A stretch of 54,136 nucleotides of DNA from Planctomycetaceae bacterium (GTDB lineage: Bacteria > Planctomycetota > Planctomycetia > Pirellulales > UBA1268). The translations under genes and the position numbers were made by a program. The stretch spans positions 1 through 54,136 of the forward strand of contig JAJTED010000001.1 in assembly GCA_021300535.1 (NCBI GenBank), read 5' to 3'. Below are positions 1 to 54,136 of this stretch, piece by piece. Position 1 is the stretch's first letter; each line of letters opens with the position of its first letter. The notes beneath the pieces were generated by a model. It was not told the DNA's origin. It worked only from the letters and a program-made list of their open reading frames with translations, and ran no database searches.

Positions 1-120
1 GCTGCGACCCCGGCCGGCGGCCGTTGGAAGTGGCTGGTGTGGGCGGCCGCCGTGGCCATGATCGCCCTGGTTTCGCGGGCCCTGCTCCGACCCGGCACCG
101 GCGGGCGGCCGGTGCCGTAA
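1..120 (+). CDS. C-terminal end of a membrane protein (partial)
   Basis: Only the last 39 codons of a gene that begins outside the window are present, read in frame from base 1 to a TAA at 118-120. The visible tail has a basic-aromatic stretch (RWKW) followed by one hydrophobic segment of about 18 residues (WLVWAAAVAMIALVSRALL) and a short Gly/Pro/Arg end. This looks like a C-terminal membrane anchor. The family cannot be named from this tail. The next gene begins within 10-50 bases on the same strand, so the two may be cotranscribed. Confidence 0.55.
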   Translation, partial: AATPAGGRWKWLVWAAAVAMIALVSRALLRPGTGGRPVP

Positions 121-165
121 ACTGGTGGTGTGACGCCGTCCCCCAGCTCCCTGCACGAGCGGCCC

Positions 166-852
166 ATGGCCACCGGTCTTTTCGACTCGCCCTCATCTGT
201 CGTCCGGGACACCGGGCCCGCGCCTGCCGACGAATATCGCGCCCTCGCGGGCGTGGCGATCGCCGCCGCCGCGCTCGCCCTGCTCTCGCCGCTGGCCTTC
301 ATCGACTGGTGGCTGGCCGTGGTGCCGATCCTCGCCATGGTGCTCGGCTCGGTGGCCCTGCGGGACATCGCCCGCCGGCCCGCCGCCCTGACCGGCAGGA
401 CGCTGGCAATCGCCGCGATCCTCGTGTCCGGCGTCGCGCTCGTCGGCGGCCTCTCCCGACTTGCGCTGGTCTATGCGGCTGAACTGCCTGCGGGCTTCGA
501 GCGGCTTTCCTATGCGGAGCTCCAGCCGCTGCCCGGCGACCCCGCCGATGCGGTGCCCGAGACGGCCCGGGCGGCCGATGGTCGCGACGTGCTTCTCAAA
601 GGCTACATGTATCCCGGCAAGCAGACGCACGGCATCCGGCAGTTTCTCCTCGTCCGCGACCAGGGTGACTGCTGCTTCGGCGGCAACCCGAAGATCACCG
701 ATCGCGTGCTCGTGCAGTTGGCCGCCACCGGCGGCATCGACTTCACGCCCCGCCTGGTGAAGATCGCCGGACGGTTCCACGTCCGGCCTGCCGGCGCGCC
801 GGAGATCGGTGGTGGCGTGCTCTACCACATCGAGGACGCCCGGCCGCGTTAG
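166..852 (+). CDS. Membrane-anchored DUF3299-type protein
   Basis: A 228-residue protein. The N-terminal third holds hydrophobic segments at about residues 24-58 and 70-92, resembling the DUF4190-type membrane region. The C-terminal half is a soluble domain with the motif QGDCCFGGNP (adjacent Cys at 169 and 170), which I associate with DUF3299-type exported proteins, often lipoproteins, of unknown function. The following gene carries the same CCFG motif, so the two are a tandem pair of related domains with different membrane attachment. I chose ATG 166; an in-frame GTG at 130 would add 12 residues and lies just after the upstream stop. The adjacent cysteines suggest metal or redox chemistry, but that is inference. 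Confidence 0.7.
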   Translation: MATGLFDSPSSVVRDTGPAPADEYRALAGVAIAAAALALLSPLAFIDWWLAVVPILAMVLGSVALRDIARRPAALTGRTLAIAAILVSGVALVGGLSRLALVYAAELPAGFERLSYAELQPLPGDPADAVPETARAADGRDVLLKGYMYPGKQTHGIRQFLLVRDQGDCCFGGNPKITDRVLVQLAATGGIDFTPRLVKIAGRFHVRPAGAPEIGGGVLYHIEDARPR

Positions 853-871
853 CCGTCCGGGACGATACAGC

Positions 872-1405
872 ATGCGGCCCGCTGTCGCCTCACTGGTCTG
901 TCTTGACATGCTCGCCATGCTCGCCTGCGGCGGGTGCGGCGATGCGCCGGCCCGCCCCGCCGCCGCGCCGCCGCCGCGGGCCGCCGTCGACGTGGCCCAG
1001 GCGCCGCCGGCCGCCGCTCCGGTCGTCGCCCGCCGGCCGCGCGAGATCACGTTCGACGACATCAAGCTCGACATGCAGAAGGGGGACCCGTTTACCCGCT
1101 CCCTGCTGCCGGCGCGGGTCACGGCACTGGAAAAGCAGCCTGTGCGGATCCGCGGCTACATCCTGCCGAGTTTCCAGCAGTCGGGGCTCACGCAGTTCGT
1201 GCTCGTCCGCGACAACCAGGAATGCTGCTTCGGGCCCGGTGCCGCCCTGCACGACTGCGTGGTGGTGCGGATGCGGCCGGGGAGAACGACGAACTTCTCC
1301 ATCCGCCCGGTGGCCGTGGCCGGCACGTTCCGCATCGACGAACTGCGGGGGCCCGACGGCAAGCACCTGGCGATCTACGCCCTCGACGGCGACGCCGTGG
1401 AGTAA
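872..1405 (+). CDS. DUF3299-type probable lipoprotein
   Basis: A 177-residue exported protein. The N-terminus is hydrophobic and ends in MLAC-GG-C, with Cys19 as the likely lipidated residue. A Pro/Ala-rich linker of about 35 residues follows, then a domain with the motif ECCFGPG (Cys118-Cys119). The segments around it, such as the preceding FVLVRDNQ, closely parallel FLLVRDQG in the preceding gene, so this is its paralogue without the multi-spanning membrane part. The gap to the upstream stop is 19 bases, consistent with cotranscription. The lipobox is not perfect (Met at -3), so a plain signal peptide is possible. Function is unknown. Confidence 0.7.
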   Translation: MRPAVASLVCLDMLAMLACGGCGDAPARPAAAPPPRAAVDVAQAPPAAAPVVARRPREITFDDIKLDMQKGDPFTRSLLPARVTALEKQPVRIRGYILPSFQQSGLTQFVLVRDNQECCFGPGAALHDCVVVRMRPGRTTNFSIRPVAVAGTFRIDELRGPDGKHLAIYALDGDAVE

Positions 1406-1497
1406 CGTGGGCCCGGCGGATGCAAGCCTGGCAGGCCGCTGGTACGATCGTGCCGGCGGCTGCGGTCGCCGCGTTTCCACCCTGCGACGGACCCGCG

Positions 1498-2160
1498 ATG
1501 CTGCCCTCGGCCGAAGACTTCTACTGGCTCTACGACCTGCCCTCCTGGAAGGCGTCGCTCGTCTTCATCGCCACGTTCGTGGGCTTCTACTGGGTGGGCT
1601 CGATCCTCGTCCGCCCGCTCCTCCGGCAGTTCGTCCGCCACACGCCGGGGCAGAACGACATCGTCGGTTACATCCTCTCCTGCTTCTGTGTGTTCTACGG
1701 TCTGCTCCTCGGCCTGATCGCCGTCACCGCCTATCAGAACGTGTCGGATGCCAGCGAGAACGTGACCCGCGAGGCGGCGGCGCTGTCGGCGCTCTACGAG
1801 GACGTGTCGCGGTATCCGGAGCCGCACGGCCAGAACCTCCGCTGGCTGCTCCGCGACTACACACGGTACGTGATCAACTATGCCTGGCCGCTCCAGCGGC
1901 AGGGCATCACGCCGGAGGAGGGCACGATCCGGGCGCAGGCCTTCCACGAGAAGCTGCTCGAGTTCCAGCCGCAGACGCCGGCGGACGAGATCGTCCACGC
2001 CGAGGCCCTGCGGCAGTTCAACCACTTCCTCGAGTGCCGGCGGATGCGGCTCTTTTCGGTGCACTCCTCGCTGCCGCCGTCGATGTGGTACGTGATGCTG
2101 CTCGGCGCCGTGCTCAACATCGCGATCTGCTGGCTGTTCGACATGCGGTTCCCGCCCTGG
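1498..2160 (+). pseudogene. DUF4239 membrane protein, 3' end lost
   Basis: The ATG at 1498 opens a protein with an N-terminal membrane segment near residues 20-45 (FIATFVGFYWVGSILVRPL), a second near 60-80, a central soluble helical region, and a third segment near 195-215 (MLLGAVLNIAICWLFDMRF). This order is typical of DUF4239 (bestrophin-like) proteins. In intact members another membrane segment and a conserved tail follow. Here the homology stops at about base 2150 and the frame runs on, as low-complexity Arg/Pro-rich sequence, to a stop at 2514 that overlaps the next gene in another frame. The last 50-70 residues of the family therefore appear to be missing. It may be a deletion, a frameshift plus deletion, or an assembly join. 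Confidence 0.65.
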
Positions 2161-2210
2161 GCCGGGGCACGGCCGCCACGCTCGCCGCCGCCCGGGCGCT
2201 GGCGCCGGGC

Positions 2211-3425
2211 GTGTTCGTGGGCTGCTCGCTGGGCGTGCCGCCGCGGCAGCCCGAGGTGCTGCTCGGCATGCTGCACTCGCAGACCGGCCCGCTGGGGATC
2301 AGCGCCACGTCACTCCGCGATATCGAGCTCCACGCCCTGGAGCGAATCAACGCCGCCGGCGGCATCCTCGGCCGCAAGGTCGTCGCCCGGGCCCCCGACC
2401 CGCGGTCGCGGACCGACCTGTTCGTGCGGCGAGCCAAGCAACTGCTCGAGGCCGAGCCGGTCGCCGTGTTCGGCTGCTGGACGAGCGCCAGCCGCCAGGC
2501 CGTGCTGCCCCTGATCGAGGCGGCGAGGAAATTGCTCTTCTACTCGGTGCAGTACGAAGGCAACGAGTCGTCGCGGTACTGCGTGTACGGCGGCATGGTG
2601 CCCAATCAGCAGATCCTGCCGGCCCTCGACTGGCTGCTGGGCAAGGACGGGGGCGGCAGGAAGAAGATCTTTCTCGTCGGCTCCGATTACATCTATCCAC
2701 GGACGGCCAACTTCATCGCCAAAAAGTATCTGGCGGCCCAGGGGATCAGGCCCGTCGGCGAGGCCTACGTGCCGCTCGGCGACCGCGACTTCTCCGCAGT
2801 CGTGAAGAAGATCCAGGCCAGCGGCGCCGACTGCGTGCTCAACACGGTCAACGGTGACTCGAACCTCGGCCTGTTCGCCGCCCTCGCGGCCGCGAAGGTC
2901 GATCCGGCCAAGGTGCCGGTGATGAGCACGAGCATCGCCGAGGACGAGCTCCGCAGCCTCCTGCCCGCCGAGGTGAAAGGCCACCTCGCCGTCTCCTGCT
3001 ACTTTCAGAGCCTCGCCACGCCGGCCAACACGGCCTGGGTGCAGGGCTTCCGCGATTCCTTCGGCTACGATCGCGTCACCGGCGACCCGATGGAGCCCGA
3101 CTGGTGCCTCCTGCACCTCTGGAAGCAGGCGGTGGAGAAGGCCGGGTCGTTCGAGACCGAGGCGGTGCGGCAGGCGTTCCGCGCCGGCCTGGAGTTCGCC
3201 GGGCCGGGGGGCACGGTCCGCCTCGACCCGAAGACACAGCACACGACGAAATACTGCCGCATCGGCCGGATCCGTGGCGACCGGCAGTTCGACATCGTCC
3301 ACCAGGCGGACGGGCCGATCGATCCCGATCCCTATCCCGAGATCGCCTTCCCCGGCTGGAGCGTCGATTGGACCAAGGGTGGCATCACCCGCGGCGCGGA
3401 GGTGGATGTCCATGGCGAAGTTTGA
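2211..3425 (+). CDS. Urea/amide-type ABC transporter substrate-binding protein, 5' end lost
   Basis: From about base 2240 the frame encodes a periplasmic binding protein of the UrtA/AmiC (peripla_BP_5) group: LLGMLHSQTGPLGIS at the start of the first lobe, FGCWTSASRQAVLP, FYSVQYEGNESS, NQQILPALDW, VGSDYIYPRTAN, NTVNGDSN and SDPMEP-like TGDPMEPDWC. Such proteins bind urea, short amides or amino acids for uptake or sensing. No ABC permease or ATPase gene is nearby. The frame upstream contains what looks like the end of a lipoprotein signal (APGVFVGCS), but no usable start codon precedes it before the frame merges into the upstream DUF4239 gene. GTG 2211 is a nominal start only. The stop overlaps the next gene by 14 bases. 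Confidence 0.75.
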   Translation: MFVGCSLGVPPRQPEVLLGMLHSQTGPLGISATSLRDIELHALERINAAGGILGRKVVARAPDPRSRTDLFVRRAKQLLEAEPVAVFGCWTSASRQAVLPLIEAARKLLFYSVQYEGNESSRYCVYGGMVPNQQILPALDWLLGKDGGGRKKIFLVGSDYIYPRTANFIAKKYLAAQGIRPVGEAYVPLGDRDFSAVVKKIQASGADCVLNTVNGDSNLGLFAALAAAKVDPAKVPVMSTSIAEDELRSLLPAEVKGHLAVSCYFQSLATPANTAWVQGFRDSFGYDRVTGDPMEPDWCLLHLWKQAVEKAGSFETEAVRQAFRAGLEFAGPGGTVRLDPKTQHTTKYCRIGRIRGDRQFDIVHQADGPIDPDPYPEIAFPGWSVDWTKGGITRGAEVDVHGEV

Positions 3426-4083
3426 GGTCGAGTCGAGCGAGGGGATGCGGTGGGTGCGGGTCGATCTCAAAGACGACGACGTTCGCACGGAGCGCGGCGC
3501 GCTCAACCACATGAAGGGGGCCGTCGCCATGGACGTGCCCTTCCCCACCCTCAAGACCTGGTGGGTGTCGCTGTTCTCCGACGAGTCTCCGCTGCGGCCG
3601 CGGTATTACGGCACCGGGAGCGTGTGGCTCGACTCGACGCTCGGCGGCTACCATGTCATGAAGATCAAGTCCGGAGACCGGTGGATCCTCGACGGCAAGT
3701 GCTTCTGGGCCAGCGACGGCGAAGTGAAGCTGTCGGTGCATCGCGAGTCGATGTGGACCAGCTGGTGGGCCGACCAGGGCCTCTTCTGGTACAAGACCGC
3801 GCTCAAGGGGGAGGGGCAGGTCGTGCTCGCCGTCGACGGGCCGGTCGAGGAGGTGACCCTCAAGGGCGACCGGCTCATCGCCGACGGGGCGTTCGTGATC
3901 GCCCGCACGGCCGGCATCCGGCTGCGGATCCGGCGGCCGTCGCGGTCGTTCATCAGCTACTGGCTGTCGGGCCAGAAACTCGCCTACTCGTACGAAGGCA
4001 CCGGCAAACTGCTCCTCTGCACCGTGCCCTATTGGCGGCAGCGGATGCAGCGGGAGCGGGGCCCGGATGCGGTGTACGCGTGA
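3412..4083 (+). CDS. AIM24 family protein
   Basis: A 223-residue protein with no signal peptide. It opens with AKFEVESSEGMRWVRVDL and carries the beta-rich repeats of the AIM24/TIGR00266 family (GTGSVWLDSTLGG, ILDGKCFWAS, LAVDGPVEEVTL, VIARTAGI, LLLCTVP). The family forms a tryptophan-RNA-binding-attenuator-like beta fold and its bacterial role is not established. Two in-frame ATGs exist, at 3406 and 3412; I use 3412 because it gives the usual family start (MAKFEV). The gene overlaps the preceding substrate-binding gene by 14 bases and the following gene by 4, indicating a tight operon. Confidence 0.8.
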   Translation: MAKFEVESSEGMRWVRVDLKDDDVRTERGALNHMKGAVAMDVPFPTLKTWWVSLFSDESPLRPRYYGTGSVWLDSTLGGYHVMKIKSGDRWILDGKCFWASDGEVKLSVHRESMWTSWWADQGLFWYKTALKGEGQVVLAVDGPVEEVTLKGDRLIADGAFVIARTAGIRLRIRRPSRSFISYWLSGQKLAYSYEGTGKLLLCTVPYWRQRMQRERGPDAVYA

Positions 4084-5213
4084 CCGGCGGCGGGGCGGCA
4101 GGGTGGCTGATCGCCTGCATCGCGATCGGCGCCGGATTGGTGACGCAGGCCGCGGCCTGCCCGTTCTGCGGCGTCGTGGGCCGCTCGTTGGCCGAGCGGC
4201 GGGACACGGCCGCTACGACGGCGGTGGGCGAATCGGTCGGCCCCGCGACGCGGGACGACGCCGGGCGATTGACGCAGCCCTTCGCGGTGCGGCAGGCGAT
4301 CCGCGGCCGGGCTGCCGCGAATGCCGCGCCGGTGGCCGCGCGGGTCGCCGCGCCCGTGGCGGGCACCGCCCTCCTCTTCGGTGACGCGGCAGGCTGGGAG
4401 GCCGTCGCGGCCGACGAGTCGCTCCTGGCCCACGTGGCGGCGGCGCCGGCGACGACCGTACCGGCCGCGGACAGGCTCGCCTGGTATGCCGCCCGACTCG
4501 AGCACTCGGATCCGGCGATCGCGGCGGATGCCTTCACGGAGTTCGGCCTGGCGCCGTTCGCGGCGGTCCGCGACGCGGCGCGGTCGTTCGATGCGGAGAA
4601 GCTCACACGCTGGATCGAGGAACCGGGGATCGATCAGCGGCGGCGGGGGTTCTACGGGCTGGCGCTGGGGATCGTCGCCGCCGCGGAGCCGGATCCGATC
4701 GTCCGCGCGCGGTTCGTGGCCACGCTCCGGCGGGCGGCCGAGGCACCGGGCAGCGACCTGCGGGCCGGTTTCGACGGGCTGCTCGCCGGGGTCGTGGTCG
4801 CCGAGGCCGAGGCGGGGCTCGACTTCCTCGCCGCCCGCGGCCTGCTCAATGGCGACACGCGGGCGGGGGATGCCCGACATGCCCTGGCCGTGCTGCGGTT
4901 CGCCTGGGAATGCCTGGCCCGCTCCGTGCCACGCGACCGGGTGGCCGCGGCCACGGCCCGGCTCCTCGCCAACCCAGCCGTGGCGGCAGACGCGGCCGTG
5001 GACCTGGCCCGCTACCAGGACTGGTCGGCGATCGCCGCCGTCGCCGCGCTCTGGGAGCCCCTCGGCCGCGACGACCCGCTCGTCCGCCGGGCCGTGGCCG
5101 GCTACCTGGCCGCCTGCCCACTGCCCGCCGCCCGGGGCCAGCTCGACCGACTGCGGGCGGCGGATCCCGCCGGCGTGCGGGCCGCCCTGGAGGCGGCCGT
5201 CGGGCCGCGGTAG
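4080..5213 (+). CDS. Secreted alpha-helical protein of unknown function
   Basis: A 377-residue protein starting at a GTG that overlaps the stop of the previous gene (GTGA). A hydrophobic signal peptide covers about residues 8-26 and is followed by CPFCG (Cys27, Cys30), a pair that could bind metal or form a disulfide after export. The rest is Ala/Arg-rich and helical, with repeated blocks of about 35-40 residues such as DRLAWYAARLEHSDPAIAAD and DAARHALAVLRFAWE-like segments. These suggest HEAT/ARM-like helical repeats, but I cannot assign a family. It ends the first operon: 257 bases separate it from the MoxR gene. Confidence 0.6.
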   Translation: MTGGGAAGWLIACIAIGAGLVTQAAACPFCGVVGRSLAERRDTAATTAVGESVGPATRDDAGRLTQPFAVRQAIRGRAAANAAPVAARVAAPVAGTALLFGDAAGWEAVAADESLLAHVAAAPATTVPAADRLAWYAARLEHSDPAIAADAFTEFGLAPFAAVRDAARSFDAEKLTRWIEEPGIDQRRRGFYGLALGIVAAAEPDPIVRARFVATLRRAAEAPGSDLRAGFDGLLAGVVVAEAEAGLDFLAARGLLNGDTRAGDARHALAVLRFAWECLARSVPRDRVAAATARLLANPAVAADAAVDLARYQDWSAIAAVAALWEPLGRDDPLVRRAVAGYLAACPLPAARGQLDRLRAADPAGVRAALEAAVGPR

Positions 5214-5470
5214 GCCGTTCTGGCCCGGGTTTTTCCCCGTGCGCGGCTGTTGGAACGCATTCGAACTTGCTGTATCGTCGGCGTCAGAGGCGGCAAAAGG
5301 CTGCTCGCTGTGGCCGCGGCGGCCGGTTTCGCATCCGCCGGCTGGCCGGGTGCGAAACCGTCGTCAGTGGGCAATACTTACGGGCGTCGCCCCACCGCCC
5401 CAGCCGGTCGCGGCTCGATTCATCCCCCAACCCCCCCCGACCCCCTTCCATCCCCCGTAAGGATCATTTC

Positions 5471-6502
5471 ATGGCCACCGCCTCCGCCGCCGACCGTGCC
5501 GCCGCGCTCAACGACGACGACGTCGCCGCCCTCGACCGCCTGCGCACCGTCTACCAGCGGCTCAGGAAGGAACTCGGTCGCGTGATCATCGGCCAGGAGG
5601 AAACAATCGAGCGGCTCACGATCTGCCTCTTCGCCCGCGGCCACGCGCTGCTCATGGGTGTGCCGGGCCTGGCGAAGACGCTCCTGGTCAGCAAGCTCGC
5701 CGAGACCGTGTCGCTGAAGTTCAACCGCATCCAGTTCACGCCCGACCTCATGCCGATGGACATCACCGGCACCGACATCCTCCAGGAGACGGCCGACGGC
5801 CGCCGCGAGTTTCACTTCGTGCCCGGTCCGGTGTTCGCCAACATCGTGCTCGCCGACGAGATCAACCGCGCCCCGCCGAAGACGCAGGCTGCGATGCTCG
5901 AGGCGATGCAGGAGCACAAGGTGACGGTGGTCGGCAAGACGTCGCGTCTCGATCCGCCGTTCTTCGTGCTGGCCACGCAGAATCCCGTCGAGCAGGAAGG
6001 CACCTATCCGCTTCCCGAGGCCCAGCTCGACCGCTTCATGTTCCTCATCGAGCTCGACTATCCGACCGAGGACGAGGAGGTGACGATTGCCCGGAGCACG
6101 ACGGGCGACTCGATCCCGGCGCTCGAGCACGTGCTCACGGCGGGTGAGATCATCGACTACCAGCACCTCGTCCGCCGGGTGCCGGTGCCCGATCACATCT
6201 ACCAGTTCGCCGCCCGGCTCGTGCGGAAGACCAGGCCCCGGGGCGAGACGGCGCCGGCGTGGCTCAAGCCGCTGGTGTCCTGGGGCGCGGGGCCCCGTGC
6301 GGTGCAGAACCTGATCTTGGCTGCCAAGTCGCGGGCCGCGCTCTCCGGCAGCTACATGGTGCGGCTGGAGGACATCGAGGCCGTGGCCGCCCCGGTGCTC
6401 ACGCACCGGCTGATCACCACCTTCGCCGCCCAGGCGGAGGGCATCGACGCGAAGCAGATCGTGAGCCGGCTGGTCAAGGAGACGGTGGCGGAGCAGGTGT
6501 AG
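5471..6502 (+). CDS. MoxR family AAA+ ATPase
   Basis: A 343-residue cytoplasmic AAA+ ATPase of the MoxR group. It shows the Walker A motif GVPGLAKT at residues 63-70, Walker B IVLADE at 125-130, NRAPPKTQAAMLEAMQE after it, sensor 1 in FVLATQNPVEQEGTYPLPEAQ, and the family signature AQLDRFMF. MoxR proteins act as chaperones that insert metal or mature VWA-domain partners, usually encoded just downstream, as here (DUF58 and two VWA proteins). It has standard length and looks intact. It is the first gene of a run of twelve on the same strand, preceded by 257 non-coding bases that must hold the promoter. Confidence 0.92.
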   Translation: MATASAADRAAALNDDDVAALDRLRTVYQRLRKELGRVIIGQEETIERLTICLFARGHALLMGVPGLAKTLLVSKLAETVSLKFNRIQFTPDLMPMDITGTDILQETADGRREFHFVPGPVFANIVLADEINRAPPKTQAAMLEAMQEHKVTVVGKTSRLDPPFFVLATQNPVEQEGTYPLPEAQLDRFMFLIELDYPTEDEEVTIARSTTGDSIPALEHVLTAGEIIDYQHLVRRVPVPDHIYQFAARLVRKTRPRGETAPAWLKPLVSWGAGPRAVQNLILAAKSRAALSGSYMVRLEDIEAVAAPVLTHRLITTFAAQAEGIDAKQIVSRLVKETVAEQV

Positions 6503-6548
6503 CCGACGGCAGGGTTTTTTCACCGAGATTGTCCGCGCGAGCACACCC

Positions 6549-7463
6549 ATGATCACAGACCGCCAGCCCCGCAGCTTCCTCGAGCCCGCCGTGCTCTCCC
6601 GGCTGGCGGGCGTGCCCCTGCTCGCCCGCAAGGCGATGGTCGGCAACGTGTCGGGCCGGCACACGAGCCCGCATCGTGGCTCGAGCGTGGAGTTCGCCGA
6701 GTACCGCAAGTACGTGCCCGGCGACGACCTGCGGCGGCTCGACTGGCGGGCCTTCGGTCGCTCCGACCGGTTCTACGTCAAGGAGTACGAGGCCGATACG
6801 AACCTCCGGCTGTGCCTCGTGCTCGACACGTCGGGGTCGATGAACTTCTCCGCCGAGGGCCGGCTGTCGAAGATCGACTACGCCCGGCGGATCTGTGCGG
6901 GGCTGGGCTACCTCGCCTCCCAGCAGGGCGACGCGGTGGGCATCTCCTGCGTGGCCGACGGCATCGTGAAGACGCTGCCGCCCCGCCGCAGCCCCGCGCA
7001 CCTGCGGCTGGTGTTCGACATTCTGGAGGAGGCGAAGCCGGCCGGGCCGACCCGGCTGCCCGAGGTGCTCCACGAACTCGCCGAGACGATCCGGCAGCGG
7101 GCGCTGGTGGTCATCGTGTCGGACCTGTTCGTCGAGCCTGCGGTGCTGGCGTCGAGTTTCGGCCATCTGCGGTTCCGCCACCACGACGTGGCGGTGTTCC
7201 ACCTCCTCGATCCGCTGGAGATCGGCTTCAAGTTCCAGCGGCCGACGCGGTTTCTCGACATGGAGGGAGGCGGCTCGATCTTCGCTGACCCCGTCGACAT
7301 CGCGGACCGTTACCATCAGGCCGTGAATCGGTATCTGGAAGCGATGAAGAAGGTGGCGCTCGAGAGCGGCATCGACTACGGCCGCGTGCTCACCGACGAG
7401 AGTTACGAGCAGGTGCTGGCCCGGTTCCTCGTGGGGCGGGCGGCCGGGAGCGGACTGCGATGA
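6549..7463 (+). CDS. DUF58 domain protein
   Basis: A 304-residue soluble protein. Residues 55-80 carry the DUF58 signature (GDDLRRLDWRAFGRSDRFYV-type block). A VWA-like fold follows with DTSGS at residues 93-97, the metal-ion-dependent adhesion site (MIDAS) pattern. DUF58 proteins are coded beside MoxR ATPases and are thought to be partners of them. The gene begins 46 bases after the MoxR stop and overlaps the next gene by 4 bases (ATGA at 7460-7463), so translation is likely coupled. Confidence 0.9.
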   Translation: MITDRQPRSFLEPAVLSRLAGVPLLARKAMVGNVSGRHTSPHRGSSVEFAEYRKYVPGDDLRRLDWRAFGRSDRFYVKEYEADTNLRLCLVLDTSGSMNFSAEGRLSKIDYARRICAGLGYLASQQGDAVGISCVADGIVKTLPPRRSPAHLRLVFDILEEAKPAGPTRLPEVLHELAETIRQRALVVIVSDLFVEPAVLASSFGHLRFRHHDVAVFHLLDPLEIGFKFQRPTRFLDMEGGGSIFADPVDIADRYHQAVNRYLEAMKKVALESGIDYGRVLTDESYEQVLARFLVGRAAGSGLR

Positions 7464-9481
7464 CATTCCTTCAGCCGCTGATGCTCGCCGCGCTGCCGCT
7501 GGTGAGCCTGCCGATCATCATCCATCTCATCAACCAGCGCCGGTTCCAGACCGTGCAGTGGGCGGCGATGATGTTCCTGCTCTCGGCGCGGGCCATGTCA
7601 CGGGGATACTCGCGACTGCGGAACTGGCTGATCATGGCGATGCGGATGCTCGCCGTGGCGGCGGTGATCTTCGCGATCGGTCGGCCGCTGTCGCGCGGCT
7701 GGCTGGCGCTCGCCGGCGGCGCCCGCCCCGACACGGCGATCGTGGTCCTCGACCGCTCGCCGTCGATGCAGCAGCGGAGCGCGGCGGCCGCCGATACGAA
7801 GCTCGACACGGGCCGCCGGCAGCTCGTCGAGTCGCTGGCCACGCTCGGGGCTTCGCGGTGCGTGCTCGTCACCGACCCGGCGGTGAAGCCGCTGGAACTC
7901 GCGAGCCCGGCGGCACTGGCCGACCTGCCGGCTGCCGGTCCCGCGGCCGTGCCGGCCGACCTGCCGTTGTTGCTGCAGGCCGCCTACGACTACGTGAAGG
8001 AAAATGCCGCCGGAGCCACGGAGGTGTGGATCTGCTCCGACCAGCGGTCCAACGATTGGGCGCCGGAGAACGGGGCCTGGGGAGGGATTCGTGATGCGTT
8101 CACCAAGCTGCCGCAGCAGGTGCGGTTCCAGTTGCTCTCCTTCCGGGAACCGGCGGAGGGCAACATGGCGGTGCGGGTCACGGACACCAAACTCGAGAAG
8201 CGCGGCGACATCCGGGCTCTGGTGGTCACCGTGGCGGCGACGAGGCAGGAGGATGGCGAGCGGGTCGTGCTGCCGGTGACCTTTGAGATCGGCGGCGTGT
8301 CCTCGACGGTGCAGCTCGAGCTCACCGGCCGGGAGGCGGTGCTCAAGAACCACGTCATTCCCCTCGACCGCGCGGCTGGAAGCCGCGGCTGGGGCAAAGT
8401 GTCGATTCCGGCCGATGCGAACATCGCCGACAACGAGTTCTACTTCGTGTTCGACGAGCCGGTGGCCCGCAAGACGGTCGTCGTCGCGGAGGATCCGGCC
8501 GCGCGACGCTGGCTCGCGCTGCTGGCGGAGATCCCGCCGGAGAAGGACCAGCGGTCGGCCGCCGAGGCCGTCGCTCCCGAAGCCTTCGTGACCACGGCGC
8601 TCGACGAGACGGCGCTCGTGCTCTGGCAGGGGCAGTTTCCCGCCGGCCGGGATGCGGAGGCACTGACGGCGTTCCTGGCTCGCGGTGGCCAGGTCGTATT
8701 CTTTCCGCCTGATGTGCCCACGGAGACGACGTTCGCCGGGCTGACCTGGCGGTCTTGGGCGAACCATCCGCAGCCCGTGAAGCCCGTCTCGTGGCGGACC
8801 GATCAGGACCTGCTCTCCAATACCTTGGCCGGCGGCGCGCTGCCCGTCGGCGAAGTGCAGGTGTTCCGCTCCTGTGCGTTCGCCGGCGACCACGTGCCGC
8901 TGGCGTCGCTGCCGGAGGCGGCGCCTCTCCTGGCTCGCGTCGCCGACACTGCCGGCGGTGTCTATGTCTGCACCACGACGCCCAACGGCCGCGACTCCGC
9001 GCTCGCCAGCGAGGGAGTGGTACTGTACGCGATCGTGCAGCGGGCCATCGATCGGGGGGTGGCCGTGCTCGGCAAGTCCCGGCAGGTGGATGCCGGCCCG
9101 GCGGCCGAGGTGCTCACCGCGAAGGGCATCGAGTGGAGCCGGCTGGCCGGACCCGCCGACGTGCTGTCCACGGAAATCGGCCGGCACGCCGGTGTGTTTG
9201 CCGCGGACGATCGCCTCGTCGCCGTCAATCGGCCGGCGGAGGAAGACGCGGGCCGCATCGCGGCGGATGACCGAATCGACGGCCTGTTTCGTGACCTCTC
9301 GTACACCCGGCTCACCGGCACGGCCGGCAGCACGGACAGCCTCGTGCAGGAGATTTGGCGGGCGTTCCTGATTGCGATGGTGCTGGCGCTGATCGTAGAG
9401 GGACTGCTCTGCCTGCCCAAGTCGGCCGGCGCGGAGCGGTCGCCATTCGAGGGGCTGCGGCCCGTGGAGGCGGCGGCATGA
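7460..9481 (+). CDS. BatA-type membrane VWA protein
   Basis: A 673-residue membrane protein. The N-terminus matches the BatA/aerotolerance-type region: FLQPLMLAALPLVSLPIIIHLINQRRF, an early membrane helix followed by the characteristic LIHLINRR-like motif, then a second helix near residues 55-75. A VWA domain follows with DRSPSM at 98-103 (MIDAS-like DxSxS). The middle is a long periplasmic beta-rich part, and a last helix lies near 628-650. This family acts with MoxR in the envelope. The start overlaps the DUF58 stop, and the stop overlaps the next start (ATGA at 9478-9481). Confidence 0.88.
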   Translation: MTFLQPLMLAALPLVSLPIIIHLINQRRFQTVQWAAMMFLLSARAMSRGYSRLRNWLIMAMRMLAVAAVIFAIGRPLSRGWLALAGGARPDTAIVVLDRSPSMQQRSAAAADTKLDTGRRQLVESLATLGASRCVLVTDPAVKPLELASPAALADLPAAGPAAVPADLPLLLQAAYDYVKENAAGATEVWICSDQRSNDWAPENGAWGGIRDAFTKLPQQVRFQLLSFREPAEGNMAVRVTDTKLEKRGDIRALVVTVAATRQEDGERVVLPVTFEIGGVSSTVQLELTGREAVLKNHVIPLDRAAGSRGWGKVSIPADANIADNEFYFVFDEPVARKTVVVAEDPAARRWLALLAEIPPEKDQRSAAEAVAPEAFVTTALDETALVLWQGQFPAGRDAEALTAFLARGGQVVFFPPDVPTETTFAGLTWRSWANHPQPVKPVSWRTDQDLLSNTLAGGALPVGEVQVFRSCAFAGDHVPLASLPEAAPLLARVADTAGGVYVCTTTPNGRDSALASEGVVLYAIVQRAIDRGVAVLGKSRQVDAGPAAEVLTAKGIEWSRLAGPADVLSTEIGRHAGVFAADDRLVAVNRPAEEDAGRIAADDRIDGLFRDLSYTRLTGTAGSTDSLVQEIWRAFLIAMVLALIVEGLLCLPKSAGAERSPFEGLRPVEAAA

Positions 9482-11688
9482 CCGAGTTTCAGGGGTTCCG
9501 CTTCTTCACCACGCCGTGGACGCTGGGGGTCTCGCTGGCGCTGATCGCGATCACCGCGGCGATCTGCGTGTTCGCGTGGAAGCGGAGCGGCTATGCGCCG
9601 GGCCAGGGGCTGCTGGAACTGCTGCGGCTGGCGATCGTGGGCCTGGTGGCGATCCTGCTCAACCAACCGGAGTGGGTGGAGGAATATCGGCCCGCCGACA
9701 AGCCGACGATCGCGGTCCTGCACGACGCCTCGCGGAGCATGGACACCCGCGACGTGGTGCTCAGCGGCACGGCCGCCCGGGCCGGCGGGCCGCAGACCCG
9801 CCGGGAGGCGATCGCCGAACTGATCACCAGCGATTTTTGGAAGCCGCTCGCCGAGCGGTTCAACGTCGAGATCGCCGCCTTCTCGCCGGCACCCGATGCC
9901 GCCGGCACCGACTACGCCGCACCGCTGGGCACGGTCCTCGATCGGTTCGTGGGTCTGCGGAGCGTCGTGCTCGTCGGCGACGGTGATTGGAACGAGGGCC
10001 CGGCCCCCTCGACGGCCGCCCAGGCATTGCGGCTGGCGCAGGTGCCGGTGGTCGCGGTGGCCGTGGGCAGCGAGACCAAACTTCCCGACGTCGAGTTCGC
10101 CAGCCTCGACTGTCCGACCGTCGGCGTGGCCGGCAAGCCGGTCCGCGTGCCGTTCACGATTCATTCGTCGCTGTCCACGGAACGGGTCGTGGTCGTGGAC
10201 TTCAAAGCGTCAAACGGCGACGCGCTCCGCAAGGAGGTCCGCCTGCCGGCGATGGGCACGGCCACCGACTGGCTCTATTGGACGCCCCGGGACGTTGGCG
10301 ACTACACGGTCACGATCACGGTGCCGAAGCAGGACGGCGAACTGCTCGCCGACAACAACCAGCGGACCGCGCCGATCGCGGTGCGGCGAGAGCAGCTCAA
10401 GGTGCTCGTCGTGGAGAGCATTCCGCGTTGGGAATACCGCTACCTACGCAACGCCTTGTCCCGCGATCCGGGCGTCGATGTCACCTGCCTTCTGTTCCAG
10501 CCGGGGCTCTCCAAGCGCGGCGGCGGCAACAAGGACTACATCCAGAAGTTCCCCTCCGGGCTCGACGCGCTGTCGCAGTACGACGTCGTGTTCCTCGGCG
10601 ACGTGGGCGTGTCTCCGGACCAGCTCACCGAGGAGGACTGCCGGCTGCTCAAGGGGCTCGTCGAGTACCAGGCCAGCGGGCTGGTGTTCCTGCCCGGCTG
10701 GCGCGGGGAGCAGGCGTCGCTGATGGGCACGGCCCTGGAGGAGCTTTGTCCTGTGGTCCTCGACCCGGTCCGCAAGGAGGGCTTCAGCTCCGAAGGCCCG
10801 CGGAAGCTCGTGCTCACCGAGGTGGGCCGCAAGAGCCTGCTCACCAAGCTTGCCGACTCGGGCACCGAGAATCTCGCAGTCTGGGAAAGCCTGCCGGGCG
10901 TGCAGTGGTACGGGCCGGTGCTGCGGGCCAAGGCGGGCAGCGAGGTGCTGGCCGTCCACGAGGACGCGGGCAACGAGTACGGCCGGATTCCGCTCTTGAT
11001 CACCCGCACCTACGGCGCGGGCAAGGTGCTCTACATGGCGACCGACGGCGCCTGGCGGTGGCGGAAGGGCGTCGAGGATAAATACCACTACCGATTCTGG
11101 GGCCAGGTGGTCCGGTGGATGGCCTACCGCCGCAACATGGCCAAGGGGGAGCGGATGAGCCTGTCGTTCGCCCCGGAGCAGCCGCAGCTCGGGCAGGCGC
11201 TGGCACTCGACGCCCGGGTAGCGCAGGCCAACGGTGAGCCGCTGTCGCGCGGCGAGGTGGCCGCGCGGGTCAAGGCCCCGTCGGGCACGGTGGAGACGGT
11301 GCGGTTCGCGCCGCCGGCCGGCGAGGGCGAGTGGGGCGTGTTCGCCGCGAACCTCACGCCGCGCGAACCGGGCAAGCACGAGGTGACGCTCGTCTGCAAG
11401 GAGACCGGCGATACGCTCGAGGCGTCGTTCTTCGTCCAGGGTTCGACGGCCGAGGGCATCGGTCGGGCGGCCCGACCCGAGGTGCTCGCCGAGATCGCGC
11501 AGGTCACCAAGGGCAGGCTCGTGCCGCCGGGTGAGATTGCGTCGATTATCGAATCGCTTGCCAAACTGCCGGAGCCGCCGCCGAGCGTGCGGCGGCTGCA
11601 GCTGTGGTGCCATCCGGCGGCGGCGGGTGTGATCGTGGGATTGCTGGGGCTGTTTTGGGTGATGCGGAAGCGGCAGGGGCTTGTCTGA
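9478..11688 (+). CDS. VWA/glutamine-amidotransferase-fold membrane protein
   Basis: A 736-residue membrane protein, second VWA partner in the operon. It has helices at about residues 12-32 and 42-60, then a VWA-type region with LHDASRSMDT (Asp83, Ser85, Ser87). After a beta-sandwich region comes a class-I glutamine-amidotransferase-like Rossmann segment (KVLVVESIPRWEYRYLRNAL and YDVVFLGDVGVSPDQLT). A C-terminal helix near 712-732 ends in basic residues. This is the usual companion of BatA in planctomycete MoxR operons. The amidotransferase-like part shows no obvious catalytic Cys, so it is probably structural. No enzymatic role is claimed. Confidence 0.85.
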   Translation: MTEFQGFRFFTTPWTLGVSLALIAITAAICVFAWKRSGYAPGQGLLELLRLAIVGLVAILLNQPEWVEEYRPADKPTIAVLHDASRSMDTRDVVLSGTAARAGGPQTRREAIAELITSDFWKPLAERFNVEIAAFSPAPDAAGTDYAAPLGTVLDRFVGLRSVVLVGDGDWNEGPAPSTAAQALRLAQVPVVAVAVGSETKLPDVEFASLDCPTVGVAGKPVRVPFTIHSSLSTERVVVVDFKASNGDALRKEVRLPAMGTATDWLYWTPRDVGDYTVTITVPKQDGELLADNNQRTAPIAVRREQLKVLVVESIPRWEYRYLRNALSRDPGVDVTCLLFQPGLSKRGGGNKDYIQKFPSGLDALSQYDVVFLGDVGVSPDQLTEEDCRLLKGLVEYQASGLVFLPGWRGEQASLMGTALEELCPVVLDPVRKEGFSSEGPRKLVLTEVGRKSLLTKLADSGTENLAVWESLPGVQWYGPVLRAKAGSEVLAVHEDAGNEYGRIPLLITRTYGAGKVLYMATDGAWRWRKGVEDKYHYRFWGQVVRWMAYRRNMAKGERMSLSFAPEQPQLGQALALDARVAQANGEPLSRGEVAARVKAPSGTVETVRFAPPAGEGEWGVFAANLTPREPGKHEVTLVCKETGDTLEASFFVQGSTAEGIGRAARPEVLAEIAQVTKGRLVPPGEIASIIESLAKLPEPPPSVRRLQLWCHPAAAGVIVGLLGLFWVMRKRQGLV

Positions 11689-11694
11689 CCAACC

Positions 11695-11703
11695 TGGAGG
11701 GAG
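11695..11703 (+). promoter_or_regulatory. Strong ribosome binding site for the DUF4175-like gene
   Basis: The sequence TGGAGGGAG ends 8 bases before the ATG at 11712. It is one of the clearest Shine-Dalgarno matches in the window. It fixes that start and suggests this gene is translated independently of its upstream neighbour, whereas most other junctions in this operon rely on 4-base overlaps. Confidence 0.7.
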
Positions 11704-11711
11704 AAACCATC

Positions 11712-15484
<3,773 letters not shown>

Positions 15485-15488
<4 letters not shown>

Positions 15489-16588
15489 AGAATCATCAAC
15501 GGCTTGAACGTGCGTTCCGGGCATCTGCCGCGGCGGTCCTCGCCGTGGCGGGGCTTGTCGTGCTCGCGGCCGAGGGCGTCGCACAGGTGCAACTCGAGAT
15601 GGCGCAGGGTCAGCAGTTGGTGCGACCGATGATCGCGCCGCCTGATGCCCAGGGTGATGGCGCCGGGGATGCGATCGGCGACCCGTGGTGGGACGATGCG
15701 GAGGCCGCGCGGCCGGACGCGAAGCCGCAGCGTGTGGCAGCGGACGAGGCCCCGGCCGGGGACCCCGCCGATGCCCAGGCGATGCTGCGTGCCCAGGTGG
15801 AGATGTTCGCCCAGAATGTTCGCCAGCAGGGGCTCGCGATCCTGCGGCGGGAGTTGTCGCTCGTGCGGCAGAGCTGCCCTTCGCTCGAGAAGCAGCAGCG
15901 GGCGCTCGTGCTCGAGGCCGGCCGCGGGGCGATCGACCGTGCCGTCGACGAGCAGATCCAGGCGGCCGGTGGCGGCCGGCGGCGCGTCGCCCCAAAGAGA
16001 GGTGGCGACCTCGAGGCGGCGATCCGTGATGTGCTCAAAGCCGCGGTGAAGGCCAATGCCGCCGAAGCCGAGTTGGCGGCCTATGAAGGCGAGCACGGGC
16101 TGCGGGAGGAGCGACGCAAGGCGGCAGTGGTCGCGGCGCTGGTGGCGGAGGTGGACCGCGAGGCCTATCTCGACGAAGCCGAACGGGAAGCCCTCGCCAA
16201 GGAGTTTACGGAATCGTATCGGGAGCGGTGGCGGCCTGCCCTGGCGGCGCTCCAGCAGAACGTCATGGTGCCGACGGAGAGCAACCTGCCGGGACTCGAG
16301 CGCTGCGTGGAAAAAGCACTCGGCAAGGAGCGGAAGGCCCAGTGGGTGGCGGCCCGCGAAGAGGCTCGCAAGCTCGCCGGGGGTCGGGGCATGCAGCAGG
16401 TCCAGGTGCACGCAGTGCAGCCGCTGGGCAACGGGGGCGTGCGGGCGAGGCTTTTCTTTGGCCGCGGCCAGCCGGGCGGCCGCCGGGTGCAGGTGGGTGG
16501 CAACGGCGGGCAGATGCTACTCGAAGTGCAGGCAGAGGTCGACGCAGGCGAGCAGCCCGAAGCCGCCCCGGCGGTGGAGGAGAAATGA
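15485..16588 (+). CDS. Secreted helical protein A (unknown function)
   Basis: A 367-residue exported protein. A signal peptide covers about residues 10-32 (basic start, AVLAVAGLVVLAAEGVAQ). The mature part is acidic and then strongly helical. It contains a block typical of a planctomycete family with helical LTxxQR-like turns, centred on LVRQSCPSLEKQQRALVLEA and ESNLPGLERCVEKALGKER. The protein coded at 19741-20607 is a diverged paralogue with the same order of blocks. It overlaps the preceding stop (ATGA) and the following start. Role unknown; the company it keeps suggests an envelope function. Confidence 0.65.
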
Positions 16589-17553
16589 ACCGCCTGCACG
16601 GACTGATCGCTGGTGCGCTTGGGGTCGTGCTCGCCATCGCGGCCAGCCGAGCCGATGACGTCGTGGTCGACGAGGCCGGCGGCGCGGCGGCCGGCCGCGG
16701 CCGGGGCATGGTGTTCGGCGGTGCCGACCTCGTGCAGATGTTCGACAGCCAGGCCTTCGAGCATGGGTTCCGGATGGCGGTTGTAATTGGCGAACAGGGC
16801 CGGATGCCGGGCCGGCCGCCCGTCGACAACGATGCCCATGTCGCGCAGCGGCTCGAGCCGGTCCGGCAGCGGCTCGAGGCGCGGATCACGACAGTCGATC
16901 GGATCGTGGGGCTCGAGGACAAGCAGCGGAAGAAGCTCGAGATCGCGGCCCAGTCCGACCTGCGGAGGCTCGCTGCCACGGTGGCCGAGGCCCGGGCGAA
17001 GTACGCCGGCCGCTCGCTCAAAGTCGATCCCCGCAACGGCGGCTTTGACGCCGAGGCCCAGAAGGTGGCGGAGGAGGTCCGGCAGGATGCCACGCGGTGC
17101 CGTGAGGTCATCGGCCAGGCCGCCGGGGCCGGGTCGCTTCTGGCCAAGGTCATCACCGGCACGCTCGACGAGGAGCAGGCCAAGAAGTACAAGGCGGTGA
17201 TGGACGGGCGGCGGGATTGCCGCTGGCGGGCGGCCGTCGCCACGGTCCTCTCCGAACTCGACGAGACGCTGGGGCTCACGCAGAAGCAGCACGACGCTCT
17301 GGCGGCGGCCCTCGTCGCCGCTCCCCCGGCGGCCGATGAACTGGCCAGCGACGGCACGGCACAGCCGGAATCAGCCGTCCTCCTGGTGGCCAGGCGGCTG
17401 GCCGCCTCCGTGGGCGGCGACGCGAAACTCACGGCCGTGCTCGATCCCCGGCAGCGGGCCGCGGTGGCCGCAGGTCTCCGGTATGCGGGCCTCGGGCAGG
17501 AGGCTGTCATCGGGGTGGATGAGGGTGTGGATCGGGACATCATCGTCGACTAG
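16585..17553 (+). CDS. Secreted helical protein B (unknown function)
   Basis: A 322-residue exported protein with an N-terminal signal (residues 1-23, ending ASRADD). The central helical region includes TTVDRIVGLEDKQRKKLEIA and SDLRRLAATVAEARAKYAG. These match, segment by segment, DSVCNLTDAQRRKLRLAMES and SDVRRLSEDIEAERRKYQG in the protein coded at 20604-21575, so B and B' are paralogues. The short turn 'LxxxQRKKL' recalls Spy/CpxP-like helical hairpins, but the match is too weak to name the family. It starts inside the stop of gene A (ATGA). Confidence 0.65.
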   Translation: MNRLHGLIAGALGVVLAIAASRADDVVVDEAGGAAAGRGRGMVFGGADLVQMFDSQAFEHGFRMAVVIGEQGRMPGRPPVDNDAHVAQRLEPVRQRLEARITTVDRIVGLEDKQRKKLEIAAQSDLRRLAATVAEARAKYAGRSLKVDPRNGGFDAEAQKVAEEVRQDATRCREVIGQAAGAGSLLAKVITGTLDEEQAKKYKAVMDGRRDCRWRAAVATVLSELDETLGLTQKQHDALAAALVAAPPAADELASDGTAQPESAVLLVARRLAASVGGDAKLTAVLDPRQRAAVAAGLRYAGLGQEAVIGVDEGVDRDIIVD

Positions 17554-17555
17554 CC

Positions 17556-18644
17556 ATGCAACGCACATCCATCGCCATTCTCGCCGTCGCTGTTACGGCC
17601 GCGGGCCTTGCCCGCGGCGAGGGGCCGCTCGTGAAGTACGGTGACCCGGTGCCGCGGGACGTCCGCGAGATCTACGACGCCGGCATCCGCTATCTGCTCA
17701 AGACGCAGGACGCCGACGGCTCGTGGAAAGATGGCCAGGCCGGGGCGGGCGTGACCGGGATGGCAATGATGGTCCTGCTCGCCTCCGGCGAGGATCCGAA
17801 CTACGGCCCCTATCGCGTGCCGATCCGCAAGGCGCTGCGGAGCATGCTCAACCTCCAGGACGGTGGCACGGGTTTCCTCGGCGGCGAGGGGGGGCACGAC
17901 AGCATGTACCAGCACGGCTTCGCGATGCTGGCGCTCGCCGAGGCCTACGGCGTGGTGGACGACCGCGGCCTGTGGACGGAGGCCGGTGTCCAGGCGGGCA
18001 AGGGCTCCGGGCGGCCGATCGGCAAGGCGCTGGAACTCGCCGTCCGCCGCGCGGTGTCGAGCGGCAAGCAGAATCCGGTCGGAGGCTGGCGGTACAGCCC
18101 TGATGCCAAGGACGCCGACACGTCTGTTAGCGGCGCGGTCCTCATGGGACTGCTGGCGGCCCGCAACGCGGGCATCGAGGTGCCCGACGAGACGATCGAC
18201 CGCGCGATCAAGTACTACGTGTCGATGACCGGTGGCAACGGCCAGGTGGGCTACTCGGGCAGCCCCGGCGGCGGCAGTGATGCGGTGACCAGCATCGGCG
18301 TGCTCGTGTACTCGATCGCTCGGCGTCAGGAGCTGCCGCAGTACAAGGCGGCGACGAAGTATCTCGTGAGCCGCAGTCGCGGCGGCGAGCAGATGGCCGG
18401 CATGGACGGCTATCCGGGCTACACCGACTACTACCGGGCACAGGCGCTGTTCCAGTGCGACGTGACGGCCTGGGAGAAGTGGAATGCGGGGCTCGTGAAG
18501 ACGCTCAAGGCGATGCAGGCCAAGGACGGCAGCCTGTCCGGCGGTCGTGCCGGGATGGGGGCGGTCGGCGGCACGGTGACCACCTCGTTGTACCTGCTCT
18601 CGCTGGCCGTGAACTTCAAGTTCCTGCCTGTCTACGAACGTTAG
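17556..18644 (+). CDS. Secreted squalene-cyclase-like (alpha-toroid) protein C
   Basis: A 362-residue exported protein with a signal peptide (about residues 1-21). It carries repeats of the prenyltransferase/squalene oxidase type: LLKTQDADGSWKDG, QHGFAMLALAEAYG, GGWRYSPDAKDADTSVSGAV and ALFQCDVTAWEKWN. The QxxDGSW/F and alternating short helices indicate an alpha-alpha toroid. True terpene cyclases carry a DxDD motif, which I do not see, so an enzymatic cyclase role is unlikely; a binding role is inferred. A close paralogue follows directly (18656-19735), with a nearly identical N-terminal mature region (EGPLVKYGDPVPRDVRE). Confidence 0.8.
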   Translation: MQRTSIAILAVAVTAAGLARGEGPLVKYGDPVPRDVREIYDAGIRYLLKTQDADGSWKDGQAGAGVTGMAMMVLLASGEDPNYGPYRVPIRKALRSMLNLQDGGTGFLGGEGGHDSMYQHGFAMLALAEAYGVVDDRGLWTEAGVQAGKGSGRPIGKALELAVRRAVSSGKQNPVGGWRYSPDAKDADTSVSGAVLMGLLAARNAGIEVPDETIDRAIKYYVSMTGGNGQVGYSGSPGGGSDAVTSIGVLVYSIARRQELPQYKAATKYLVSRSRGGEQMAGMDGYPGYTDYYRAQALFQCDVTAWEKWNAGLVKTLKAMQAKDGSLSGGRAGMGAVGGTVTTSLYLLSLAVNFKFLPVYER

Positions 18645-18655
18645 GAAGCCGGCCG

Positions 18656-19735
18656 ATGCGCATGATTCTTTCGGCACTCGTCGTGCTGCTTGCCGTGGCC
18701 ACGGCCCGCGCCGAGGGGCCGCTCGTCAAATATGGCGACCCGGTGCCGCGGGACGTGCGCGAGCTCTACGAAGCCGGTCTGCGGCACCTGCTCAAGACGC
18801 AAGACGCCTCGGGGGCGTGGAAGAGCCAGCACGGCACGCCGGCGCCGACCGCCATGGGCCTGATGGTGCTGCTGGCCAGCGGTGAGGACCCGAACTTCGG
18901 GCCCTACCGCGGTCCGATCCGCCGCGCGATCCGGGCGCTGCTCAACGAGCAGGATGCGGGGGTGGGCTACATCGGCGGCACAGGAGGCAATCCCAGCATG
19001 TATCACCATGGCTTCGCGATGCTCGGTCTCGCCGAGGCGTATGGAGTGGTGGACGACCGCGGCCTGTGGAGCGATTCGGGGGCGGAGGGAGGCAAAGGGC
19101 AGACCCGTTCGATCGGCAAGGCCCTGGAACTGGCGGTCCGGGCCGCCGTGACGGCCAACAAGAAGAACCCGACCGGCGGCTGGCACTACGGCCCGGAGAT
19201 GCCCTCGGCCGACACGTCGGTCAGCGGCGCCGTGCTGATGGGTCTGCTGGCGGCCCGCAACGCGGGCATCGAGGTGCCCGACGAGACGATCGACCGGGCA
19301 ATCAAGTACTACGTGTCGATGACCGGTGGCAACGGGAACGTGGGCTACTCCGGCGGCGCGGGCCACGGTACCGAGGCGACGACTTCGATCGGGGTGCTCG
19401 TGTTCTCGATCGCCCGGCGCCAGACCCTGCCGCAATACACGCAGGCCGCCGCCTATCTAGAGAAGGCGAGCAGCGGGGCTGCGGGCGGCGCAAACCGGAT
19501 GATGGGCGTGCGGAGCAACGGATCGTCTTATGAGCACTATTATCGGGCACAGGCCCTGTTCCAATGCGACGTGCAGGTCTGGGAGAAGTGGAATGCGGAT
19601 CTCGTGAAGACGCTCAAGGCAACGCAGGCGAAGGACGGGAGTTTCAGCATGTCGTATGGTGCGGAGGTGGACACGCCCCTGTCGCTGCTCGCCGTGGCGG
19701 TGAACTACAAGTTTTTGCCGGTCTACGAGCGGTGA
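18656..19735 (+). CDS. Secreted squalene-cyclase-like (alpha-toroid) protein C', paralogue of the preceding gene
   Basis: A 359-residue exported protein with a signal of about 19 residues (ILSALVVLLAVATARA). It is closely related to its upstream neighbour: EGPLVKYGDPVPRDVRE and MGLLAARNAGIEVPDETID are shared without change. It has the same alpha-toroid repeats (LLKTQDASGAWKSQHG, HHGFAMLGLAEAYG, GGWHYGPEMPSADTSVSGAV) and likewise lacks a DxDD motif. The two genes are 11 bases apart. The shared blocks make recent tandem duplication likely. Confidence 0.8.
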   Translation: MRMILSALVVLLAVATARAEGPLVKYGDPVPRDVRELYEAGLRHLLKTQDASGAWKSQHGTPAPTAMGLMVLLASGEDPNFGPYRGPIRRAIRALLNEQDAGVGYIGGTGGNPSMYHHGFAMLGLAEAYGVVDDRGLWSDSGAEGGKGQTRSIGKALELAVRAAVTANKKNPTGGWHYGPEMPSADTSVSGAVLMGLLAARNAGIEVPDETIDRAIKYYVSMTGGNGNVGYSGGAGHGTEATTSIGVLVFSIARRQTLPQYTQAAAYLEKASSGAAGGANRMMGVRSNGSSYEHYYRAQALFQCDVQVWEKWNADLVKTLKATQAKDGSFSMSYGAEVDTPLSLLAVAVNYKFLPVYER

Positions 19736-19740
19736 ACTCC

Positions 19741-20607
19741 ATGATGCGAACCACGAACCAAAGAATGTGGCTCTCGCTCGTTGGGGCGTTGGTGACGGCC
19801 GCGGTCGGACACGCCGCATGGGCGCAACAAGAGTCTGCGGCGGCCGCCAAAAAGCCCGTCGAGAAGGCCGCACGCGACGAGGCCGCGGACGCCCTGGCGG
19901 GGCAGAAGCAGGAGGAAGCAAAGCAAAAGGAGGCCGCGAGGCGGGCGGCCGATCAACAACGCCAGCAGCAGATCGCCCAGCAGGCCCAGCATATGCAGCC
20001 GTTCTTCCAGCCCGCGTTGCACGCGGAATTGGAACGCGTCCGCAAGACCTGCGGAAGCGTCCCGGCCGACGCCCGCAAGAAGATCGTGGCGGCAGGCAAC
20101 GAGACGGTGAAAGTCTTGGCCCGGCAGTTTGCCGAGCGGCAGTTGGCGGGCCAGGGCAGGCAGGGCTTCGATCTCCAGAAAACGATGCACGAGGCCGTGG
20201 CGGCGGCCGTCAAGCCGCATGCCACGGAAGAGGAGTTCGCTGCGTATGAGCAGGAGCAGGCGGCCCGCGTCGCGCGGCGCGTGCGTACGGCTCGGATTCT
20301 GATCGTCACCAAGCTGGAGAACCAGCTCAAGCTCACGCAATCCCAGCGGGAGAAGATCGAGGCCGACCTGGAGAAGCACTGGGAAGCAGGCTGGCTGCGG
20401 GTGCTCGACGACAACGGCAGCATAATCAACAACCTGCGGCCCGCCCCCGACTTCGCCGACAGGTGCATCGCCCCGCATCTCGACGACCGCCAGAGGGCGG
20501 ATTGGAAGTCGTGGTGTCAGCAGGCCGGTTGGAAACACATGGGACAGCATTTTGGCTGGAACTTCGATGGCCAGTCCCTGCAGCCTGATCCGTGGTGGTT
20601 TCAATGA
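19741..20607 (+). CDS. Secreted helical protein A' (paralogue of the gene at 15485)
   Basis: A 288-residue exported protein. The signal peptide is about residues 9-31 (LSLVGALVTAAVGHAAWAQ), followed by a charged, Gln/Lys/Glu-rich coiled-coil-prone stretch. The main domain holds LERVRKTCGSVPADARKKIV, FDLQKTMHEAVAAAVKPHA, EFAAYEQEQAARVARR and LDDRQRADWKSWCQQAGW, parallel in order to protein A. The start is ATG 19741; ATG 19744 and GTG 19732 are alternatives. It overlaps the next gene by 4 bases. Function unknown. Confidence 0.65.
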   Translation: MMRTTNQRMWLSLVGALVTAAVGHAAWAQQESAAAAKKPVEKAARDEAADALAGQKQEEAKQKEAARRAADQQRQQQIAQQAQHMQPFFQPALHAELERVRKTCGSVPADARKKIVAAGNETVKVLARQFAERQLAGQGRQGFDLQKTMHEAVAAAVKPHATEEEFAAYEQEQAARVARRVRTARILIVTKLENQLKLTQSQREKIEADLEKHWEAGWLRVLDDNGSIINNLRPAPDFADRCIAPHLDDRQRADWKSWCQQAGWKHMGQHFGWNFDGQSLQPDPWWFQ

Positions 20608-21575
20608 ACATCGGCACGACGCAACACGGGCTCTCGTGGGCTCGTTCCTGGGGCCACCTTTGGGCGGCCGTGGCGGTTGTCTTGATCGGAGCCGTCGTCC
20701 GCGGCGAAGACGACCGCGCCGTCGACGACCTGCCCCCGGCAGCCCGGCAGATCCAAGAACAGCAGCGGGCCAACCGTGTCGCTCTCGGCGCGCAGTTCGA
20801 CCAGAACGTCTTTCAGCAGGCGGGTGGCGGATTCAGCGTGAACACAGGCCGCCGTCGGCCTTCGCCGACCGGAGGTGACGGCGATCAGGTGCCGGAAGCG
20901 GCGACGCTGACGGTCGCCCGCAAGCTGGGCAATGACCGGCTCGCCCAGATCGATTCCGTCTGCAATCTCACCGATGCCCAGCGTCGCAAGCTGCGGCTGG
21001 CGATGGAGTCGGACGTTCGTCGCCTATCCGAAGACATCGAGGCTGAACGCCGGAAGTATCAGGGCGTCGAGGTGAACTTCAGCGATCAGGCAGGGCAGCG
21101 GAAGTGGCAGCAGTTCCAGCAGGACGTGCAGCGGTGTCGCGAGCGGCTGCAGGGCCTGTTCGACGCCGATTCGCTGGTGATGAAGGTGCTGCCGACGACG
21201 CTCGACTCCGAGCAGTATGCGCGGTTCACTGCCGAGAACACCGCCCGCCGGTCCGGCCGCTGGCGGGGGCTCGTGGCGGTGGCGATGCTCAAGTTCGACG
21301 ACCTGCTCGGTCTCGACCAACGACAGTACGACGAAATCGAAAAAATGTTGCTGGAGCGGGAGCCGGCCCTGCGGATCGACGGGCCGGCCACTCCCCAGGA
21401 CTTCCATGGCCAGCAGTTGCTCGTGTCGCTGGTGCTGTCGGAGATCGACCCCCAGCGACTCCAGGGCATCGTGAGCGGGCCGCAGTGGCAGGCGCTCGCC
21501 CAGATCGCCAACCAGGGCAAGGCGATGCAGTCCTACATCGAGGCCCAGGGATTGTTGGAGAAGGTGCGCAAATGA
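20604..21575 (+). CDS. Secreted helical protein B' (paralogue of the gene at 16585)
   Basis: A 323-residue exported protein with a signal near residues 15-36 (HLWAAVAVVLIGAVVRGED). It shares the helical core of protein B: DSVCNLTDAQRRKLRLAMES, RRLSEDIEAERRKYQG, FQQDVQRCRERLQGLFDADS and GRWRGLVAVAMLKFDDLLGL. It starts in the stop of A' and its stop overlaps the next gene (ATGA at 21572-21575), so A', B' and the PDZ gene appear translationally coupled. Confidence 0.65.
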   Translation: MNIGTTQHGLSWARSWGHLWAAVAVVLIGAVVRGEDDRAVDDLPPAARQIQEQQRANRVALGAQFDQNVFQQAGGGFSVNTGRRRPSPTGGDGDQVPEAATLTVARKLGNDRLAQIDSVCNLTDAQRRKLRLAMESDVRRLSEDIEAERRKYQGVEVNFSDQAGQRKWQQFQQDVQRCRERLQGLFDADSLVMKVLPTTLDSEQYARFTAENTARRSGRWRGLVAVAMLKFDDLLGLDQRQYDEIEKMLLEREPALRIDGPATPQDFHGQQLLVSLVLSEIDPQRLQGIVSGPQWQALAQIANQGKAMQSYIEAQGLLEKVRK

Positions 21576-24208
21576 CAGATCAATACCGGTCGCGGCGGCA
21601 GCCGTCGATGGCCATGGGCTGGGAACGCGTCTGCGGCGGCATGGCGATCGTCATCTGCCTGGCCATGACGGCTGGGGCGCAGGCGCCACCCGAGCCGACG
21701 CGGCAGGCGGCGGTGCTCGATCTTTTGGACGACGGCTTCCTGACCGGGAAACTCGTGCCCGTGGCCGGGGAGCCGGGGCGGCCGCGGACGACGGTGCTGT
21801 GGCAGTCGCCACTGTTCGACGAACCGCTGGAGTTCGCAGTCGACGGGATCGAGCGGATCCGGTTCGCGACGGTCGGGGCCGGAGCGGCCGGGCCCGATGC
21901 CTGGCGGGCGGACCTGCGCGGTGGTGATTGCGTGGCAGGTGTGCTCGAAACCATCGACGCCGACCACATCGTCTTGGCCGGGAACGACTTCGGCGGGCCG
22001 CCGCTGCGGATCCGCCGCGGGGAGGTCGTGCGGCTGACCCGGAAGGATTCGGCCGTGAAGACGATCGTGCCGGGCGGTCTGGCCGGCTGGAACGCCGACG
22101 GCAAGATGTGGCAGGAGCAGGCCGGTCGGCTCGTGTGCGAGAAGCCGGGGAGTGTTGCCGATCGCGACGTGGGGGCGGCCGCGCGGTCCTGCTTCACGCT
22201 GGCCTTGTCGTGGGACGAGCGGCCCGATCTGGATCTGCTGTTCGCTTCCGAGCCACAGGAGATCGCCCGGCTCAAGGACGGCGGCGGCAAAAAGCCGGCC
22301 GTAGCGGACGAGTATCGCATCGAGGTGACGGCCGGCGACGTGCTCGTGGTGCGCGAGGGCGCGACGGCGAAGTTCGACCTGGCAGGGACATTGCCCGTCG
22401 GCCGCGGCGGCGTGAAACTCACGGTGTTTGTCGACCAGGAGCGCGGGCGGATGGCGGTGGTCATGCCGCAGGGGGAGGCCGGCGGAAAGCTCGTTTTTGA
22501 CGAGACGCTCGCACCGCGAAAGCCCGCCGTCCGATCGGGGTTTGGAATCCGGCTCCGCAGCGGCGACGTGCGGGTCGACGGGCTGCGGGTCAGCCCGTGG
22601 AAGGGCGACGCGCCACGCGAGTTCGGCGGCACGGACGGGCCGGGTGGTCCAGGGAAGATCGCAGCCTTCGACAAGGCGACGGGCATGTTCACCTTCGGTG
22701 GCCCGGAAGATCCGCGGCAGGTCGCCGCGACCGAGGTCGAAGACATCGAGTTTCCGACGGCCGATGCGGAACAGCCCGCTGCTCCGCCGGGCTCCGTGCT
22801 CGCCGGGTTCCATGGGGGCAGCCGCCTCACCGGCCGCATCCTGGAAGTGACCGGGAACTCACTGCGGCTGGAATGTCCTGCCTTGGTAGAGCCGCTGGAA
22901 TGTGGGTTCGAGCGGCTCGCCGTGCTCGATGCTGTCGGCAGTCGGCAGCCAGCCGCCCTGCCGGGTAGACCCGGGATACTCGACGCGACCCTGGGCCGCA
23001 TGCTGGGCTGCCTGGCCAACGCGGCCGGCGGCGCGGGGGGCATTGCCTGGCAGCCACGCGGCGCCGTCGGACCGGTGGCGATCCGGCCGACCGAGCCGTT
23101 ACGGGTGGGCTATCGCGGGCTTGCCGCGCTCGGCGGGGTCGGTATCGGCCTGAAACAAAAAGCCAATGCCTGGGTGGTGACTGAGCTGACCCCCGGCGGG
23201 CCGGCGGCCCGCGACGGACGGATCGCAGCGGGCTGGACGCTCGAGTCGCTCCGGCTGGATGCGACTGCGGAGCCGATCGCCGCGTCGGGGCTCAAGTCCG
23301 ACGACATTCGCGGCTTGCTCCGCGGCGTCACCGGCTCGGAGGTGTGGCTGCAGTTCGCCGACGTCGCGGGCGCGAAGCAACAGGTCGTGCTGGTGCGCGA
23401 TGCCGGTGGCCGGGGCGACCTCGCTGGAGCCGCCGAGCGGGATGTGTTGGAAAAGGTGCTGAAGCTCCACGAAGCCCGCCTGGCCCGGGCGGTTCAAGCC
23501 GCCAGCGGCCAGGCGACCGTCTACCTGAAGACCGGTGACTCGATCATCTGCACGGTGCTCTCCGCCGACGCGAAGGGGCTGCGGATCCGCACCGATCTGG
23601 TCCCCGACCTGTTCGTGCCTGCGATCGCACTGCGGGCCGTCGAGTTACTGCCGGGGGGCCCCGGCTCGATCTCCAAGGACAAGCTCGCCCGGCTCCTCAC
23701 CCTGCCGCGCATGCAGCAGGCCGACCCGCCAACGCACATGCTGCGGTTGCCCAATGGCGATTACCTGCGCGGCAAGCTCGTGTCGCTCGACGACCGGGAA
23801 CTGCGGATGAACGTGCTGGGAGTGGAGAAACAGTTTCCACGGGCGGACGTGGCGCGGCTGATCTGGCTCTCAGTCGAAGGCGATACGTCGGAGAGCGAGG
23901 CGCTGGCCGCCGTGACCGGTGGCGGAGAGGGGCGCGGCGGTGTTGCGGCCCGGGCGACGATGGCCGACGGGCGGCGGCTCACGCTCCTGGCGCAGCGGCT
24001 GGATGGCGGCCGGCTCGTCGGCGAAAGCGGCGTGCTGGGCACGATCGGCGTCGACTTGGCCGTCTGCGACAACCTGGTGCTGGGCCCGAAGCCGGCGGAA
24101 GCAGCGCCGGTCGAACTCCCCTACGGAAAATGGAAGCTCAAGCCGGCGCCCGTGCCGCGGGCGTTGGGCGGCGGTGGTTCCGGTGCCCGGCCCAAGCCCG
24201 CCGACTGA
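21572..24208 (+). CDS. Secreted PDZ-containing protein, last gene of the MoxR operon
   Basis: An 878-residue exported protein. A signal peptide lies at about residues 20-37. The N-terminal half is beta-rich and includes repeated segments of the form 'L.DGD.L.G.L..ID...I' (GGDCVAGVLETIDADHIVLAG; later GDSIICTVLSADAKGL and NGDYLRGKLVSLDDREL). A laminin-G/concanavalin-like region occupies about 165-345. A PDZ-like domain lies near 505-610 (GIGLKQKANAWVVTELTPGGPAARDG). It is the last gene before a 1.3-kb non-coding block. The modules suggest an envelope sensor or binding protein; no catalytic residues are seen. Confidence 0.7.
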   Translation: MTDQYRSRRQPSMAMGWERVCGGMAIVICLAMTAGAQAPPEPTRQAAVLDLLDDGFLTGKLVPVAGEPGRPRTTVLWQSPLFDEPLEFAVDGIERIRFATVGAGAAGPDAWRADLRGGDCVAGVLETIDADHIVLAGNDFGGPPLRIRRGEVVRLTRKDSAVKTIVPGGLAGWNADGKMWQEQAGRLVCEKPGSVADRDVGAAARSCFTLALSWDERPDLDLLFASEPQEIARLKDGGGKKPAVADEYRIEVTAGDVLVVREGATAKFDLAGTLPVGRGGVKLTVFVDQERGRMAVVMPQGEAGGKLVFDETLAPRKPAVRSGFGIRLRSGDVRVDGLRVSPWKGDAPREFGGTDGPGGPGKIAAFDKATGMFTFGGPEDPRQVAATEVEDIEFPTADAEQPAAPPGSVLAGFHGGSRLTGRILEVTGNSLRLECPALVEPLECGFERLAVLDAVGSRQPAALPGRPGILDATLGRMLGCLANAAGGAGGIAWQPRGAVGPVAIRPTEPLRVGYRGLAALGGVGIGLKQKANAWVVTELTPGGPAARDGRIAAGWTLESLRLDATAEPIAASGLKSDDIRGLLRGVTGSEVWLQFADVAGAKQQVVLVRDAGGRGDLAGAAERDVLEKVLKLHEARLARAVQAASGQATVYLKTGDSIICTVLSADAKGLRIRTDLVPDLFVPAIALRAVELLPGGPGSISKDKLARLLTLPRMQQADPPTHMLRLPNGDYLRGKLVSLDDRELRMNVLGVEKQFPRADVARLIWLSVEGDTSESEALAAVTGGGEGRGGVAARATMADGRRLTLLAQRLDGGRLVGESGVLGTIGVDLAVCDNLVLGPKPAEAAPVELPYGKWKLKPAPVPRALGGGGSGARPKPAD

Positions 24209-24210
24209 GC

Positions 24211-24290
24211 TGCTCCCACTCGTCCCTGCCGCACGACTTCACGGCATTCCCGGTTCGGACCCGCGCTGCATGGCAACCGGGAAAACCGCC
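24211..24290 (-). repeat. Inverted, diverged copy of the 178-bp repeat (family 1)
   Basis: Read on the minus strand this stretch aligns with the inner part of family 1: TTCCCGGTTGCCATGC, then GGGTCCGAACCGGG, then GTCGTGCGGCA. It lacks the two terminator-like hairpins that flank this core in the three tandem copies. It begins immediately after the PDZ gene stop. Confidence 0.55.
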
Positions 24291-24294
24291 GCCT

Positions 24295-24394
24295 GGAGCG
24301 GCAGTGGCTGTGTGTCGGCAAAACATCGCATCGTGCGATTTTTGCCTGGCGGGCCTCCGCCCGCTGGTGTCAACCCGGCCATCCTGGCCTGACC
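24295..24394 (+). repeat. Hairpin repeat family 2, copy 1
   Basis: A 100-base unit with three hairpins: ATCGCA-TCG-TGCGAT followed by a T-run, GCGGGC-CTCC-GCCCGC, and GGCCA-TCC-TGGCC. It is repeated almost exactly 123 bases downstream. The first hairpin plus TTTTT looks like an intrinsic terminator for the upstream operon. Confidence 0.8.
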
Positions 24395-24417
24395 TCGGGA
24401 GCAGTATGCGTCCTTTT

Positions 24418-24517
24418 GGAGCGGCAGTGGCTGTGTGTCGTCAAAACATCGCATCGTGCGATTTTTGCCTGGCGGGCCTCCGCCCGCTGGTGTCAACCCG
24501 GCCATCCTGGCCTGACC
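24418..24517 (+). repeat. Hairpin repeat family 2, copy 2
   Basis: A direct copy of the unit at 24295-24394, with one obvious substitution (GTCGTC for GTCGGC). It has the same three hairpins and T-run. The two copies are separated by 23 unrelated bases. Confidence 0.85.
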
Positions 24518-24520
24518 ACC

Positions 24521-24600
24521 GCAGTGATCTCTGTCCGTCGTGCCCAGTTGCCGGGAAGCCTGAAGCGTGAGCTGAGCGAATACGCGGCGGTTCGCCTGCG
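24521..24600 (+). repeat. Dispersed repeat family 3, copy 1
   Basis: The core at 24546-24586 (starting AGTTGCCGGGAAGCCTGAAG) matches 30575-30615 at 35 of 41 positions. Similarity extends weakly some 25 bases upstream on both copies. No coding function is apparent. Confidence 0.6.
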
Positions 24601-24680
24601 GCCATCCTCATTCCCTTGGCTTGCGCCTTCTGCTGTTGCGCGTTCTCCAGTCATGCGCTCGGCTTGACACGCGCGAACGG

Positions 24681-25200
24681 CACAAAAAGCCCCCGGCGGG
24701 AGCCGGGGGACTCCGGGTGGCATGCCTTCCCGTGTGCCATGCGATGTGGGTTTGAACCGGGCAATTGCGTGCGGTCATCCGGCATGGACTGCGGGGTGGT
24801 GTTCATACCCGGTGTCCCCGGGTTTCCACCCGGGGCTTCTTGGAACGCGTGTCGCTTCCACAAAAAGCCCCCGGCAGGAGCCGGGGGACTCCGGGTCGCA
24901 TGCCTTCCCGGGTGCCATGCGATGTGGGTTTGAACCGGGCAATTGCGTGCGGTCATCCGGCATGGACTGCGGGGTGGTGTTCATACCCGGTGTCCCCGGG
25001 TTTCCACCCGGGGCGTTCTTGGAACGCGTGTCGCTTCCACAAAAAGCCCCCGGCAGGAGCCGGGGGACTCCGGGTGGCATGCCTTCCCGTGTGCCATGCG
25101 ATGTGGGTTTGAACCGGGCAATTGCGTGCGGTCATCCGGCATGGACGGCGGGGTGGTGTTCATACCCGGTGTCCCCGGGTTTCCACCCGGGGCTTTTTGT
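24681..25200 (+). repeat. Three tandem copies of a 178-179 bp repeat (family 1)
   Basis: Copies begin at 24681, 24859 and 25038, each with CACAAAAAG. Each holds a GC hairpin (CCCCCGGC, loop GGGA or AGGA, GCCGGGGG) read as a terminator on the minus strand. A core follows with GCCATGCG and CGGCATGG at its ends, and then a second hairpin (CCCCGGGT-TTCC-ACCCGGGG; in copy 1 at 24816-24835) followed by CTTCTT or CTTTTTG on the plus strand. The copies are nearly identical to one another. They are not CRISPR: there are no variable spacers. Confidence 0.9.
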
Positions 25201-25448
25201 GTGGGCGCCAGGCCCGGAGGGCCGGGTTGATTCCAAGCGGGCGGCGGCCCGCCAAGCGAACCGCGGCACGATGCCGCGTATTCGCGTGGATCATGCTCCC
25301 GGGTTTCCACCCGGGGCTTCTTGTGTGGGTGCCAGGCCCGGAGGGCCGGGTTGATTCCAAGCGGGCGGCGGCCCGCCAAGCGAACCGCGGCACGATGCCG
25401 CGTGTTCGCGTGGATCATGCTCCCGGGTTTCCACCTGGGGCTTCTTGG
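25201..25448 (-). repeat. Two tandem 124-bp copies of family 2, inverted
   Basis: Units begin at 25201 and 25325. Read on the minus strand they align with the units at 24295 and 24418: CGCGGCATCGTGCCGCG opposite the ATCGCA-TCG-TGCGAT stem, GCGGGC-CGCC-GCCCGC, AATCAACCCGGCC opposite GTCAACCCGGCC, and GGCCC-TCC-GGGCC opposite GGCCA-TCC-TGGCC. The stems differ by paired changes that keep them base-paired. Each plus-strand unit ends with the CCCGGGTTTCCACCCGGGG hairpin also used in family 1; the second has one mismatch. Confidence 0.8.
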
Positions 25449-25732
25449 GCCGGTGACGGGACCGATCGCCTGTGTACGGATGGTCAAAACATGATTCGCT
25501 GCTGGATCCCTGCAGCGGCGCCGCTCTATTGAGCTCCTCCGCGCAACACCAAAACTCGCGCCTCGGGCGTGCGTCGTGCACGGTGTGTTTTATCCCGTGG
25601 GTGCAAGACCCACACCCGGAGATGGTTGTTCGCCGGGAAGCAGTCGAAGTCGATACGGAGGTGACGAACTGTCGAGCGCCTTCGCTGTCAACGGGCCGGC
25701 GGTATGTTGCGCCGGCACCAGCCAGGTCGAAG

Positions 25733-26053
25733 GTTCGTGCGGTCTGTGAAAAGATCAGCGAGCCGACGAGTTCCCGGACGACGTGGCGTGATCCGTCGCA
25801 GGTGGTGGTGCGCATCAACCGGGTCTTGACCGAGTGGGCGAACTACAACCGGATGGGGTACGTCACGGGAGCCTGGAAGGTCGTGCAGGGGCACACCTGC
25901 CGCAGGCTCCGCCGGTGGATGTGTCGGAAGCACCGTGGGGACCGGAGGTACCAGAACCTTCCGGACCTGAGTCTGTACGAAAACTACGGCCTTGTGAAAC
26001 GCACGGAACGCATTCAACGCAAACAGCTGCGGGCGCAGGCACGGTCAATCTGA
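25733..26053 (+). pseudogene. C-terminal fragment of group II intron reverse transcriptase/maturase
   Basis: About 106 codons matching the thumb/X (maturase) region and tail of group II intron proteins: VCEKISEPTSSRTTWRD, the hallmark RINRVLTEWANYN, RRLRRWMCRKHRG, and LYENYGLVKR at the end. The reverse transcriptase domain with the YADD box is absent, because the sequence upstream in frame is intron RNA-like. The open frame continues upstream to 25472 but that part has no protein similarity I recognise. It is a broken gene, left by internal deletion. Confidence 0.75.
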
Positions 26054-26057
26054 TCGG

Positions 26058-26092
26058 AGAGCCGGATGCGGGAGATCTGCACGTCCGGTTCG
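26058..26092 (+). ncRNA. Group II intron domain V hairpin
   Basis: A 35-base hairpin with the domain V layout. The lower stem GAGCCGGA pairs with TCCGGTTC and includes the AGC triad at its base, a two-base CG bulge lies on the 3' side, and the upper stem carries a GAGA-containing loop. It lies 5 bases after the stop of the maturase fragment, as expected for group II introns. Its sequence still looks intact. Confidence 0.75.
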
Positions 26093-26250
26093 ATGAGCGG
26101 GGAGTGGAAACGGAGCATGGCGGGGCTCGTGAGGCACCGGCAACCGAAAGGGCCGGAAACAGATCGGCCCCGCCTAAACCACCGTGCCACTCCCCGACTC
26201 TCCTTCCAGGGCAGATTGCCCGGGGGACGCTCGTCCTCTGCCACAGCCTG

Positions 26251-28413
26251 CTAGCCGGCCGTCGGCGTGGGTGCGGGCAGCAGTTCCGGAGCCCCCGATG
26301 GCACGGGCCGGCGCGGGGCCGATGCCGGCTCCTCTTCGCGCGTGGCCGGGTCGCGGGCCGGCAACTGCGCGGCCCGGGCGTCGGCGCCGATCGACTCGAA
26401 GTTCTGCGTGATGGGGCCGCGGCTGAAAACACCGGGCCGCGAGTGGCCGTAGTCGAGATACAGGCTGGCGTCCCGCTGCCGGGCACGGCGGTGAGCGTCG
26501 AAGTAGGCCTTACCCGGCCAGGGGCCTTCGGCCAGGAACACGCCGTTGTATTCCAGCAGCGATCCCTTGCGGAAATGCAGCTGCGAGATCGAGCGGTTGT
26601 AGTCGACGAGCGCGCGGTAGTAGGCGCTCTCCGCCTCGGCCCGGCGCCGCTGGGCGTCGAGCAGCTGGTCGAGCGTCACCTGGCCGGCATCGTAGGCTGC
26701 CTGGACCGCGTCGACCTGCCGCTCGGCGGCCACGCGGCGGTTGAAGTTGGTCTGGGCGAGGGCGAAGTTCGTGTCGACGTTGCGGACCGCATCGACCAGC
26801 GCGTGCGAGGCCTCGAGTTCCTCGTCCTGGAGTCGGGCCCGCTCCCGGGCGAGCTGGAGCTGGTGGTGGCGGACCGTGGCCAGCTCGCGGCGGAAGCCGA
26901 GTGGCATGAGGAACTGGGCACCCGCCTGCCACTCCTGGAACTGGCCGCTGAACAGCGTCGAGTAGGCATCGGTGCCGACGAGTGGGTCGTCGCCGTCGGC
27001 GCCGTAGGGCTGATAGTTTTGGTTGATCAGATCCTGGCCCATGCCGAGGAACCGCCAGCGGCCTACGAGGTCGAGCCGGGGTAGGATCAGGTTCTTGGCG
27101 GCCGTGAGCTCGAGCTCCCGCTGCTTGATCACCCACTTCTGCTTGCGGAGCTCGGCCGACCGGGAGAGGGCTTCCACGAGCGACTGCTGCCAGTCGAACG
27201 CGATGCGGGCGGTCGTCGGCTCGTCGGCCGGGCGAATGAGCCGACCGTCGCTGGCGGAGATGCCCATCATGTAGCGGAGCCGGCTTTCGCTCCGGTAGAC
27301 GTCGGTGAGCGCCTGTTCGACCTCGCTGCGGAAGAAGAAATATTGCTCCCGGGCCTGGGCCTCCTTGTCACGCTCGCCGCCCCGCGAGCCCTCGACCATC
27401 AGGGCGTGGACCTTCCGCCAGGCCTCGAGCGAACTGTCGCGGCCCGCCTTGCGGGCCTCCAGGTTCCGGTAGGCGAAGTACAGCTCCCAGTATGACTGTT
27501 CCGTGTCGCTGACCAGGTTGCGGACGCCGGCCTCGAAGTCGGCCAGCGAGATGTCGGCGTTGATCCGGGCCAGCAGCACGCCGCGGAACAGCGGTCGGCC
27601 GTAGATGTTCTCGAACGAGTCGGGGCCGGCGATGCGGTTGTAGGTGACGCCGGCGCCCTGGAGCAGCGGCTGGTTGAACGTGAAGTCGTAGTTCGTGGTG
27701 AACGTGGAGGGGACGAGCACCTTGAAGTTCGGGTCGCCGATGGGCAGCCCGTTGTTCTGGCGGGTGGGGTTGTTGTTGTTGTCGTAGATCGTGGAATTCG
27801 CGAATCCCCAGGTGGCACCGGTGGCGGTCCGCTTCGTGATGCCGGTGGTCAAATTGCCCTGGTCACCGAGGAACTGCTGCTGGAACAGCGCCGTGAATTG
27901 GCCGCCGACGTTCTGCGGCCGGTTCTGCCGCTCCCACGTGAGCGAGCTGGAAAGCTGGGCGTCGAACAGGGCCAGGGCGCTCTCGACGCCGCGGAACGGG
28001 TCGGTTTCGGTGATCGCCGGGTCGTAGGCCGTCGGCGTCTGCTGCGGCGCGGTGAGCAGCGAGACGGGCGGTTCGCCGGTCTGCGGCCGCGGGCCGCCGA
28101 AACTGCCGAACCGGCCGCCGAGGTTCCGCAGCACCTTGCCGTTCTCCAGGGCGGTGCGGATCGCCTCTTCGAGCGAGACCTCCCAGATCGAGTCGAACTT
28201 CGCGTTCGAGAGCGTGACGGGCTCGATGGCCCCGGCCGCCTCGGCGAGCGGTTCCTGGCAGGTGTCCGGGTACTCGATCTTCTGGATCGCCCCCACGTAG
28301 TGCGAAAGGTCGCCATCCTCGAAGAAGTAAAACGGCTGCCGCGGTGCGCAGCCCCCGGACAGGAGCGAAACGCTCGTCAGCATGACCCAGGCAGTGCGGG
28401 CGAGTCGGGACAC
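26251..28413 (-). CDS. TolC-type outer-membrane efflux lipoprotein
   Basis: A 720-residue protein. GTG 28413 gives a lipoprotein signal (SRLARTAWVMLTSVSLLSGGC, lipidation Cys near residue 22). The body has the two long helical-hairpin repeats of outer-membrane efflux proteins, with periodic residues such as LALFDAQLSSSLTWERQN, SYWELYFAYRNLEARK and AAYDAGQVTLDQLLDAQRR near the second repeat. TolC-like proteins form trimeric outer-membrane channels for efflux pumps or secretion. No inner-membrane pump or adaptor gene is next to it. The C-terminal 80 residues are Pro/Ala/Arg-rich and not part of the barrel. An upstream start at 28569 would give a poor N-terminus and was not used. Confidence 0.85.
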   Translation of the reverse strand: MSRLARTAWVMLTSVSLLSGGCAPRQPFYFFEDGDLSHYVGAIQKIEYPDTCQEPLAEAAGAIEPVTLSNAKFDSIWEVSLEEAIRTALENGKVLRNLGGRFGSFGGPRPQTGEPPVSLLTAPQQTPTAYDPAITETDPFRGVESALALFDAQLSSSLTWERQNRPQNVGGQFTALFQQQFLGDQGNLTTGITKRTATGATWGFANSTIYDNNNNPTRQNNGLPIGDPNFKVLVPSTFTTNYDFTFNQPLLQGAGVTYNRIAGPDSFENIYGRPLFRGVLLARINADISLADFEAGVRNLVSDTEQSYWELYFAYRNLEARKAGRDSSLEAWRKVHALMVEGSRGGERDKEAQAREQYFFFRSEVEQALTDVYRSESRLRYMMGISASDGRLIRPADEPTTARIAFDWQQSLVEALSRSAELRKQKWVIKQRELELTAAKNLILPRLDLVGRWRFLGMGQDLINQNYQPYGADGDDPLVGTDAYSTLFSGQFQEWQAGAQFLMPLGFRRELATVRHHQLQLARERARLQDEELEASHALVDAVRNVDTNFALAQTNFNRRVAAERQVDAVQAAYDAGQVTLDQLLDAQRRRAEAESAYYRALVDYNRSISQLHFRKGSLLEYNGVFLAEGPWPGKAYFDAHRRARQRDASLYLDYGHSRPGVFSRGPITQNFESIGADARAAQLPARDPATREEEPASAPRRPVPSGAPELLPAPTPTAG

Positions 28414-28605
28414 GGGGGGCTCGATCCGGGGTGTCGTGCTTCGCGGGATCGCGAAGGCCGCCGCTGCGCCTTGGGGAACCGACCGCTGGTCCGCGGCCCG
28501 TTCCCGGCACGGCGCCCCCCGACTCCGTGCCCGCACCGCATGCACCAAGGCGCAGCGGCAGCACTGCAAGTATCGGCCCTCCCGCCCGCAAACTTGGAGG
28601 AATCG

Positions 28606-29661
28606 TCAGAGTCGGTCGTCCCGGCTGGCGGCGCCGGCAAGATGCGCAGCCCAGGAAGCCGTGGTCGATTCGTGGACGCGGCCGTCGGCCAGCCGCACGA
28701 ACCTGGCCGCACAGCCTGGGAACCGCGCGATCAGGCCGGCGCCCTCCGCAGGCCCAAGCACGCTGGCGGCCGTAGCCAGTGCGTCGGCCGTGGTGCCGTC
28801 GGGCGCGATCACCGTGACGGCGGCCGGGCCGGTGACGCCCAGACCCGTGCGGGGATCGACGATGTGGCTGTAGCGAACACCATCGATTTCCACCCCCTGG
28901 AAGGCATCGCCCGAGGTCGTCACCGCTGCATTTGCCAGCAGGAGCGTCGGGCCGGCGGCTGCCTGGCCAGGTAGTCCGCGAACCGCGATCCGCCAGCCAG
29001 TCGCCCCGGGCGGCGGTCCCGACACGGCGATGTCGCCAGAGGCATCGACCAGGGCCGCGACGATGCCCCGGTCGCGCAGCAGGGCCAGGACGCGATCGGC
29101 CGCGTAGCCCATGCCGATGCCGCCCAGATCCAGCCGCGTGCCGGCCTGCGGCAGCTGCACGGCTTCGCCCCGATCCGCCAGTCGCAGAGCGTGTGGCCCC
29201 ACGGCTGCGCGAGCGGCGGCGAGTTTTTCCGGCCGGGGCAGGCGGCCCGAGCGGCGGGCCTGCCGCCACAGCGTCGTCAGCGGTCCGACGGTCGGATCGA
29301 AGGCCCCGTTGCTGGCGTCGCGCAGGGCCACCGACCGGGCCAGCACCTGCCAGAGGTCCGCGCTGACTGGCACCGGATCCGCCGTGGGCGCGGCGGCCGA
29401 GAGTCGCGACAGTTCGCTGCGGGGGTCGTAGTCGGAGAGGATGGCCTCCAGCCTGGCAACCTCGGCGAAGGCGGCCGCGAGCGCCGCCTGGCCGGCGGTC
29501 CGACTGGCGGCATGGAGCGTGATCGTCCAGGGCACTCCCATCAGCCGCCGCGTCTCGCTCACCCGTGCCGGCTCGGCGTCTGGGCGGCAGGCTGACAGGC
29601 AGGCGACCAGGAAGAGCAACGCTGCTTTTCCGCGTGCCTGGCGGTAGACTTTCGCTTCCAT
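28606..29661 (-). CDS. apbE: FAD:protein FMN transferase (ApbE)
   Basis: A 351-residue lipoprotein-type ApbE. The signal ends in ACLSAC, with the lipidated Cys near residue 25. The transferase domain shows RLMGVPWTITLH, LDLGGIGMGYAADRVLALL, a GDIAVSG segment, and the conserved DPRTG in YSHIVDPRTGLG, followed by the Asp/Thr-rich metal-binding segment APDGTTADALATAASVLG. ApbE attaches FMN to Thr/Ser of extracytoplasmic flavoproteins such as Nqr/Rnf subunits, using FAD and Mg2+. No such target gene is in the window. The start codon (minus strand, 29661-29659) overlaps that of the divergent gene at 29660, so the two genes lack separate 5' non-coding DNA. Confidence 0.88.
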   Translation of the reverse strand: MEAKVYRQARGKAALLFLVACLSACRPDAEPARVSETRRLMGVPWTITLHAASRTAGQAALAAAFAEVARLEAILSDYDPRSELSRLSAAAPTADPVPVSADLWQVLARSVALRDASNGAFDPTVGPLTTLWRQARRSGRLPRPEKLAAARAAVGPHALRLADRGEAVQLPQAGTRLDLGGIGMGYAADRVLALLRDRGIVAALVDASGDIAVSGPPPGATGWRIAVRGLPGQAAAGPTLLLANAAVTTSGDAFQGVEIDGVRYSHIVDPRTGLGVTGPAAVTVIAPDGTTADALATAASVLGPAEGAGLIARFPGCAARFVRLADGRVHESTTASWAAHLAGAASRDDRL

Positions 29662-30151
29662 GACCTCGACTCCTTCCCGGCCCGCCGTTGCGATCGCCTT
29701 CGAGTGCACGCCCCTGCGCAGCGTGCCGCGGTTCGACGTGCCGCTCGACGCCTCGCCCGGCTACCGGGCCCGGCTGGAGCGATTCCAACGGGCCGTCGGA
29801 CAGCACGGCACGCGGAACACCTATTATCTCACCGACGGTTCGTGCACATTCCAGTTTACGAACGATCCGGCCCTGGGGTGGACACGGTTCACGTTCGAGG
29901 GAACTGTGCTCACCGACGAGGCCGACGCCCGAACGATCGGCAGCGATCTGGCCATCGAGCTCGACGGTGAGACCTGCGACTGGCTGACGCAGCCGGCCGT
30001 GGAGTGGCTGCGGCTCTCGGTGAAGCACGCTGTCGAGGTGGAGTTCGACCGCTACATCGCCGCCGGCGACCTGTCGCGGGCCCTGGAACGGCTGGCCCGC
30101 GAGCAAGCCGCCAGCGATGCCGCCGGCGGGTTTCTGGGAATGAATCTGTAA
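29660..30151 (+). CDS. Conserved small protein of unknown function
   Basis: A 163-residue soluble protein with no signal or membrane segment. Visible features are TYYLTDGSCTFQFTND, FTFEGTVLTDEADART, and WLTQPAVEWLRLSVKHAVEVEFDRYI before a helical end (ALERLAREQAASD). It resembles uncharacterised planctomycete proteins coded beside apbE, but I cannot name a family. ATG 29660 overlaps the apbE start on the other strand (both read from the CATG palindrome 29659-29662). No later in-frame start fits before the conserved part. Confidence 0.65.
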   Translation: MTSTPSRPAVAIAFECTPLRSVPRFDVPLDASPGYRARLERFQRAVGQHGTRNTYYLTDGSCTFQFTNDPALGWTRFTFEGTVLTDEADARTIGSDLAIELDGETCDWLTQPAVEWLRLSVKHAVEVEFDRYIAAGDLSRALERLAREQAASDAAGGFLGMNL

Positions 30152-30155
30152 TCAC

Positions 30156-30186
30156 GGCTGCCGGGCCATCCATGGCCCCGGCAGCC
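30156..30186. terminator. Strong hairpin downstream of the 29660 gene
   Basis: GGCTGCCGGG pairs with CCCGGCAGCC, extended by CCA/TGG around a TCCA loop with a single bulged base. It begins 5 bases after the stop codon of the upstream gene. No T-run follows, so factor-dependent or bidirectional termination is only an inference. Confidence 0.45.
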
Positions 30187-30544
30187 TTGGCCCGGCGTGG
30201 TCGCAGCAAGGTGCGACCAGCCGGGCGTGCGGCCGCCCTCCCGGCGGCCGTGGCCGCAGCGGGGCTGCGGCGGCGCGGCGGCTCGACGAGGCGTCGATCC
30301 GCGGCGCGGCTGGGCGGCATGCACGCGGCGCCGCCTGCGGCGGCTGCGTGCGGTTGGGCGCAATGGCATGGTCGTGCGTTCGTAGCGGCGTCGTTTGGCT
30401 GCTCGCCTGGACGGCGAGCTTTCGGGTGCCGGCGGGTGCCGGCCAAGCGAGGCGAGGCAGGAGGCGGAGGCTTTGCGTGTAGCATCCACGTGGCGCGGCC
30501 TTCGGCCGCTGCGTGCGGTTTGGTGCGCGGGCGTGGTTGTCCTT

Positions 30545-30625
30545 CCGCAGCGGCGGTCTCTGACTGCCGTGTCCGGTTGCTGGGAAGCCCGAAGTGTGAG
30601 CTGAGGGAATCCGCGTCGCTCCGCC
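30545..30625 (+). repeat. Dispersed repeat family 3, copy 2
   Basis: The core at 30575-30615 (GGTTGCTGGGAAGCCCGAAG onward) matches 24546-24586 at 35 of 41 positions. It sits at the right edge of the hairpin-rich gap next to rsmG. Orientation is the same as copy 1. Confidence 0.6.
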
Positions 30626-30645
30626 CGAGGCCTCGCGTGGATGAT

Positions 30646-31310
30646 TCACGCCGCCGGCCGCTGGCGGATCTCCAAGAGCACGCTCTCGTTGTCACTGCCG
30701 CGGATCGGCCAGGAGGCGAGGCGGCGAACGAGTACCCGCTTCGCGAGCCCGTGGTGGCGGGCCTCAGCCTTTTCTTCCTCCCACCGCGGCCCCTTCACCA
30801 CCAGCATCCGGCCGTAGGCAGCGGCGAGCGGCTCGAACCAGCGGAGCAGTTTCTCCAGGGGCGCCACCGCCCGGACGACGAGCGTGTCGAAGCGTTCCGG
30901 GCCGGTGCTCCGGGCCTTCACGAGGGCTTGCGCCGCCCCCTCGTGCACCGGGATCGCGATGCCCACGTCGCGGAGAATCGCCGCCACGGCGCGGGCCTTC
31001 TTGGCGACGCTGTCGGCGAGCTCCACCCGCAGGTCGGGCCGGATGATCGCCAGCAGCACACCCGGCACGCCGCCGCCGGTGCCGACGTCGAGCACCCGCT
31101 CGCCGCTGGCGAGGTGGGCGGCGATCGCCACGGCGTCGCCCACGTCACGCGACACGAACTTCTCGACGTCCGTGTGGCGGGTGAGGTTGAGCCGCTCGTT
31201 CCAAGACCAGAGGCTGGCCGAGTACGCGGCCAGCCTCGGCACGGCCTCGGGCGGAACGACGAGCCCCAGGCGATCGCACTCCGCCGCGATCGCCCGCTCC
31301 AGGTCGCCCG

Positions 31311-31314
<4 letters not shown>
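30646..31314 (-). CDS. rsmG: 16S rRNA (guanine-N7)-methyltransferase RsmG
   Basis: A 222-residue SAM-dependent methyltransferase that methylates G527 of 16S rRNA, formerly GidB. It shows [11 protein letters not shown], the SAM-binding glycine loop [29 protein letters not shown], and [16 protein letters not shown], all family landmarks, and is of standard length. The start is GTG 31314, overlapping the last base of the upstream glutamine synthetase stop (GTGA). Both genes are on the minus strand, so translation of rsmG is probably coupled to glutamine synthetase. More often rsmG lies near the replication origin with parA/gidA genes; this context is different. Confidence 0.9.
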
Positions 31315-33485
<2,171 letters not shown>

Positions 33486-33704
33486 GGGAGAGTCCTTCTT
33501 CCTGGGCGTGGTGGGATCGGGAACGAAAGCAGACGCGGACCCGCGGCGCGAAATCCGCGCCGCAGTGCCACGGACAACGTACCTGTCGCAGCCAGAAGAA
33601 GAGATCAGCGACGGGCGGTTGATCGATTTCTGACAGCCAGCCTATCTGGGGGAGAAAGTCAGTTCAAGCACCCCTCGGGCGGCGTCCTGCCAACGGGCCG
33701 GCGG

Positions 33705-35417
33705 TCAGCGGACAGCCGTCGCCCGCGGCCCAGGCTTGGGAGGCACGGACGACCGGGCGACGGAACGCCGGGCCACGTCGACCGCGGCGTCGAGCGCCGG
33801 GTCACCGGCCGGCCGCGCGATTGCGGCATCGATCGGCCGGGCCGCGGCATGCACGGCCAGATCGGGCTCGACCCCCACGCGGCTGTAGGGCAGTCCCCGG
33901 GGCGAATAGAACTTGGCCGTCGTCAGCCGCATGCCGACGCCCGCCGATTCCAGCGGGAAGATGCCTTGGATCGATCCCTTTCCGTAACTCCGCGAGCCCA
34001 CCAGCGTGCCGCGTCCATGATCGCGGATGGCGCCGGCGAAGATCTCGCTCGAACTGGCCGAATCCCCATCGATCAGGACCACCAGGGGCATTTTCCACGT
34101 GCCGGGCCGGCCGGCCGAGTAGTTGAAATCTTCCTCCGGGCTGCGGCCGCGGGTGGCCACCACGAGGCCGCGTTCGAGAAACAGATCGGCGACGTCCACG
34201 GCCGCCGACAGCAGGCCGCCGGGGTTGCCGCGCAGGTCGACGACCAGCGACCGCATGCCGGTCGCGTCGAGCCGCCGCAGGGTGGCCTCGAGATCGGCCG
34301 CGGTCGTCTTCTGAAAGGATGACAGTTTGAGGTAGGCCACGCCGGTGGCGGGGTCGAGCAGCCGGGCGTTTTCGATGCTCGGGACGTCGACGTGCTCGCG
34401 GCGCACCGTGACTGCCCGGGCCGGCGCCGGTGCGCGGAGGATGGCGAGCGTGACGAGCGAGCCCTCCGGACCCTGGAGGAGCTGGGCCGCCTCGTCGACG
34501 CCCATGCCACCGATCGAGCGGCCGCCGACGCCGACGAGGTGGTCGCCGGCGCGGATGCCTGACCGCTCGGCCGGGCTGCCCGGGATGACGTGCACCACCA
34601 GGAGCCCATCGCTGGCCGCCTTCAACTCCACGCCGAGACCCACGAAATTGCCCTCGATCTGCGCGTACAAGTCGTCGAGCTGGCCGGTCGTCAGGAACGA
34701 CGAGTACTCGTCGAGCCCGCCGACGGCAGCGGCGGCCATCTCCATCAGGGTCACCGCCGGCGGCACGCCGAGCAGCGAATGAGCCGTCCGGGCGATCCAC
34801 GCCCCGAGCGTTTCGGCTTCTCCCTGGGTGGCGACAGGCCGCGACTCCACGATCCGGGCCACCTGCTCACGGTACAACGCCCGCCGCTCCGGCGAGGCCT
34901 GCGTGGCGTGCAGCGCGGCGAACGTCGGATCGTCGAGGGCGATTTCCACGGCCGTCCGCCCGCGGGCCGAGAGCCGGGCGAAGTCGGGCGCATCGACGTG
35001 ATGCGAGGCGATCCGCGCCAGCACCTCGGCGTACACCCGCCGCGCGTCGGCTTCGGTGAGCGTGGCGAGCTGGCGCCGAAAGGCCGGCTCCGCGTGCCGG
35101 CGGGCGATGTCGCAGTGCAGTTTCGCCAGGTCATACCGCTGCACGAGCACGGGCGCCAGCGTGCCCTTGCGGGCGGCCGTCTCGCACATGCTGACGACGT
35201 CCGACCAACGTCCCTGGTGCACAAGGGTCGCCGTTCGTGCGGCCAGGTCGTCGGCGGCCGGAACCATGGCCGCGGGGGGCTCGGGAGCCAGCGGGCCCCA
35301 CTTCAGCCCCGGATCCCCCACCGCGACACCGGCGCAGAGGGCCAGGAAGGCGGCTGCAAGTCCGCCCCTCAAGGAGAAGCGCGTCGCGAAAGACGACGGA
35401 GCGCGGCGGCCAGTCAC
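33705..35417 (-). CDS. S41 C-terminal-processing peptidase with PDZ domain
   Basis: A 570-residue exported protease. The N-terminal signal is SLRGGLAAAFLALCAGVAVG. A helical region of about 200 residues precedes a PDZ domain (EGNFVGLGVELKAASDGLLV, GSPAERSGIRAGDHLVGVGG) and the S41 catalytic domain (VAYLKLSSFQK, VDLRGNPGGLL, DGDSASSSEIFAG with Ser453, SYGKGSIQG with Lys480). The Ser-Lys dyad is typical of CtpA/Prc-type proteases that process C-termini of envelope proteins. The GTG start at 35417 gives a good signal; upstream starts would remove it. The sigma factor gene is divergent, 250 bases away. Confidence 0.9.
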   Translation of the reverse strand: MTGRRAPSSFATRFSLRGGLAAAFLALCAGVAVGDPGLKWGPLAPEPPAAMVPAADDLAARTATLVHQGRWSDVVSMCETAARKGTLAPVLVQRYDLAKLHCDIARRHAEPAFRRQLATLTEADARRVYAEVLARIASHHVDAPDFARLSARGRTAVEIALDDPTFAALHATQASPERRALYREQVARIVESRPVATQGEAETLGAWIARTAHSLLGVPPAVTLMEMAAAAVGGLDEYSSFLTTGQLDDLYAQIEGNFVGLGVELKAASDGLLVVHVIPGSPAERSGIRAGDHLVGVGGRSIGGMGVDEAAQLLQGPEGSLVTLAILRAPAPARAVTVRREHVDVPSIENARLLDPATGVAYLKLSSFQKTTAADLEATLRRLDATGMRSLVVDLRGNPGGLLSAAVDVADLFLERGLVVATRGRSPEEDFNYSAGRPGTWKMPLVVLIDGDSASSSEIFAGAIRDHGRGTLVGSRSYGKGSIQGIFPLESAGVGMRLTTAKFYSPRGLPYSRVGVEPDLAVHAAARPIDAAIARPAGDPALDAAVDVARRSVARSSVPPKPGPRATAVR

Positions 35418-35667
35418 GGGGCAATCCGTTGTCGGGAAGCCGCGTCCTGTCGCGGCAGCCAGCGGCCTCTCCTCCGGCCGCTCGCGATTATGGAACACGT
35501 TTCCGCACCGGGCAAAAAACCGTGTCCTGGTCGGACGGAAACCGGGCTCGCTGCCGCACGCGCCGCCCCGCCGGCCGTTTCGCCGTGAGCACCCTTCCGG
35601 GCGACACGTTGGTACGATGGGGCTTCCAGGCCACGGTTCCTCCCGCGGCCCAGTCCGTGCGACCCCC

Positions 35668-36330
35668 ATGACCTCCCCAACCGGCATCCCCCGCTCCCCA
35701 GACAGCACCGCCGACGGGGCGGCTGCCGCGGCCGAGCCACAGCCCACGCTCGTGCTGCTCGAGCGGGTTCGCCAGGGTGACGACGGGGCTGTCAACGGAC
35801 TGCTCGAACGGCACCGCGCGGCGATCAAGCGGATGATCGATCGCCGCATGGATCGCGGCGTGCAGCGCCGGGTCGATGCCAGCGACATCGTTCAAGATGT
35901 GCTCTTCGAGGCCAACCGACGGCTGGGGGAGTATCTCACGAACCCCACCATGCCGTTCCAGCTCTGGCTGCGGCACATGGCCCGCGACCGTCTGATCGAC
36001 GCGCATCGTCGGCACCGCGTCGCCGCCAGCCGGAGCGTCGATCGCGAGGTGCCCCTCGCCACGGACGACGACCGGTCCGGCACCGAACTGGCCGGCATCG
36101 TCGCCGACCGGGAGCTGACGCCGGCCGCGGCGGCCACCTGGCACGAGCTCGAGCGGCGGTTCGCGGCGGCGGTCGAGGCCCTCGACGACATGGATCGCCA
36201 GATCGTGCTCCTGCGGCACTTCGAGCACCTGTCCACCGCCGAGGCCGCCGAGGCGCTCGGGCTGTCGAAGCCTGCGGCCGGGATGCGGTACCTGCGGGCC
36301 ATGCGGCGGCTGCGGTCGCTGTTGGAGTAG
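35668..36330 (+). CDS. Sigma-70 family RNA polymerase sigma factor (ECF type)
   Basis: A 220-residue sigma factor with region 2 (RRVDASDIVQDVLFEANRRL, then LWLRHMARDRLIDAHRRHRV) and region 4 (ALDDMDRQIVLLRHFEHLST, EAAEALGLSKPAAGMRYLRAMRRL), with a variable linker in between. The N-terminal LLERVRQGDDGAVNGLLERH is typical of planctomycete extracytoplasmic-function types. A Ser/Thr kinase gene follows 287 bases downstream on the same strand; such pairs are common in this phylum and suggest kinase-controlled sigma activity. There is no anti-sigma factor gene beside it. Confidence 0.88.
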   Translation: MTSPTGIPRSPDSTADGAAAAAEPQPTLVLLERVRQGDDGAVNGLLERHRAAIKRMIDRRMDRGVQRRVDASDIVQDVLFEANRRLGEYLTNPTMPFQLWLRHMARDRLIDAHRRHRVAASRSVDREVPLATDDDRSGTELAGIVADRELTPAAAATWHELERRFAAAVEALDDMDRQIVLLRHFEHLSTAEAAEALGLSKPAAGMRYLRAMRRLRSLLE

Positions 36331-36617
36331 GCGGCCGCTAGCTGCCCGTGGCCAAAGCCCTCCATGGCCTTTGTCCACTTGACCGACCGGTGGATTCGCA
36401 GACCTCGGCGCAGCCGAGGCAACGCCGAGGGTTTCCACGGTCGGTATGCCTCGCATTCTGCTCGGGCAGATTTGTTCCACAGCCCGCTAGGCCCGGGTAG
36501 CCTCGCGGGCCGCAGGCACCGCTTCCCGTGGTGCCGAGGCATGGGGTCCGCGATGGCATGCATCGCCGGCGTTCGCCACGGGACTAGGATACAAGGACTT
36601 TCCGGGGTTCTCCGCCA
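36331..36617. other. Non-coding gap with hairpins before the kinase gene
   Basis: 287 bases with no convincing gene. It contains CCTCGGC-GCA-GCCGAGG near 36405 and GGCACC...GGTGCC near 36520, resembling the hairpins of the other gene-free blocks. Promoters for the kinase would lie here; none is assigned. Confidence 0.45.
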
Positions 36618-38333
36618 ATGCCAACGACGTCGCCAGGTCGCCCGCTCGCGATCGACACTCCGCTCTCACCGGAGCAGGAGGACCGGCTGGCCGCGCTGCT
36701 CGACGAGCTTTCCGAGACGCGGGGGGCAGCGGCGCAGGCCCGCCTGGAAGCGTTGGCCACGGCGCACCCCGACCTCGCGGGGCAGTTGCGGGAGTTGTTT
36801 GCCGCCATGTCGATGGTCGACGCTGTCGCTGAAGAGTCCACGATCTTCGAGCGCGGCGGAGCCGGTGCCGCCGAGCCGCCGTCGCAGGGTTCATGGTCCG
36901 CGCCGACCGGCGGATTCCTGCCCGGCAGCACGCCGCTCCCCGCCGCCTTCGGTGACTATGAGCTGCACGAGGAGATCGGCCGTGGCGGCATGGGCGTGGT
37001 CTATCGCGCGACGCAGAAAAGCCTGGCGCGAACGGTGGCCCTGAAGATGCTGCTCCGGCGGGATCTCGCCAGCCCCGCCGACCTGGCCCGCTTCCGCAGC
37101 GAGGCCGAGGCGGCCGCCCGGCTCGACCACCCCGGAATCGTGTCGATCTTCGAGGTCGGTGAGTGCGACGGACACCCCTTCTACAGCATGCAGTTCGTGG
37201 AGGGCACGACGCTCTCCCGGCGGCTGGCCGGCGGTCGGCTGCCGCCCCGCGAGGCCGCGACGCTCGTGGCCAAGGTGGCCGACGCCGTCCAGGCCGCCCA
37301 CGACCGCGGCGTGCTGCATCGCGACCTGAAGCCGTCCAACATCCTCATCGACGCCCTCGGCGAGCCGCACGTCTCCGACTTCGGCCTTGCGAAACGGCTC
37401 GAAGGGGATGCCTCGGTCACGCACACCGGCGCGATCCTCGGCACGCCCTGCTACATGTCGCCGGAACAGGCCGCGGGCAGCCGCGGCGACGTCGGCCCGA
37501 CGAGCGACGTGTGGAGCCTGGGCGCGATTCTCTATCAGATGCTCACCGGCCGGCCGCCGTTCCAGGCGGCGACCCCGATGGACACGCTGCTGGCCGTGCT
37601 CGAGTCGGATCCTCCGGTGCCCCGGTCGCTCGACCGCGGCGTCGATCGTGATCTGGAGATGATCGCCCTGAAGTCGCTGCAGAAGCCGCAGGACCTGCGG
37701 TACGACTCCGCCGCCGGCCTGGCCGCGGATCTGCGGTCGTTTCTAGCCGGCGAGCCCGTCGCCGCCCGCGGCGGCGGCTTCTCCGACGTCTTCGCCCGGC
37801 TGTTCCGCGAGACGCACCACGCCGTCGTGCTCGAGAACTGGGGCCTGCTGTGGATGTGGCACTCCGTCGTGATCCTGGCCTTGTCGGTGACCACCGACCT
37901 GCTCGCCTGGCAGGGCGTGACCACCCGCTGGCCGTATCTCGTCCTCTGGGGCGGCGGGCTCGCCCTGTGGGCCCCAATCTTCTGGGCGCTGCGGCATCGC
38001 ACCGGGCCGGTCACCGCCGTGGAGCGGCAGATCGCCCACATCTGGGGCGGCAGCGTGCTCGGCAGCGTGATGCTCTTCTGGGTCGAGGACCTGATCCGCC
38101 TGGAGGTGCTCACGCTCTCTCCGGTGCTCGCGCTGCTGGCGGGGATCGTGTTCTTCGCCAAGGCTGGCATCCTCTCCGGCGCCTTCTATATCCAGACCGC
38201 GGTCCTGTTCGCCACGGCGCTGGTGATGTGCGTCGTGCCGACCTACCAGCACGTGATCTTCGGGCTGGTGAGCGCCGCCTGCTTCTTCGTGCCGGGCCTC
38301 AAGTACTACCGCCAGCGGGGTCGGGCCGATTAA
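36618..38333 (+). CDS. Membrane Ser/Thr protein kinase
   Basis: A 571-residue kinase. A 100-residue N-terminal segment precedes the domain, which shows GRGGMG (residues 121-126), Lys143 in VALKMLLRR, catalytic HRDLKPSN (Asp236), DFGL (Asp254) and MSPEQA. The domain is complete by about residue 380 (LRYDSAAGLAADLRSFLAG is typical of its end). About six hydrophobic segments follow from roughly residue 412 to 560 (VVILALSVTTDLLAW, YLVLWGGGLALWAP, LALLAGIVFF, TAVLFATALVMCV), so the kinase is bound to the membrane at its C-terminus. With the upstream sigma factor it probably forms a signalling pair. Confidence 0.9.
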   Translation: MPTTSPGRPLAIDTPLSPEQEDRLAALLDELSETRGAAAQARLEALATAHPDLAGQLRELFAAMSMVDAVAEESTIFERGGAGAAEPPSQGSWSAPTGGFLPGSTPLPAAFGDYELHEEIGRGGMGVVYRATQKSLARTVALKMLLRRDLASPADLARFRSEAEAAARLDHPGIVSIFEVGECDGHPFYSMQFVEGTTLSRRLAGGRLPPREAATLVAKVADAVQAAHDRGVLHRDLKPSNILIDALGEPHVSDFGLAKRLEGDASVTHTGAILGTPCYMSPEQAAGSRGDVGPTSDVWSLGAILYQMLTGRPPFQAATPMDTLLAVLESDPPVPRSLDRGVDRDLEMIALKSLQKPQDLRYDSAAGLAADLRSFLAGEPVAARGGGFSDVFARLFRETHHAVVLENWGLLWMWHSVVILALSVTTDLLAWQGVTTRWPYLVLWGGGLALWAPIFWALRHRTGPVTAVERQIAHIWGGSVLGSVMLFWVEDLIRLEVLTLSPVLALLAGIVFFAKAGILSGAFYIQTAVLFATALVMCVVPTYQHVIFGLVSAACFFVPGLKYYRQRGRAD

Positions 38334-38353
38334 GGCGCCCCGATCCAATCCGG

Positions 38354-38464
38354 TGTGCCATGCGCTGCCGGTTCGACGCGGGGAAGCGCGTGCCGTCGTG
38401 CGGCATGGAAGGCGGGTTGGTTTTCGTGCCCGGAGTCCCCGGGTTTCCACCCGGGGCTTCTTGG
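38354..38464 (+). repeat. Solitary diverged copy of hairpin repeat family 1
   Basis: Aligned with the 178-bp units at 24.7-25.2 kb: GTGCCATGCG...CGGCATGG core, then CCCGGAGTCC and the same hairpin CCCCGGGT-TTCC-ACCCGGGG (38437-38456) followed by CTTCTTGGA. It lacks the first hairpin. It lies 20 bases after the kinase stop and ends about 125 bases before the PQQ propeller gene. Confidence 0.8.
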
Positions 38465-38589
38465 AGCTGTGGATTTCCTGTTCAGCGGGCCGGCAACGCA
38501 CGGTGCGCGGGCGGCCTGCCGTGTACCATGCTCGAGGCCGCCGGGCTGGCCGCGGGTGCCGTGGCATTTCGCGGCGCGCACCAGTCGTG

Positions 38590-39840
38590 ATGCGGGTGGA
38601 TGTGATGCCGCTTTTGAGAATCGTAATCGTCGGGCTGGTCATCATGGCATGTCAGCCCGCCCGCGGCGGCGACTGGCCGCAGATTCTGGGGCCCGAGCGC
38701 ACCGGCAGCGCCGCCGCCGATGAGCGGCTGGCCGACCGCTGGCCGGAGGCGGGTCCGCCCGTTCGCTGGCGGAAGGAAGTCGGCGCGGGCTACGCCGGCC
38801 TCGCCGTCGTCGGCGACCGGGCCGTTCTCTTCCACCGCCGGGGCGACCTGGAGATCGTCGAGGCCGTCGACGTGACCACCGGTCGCTCGCTCTGGACGGC
38901 CGACGAGCCGACGACGTTCCAGCCCCAAGTCGGTGGCGGCGACGGGCCGCTGTGCGTGCCGCTGATCCACGCCGGGAGCGTGTTCACCTTCGGCGCCCAG
39001 GGCGTGCTCGCCTGTCGCGACCTGGCGACGGGCAAGACGACCTGGTCGCGGCGGACGCACCGCGAGTTCGCCGCGGCCGAGGGCTACTTCGGCGCGGGCT
39101 CTACGCCGCTGGTCGTCGGCGACCTCGTGATCGTGAACGTCGGCGGCCGCGCGGACGCCGGCATTGTGGCCTTCGACCGCCGCACCGGTGCCACCGTCTG
39201 GCAGCGGACCGCCGAGGCCGCCAGCTACTCCGCCCCGGTCGCCGTGGACGTCGTCGGGCGGCCGCACGTGCTGGCGGTGACGCGGGCCTCGTGCCTGCTG
39301 CTGGAGGCGTCGCGCGGCGACGTGTGCTGGCAGTTTCCCTTCGGCAAGCGGGGGCCGACGGTCAACGCCGCCACGCCGGTGGTCCTGCCGGACGGCCGGC
39401 TGTTCGTCACGGCCGCCTACGGCGTGGGCGGCGTGTGCGCGGCGTTCGACGCCACCGCGGTGCGGCCGCAGTGGCAGGGGGAGGAGCCGCTGGCGACGCA
39501 ATACTGCACGCCGCTGCTCGTCGCCGGGCATCTCTACGGCATCGACGGCCGCGACGACGTGCCCCCCGCCGATCTCGTCTGTGCCGATCCGCAGACCGGC
39601 CGCGTCCTCTGGCGGGAGCGGAACTTCGGCTACGGCACGCTCATCGCAGTCGACGGCAAGCTGCTCGCCGCCAAGACCGACGGCGAGCTTCAACTCCTCC
39701 GGGCCACGCCGGCCGGCCTGAACGTGCTCGGCCGCTGCCGGCCGCTGCCGGGCACGGTGCGGGCCTTGCCGGCGCTCGCCGCAGGACGGCTCTACGTCCG
39801 CAACGACGCGACCCTCGTGTGCCTCGACCTGGCGCCGTGA
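38590..39840 (+). CDS. Exported PQQ-like beta-propeller protein
   Basis: A 416-residue exported protein. The signal is LLRIVIVGLVIMACQPARGGDWP. It opens with WPQILGPERTGSAAADERLA, the N-terminal signature of planctomycete PQQ-binding-like propellers, and carries about seven blade repeats of the type 'AVDVTTGRSLWTADE', 'CRDLATGKTTWSRRTH', 'AFDRRTGATVWQRTAE' and 'CADPQTGRVLWRERNF'. No quinoprotein dehydrogenase active-site residues are evident, so this is probably a binding or sensing protein, not an enzyme. A second, longer family member lies at 49959-51407. Confidence 0.85.
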   Translation: MRVDVMPLLRIVIVGLVIMACQPARGGDWPQILGPERTGSAAADERLADRWPEAGPPVRWRKEVGAGYAGLAVVGDRAVLFHRRGDLEIVEAVDVTTGRSLWTADEPTTFQPQVGGGDGPLCVPLIHAGSVFTFGAQGVLACRDLATGKTTWSRRTHREFAAAEGYFGAGSTPLVVGDLVIVNVGGRADAGIVAFDRRTGATVWQRTAEAASYSAPVAVDVVGRPHVLAVTRASCLLLEASRGDVCWQFPFGKRGPTVNAATPVVLPDGRLFVTAAYGVGGVCAAFDATAVRPQWQGEEPLATQYCTPLLVAGHLYGIDGRDDVPPADLVCADPQTGRVLWRERNFGYGTLIAVDGKLLAAKTDGELQLLRATPAGLNVLGRCRPLPGTVRALPALAAGRLYVRNDATLVCLDLAP

Positions 39841-39865
39841 TATCGGCGCCGAACAGGCCGCGGCA

Positions 39866-41284
39866 TCAGGCGAGAATCTCCGTGAGCACACGGGCCCCTT
39901 CGACGCCGGTGAGCTTGGCGTCGAGACCCTGGAACTTGACGCTGAATGCGTCGTGGCGGATGCCGAGCTGCTGGAGCATCGTGGCGTGCAGATCATGGAC
40001 CGTGCAGCCCCCCTCCGCGACCTGGTAGCCGAGTTCGTCGGTCGCGCCGTGGACGAGGCCCCGCTTCACGCCCGCCCCAGCGAGCCACACGCTCATCGCC
40101 TTGTTGTGATGGTCGCGGCCGTTGCCCCCCTGCGACATCGGCGTGCGGCCGAACTCGCCGGCCCACACCACGAGCGTGTCGTCGAACAGGCCGCACCGCT
40201 TGAGGTCGGTGATCAGGGCCATGCACGCCCGGTCGACTTCCAAAGCCTTGAGCCGCACGCCTTCCTTGACGCCGCCGTGGTGGTCCCAGTCCTTGTGATA
40301 GAGCTGGATGAACCGCACGCCCCGCTCGGCCAGGCGGCGGGCGAGGAGGCAATTGGCGGCGAACGACCCGTCACCGGGCCGGCAGCCGTAGAGGTCGAGC
40401 GTGGCCTCGGTCTCGCCGGTCGCGTCCATCAGCTCGGGCACGCTGGCCTGCATGGCGAAGGCCATCTCGTACTGCGCGATCCGGGTGGCGATCTCGGGAT
40501 CGCCCGTGAGCGAGTCATGCTGGGCGTTGAGGGCGTTGACCGCGGCGATGTCGAGCCCCTGGCGGTCCCGGGTGACGCCCGGCGGATTGCCGAGGTAGAG
40601 CACGGCGTCCCCCTTGCTCCGCAGCTGCACGCCCTGATAGCGGCTGGGCAGGAAGCCGCTCGACCATTGGCGGGCGGCGATCGGCTGGTTCTGGCCCCCT
40701 TTCCCCAGCGACGTGAGCACGACGAACCCGGGCAGGTCGGCCGACTCGCTGCCCAGTCCGTAGGTGACCCACGCGCCCATGCTCGGGCGGCCCGCGATCT
40801 GGGAGCCCGTGTTCATGAACATGTGGGCCGGGTCGTGGTTGATGGCGTCGGTCTGCATCGAGCGGATCAGGCAGATGTCGCCCAGCACCGAGCCGATGTG
40901 CGGAAAAAGTTCGCAGATCTGGGTGCCGTCAGGCCCCATCGGCTTGAACGGATGCTGGGGCCCGAAGCAGACGAGTTCCTTGCCCTGCAACTGGGCGAGC
41001 TGCTGCCCTTTGGTCAGGCTCTCGGGCATCGGCTGGCCATGGAGCCGGGCGAGCTCCGGCTTGTGGTCGAAGGTCTCGAATTGCGACGGGCCGCCGGCCA
41101 TCGTCAGCCAGATCACCCGCCTGGCCCGCTGCGGCAGTGGCGGCGGGGAGAGCACGCCGCCGAGCGGCGCTGCCGACGCCGACGGGCCGGCCAGTGACGC
41201 GAGGGCCACCGCTCCCAGCCCATGGGCTGCCCTGCCGAGGAACGCGCGGCGGGCGAGTGCGTCATGCAGGTCTTCCATGGTCAT
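39866..41284 (-). CDS. DUF1501 family protein
   Basis: A 472-residue exported protein with a Tat-like N-terminus (ARRAFLGRAAHGLGAVALAS). It shows the DUF1501 landmarks: VIWLTMAGGPSQFETFDHKPEL, LIRSMQTDAINHDPAHMFMNTG, RPSMGAWVTYGLGSE, QLYHKDWDHHGGV, and VVWAGEFGRTPMSQGGNGRDHHNKAM. The family is sulfatase/alkaline-phosphatase-like and is almost always coded beside a DUF1549/DUF1553 gene in Planctomycetes, as here. The metal-binding His and Asp residues (DHHGG, GRDHHN) are present. ATG 41284 and ATG 41278 are both possible; the two genes are 3 bases apart. Confidence 0.92.
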   Translation of the reverse strand: MTMEDLHDALARRAFLGRAAHGLGAVALASLAGPSASAAPLGGVLSPPPLPQRARRVIWLTMAGGPSQFETFDHKPELARLHGQPMPESLTKGQQLAQLQGKELVCFGPQHPFKPMGPDGTQICELFPHIGSVLGDICLIRSMQTDAINHDPAHMFMNTGSQIAGRPSMGAWVTYGLGSESADLPGFVVLTSLGKGGQNQPIAARQWSSGFLPSRYQGVQLRSKGDAVLYLGNPPGVTRDRQGLDIAAVNALNAQHDSLTGDPEIATRIAQYEMAFAMQASVPELMDATGETEATLDLYGCRPGDGSFAANCLLARRLAERGVRFIQLYHKDWDHHGGVKEGVRLKALEVDRACMALITDLKRCGLFDDTLVVWAGEFGRTPMSQGGNGRDHHNKAMSVWLAGAGVKRGLVHGATDELGYQVAEGGCTVHDLHATMLQQLGIRHDAFSVKFQGLDAKLTGVEGARVLTEILA

Positions 41285-41287
41285 GTC

Positions 41288-43636
41288 TCAATTCCTCGTG
41301 ATCGTCTCGTGGAGGTTGAGGAGCACGCGGGCCACGTGGGTCCAGGCGGCGAGTTCGGCGGCGTCGATGCCGGTCGGCGGCGGCGCGAGGCCCACCTTCG
41401 TCAGGCTGGCCGCGGCGGCCTGATCGGCCTGGTAGGCGGCGAGCTGCCGCCGATAGAGCGGCATCACCGTCTCCAGTTCCTCGACCCGCGGCAGCCGCTG
41501 GAGCACCTGCCGCCAGGCCCAGGCCATCCGCTCCTCGGGCGCCGAACCGCCCGCGGCGATGATCCGCGCGGCCAGGGCGCGGGCCGCCTCCACGTAGGTC
41601 GGGTCGTTGAGGAGCACGAGCGCCTGCTGGGGAATGTTCGACCGCGGGCGTTCCGCGCAGCACTCCTCGCGGCTCGGGGCGTCGAAGGCGAGCATGCTGG
41701 GATGGAGGAACGACCGCTGCCACCAGGTGTAGAGGCCGCGGCGATACTGCTTGGCACCGGTGTCGATCGGATACGTGCGGGGCGGAAAATTGAGGTTCTC
41801 CCAGTAGCCGTCGGGCTGATAGGGCTTCACGCTCGGGCCGCCAATCGTGCGCACGAGCAGACCCGAGGCGGCCAAGGCCGCATCGCGGACGAGCTCGGCA
41901 TCCACGCGCCAGGCCGACTGGCGGGCCAGTTCGCGGTTGGCCGGGTCGGCGGCGATCCGCTCGGCCGAGGCCGTGGACGACTGTCGGTAGGCGGCGCTGC
42001 TCACGATCGTGCGGACCATGTGCTTCATGTCCCACCCCGAGTCGATGAACTCGCAGGCCAGCCAGTCGAGCAGTTCCGGATGCACCGGCGGTTCCCCCTG
42101 GCCGCCGAGATCGTCGAGCACCCGCGACAGCCCCGCGCCGAAGAACTGCTTCCAGAGCCGGTTCATCACCACCCGCGCGGTGAGCGGGTGATCGCGGGAC
42201 ACGAGCCACCGGGCGAGGTCGAGGCGGTCGGGCGTGCGGTCGGTGATCGTCGGGGCGGGCAGATAGCCGGGGAAGGCCGGCTGCACGACCTCCCCGCTCT
42301 CGTCCATCCAGTTGCCGCGGGGCAGGATGCGGACGACGTGCGGGGTTTTCCTGCGGCTGCTGACAAGGCACTGGGGAAGCGTGGCGAAGAACGCGGCCCG
42401 TTCCTTCTCGGCCGCGTCCACCACCGGCTCGGCGGCGGCCAGGATGTCCGGGGCGTCGAGCCGGGGCACGACGCCCCGGAGCCGGCCCTTGGCGGCGGCC
42501 AGCGCGGCGTCGAGGGTGGCCAGCTTTTCCAGGTCCTCCGGGGGTGCGACCAGGGCCCCGTTGCCGCGTTTTCCGATCGCGGGTTCGTCGATGTCGGCGA
42601 AGAAGGCGCCCAGGGAGTAGAAGTCGCGGATCGTGATCGGGTCGAACTTGTGGTCGTGGCAGGCGGCGCAGCCGGTGGTCTGGCCGAGCCACACGGCGCC
42701 CACGGCCCGGACGCGGTCGGTGAGCATCCGCGCCTCGTAGTCCTTCGCCTGGGCACCCCCTTCCTCGGTTGTCAGCAGGAGTCGATTGAATGCCGACGCG
42801 ATCCGCGTCTCCTGGCTCGCGTCGGGGAGGAGATCGCCGGCCAGTTGCTCGATCGTGAACCGGTCGAAGGGCTTGTTGTCGTTGAAGCTTCTGATCACGT
42901 AGTCGCGGTACGGCCACACGTTCCGCGGGGTGTCGCTGTGGTAGCCGATCGAATCGGCGAACCGCACGACGTCGAGCCAGCCGATCGCCATGCGCTCACC
43001 GTAGTGTGGGCTGGCGAGCATCCGCTCCACGAGCCTGCCATAGGCGTCGGGAGCCGGATCGCCCACGAAGGCATCGACCTCCTCCGGCGTCGGCGGCAGG
43101 CCGGTGAGGTCGAAGGCGAGCCGGCGGATGAGCGTGCGCCGGTCGGCCTCGGCGGAGGGCCGGAGGCCGAGCGTCGTCAGCCGCTGGCGGACCACGTGGT
43201 CGATCGCATGGGCCCCCGGCGGCACGGCCGGTTTTACCGGGGGCTCGTAGGCCCAGTGCTTCTGGTACGCGGCGCCTTCGTCGATCCAGCGAGCGAGCAG
43301 CGCCTGCTGCGCCGGAGTGAGCGTCTTGTGCGCCTCCGGCGGCGGCATCACGAGTTCTGGAGCGGTGGCCCGGACCCGCTCGATGAGCGGGCTGCTGGCC
43401 GCCTTGCCGGGCACGATGGCGCCGGCCGCCACGGCCGCCTCGCGGTCGTCAAGCCGCAGGTCGGCCTGCCGATGACTGGCGTCGGGTCCATGGCAGTGAA
43501 AACAGTTGTCCGACAGGAGCGGCCGGATGTCACGGTTGAAGGCCACGGGCGCGGTGGGCCGCTCGTCTGCGAAGGCGATGCCGCCGAGAGCCAGGCCCAG
43601 GGCGATTGCCCAAGAGACGGTGGAGTTGGGGGCCAT
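41288..43636 (-). CDS. DUF1549/DUF1553 cytochrome-type protein
   Basis: A 782-residue exported protein. The signal is TVSWAIALGLALGGIAFADE. The order is: planctomycete cytochrome C domain with CFHCHG (Cys45, Cys48, His49), DUF1549 (LTGLPPTPEEVDAFVGD, PHYGERMAIGWLDVVRFADS), a second CAACHDHKFDPI (Cys323, Cys326, His327), and DUF1553 (DLARWLVSRDHPLTARVVMN through SNIPQQALVLLNDPTYVEAA). Both motifs are CxxCH, so two haems may be bound. It is typically coded with DUF1501, the gene downstream. I use ATG 43636, which gives the cleanest signal peptide; ATG 43684 is an in-frame alternative. Confidence 0.92.
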   Translation of the reverse strand: MAPNSTVSWAIALGLALGGIAFADERPTAPVAFNRDIRPLLSDNCFHCHGPDASHRQADLRLDDREAAVAAGAIVPGKAASSPLIERVRATAPELVMPPPEAHKTLTPAQQALLARWIDEGAAYQKHWAYEPPVKPAVPPGAHAIDHVVRQRLTTLGLRPSAEADRRTLIRRLAFDLTGLPPTPEEVDAFVGDPAPDAYGRLVERMLASPHYGERMAIGWLDVVRFADSIGYHSDTPRNVWPYRDYVIRSFNDNKPFDRFTIEQLAGDLLPDASQETRIASAFNRLLLTTEEGGAQAKDYEARMLTDRVRAVGAVWLGQTTGCAACHDHKFDPITIRDFYSLGAFFADIDEPAIGKRGNGALVAPPEDLEKLATLDAALAAAKGRLRGVVPRLDAPDILAAAEPVVDAAEKERAAFFATLPQCLVSSRRKTPHVVRILPRGNWMDESGEVVQPAFPGYLPAPTITDRTPDRLDLARWLVSRDHPLTARVVMNRLWKQFFGAGLSRVLDDLGGQGEPPVHPELLDWLACEFIDSGWDMKHMVRTIVSSAAYRQSSTASAERIAADPANRELARQSAWRVDAELVRDAALAASGLLVRTIGGPSVKPYQPDGYWENLNFPPRTYPIDTGAKQYRRGLYTWWQRSFLHPSMLAFDAPSREECCAERPRSNIPQQALVLLNDPTYVEAARALAARIIAAGGSAPEERMAWAWRQVLQRLPRVEELETVMPLYRRQLAAYQADQAAAASLTKVGLAPPPTGIDAAELAAWTHVARVLLNLHETITRN

Positions 43637-43922
43637 CGGATGCTCCTGTGGACGATCCCGCTTCGCCGCCGGGGCGGAGGTCATCTCGCCTGGCGCGGGC
43701 CCCGGGGGCCGATCCGCGGATTTCTGGCCGATTCATCTTGTATCGGCACGCCGGCCGGAGCAAGCGGAGAACACCACTGCAGTTTGAACCGCAAGGGGGG
43801 CCGCCGTCCGCAGCAGACGGCGTTTCGCAGCCGCAGCGCATGCCCATGAGTCGTCCTGTCTTGCATGGCGGCGAACGGCCGCGGGCCCCATGCCGTAGAA
43901 TGGCGGCACGGAGGTCGGACGC
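43637..43922. other. Non-coding gap between divergent genes
   Basis: 286 bases without a supported gene between the DUF1549 gene and the LRAT-fold gene. The stretch holds GCCGTC-CGCAGCA-GACGGC at about 43801 and no clear repeat copy. Promoters for both divergent genes are expected here, but no specific site is assigned. Confidence 0.4.
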
Positions 43923-44648
43923 ATGGCCCATGGGGCGCGGCTGGAAGTCGAGCAGCGGATCGTCGGATCGACGGTCACCTACATGCACCACGGCATCGAC
44001 GTCGGTGACGGCACCGTCGTGCATGCCCGTCCCGACGACTTTCGCAACCCGTTCGGCGGCGGGCGGGTCGTCCGCACGAGCCTGGAACACTTCGCCGCCG
44101 GCCGGCCCGTGCGGCTGACGACCGATCCGCCGGCCGTGTTTCCGCCGGAGGAGGTGGTCGCGCGGGCGCTGGCCCACGTCGGCCGGGAGGGCTATTCGCC
44201 GCTGGTGGACAACTGCGAGCATTTTGCGACCTGGTGTGCGACCGGCCGGCGCATCAGCCGCCAGGTGGAGATCGTGAGGGCGCGGGTCGCCGCGGCCGCG
44301 GCGCGGACGGCGCTGGGAGCGACCGTGCGGGTCGGCCTCCGGACCCTCGTGCCGGCGGCGCTCGTCGCCGAGGCGGCGGCGCTCGCGGCCGAGTGGACCG
44401 CCCACCAGCGTGGCGCCAGCGGGCAGGCGAGCCGCCGGGCCGGCGAGGCGGCGGGGCTGGCGACGAGCGCGGCCGTGTTCGCGCTGGCCGGCGTGCCTGC
44501 CGGGCCGCTGGGCGTGCTGGCCGGATCGATCACCGGCGCCACGATGTGGGTCGCCGGCTCGGCGACCGCGGCGGCTGCGACCGGCGCGGCTCGGCAGGTC
44601 ACGAAGCGGGCCACGGCTGGCTCACGATCACGGATGGGTCAGCCGTAG
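43923..44648 (+). CDS. LRAT-fold (NlpC/P60 superfamily) protein with hydrophobic tail
   Basis: A 241-residue protein. The N-terminal half is the lecithin:retinol acyltransferase-like fold: [18 protein letters not shown] (catalytic-type His at 22 or 23) and [17 protein letters not shown] with the nucleophile Cys98 in NCEHF. Bacterial members are thiol hydrolases or acyltransferases of unknown substrate. The C-terminal half is rich in Ala/Gly and hydrophobic (residues 132-222, such as [22 protein letters not shown]), probably a membrane-associated region. The last 10 bases overlap the convergent P-type ATPase gene. A retinol role is not implied. Confidence 0.8.
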
Positions 44649-46582
44649 TCGGACAGCGACCCTGTCCGCCACGACACCCGCAGCGCGTTGAGCACCGCCG
44701 CCACGTCGATCGCCTCCTGCAGCAGGGCGCCCGCCGCCGGTGGCAGGTAGCCCGCGGCCGCGAAGCCCATGCCCACGAGGCTCGCGGCCATGCCGCCGAC
44801 GGCGCTTTGCAAGGCCACCGACCGCATCCGCCGCCCGATGTGGAAGAGCTCGTCGACCCGCTCGAGCGCCGAGTCCATCACCACGGCGCCGGCGGCTTCG
44901 CTCGTCACGTCGCTGGCCGCGCCCATCGCGATCCCGACCGTGGCTGCGGCCAGTGCCGGCGCGTCGTTGATGCCGTCGCCGACGAACACCGTCGGCGCCT
45001 CGGCCGTGGCCGCCTCGACGATCTTCAGCTTGCCCTCCGGCTGGATGCCCGCATGCACCTCCTTGATGCCGACGATGTCGGCGAGCCACTGCACCTCGCT
45101 GGCCCGGTCGCCGGAGACGAGCATCACCCGGGACAGGCCGTGGGCGGGGCCGAGATGGCCGACGAACGAGCGGCCGTCGGCCCGCGGCGCGTCGCGGAAC
45201 CGGAGCGCGGCCTCCGTGCGGCCATCCACCACCACCACGCACTCGAGCCCACCCGCGACCGGTGGCAGCCGATCCACGCCGGCCGGGTCGATGGCCGCGA
45301 GCTTCTGCCGGCTGGTGATGGCGACGGCGTGCGCCTCGGTGTCGCCGTTGAGCCGCTGGACGCGGCCGGTGAGCCCCTGCCCCGCCTTCTCCGCGAGCTC
45401 CTCGACCTCGAGGAGGCGGATTGAACGCTCCGCCGCCGCCTGCACGACCGCGGCGGCGAGCGGATGCTTCGAATAGCCCTCCAGGCTCGCGGCCAGCGCC
45501 AGCACGTCGGCTTCGGACAGCGTGCCGACGAGCACCACGTCGGTGAGGTGCGGCGTGCCGTAGGTGAGCGTGCCGGTCTTGTCGAAGATCGCGGTCCGGC
45601 AGGTGTCGAGCCGCTCCAGGATCGCCGGGTCGCGGATCACGATCCCGCGCTTCGCCGCCAGGGAGACGGCGCCGATGATCGCCACGGGGATCGCGATCAG
45701 CAGCGGGCACGGCGTGGCCACGACGAGCACGGCGAGGAACCGCGTGGCCGAGCCGCTGGCCCACCAGGCCGCCGCGGCGATGGCGACCGCCAGCGGCGTG
45801 TAGAGCGCCCCGAGCGAGTCGGCCAGGCGGCGCAGCTGCGGCCGCCGCTCCTCGCTCTCCTGGAGCACCGCCATGATCTTGGCGTAACGGCTGTCGCCGG
45901 CCACGCGGTCGGCGCGGATCTCGAGCGCGGCCTGGCCGTTGATGGCGCCCGAGAGCACGGTCGAGCCCGGCGCCTTCGCCATCCGGTAGGGCTCGCCGGT
46001 GAGGTAGCTTTCGTCCATCGCCCCGCGGCCGGTGACCACGGTGCCGTCCACCGGACAGATCTCGTGGGGCAGGACGACGATCACGTCGCCCACGGCGACC
46101 GCCGCCAGCGGCACGTCGGTGAGGCCGGCGGCGGTCTTGCGATGGGCCAGGGTCGGCATCCGCCGGGCCAGGGCGTTGAGCACGTCGCCGGCCCGGCTCA
46201 CGGCCCGGCTTTCGAGCGCCGCGCCGCCGGAGAGCATGAGCACCACGAGCACGCCGGCGAGATACTCCCCCAGCAGGATGCTCGTCACGATCGAGATCCC
46301 GGCGAGCAGGTCGGAGCCGAAGGTGCCGGCGAAGAGTTTTCGTGCCAGGCCCCAGACCAGCGGCAGGCCGCCGACGGCCAGCGCCGCGACGAGGGGAAGC
46401 TCGGCGAGAGTGAGGCTGCGATCGGGGAACCAGCGGCTCGGGTCGAGCGGCCCGAGCGCCACCGTGGCGGCCCCGCGGCCCGTCCACGTGAGCACGGCCC
46501 AGGCGGCGAGCGCGGCGAGCGCGGCCAGGGCGATTGCCTCGTTGACGGGCCAGGTGCGGGTGGATGCCGGGGGCGCGGTCAT
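44639..46582 (-). CDS. P1B-type heavy-metal translocating ATPase
   Basis: A 647-residue membrane pump without an N-terminal HMA (metal-binding) domain. It shows the phosphatase loop ESYLTGEP, the CPx metal-site motif TPCPL (Cys292), the phosphorylation site FDKTGTL (Asp334), the HP-type motif [10 protein letters not shown] and GDGINDAP near the end. These establish a P1B heavy-metal pump. Hydrophobic segments occur at about 18-33, 65-80, 88-120, 262-310 and 585-625. The metal cannot be decided from CPL alone; Cu, Zn or Cd are possible. The C-terminal end lacks an obvious metal tail. It overlaps the LRAT-like gene by 10 bases at its 3' end. Confidence 0.9.
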
Positions 46583-46616
46583 GGGGTGTTCCAGAGACCA
46601 GAAGCCGAACCGCTCG

Positions 46617-47192
46617 TCAGCTGTGCATCCGCGGCACGGGGTCGCCGCGGTCTATGATCGCCGCCTCCTCGGCCGCCAGCCAGTGAAGCCGTTCCCGGAC
46701 GGTCGGCTCGGGGGTGAATCCGCAGGCCAGACGCACGTAGGTGGCATGGTGCCGGGCCTCCGCCTCGAAGAGGCTGCGGTAGAAGTCACGCAGTTCCGGA
46801 TCGGTCACGTGGTCGGCGAGTACGGAAAACCGCTCGCAGCTACGGGCCTCGATCAGGCCCGCCACCAGCAGCCGATCGACCGCCTTCGCGGGCTCCTCCT
46901 TGCGGATCCGCTCGTGCAGCCGCGGCCCGTAGCTGCTCGGCGACAGCTTCCGAAAGGGGATGCCGCGCCGTTCGAGGAGGTCGAGCACGAGCCGAAAGTG
47001 CTCCAGTTCCTCGTTCACGATCTCGGTCATCGCCCGGGCGAGCGGGGCGTGATCGACGTAGGAAAACAGCAGGTTCATCGCCACGCCCGCCGCCTTCTTC
47101 TCGCAGTGGGCGTGATCGACGAGGATCTCGTCGAGGCCGGCATCGACCTGGGCCAGCCAGCGGGCGGCGGTGGGGGTATGCAGGCTGAGCAT
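46617..47192 (-). CDS. miaE: tRNA-(ms2io6A)-hydroxylase-like diiron protein (MiaE family)
   Basis: A 191-residue ferritin-like enzyme that hydroxylates the isopentenyl group of ms2i6A37 in tRNA, using a diiron centre. It shows the paired iron-ligand helices: [43 protein letters not shown] and [12 protein letters not shown]. These Glu and His residues fit the four-helix diiron ligand set of MiaE. Length is normal. It is 34 bases from the P-type ATPase start and both are on the minus strand. No other tRNA modification gene is close. Confidence 0.88.
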
Positions 47193-47315
47193 GGGCGATG
47201 AGGGGGAAACTCGCGGTGTTGGCCGCCGGCGCAGGAGCCGTCATCATACCGGTGGTGGCCGGGGTTGCCCGTGCCATGACCGCCGGACGTTCGCCACCGC
47301 CAGTGGAAGCCACAC

Positions 47316-47631
47316 ATGATCGCCTTCGACCGTCCGCCCCGTGACACCGACCGCAACGTCCGCGGCGGGCCGCTCGCCGCCTGCTCGCGGGAGCCGCTCA
47401 CCGGCTTCTTCCGTGACGGCTGCTGCCGCACCGGCCCCGACGACGCCGGCGTGCACACCGTCTGCGCCGTGATGACGAAGGACTTTCTCGAGTTCACGGT
47501 GCAGGCGGGCAACGACCTGGTCACGCCGCAGCCGCAGTGGGGCTTTCCCGGCCTGGTGGTCGACGCACGAGAAGACGCTCGCGATCGTGCCCCTCGCCCT
47601 GCTCGAGAAGCACGCCGTGACGCTGGCCTGA
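47316..47631 (+). pseudogene. DUF2237 gene with internal deletion
   Basis: The N-terminal half is a clear DUF2237 protein: NVRGGPLAACSREPLTGFFR, DGCCRTGPDD, GVHTVCAVMTKDFLEF, GNDLVTPQPQWGFPGL. After GFPGL the family continues with about 25-30 residues that include a Trp-Cys-rich segment. Here that piece is missing, and the frame shifts: the normal C-terminal end THEKTLAIVPLALLEKHAVT is readable from 47558 in another frame, ending at TGA 47629-47631. The missing stretch is about 70-90 bases. It may be a genuine pseudogene or an assembly gap. Confidence 0.75.
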
Positions 47632-47659
47632 CGGTCACGACGGCGTCGTCGCGGCCCGC

Positions 47660-48193
47660 CTACTTCACCCCCATCTGCTGCTTCTGCTCCGCAGTCAAGA
47701 TGCTCGGCACCCGCTTTTGCACCTGTGCGTTGATAGCCTCAAACGTGGCATCCGCCTGTCCCGCGCAGTCGTCATACAGCGCCCCGATCTTCGTCAGTTG
47801 CTGCGGAGTCAAGGTGATCTTGGCATACGTAAACTTGATTGACTTGATCACGCACCCCTTCCGCCACTCCTGCACCTGGTCGCGGGTCAGCACCGCGAGC
47901 ATGTCGAACCGGGCCTTTTCCCAGGCATCCGTTATCGGCTTTTCCAGGTCCCGCACCTGCTGCGCGAACTTCGCCGCCTGCTCTCCACTGAGCTTGCAAT
48001 GCTCTTGAATCTCCTCGAGCGGCGTCTGCGGATTGGCAAACGTATATTTTTCAACGCTCCCCAACGGTCGCGCGGCCTCGGCTCGAGGAACCTGTCCGAC
48101 CGCTGGCAACGGGATGAGAAGCGACGACAAGGCGACAAGGACTGCGGATGCCTGCATGAATCTTCCCGCCGCCAGTTCCTGATTCCTGCCCAT
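47660..48193 (-). CDS. Small exported helical protein
   Basis: A 177-residue exported protein. The signal is near residues 13-34 (QASAVLVALSSLLIPLPAVG). The mature part is helical, with turn segments like EHCKLSGEQAAKFAQQVRDL, RFDMLAVLTRDQVQEWRKGC and KITLTPQQLTKIGALYDDC. These resemble the LTxxQ turns of Spy/CpxP-type periplasmic proteins and of the A/B proteins in the MoxR operon, but no specific family can be claimed. ATG 48193 is supported by a GGGGGG Shine-Dalgarno-like run about 5 bases upstream on the minus strand. Function unknown. Confidence 0.65.
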   Translation of the reverse strand: MGRNQELAAGRFMQASAVLVALSSLLIPLPAVGQVPRAEAARPLGSVEKYTFANPQTPLEEIQEHCKLSGEQAAKFAQQVRDLEKPITDAWEKARFDMLAVLTRDQVQEWRKGCVIKSIKFTYAKITLTPQQLTKIGALYDDCAGQADATFEAINAQVQKRVPSILTAEQKQQMGVK

Positions 48194-48427
48194 CCAAACC
48201 CCCCTGATTCCGTCTCGAGTTTCCTTCCGAATGGACAACCATGCCCCGGTCGATGCCGGTTCTGAAGTCGCGTTCCGGCAGTCCAGTCAGCGTTTCGATA
48301 TCGTTTCGCGCCAGGGCCGTCAATGACGGGGTGTCCGATCCGATGGTGACGCGGGACGTCGATGGCGTCGTCGCGGACGACGGTCGGAGACCGCCTCTGC
48401 GGGGGAAGGAAGGACACGCCGGATAAC

Positions 48428-48698
48428 TCAGTGGGCCGCGGACTTGGAGAACAGGTTCAACACCACGACGCCGGCGACGATCAGCCCCATGCCGCCGACG
48501 GCCGCGGCGTCGAGCTTCTGGCCGAGGAACAGCCAGCCGATCGCGGCCACGAGCGTCACCCCCACGCCCGACCAGACGGCGTAGGCCACGCCCACGGGGA
48601 TCGCGTCAAGCGTGCGCGCCCTCCGTCGCCTTCAGGAAACTGGTGCCGATGACTTCGGCCACGATCGCGATCGCGAGATACAGCCAGTGGATGCTCAT
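48428..48698 (-). pseudogene. SMR multidrug transporter with internal deletion
   Basis: The gene starts with [20 protein letters not shown], helix 1 of small multidrug resistance (EmrE/QacE-type) proton antiporters, with Glu14-like Glu in AEVIG. The frame then stops at 48606. The normal end of the family is readable in a different frame from about 48610 to 48428 on the minus strand: [18 protein letters not shown], then [16 protein letters not shown], ending [10 protein letters not shown]. Helix 2 and its surroundings, about 22-27 residues, are missing. As it stands the protein would not fold. It may be a pseudogene or an assembly error. Confidence 0.8.
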
Positions 48699-48807
48699 TC
48701 GATGTTGCCCTGCCGGAGGACGGATTGGCCGACTGCCCGGATCGCGCCAGGGGCGATCGGGAGACAGGCGGGATGCGTCACCGCCGTTCCGGCTCCACGC
48801 GGCGATT

Positions 48808-49896
48808 CTACCCGCGCAGGCCCAGCCCGAGCACCTCGCGGCAGTGGCGGATGCTGCGGGCCAGCTCGTCGAGCTGGAAGCGGCGCGTGGCCTCGGCCTT
48901 GTCGCCGGCCTCCGGCGGCCGGAAGGGCTCGAGCGGCCGGCCGCGTTTCGCCAGGGCCAGGAAACCCGCGAAGTCTTCCGCGCGGGCGTCGGGAAAGGCC
49001 CGCCAGAAATCGCGATCGAAGCAGGCAAACGGCTTGGGAAAGCCGGAGATCGTCTCGATGTGGACGGTCACGCCGGGGCAGCGGTTCTCGAAGAGGTCGA
49101 AGAACCCGCCGAGATCGGTGCAGCCTTCCCCCATCGCGGTCCACTGGGCGGTGACGCCGCCGGGAGTCTCCCAGAGCATCGTGTCGCGGAGGCTCGTGGT
49201 GACGGCGTGCGGGGCGAGCCTTTCCAGGGCGGCGACGGGATCCTCGAGCGTCAGGCAGGCGTTGCCCGAGTCGAAGTTCACGCCCACGAACTCGGGGCCG
49301 GCTTCCTCCACGAGCCGCACCAGCTCCCGCGACTGCATGTCGCCGGCATGGTTCTCGATGGCGATCTTCACGCCCGCGTCGACTGCCTGCGATCGCGCCG
49401 TCCGGAGCACGGCGATCGTGTCGGCGATCCGGGCGGTGATGCCGCCGGGGGTGCGCCGATCGGCGTGGGTGCCGAGGATCACACGGAACGCGGGCGACCC
49501 GAGGGCCTTGGCCATGCGGATGCCCAGCGCCAGGTGCTCCTCCGCCGTGCCCCAGTCGGGTTTGAACGTCGTCGCGGTCGGACAGATGCTCCACGATCCG
49601 AGCACGAGCTTCACGCCACGGTCGGCCGCATAGCGGCGCACGTCGCCGAGGGACGCATCGTCATGCCGGCCCGCGAAGGGGGCGAAGTCGGTGATGAACA
49701 CCGAGTCGCAGCCGAGATCCCCGGCGTGGTCGATGAGCTGCCGGGCGTTCCACTGCATCGCCCGCACGGCGAAGTTGTCGTAGCCCAGCGGAATGCCACG
49801 GCGGCGGACCGGGGCGGCGCCGGCGGAGGCCCCCGTTAGGCCGGCCGCGACCGCGGCTGCGGCGCCGAGGAACGAGCGCCGGCTGGTCGGGCCCAT
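48808..49896 (-). CDS. Tat-exported sugar phosphate isomerase/epimerase-like protein
   Basis: A 362-residue protein with a Tat signal (TSRRSFLGAAAAVAAGL). The rest is a TIM-barrel of the xylose isomerase-like (AP endonuclease 2) superfamily: LIDHAGDLGCDSVFITDF, GVKLVLGSWS, KIAIENHAGDMQSREL with the conserved ENH, VGVNFDSGNACL, and VTVHIETISGF. These include metal-ligand positions of the family (Glu/His/Asp). The substrate is unknown; export suggests action on periplasmic sugars. I use ATG 49896, which places the twin arginine near the N-terminus; ATG 49932 is an upstream alternative. It is followed on the same strand by the SMR remnant. Confidence 0.82.
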   Translation of the reverse strand: MGPTSRRSFLGAAAAVAAGLTGASAGAAPVRRRGIPLGYDNFAVRAMQWNARQLIDHAGDLGCDSVFITDFAPFAGRHDDASLGDVRRYAADRGVKLVLGSWSICPTATTFKPDWGTAEEHLALGIRMAKALGSPAFRVILGTHADRRTPGGITARIADTIAVLRTARSQAVDAGVKIAIENHAGDMQSRELVRLVEEAGPEFVGVNFDSGNACLTLEDPVAALERLAPHAVTTSLRDTMLWETPGGVTAQWTAMGEGCTDLGGFFDLFENRCPGVTVHIETISGFPKPFACFDRDFWRAFPDARAEDFAGFLALAKRGRPLEPFRPPEAGDKAEATRRFQLDELARSIRHCREVLGLGLRG

Positions 49897-49958
49897 CGTC
49901 AGGCAACGCCCGTCTCGGTCGCGGATCGCCACGCGCTATTCCTGTCGGGTGTGTTCGT

Positions 49959-51407
49959 TCAGCCCTGCGGCTTGGCCGGCCCGATCGGCGGCGGGAAGTC
50001 CGTGGCGGCCCGCGGTTCGGGCTTTTCCAAGCGGTAGACCGCCCCCTCCGTCCGCAGATAGATGGCCCGGCCGACCGCCGCCGGCGTGGCGAAGATGCCG
50101 CCTTCGAGTTCGTTGGTGGCGAGGACCTCGGCCTGCGGTCCGGGGCGGAGGACATACGTCTTCCCTTCCCGGCTGCCCACGTAGATCCGGCCGTCGGCGA
50201 ACAGCGGCGACGAGGAAAAGTTGCCCGCCAGCCGCTCGGCCCACACCGGCTTGCCCGTCCGCGCGTCGAGGCAGGTGGCGATTCCCTTCTCACTGATCAT
50301 GTAGAACTCGTCGCCCACGACCAGGGGCGACGGCATCGTGGGCGCGGCCTTCTTCTCACGCCACGCGATCTCGGGCGCCGCCGTGCCGGTGTCGAGCCGC
50401 AGCGCCAAAATTTCCGGCTGCATGAAGGACGTGCTCATGAACAGCAGGCCATGGGCGAAGACCGGCCGGGGCACGATCGAGAAGCCGAGGCCGCCGTAGG
50501 ACTGCTTCCACAGCTCCGTGCCCGTCGCGGGGTCGTAGCCGTAGAGCCAGTCGGCGGCCGGCGAGACGACGACGTCGCGGCCACCGAGCGGCAGGATGAG
50601 CGGCGTGCCGTAGGCCTTCTTGAGCTGCGGATCGGCGCGGAGCGCGCCGCTGCGAGGCGTCTTCCAGGCGACCGCGCCGGTCGCGGCGTCGAAGGCGGCG
50701 ATGGCCTGCGTGTCGCTACCGTCGACGTGGACGATGAGCCGGTCTTTCCAGAGCACGGGCGTGCTGCCCGGGCCGTTCTCGTGGTTGAGCCGCAGTGCGC
50801 GGCTCGTCCACACGACCCGCGCGGTCTCGGTGTCGAGGCAGGCGGTGCCGAAGTCGCCGAAGTGGCAATACAGCCGGTTGCCGGCGAGCACCGGCGACGG
50901 CGAGGCGAAGGAGTTGAGGGCGTGGATCGGCTGCGGTTCGGCCACCGCGAGAAGCTCCACGTCGTGCACGAGCCGGCCCGACTCCGCGTCCACGCCGAGG
51001 GCCCGCAGGCTCACCGGTCCGGAGACGGTGAGCGGCTGGTTGCCTGTGTTGCCTTCCAGTCGGCGCTTGCGATCGTCCTCCGGGACCGGCTTCTCCACGG
51101 CCGTGGTCATCCACACCAGGCCGCCGCCGATCACCGGCGACGACCAGCCACGGCCCGGCAGCGGTGTTTTCCAGCGGACGTTTTCCTGCTCGCTCCAGGT
51201 GACCGGCAGGTCGTGGGCCGCGGCGGCGTGCCCCTGTCCATCCGGACCGCGCCACTGCGGCCACGGCTCGGCGGCCACCGCCACATGGGCCGCGACGGCG
51301 ACGCAGGCCGCAGTCACGAGGCCCAAGGTGGAGCGGAAGGTGGAGCGGAAGGTGGAGCGGAAGGTGGAGCGGAAGGTGGAGCGGAAGGTGGAGCGGAAGG
51401 TGGCCAT
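49959..51407 (-). CDS. Exported PQQ-like beta-propeller protein with a repetitive N-terminus
   Basis: A 482-residue protein. Residues 3-27 are six FRST-type repeats just before the hydrophobic signal core (LVTAACVAVAAHVAVAAE). The mature protein opens with PWPQWRGPDGQG and has blade repeats such as LYGYDPATGTELWKQSYGG, CLDARTGKPVWAERLAG and AFDAATGAVAWKTPRSG. The fold is the PQQ-like eight-bladed propeller of the alcohol-dehydrogenase/BamB type; binding or scaffolding is likely. The repeats in the n-region are unusual, since all copies fall inside the signal. It starts about 26 bases from the convergent chemoreceptor gene's 3' end, on the same strand. Confidence 0.85.
   Translation of the reverse strand: MATFRSTFRSTFRSTFRSTFRSTFRSTLGLVTAACVAVAAHVAVAAEPWPQWRGPDGQGHAAAAHDLPVTWSEQENVRWKTPLPGRGWSSPVIGGGLVWMTTAVEKPVPEDDRKRRLEGNTGNQPLTVSGPVSLRALGVDAESGRLVHDVELLAVAEPQPIHALNSFASPSPVLAGNRLYCHFGDFGTACLDTETARVVWTSRALRLNHENGPGSTPVLWKDRLIVHVDGSDTQAIAAFDAATGAVAWKTPRSGALRADPQLKKAYGTPLILPLGGRDVVVSPAADWLYGYDPATGTELWKQSYGGLGFSIVPRPVFAHGLLFMSTSFMQPEILALRLDTGTAAPEIAWREKKAAPTMPSPLVVGDEFYMISEKGIATCLDARTGKPVWAERLAGNFSSSPLFADGRIYVGSREGKTYVLRPGPQAEVLATNELEGGIFATPAAVGRAIYLRTEGAVYRLEKPEPRAATDFPPPIGPAKPQG
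51325..51396 (-). repeat. 12-bp tandem repeat in the signal peptide region
   Basis: Six exact copies of AAGGTGGAGCGG on the plus strand, with a partial seventh. On the coding strand each adds Phe-Arg-Ser-Thr to the n-region of the PQQ protein's signal peptide. The period keeps the frame, so copy number can vary without breaking the gene. Confidence 0.95.
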
Positions 51408-51432
51408 GGTGGAGGTCTCGTGCGGGAGAACG

Positions 51433-52857
51433 TCACGAGGATACCAGACTGCCTCGTGCCGCTCCCGGAGCCGCCTCCCGCCGCCGGGCCGCCGCGACGT
51501 CCCGGCGGCCTGTTCCCACCGCCCGCTCGAGGGCCGCCACGACGTCGCGGAGCGCCCCGGCCTGGGCCGTCAGTTCGTCGGCCGCCGCAGATCCCTCCTC
51601 CGCACCGGCCGCCGCGTGCTGGGTGACGTCCTCGATCTGCTCCAGCGCCGTGCCGATCCGCTCCAGGGCCCGCAGTTGCTCACGACTGCCGAGCTGCACG
51701 TCGTCGACGAGCGTGCGCACACCCGAGGATTGCTCGGCGAGGGAGCGGATCGCCGTCGCCACGTCGTCCACCTTCTTCTTGCCCGAGTGCGACCGGGTGA
51801 TCGACTCCTCGATGAGCTCCGCGGTCTCGCGGGCCGCCCCGGCGTGGAAGGCGATCTCGTCGATGACCTTGATGATCCGCGAAATCCGCCCCGCTGCAGT
51901 GTCGATGTCATCCATGGCGGTCACCATCTCGCCGAGCAACAAGCCGGCACCACGAAACTGATCCTGTTCACGACCGACCAGTTCGCCGGCGGCACTCGTC
52001 TTCTGGGCGTTGACCGTCGCCATGGCGCTCGACTCGCGGGCCGAAGCCGCGATGTCTTCCACCGCCGCCACCTGTTCCGACGCCCCTTCGGCGAGCGCGC
52101 GGCTCGCCGAGGCGACCTGCGCCGCGCCGCTGGCCACGTACTCCGACGTGCTCGACAGGTCTTCGATGGCCCGCCGCAGGCTGCGAGCATGGCGGCGGAT
52201 GCTCAGCCAGGCAATGACCGCCGAGAGGGCCGCGAGGCCGATCACGAGCAGCATGAGCCGGTCGCCGCGAGCCTGCGCGGTCAACACGGCGGCTTCCGTG
52301 CGGCGATCGAGCAGGTCCTCGAAATCACCGATCGGATCCATGATCGACATCTTGTCGGCATGATACTTCTCGTCGTGCATGATCCGCCGGGCCAGTTCGC
52401 CATCGGGCTCGCCCTGCCGCGTGTAGCCCCCCTTCCCGTCGGCGAACTCCCCTTTGATCGCATGCATGGCGACCGTCTCGGTGTGCACCAGCGCGTTGGA
52501 GTTGTCCTCGGCCTGCCTGAGCTTCGCGAACTCGTCGGCGGTGAATCCCTGCTGCTCCATCAGCCGCCGGAGGGGCACGGTGCGGCCGTCTGGCCGCGGT
52601 TTCACGCCGTTGCGGACGTCGAGGATCCGCCAGTAGGCCTGTTCGTAGGCCGGATCACCCGTGACCACGTAGGTGCGGGCCATCCGTGTCAGTTCGTCGG
52701 AACTGGCCCGCAGCTCCTGGGCGAGCCGGTACGACTCGTAGCGGTTCGTGTGCGCCCGCTGCAACGCGTTGTGATTCAAAAAAGCCAGCACCGACAGGCC
52801 CACGAGCCCGAAGACCGGACCCAGTGTCGTCACCTGAAGCCGCTGCAGCGTGTTCAT
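51433..52857 (-). CDS. Methyl-accepting chemotaxis protein lacking the signalling hairpin tip
   Basis: A 474-residue chemoreceptor. Helix 1 lies near residues 10-30 (GPVFGLVGLSVLAFLNH), a sensing region of about 170 residues follows, helix 2 lies near 201-220 (LMLLVIGLAALSAVIAWLSI) and a coiled-coil signalling domain follows. In typical receptors VIDEIAF is followed by about 35 highly conserved residues forming the hairpin tip that binds CheA and CheW. Here F337-H338 runs directly into AGAARETAELIEESI, which is normally beyond the tip. The frame stays open. The protein should not signal. The other half of the coiled coil is present. cheA is divergent, 235 bases away. Confidence 0.8.
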   Translation of the reverse strand: MNTLQRLQVTTLGPVFGLVGLSVLAFLNHNALQRAHTNRYESYRLAQELRASSDELTRMARTYVVTGDPAYEQAYWRILDVRNGVKPRPDGRTVPLRRLMEQQGFTADEFAKLRQAEDNSNALVHTETVAMHAIKGEFADGKGGYTRQGEPDGELARRIMHDEKYHADKMSIMDPIGDFEDLLDRRTEAAVLTAQARGDRLMLLVIGLAALSAVIAWLSIRRHARSLRRAIEDLSSTSEYVASGAAQVASASRALAEGASEQVAAVEDIAASARESSAMATVNAQKTSAAGELVGREQDQFRGAGLLLGEMVTAMDDIDTAAGRISRIIKVIDEIAFHAGAARETAELIEESITRSHSGKKKVDDVATAIRSLAEQSSGVRTLVDDVQLGSREQLRALERIGTALEQIEDVTQHAAAGAEEGSAAADELTAQAGALRDVVAALERAVGTGRRDVAAARRREAAPGAARGSLVSS

Positions 52858-53091
52858 GGCCTATTCTCGCGCCGGACGTCGATCTCGGCCCACGGTTCCG
52901 GTCCCCGGGGCATCCTGAAGCGAGTGTAGTTCGCCCCCGGCGGGACGGCGGCCCGGGCCGGATAGCCGTCATAACCGGCAGCCGCGACGCTTCCGGCGGG
53001 TGGCGGGCGGTGGATGGGCCGCGACCGGAGCTAGGATTGGTACACGCCGGCCGCTGCCCTGCCATCCGGCACGTCTCCTTCGTGACACCCC
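52858..53091. promoter_or_regulatory. Shared region between divergent chemoreceptor and cheA genes
   Basis: 234 non-coding bases between the two divergent starts. Promoters for both genes must be here unless they are transcribed from farther away. I see no certain -35/-10 pair and no obvious repeat. Confidence 0.4.
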
Positions 53092-54136
53092 ATGACCGCC
53101 GATCCCGCCGCCGTGACGGCCGCAAGCCATCTGCTCCAGCAGATCGCCCTCGAACTCGCCTTCGTGGACCCGCGCGGCACGAGCGATGCCGCCGCCCTGC
53201 GCGAGCTGGTCCGGCAGCTCGGCGACGCCCTCGACGCGGCCGAGCCAACGCTCGCCGACGCGGCGCGGCGCGTCCTCGGGTGGTTGGGCGATGCGCCGCG
53301 GCTCGCCCCCGACGTCGTCGCGCGGTGCAACGCCTGGCAGCCGTGGATGGTGGAGGCCGTCACCGCCTGGGGCCGCGACCGCCCACTGCCGCCGCCACCG
53401 CCGTCGGCCATCGCGACCGTGAGCCGGCCCACCCCGCCCGCCGGGGGCGAGCCGGTGCAGATTCTCGCGCCCGGCCACGATCCCGAGATGATGCGGATGT
53501 TCTGCGACGATGCCGGCGACCTGCTGCGCGACGTCGAGCAGGGCGTGCTCGTGCTCGAGACCAGGCCGGACGACCGCGAGACGCTGGCCACGGTGTTTCG
53601 CGCGTTCCACACGTTCAAAGGCAACGCCGGCCTGCTGAAGCTGGCGGCCCCGCAGCGGCTCGCGCACGAACTGGAGTCGCTGCTCGACGCCGCCCGCCAG
53701 GGAATGGTGTCACTCGACCGCGACGCCATCGACGTGATCCTGGCCGGCGCCGACGCGTTCGCGCGGTTCGTCTCCGAGGCGACAGCCCAGCTCGACGGCA
53801 TCGAGACCGGCCGCACGCTCCTGCTGCCGATCAACGCCGTCGTGGAGCAGGTCCGCAACCTGCTGGCCCGCGCTTCGCAGGGGACGGCACCGGCTTCCGC
53901 CGCGGTCCCGGCGCCAGTGACGGCCGCATCAGCGGCCGCTGAGCCGGCGGCGCCGTCGAACGCCGCGGAGATGGCGTCGGACCGGGCCGAGCCGGTCGCC
54001 GCGCCGGGGTTGAGGCCGGCCGCGCCGCGTGCGGCGTCCGCCGCCGGCAGTGTCCGCGTGGACACCGCGAAGCTCGACGGGCTCGTCGATCTCGTGGGCG
54101 AGCTGGTGATCGCGCAGTCGATGGTGGTGCAGCATG
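53092..54136 (+). CDS. cheA: Chemotaxis histidine kinase CheA, N-terminal part
   Basis: 348 codons are visible before the window ends. ATG 53092 opens an N-terminal part of about 115 residues with no recognisable motif, then a Hpt domain near residues 130-230 with the phosphorylation site FRAFHTFKGNAGLL (His173). An Ala/Pro-rich linker follows and the beginning of the CheA dimerisation segment (VRVDTAKLDGLVDLVGELVI) lies just before the edge. CheA autophosphorylates the Hpt His and passes phosphate to CheY. The Hpt domain is usually at the very N-terminus; here it is preceded by extra sequence that may be a degenerate Hpt. The kinase domain lies outside the window. Confidence 0.88.
   Translation, partial: MTADPAAVTAASHLLQQIALELAFVDPRGTSDAAALRELVRQLGDALDAAEPTLADAARRVLGWLGDAPRLAPDVVARCNAWQPWMVEAVTAWGRDRPLPPPPPSAIATVSRPTPPAGGEPVQILAPGHDPEMMRMFCDDAGDLLRDVEQGVLVLETRPDDRETLATVFRAFHTFKGNAGLLKLAAPQRLAHELESLLDAARQGMVSLDRDAIDVILAGADAFARFVSEATAQLDGIETGRTLLLPINAVVEQVRNLLARASQGTAPASAAVPAPVTAASAAAEPAAPSNAAEMASDRAEPVAAPGLRPAAPRAASAAGSVRVDTAKLDGLVDLVGELVIAQSMVVQH

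Follow-up and report, generated by a model that had tools for sequence, protein, structure and literature searches.

A probable MITE-like transposon copy filled with tandem hairpin units in a convergent intergenic region of a Planctomycetaceae genome

The window analysed in this study is a 54,136-nt stretch of contig JAJTED010000001.1 from a Planctomycetaceae bacterium (GCA_021300535.1), the 4.0 Mb genome of which is assembled in 197 contigs and is 86% complete. A repeat block at 24209-25460 lies between a plus-strand operon, with its stop codon at 24208, and a minus-strand gene at 26251-28383; a group II intron relic is found in the same interval. Gene borders are approximate, as gene calling relied on a hexamer gene finder; no gene was called within 24209-25460, consistent with the initial annotation, which had described the block as gene-free. 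The order that it had given for two repeat families was likewise recovered: a partial F1 copy (24222-24283) and two F2 units on the minus strand, followed by three F1 and two F2 units on the plus strand, with a spacing of 178/179 bp between the plus-strand F1 copies and 124 bp between the plus-strand F2 copies. Both stem changes that it had singled out (GGCCA/TGGCC to GGCCC/GGGCC, and ATCGCA/TGCGAT to CGCGGCA/TGCCGCG) are present. The block is not one coherent structure: most of it is a single small transposon copy that lacks a transposase gene and is filled with head-to-tail hairpin units.

The left part of the block (24222-24513), comprising an F1 fragment and two F2-type units, is a separate remnant outside the transposon, with a different type of hairpin 3 (GGCAAAAATCGCACGATGCGATGTTTTGCC). 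The F1 fragment (24222-24283, minus strand; blastn, 76% identity to F1 positions 45-107) lies 13 nt past the stop codon of the plus-strand operon. The two minus-strand units are copies of the three-hairpin element that forms the core of F2: copy 1 (24314-24390) is of an older type with a GGCAAAA..TTTTGCC hairpin (covariance model R1, 80.5 bits, E 4e-13), and copy 2 (24437-24513) scored 76 bits with the same model. Among the terminator-like sites counted on the plus strand, a hairpin ATCGCATCGTGCGAT followed by TTTTG at 24325-24339, repeated at 24448-24462, would serve the operon.

The main element (24628-25554, plus strand, 927 bp) exceeds the limits originally set for the block: the repeats do fall within 24209-25460, but the element itself reaches 25554. 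Its terminal inverted repeats (TIRs) are 15 bp long (TTCTGCTGTTGCGCG, 24628-24642, plus strand; CGCGCAACACCAAAA, 25540-25554, minus strand), with two mismatches in the left one. They are flanked by an 8-bp target site duplication (TSD) with one mismatch (7/8), namely CTTGCGCC at 24620-24627 and CTCGCGCC at 25555-25562, the latter inside what is left of a second palindromic repeat, which served as the target. F1 unit 1 lies at 24683-24859 (a 157-nt near-palindrome plus a 21-nt spacer), unit 2 at 24861-25038 and unit 3 at 25040-25196, the last ending on the plus strand in a terminator-like hairpin (25173-25192) followed by CTTTTTG. F2 unit 1 (25201-25324) consists of a three-hairpin core (25210-25288; model R1, 89.4 bits) and a CCCGGG hairpin, while F2 unit 2 (25325-25447) has its core at 25334-25412 (92.1 bits); all five units lie on the plus strand. 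The conserved right-end segment that follows (25448-25539, plus strand) is 74-96% identical to other genomic copies, and both the complete 107-nt right end (25448-25554) and the left stretch recur elsewhere in the genome with sharp boundaries.

The outer ends of the element are inverted copies of TTTTGRTGTTGCGCG, which had 98 genomic matches with up to two mismatches against 2 for the reversed pattern; at least 40 loci resembling the block occur in the host genome, many of them at contig ends, and the block is therefore far beyond chance. Pairing of ends yielded 24 copies, with a TSD matching at 7/8 positions or better in 16 and perfectly in 7, and none in some copies (L062, L304, L328). The commonest form is 322-325 bp long and contains one F1. 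Copies with intact units measure 322 bp plus 178 bp for each additional F1 and 124 bp for each F2, within 6 bp: the lengths found were 446 (predicted 446), 571/572 (570), 927 in the window (926), 994 (996) and 1614 bp (1616), and a 619-bp copy likewise fits. Two copies depart from this rule, one with two F1 matches (446 bp found, 500 predicted) and one lacking a TSD (725 found, 446 predicted). Up to 11 internal units were counted, and because copy lengths are modular, F1 and F2 appear to be internal modules multiplied in tandem inside the element. With TIRs in common with an autonomous element, TSDs constantly of 8 bp and no transposase gene inside, 24628-25554 is very likely a transposon, MITE-like and BOX-like in character. 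The initial annotation had reported the repeats without the terminal inverted repeats, the target duplications or the related insertion sequence described below.

Wider sampling of copies altered the picture of the two families. They had been said always to lie in opposite orientation, whereas in many copies F1 and F2 point the same way (e.g. F1+F2+F1+F2+x8). The opposition seen here reflects local history and no rule, as the block contains two separate insertions, and the direction of F1 is partly arbitrary since F1 is about 62% self-complementary. Nor is every unit a chain of perfect stems, F1 folding mainly as a single long imperfect hairpin with two terminal hairpins. Part of the F1 arrays have no detectable TIRs, and F1 therefore seems also to spread or persist outside the MITE. 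F1-like near-palindromes were additionally seen at four loci in other genera of the family (L111, L149, L190, L199). In another genus, 172-173-bp versions without F1 were found (G085), and in genome G018 the orthologous convergent gene pair is separated by a short intergenic region with neither element nor intron.

Most MITE targets are variants of CTCGCGCC inside another palindromic repeat. A dispersed palindrome (AAGCCCGAGGCGTGAGCCGAG..), present at L178, L148, L229 and L288, is the insertion target of the MITE. In the window, the group II intron relic (25569-26204) was recognised by a maturase-domain fragment (GIIM) and a domain V/VI match, with a probable 5' end GTGCG at 25569; the palindromic repeat that formerly served as the MITE target carries the relic in its right half.

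A candidate mover was found in a congener (G017), where an intact 1509-bp insertion sequence has 17-bp TIRs identical at 17/17 positions to the MITE ends. Its 478-aa product contains a DDE transposase domain (DDE_Tnp_1, E 3.6e-14) and comes closest to the NCBIfam models IS701 and IS4, without reaching the cut-off of either. Fragments 76-87% identical to this insertion sequence also occur at contig ends in G008. The MITE was probably mobilised in trans by such a same-ended insertion sequence; it speaks against this that no transposase of the G017 type was found in the window's own genome (best E 3e-4), which is only 86% complete. Two candidate autonomous copies were rejected: a 1.7-kb TIR pair (contig C57, L329) enclosed a group II intron reverse-transcriptase relic and no transposase, and a 2.07-kb span turned out to contain a distinct element of 323 bp next to a uvrC gene, again with no transposase.

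The core of F2 is a palindromic 78-nt chain of three hairpins with a much wider distribution. A covariance model search retrieved 154 copies in 100 loci, and the unit was present in 29 of 79 related genomes, all belonging to the window's own family (7 genera of freshwater planctomycetes), with none in other families of the order among the 79 genomes searched and no match in plasmid and viral collections. Covariation over genome-wide copies had been set beforehand as the test of the claim that the stems are kept by paired changes, and F2 passed shuffling and sliding controls. Among 141 distinct copies, 97.0% of cells were paired and 20 of 24 pairs showed two-sided changes, in a statistic that leaves shared ancestry out; double-changed cells numbered 554 against 148 in shuffles, and slid controls paired at 22-51%. 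This set was fetched by an exact hairpin-1 pattern, which makes hairpin 1 uninformative there; in 55 distinct copies, mostly not chosen by pattern, hairpin 1 covaried too and 94.0% of cells were paired. Across sets, pairing was 94-97%, with 239-554 double changes against 66-148 in shuffles, and 0 of 500 shuffles equalled the observed score. The stems are not merely exact recent duplicates, as F2-type units displayed 46 stem combinations. For F1, in contrast, almost no covariation was detected in 74 copies (2-3 double-changed cells per terminal hairpin and none in the other main helices), and F1 as a covarying RNA was rejected for lack of useful covariation.

The paired changes are thus real for F2, but much of the change consists of one whole hairpin variant replacing another. 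Where orthologous sites of different species were compared, the place of the hairpin was kept and the stem replaced (L117 and L074, both 3 nt from the stop codon), the inner stem alone was replaced (L081 and L078), or the whole element seemed to have been replaced (L105 and L144). Stems are variable, linkers are conserved and the loops GGA/GGAG/GA are almost invariant; in hairpin 3, an unpaired base at model position 68 was found in 115 of 118 copies.

Three-hairpin elements avoid promoters and settle downstream of genes: 50 lay between convergent and 2 between divergent neighbours, against 106:102 for all neighbours. The distance to a stop codon is exactly 3 nt in twenty copies, all of which turn hairpin 3 towards the gene, while any other distance is represented by 4 copies at most. 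The junction reads C-TAG or C-TGA, 3 nt and CACG, with C preceding the stop in 17 of the 20 copies (background 32%, p 2e-6). REPs of the GTAG type have been described as a frequent source of the TAG stop of their flanking gene (PMC3733652), and in E. coli REPs within 15 nt of a stop codon can stall ribosomes (PMC12306157). The block in the window contains 10 terminator-like sites against 1.5 expected, counted as consensus matches only, on both strands and facing both genes; on these sequence grounds, a by-effect as a bidirectional transcription terminator has about an even chance of being real.

Paired changes can be held by selection on DNA or RNA, or can arise from mutation itself. An A-C mismatch on one strand is a G-U pair on the other. 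In a large set (A3), G-U pairs made up 17 of 2710 paired cells (0.6%) and A-C mismatches numbered 18, whereas tRNAs from the same loci had 7.5% G-U, a comparison in which the tRNA program may hide A-C mismatches; a second, less ascertained set (A7) gave 25 G-U against 14 A-C. A structure selected in RNA only should give an excess of G-U on one strand, which disfavours that form of selection, and because G-U pairs are rare and roughly strand-symmetric, a constraint that acts on DNA or independently of strand appears to fit somewhat better. The original proposal of selection acting on structure, in RNA or in DNA, was therefore too strong a statement.

Perfect Watson-Crick stems, hardly any one-sided intermediates and strand symmetry would also be expected if the paired changes were a mutational by-product, with quasipalindromes corrected by template switching and no selection. 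We regard this as unlikely: such correction should erase the unpaired base at position 68, which has persisted through full stem turnover, and loops and linkers are conserved as well.

Still less likely is a structured RNA, whether a regulatory RNA or a 3' UTR element, with its stems held by selection on the transcript. Strong F2 covariation and sharp placement at gene 3' ends would suit it, and a special case, a decoy RNA for CsrA/RsmA, was the first strong lead. All hairpin loops are GGA on one strand, near-invariant over varying stems, so that tandem GGA-loop hairpins of the CsrB type are present on that strand; CAGGATG resembles CsrA sites; and CsrA was detected in 22 of 22 genomes searched, with four copies in that of the window. 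The lead was weakened by the near-equal G-U and A-C counts, far from the tRNA value, and by orientation: in tandem gene contexts the element is antisense to transcription in 22 cases against 8, a bias that did not hold in a small sample from the window's own genome, so that the mRNA of the gene carries UCC loops and not GGA. Further against an RNA, the block has no promoter-like site and no Rfam family scored above its gathering threshold, the sole match being the group II intron next door. CsrA copy number reaches nine in other families of the order.

Least probable is that these are REP/BIME elements spread by a RAYT (an HUH Y1 transposase), the situation in enterobacteria and pseudomonads: HUH transposases are not known to make TIRs or 8-bp TSDs, both of which the main element has, the block has no GTAG tag (neither GTAG nor CTAC occurs in 24209-25480), and G022, with four Y1 genes, lacks the element. 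Although the elements are palindromic, intergenic, clustered and 3' of genes, some at stop codons, as REPs are (PMC3733652), and at two Y1 loci (L224, L229) an element lies no more than about 0.5 kb away, RAYT as a general cause is rejected, as no Y1 gene was found in two element-rich genomes, both about 95% complete, G047 (at least 60 copies) and G061 (31 copies), and no associated RAYT in these or in G019 despite many element copies. A tentative and rather doubtful suggestion is that the three-hairpin element represents a RAYT-independent class of mobile palindromes, recognised as single-stranded DNA by some factor through the GGA loops and the bulge, and targeting C-TGA/C-TAG at gene ends, where it would replace or supply stops and terminators across the family.

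In their resemblance to REP/BIME elements of the GTAG and CGTC superfamilies, the three-hairpin elements are dispersed, clustered palindromes 3' of genes that sometimes supply or abut the stop codon (PMC3733652; PMC12306157). They differ in being 78-nt three-hairpin units with no GTAG tag and no consistent RAYT, and a minority have CGTC by hairpin 1. The CGTC superfamily combines CGTC by the stem, A-T first pairs and a CCA tail; here 17 copies had CGTC and 46 CGCC, and the stem of hairpin 1 begins with G-C. The transposon as a whole is organised like BOX of Streptococcus pneumoniae (boxA-boxB(n)-boxC), in which end modules with TIRs resembling those of insertion sequences surround a variable number of tandem hairpin modules, in high copy and in intergenic regions (PMC3049150). 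The likeness is one of organisation and not of membership, as phylum and base composition differ; the planctomycete element is GC-rich, contains two different internal modules, of 178 and 124 bp, shares 17 bp of identical TIR with a DDE insertion sequence and is flanked by clear 8-bp TSDs. With MITEs and other non-autonomous insertion sequence derivatives, such as Nezha and RUP, it has in common TIRs matching a transposase-coding element, TSDs, no ORF and strong secondary structure, but its interior consists of dispersed, tandem-expanding hairpin repeats and is not derived from an insertion sequence.

The ends, duplications, modular lengths, related insertion sequence, family-wide covariation and location are direct observations, and the history that we build on them, of a site with multiple insertions, a MITE moved in trans with tandem-expanded hairpin units, and a REP-like three-hairpin element, is very likely as a whole. 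The convergent intergenic site would have taken at least two insertions, the main one being the MITE at 24628-25554, with its 15-bp inverted repeats, 8-bp duplications and TTTTGATGTTGCGCG ends, probably moved in trans by a same-ended insertion sequence with an IS701/IS4-like DDE transposase. The MITE would have acquired the 178-bp near-palindrome F1 and the 124-bp F2, built on the family-wide three-hairpin element, and both would have multiplied there in tandem, in the way of boxB modules in BOX, presumably by recombination or slippage. The three-hairpin element would itself be a dispersed palindrome of REP-like kind, in which the DNA stems stay complementary as their sequence turns over and which settles 3' of genes, in many cases directly at the stop codon, with bidirectional termination as a possible by-effect. 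Its likely role is that of mobile DNA tolerated downstream of genes.

A bacterial MITE can accordingly harbour dispersed hairpins in arrays able to expand, which makes it a planctomycete counterpart of pneumococcal BOX. The hairpin unit lends itself, as a clean natural example, to telling apart causes of covariation that act on RNA, on DNA or through mutation, and strong covariation with almost no G-U pairing illustrates that covariation alone is no proof of a functional RNA. Insertions adjacent to stop codons may provide a route by which mobile palindromes remodel gene ends.

Other repeats of these kinds were noted. In 304 sampled gene ends of G055 (L259-L278), a GTAG-type REP (TAG|GACAGGCTTCAGCCTGTC) was observed, the tag of which in several cases doubles as the TAG stop of the gene upstream, and this REP recurs in many loci of the family. 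Elsewhere in the window, a truncated F1 copy lies at 38343-38465, 15 nt past a stop codon, and a degenerate three-hairpin unit is present at 30403-30479.

Follow-up and report, generated by a model that had tools for sequence, protein, structure and literature searches.

A private in-frame deletion of the hairpin tip in a planctomycete che-cluster chemoreceptor gene

Does a chemoreceptor gene that lacks the part contacting the kinase reflect the cell it came from, or the assembly of its genome? The question is raised by a gene in a 54,136-nt stretch of DNA from a Planctomycetaceae bacterium (hereafter the window), which makes up contig C95 in full. The draft genome it belongs to has 4.01 Mb in 197 contigs and is 86.4% complete. 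Two published accounts describe the hairpin tip of chemoreceptors as binding CheA P5 and CheW and as making trimer contacts (PMC5706961, PMC4692393).

The receptor gene and its gap

The gene and the elements that define the gap are as follows.

51433–52857, minus strand: chemoreceptor (MCP) gene, 474 aa, tip-less; open ORF, Pfam MCPsignal match, homologues at 53–76% identity in genus and family
51847–52182, minus strand: N-terminal signalling arm, residues 226–337, intact by alignment and identities
51844–51846, minus strand: junction codon CAC (His338), with the break between 51844 and 51845 as placed by alignment with 23 homologues
51538–51837, minus strand: C-terminal signalling arm, residues 341–440, intact by alignment and identities

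The initial annotation had described a receptor whose tip is lost while the frame stays open, and both the 474-aa ORF and the alignment with 23 homologues bear this out. Its estimate of about 35 residues was close but not exact: the alignment shows that precisely 36 residues (108 nt) are absent in frame, the gap opening with the residue that follows IDEIAF and closing with the one that precedes AxAARET. The post-tip residues had also been said to follow VIDEIAF directly; the two stretches are indeed neighbours, but a single His intervenes, the receptor reading KVIDEIAF-H-AGAARETAELIEESI. The 21-mer spanning the junction is found a single time in the window, against an expectation of 0, and a chance alignment as the source of the 36-residue gap is excluded.

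The whole protein scored 44.3 bits against Pfam MCPsignal (PF00015), above the cut-off of 34.6, with only profile positions 17–48 and 104–172 of 172 covered; the orthologue L010 scored 135.4 bits over positions 12–172. The window receptor shares with PF00015 MCPs both arms of the signalling hairpin, a score above the Pfam cut-off and adjacency to cheA, whereas the conserved 36-residue tip that contacts the kinase and CheW is theirs and is absent here. Judged from its sequence, it belongs to the MCP signalling domain family by descent rather than as a demonstrated functional member.

The che cluster and the tip in relatives

Two further features place the gene in its neighbourhood.

53092–54136, plus strand: N-terminal part of cheA (Hpt and start of the dimerization domain; Pfam Hpt and H-kinase_dim), truncated by the contig end
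54054–54136, no strand assigned: exact 83-bp match to the terminus of contig C148, lying within cheA and marking an assembly break in a conserved motif

Receptor and cheA diverge in the window, and cheA continues on C148, which carries the CheA C-terminus, CheW, a second receptor with an intact tip, CheR and CheB. The gene lies next to cheA, with cheW, cheR and cheB, and represents the usual chemoreceptor orthologue found in a CheA-CheW-MCP-CheR-CheB cluster. The receptor-cheA pair was conserved in each of the six relatives whose retrieved cluster region includes cheA, in divergent orientation in five (L061, L062, L064, L066 and L067) and in the same direction in L063. At this last locus (positions 7571–11253, genome G009) the longest ORFs of the two genes overlap by 4 bases, and genes homologous to the ATPase and MiaE genes of the window (44.6–47.2 kb) adjoin the pair. 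Elsewhere in the window's own genome, a receptor cyclase on contig C28 (L060:1600–3162) has a related sensor region, 31–43% identical to that of the window receptor, but its output is HAMP plus guanylate cyclase instead of a chemoreceptor hairpin; a related sensor region is thus used for two kinds of output.

A comparison with orthologues had been proposed as a check on the initial annotation. The tip segment was present in 23 of 23 aligned homologues and absent only from the window receptor. Fifteen of these are same-genus orthologues, from 15 of the 21 sister genomes, and eight are others: four family genomes at 53–61% identity, two family members at 32–34%, L041 and L044. The distant matches L047 and L048 were excluded from the alignment, and the homology search found no orthologue of comparable grade in the remaining six sister genomes (G004, G005, G006, G013, G014 and G016). 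The records with L041, titled Gammaproteobacteria, and L044, titled Candidatus Kuenenia, contain close homologues of the planctomycete receptor and probably represent misnamed or mixed bins. The orthologues in G010 (L010), G021 (L009) and G002 (L011) match the window receptor in the order of all remaining parts, at 74–76% identity, and those in G021 and G002 also share its divergent cheA; unlike it, all three keep the tip.

The segment had been called the most conserved part of all chemoreceptors. It is highly conserved in this protein, with 26 of its 36 positions invariant in the 23 homologues versus 66 of 460 elsewhere, but it does not rank first in the alignment: it is the 15th of 461 windows of 36 residues and the 57th of 1381 windows of 108 nt, and the best conserved window begins 6 residues upstream of the deletion.

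Within the window's genome, the tip is intact in the other five receptors. No second, intact copy of the gene was found there; a search with the whole protein matched only C95 itself, the C28 cyclase and the second receptor on C148. A genus-wide Pfam survey gave 109 match rows, corresponding to 108 domain loci in 22 genomes. Among these, the window gene alone has a tip interrupted inside a contig (0 of the 107 others), the remaining loci being judged by their unbroken profile spans. In the sister draft G007, two receptor genes are truncated within the tip, one by a contig end (C209) and the other by a contig start (C130). Two loci were cut behind the tip, one in G013 by a contig end and one in G007 by a run of N, which may be a scaffold gap or masking. 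Phylum-wide, 7 of 294 genomes contained the junction pattern, which fell in a receptor only in that of the window; the test is a weak one, the intact-tip pattern having matched only 15 of the 294 (19 rows, of which 12 looked like receptor tips on visual inspection). The viral contigs searched contained no relative of the receptor, and searches of the open-licence literature listed no natural tip-less receptor, judging by titles and abstract openings. Alexander and Zhulin reportedly surveyed receptor heptad classes in 2007.

Collectively, these results describe an ordinary receptor of a che cluster with a private deletion of its tip, and no new receptor class. The suggestion that the protein might have another task found no support: the loss recurs in none of the homologues, the gene neighbours cheA just as its counterparts in relatives do, and no new sequence takes the place of the tip.

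Origin of the gap

We slightly prefer an assembly error as the cause of the 108-bp deletion, to which we give a probability of roughly one-half; the choice between error and a recent real loss is nearly balanced. The private, in-frame removal of the kinase-contacting tip in one draft would, on this preferred reading, be slightly more likely to stem from a local mistake in a metagenome assembly built from short reads and scaffolded. The tip is probably the stretch most shared among the receptors of related organisms, and contigs of G007 end there; two flanking pieces may have been joined with the middle left out, in which case the gap would be a product of that join rather than of the cell. The lean towards error rests on the restriction of the deletion to a single scaffolded draft, the tip being retained in 23 of 23 homologues, on its position at a top-ranked conserved window, on the G007 contigs that break off within this tip and on the break of C95 itself, which stops 2.3 kb from the junction in a conserved cheA motif. 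It rests further on signs of scaffolding and on arms that show no relaxed selection. Specifically, among 105 contig ends we found five overlaps of 114 bp (one of a contig with itself) and others of 83, 64 and 37 bp, and four short N runs were present in 800,011 bases over 60 stretches of the assembly. We take the recurrent 114-bp overlaps and the short N runs to be the product of graph assembly plus scaffolding.

Several observations speak against an assembly error. The window contains no N bases, no direct repeat borders the gap in relatives, the reading frame is preserved, which has a 1 in 3 chance, and the placement beside L010 is consistent on both sides of the junction. In addition, the best conserved window starts 6 residues upstream of the gap, and no other local error is known in C95 from the 24 window frames scanned with Pfam. 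Of these 24 frames, some of them wrong-frame ORFs, fifteen gave a match; a domain split in two was seen only in the receptor, and two matches were partial (glutamine synthetase catalytic domain, 8–181 of 344; protein kinase, 1–204 of 263).

A real, recent deletion in the lineage, or in part of the population, is a serious though somewhat less probable explanation. It would leave a null membrane receptor with a shortened hairpin and no CheA or CheW binding, and the second receptor of the cluster would run CheA. Because of the established role of the tip, a receptor that had truly lost it would be unable to control CheA, as the initial annotation had also proposed, and should neither join arrays nor control the kinase. 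A real loss agrees with the blunt, in-frame junction and its lack of N, with flanks that share one nearest relative, with the intact state of all other gene parts and neighbours, and with the intact tip of the second receptor on C148. Against it stand the restriction of the deletion to one draft genome and the state of the arms. Most pairwise dN/dS values were inestimable because synonymous sites were saturated; we therefore counted changes on the tip branches, only at codons where the other three sequences agree. The ratio of non-synonymous to synonymous changes in the arms was 6:15 on the window branch versus 14:37 on the sister branches (P = 1.0), or 7:15 on the window branch with the junction codon included (P = 0.78), and 17:29 versus 29:80 over the whole gene (P = 0.25). 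These counts gave no sign of relaxed selection on the arms, and freedom from constraint for at least 25% of the branch was rejected (P = 0.04); a null deletion, if real, must therefore be recent.

It is improbable that a tip-less receptor has been selected, that is, one with a shorter hairpin that still senses and is methylated. Kept beside its own cheA but unable to drive the kinase, such a protein might be a decoy for ligand or for adaptation enzymes, might serve within the receptor array as a decoy or sink, or might signal to another partner. The purifying selection on the arms would fit, as would the AlphaFold2 model of the window receptor, a shorter hairpin with helices at 163–335 and 341–461 and a turn at 336–340. 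The intact relative is predicted to turn at about residue 353, and the deleted residues (338–373 or 339–374, depending on gap placement) lie almost symmetrically around that turn. Both models are single chains with pTM of 0.42 and 0.40, and so weak evidence, and confidence at the new turn is low (pLDDT 59 versus 85–91 at the tip of the intact relative). Moreover, no other example was seen among the 23 homologues or, as a tip gap inside a contig, among the 107 other genus loci, and the deletion brought no new sequence or partner.

A simple repeat collapse does not account for the gap, because no direct repeat flanks it in the relatives and the junction looks blunt; a join of two species at the tip is rejected, L010 being the nearest relative of both the left and the right part in four of four trees (local supports 0.603, 0.837, 0.823 and 0.813).

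If the deletion proved to be both real and selected, it would contradict the rule that, of all its parts, only the tip is indispensable to a chemoreceptor. On present evidence, the locus is mainly a warning that draft genomes can break where receptor genes present in several copies are most conserved; tip losses in single drafts therefore need read support.

Tandem repeats in the window

The window also contains several tandem repeats. A perfect 12-bp repeat of 6.6 copies (51325–51403) gives the neighbouring PQQ/BamB-like protein (49959–51407) an N-terminal (TFRS)n stretch. Three adjacent arrays with units of 123, 179 and 124 bp and 97–99% matches occupy positions 24294–25447, and a 15-bp repeat is present in 13.8 copies with 94% matches at 13676–13882.
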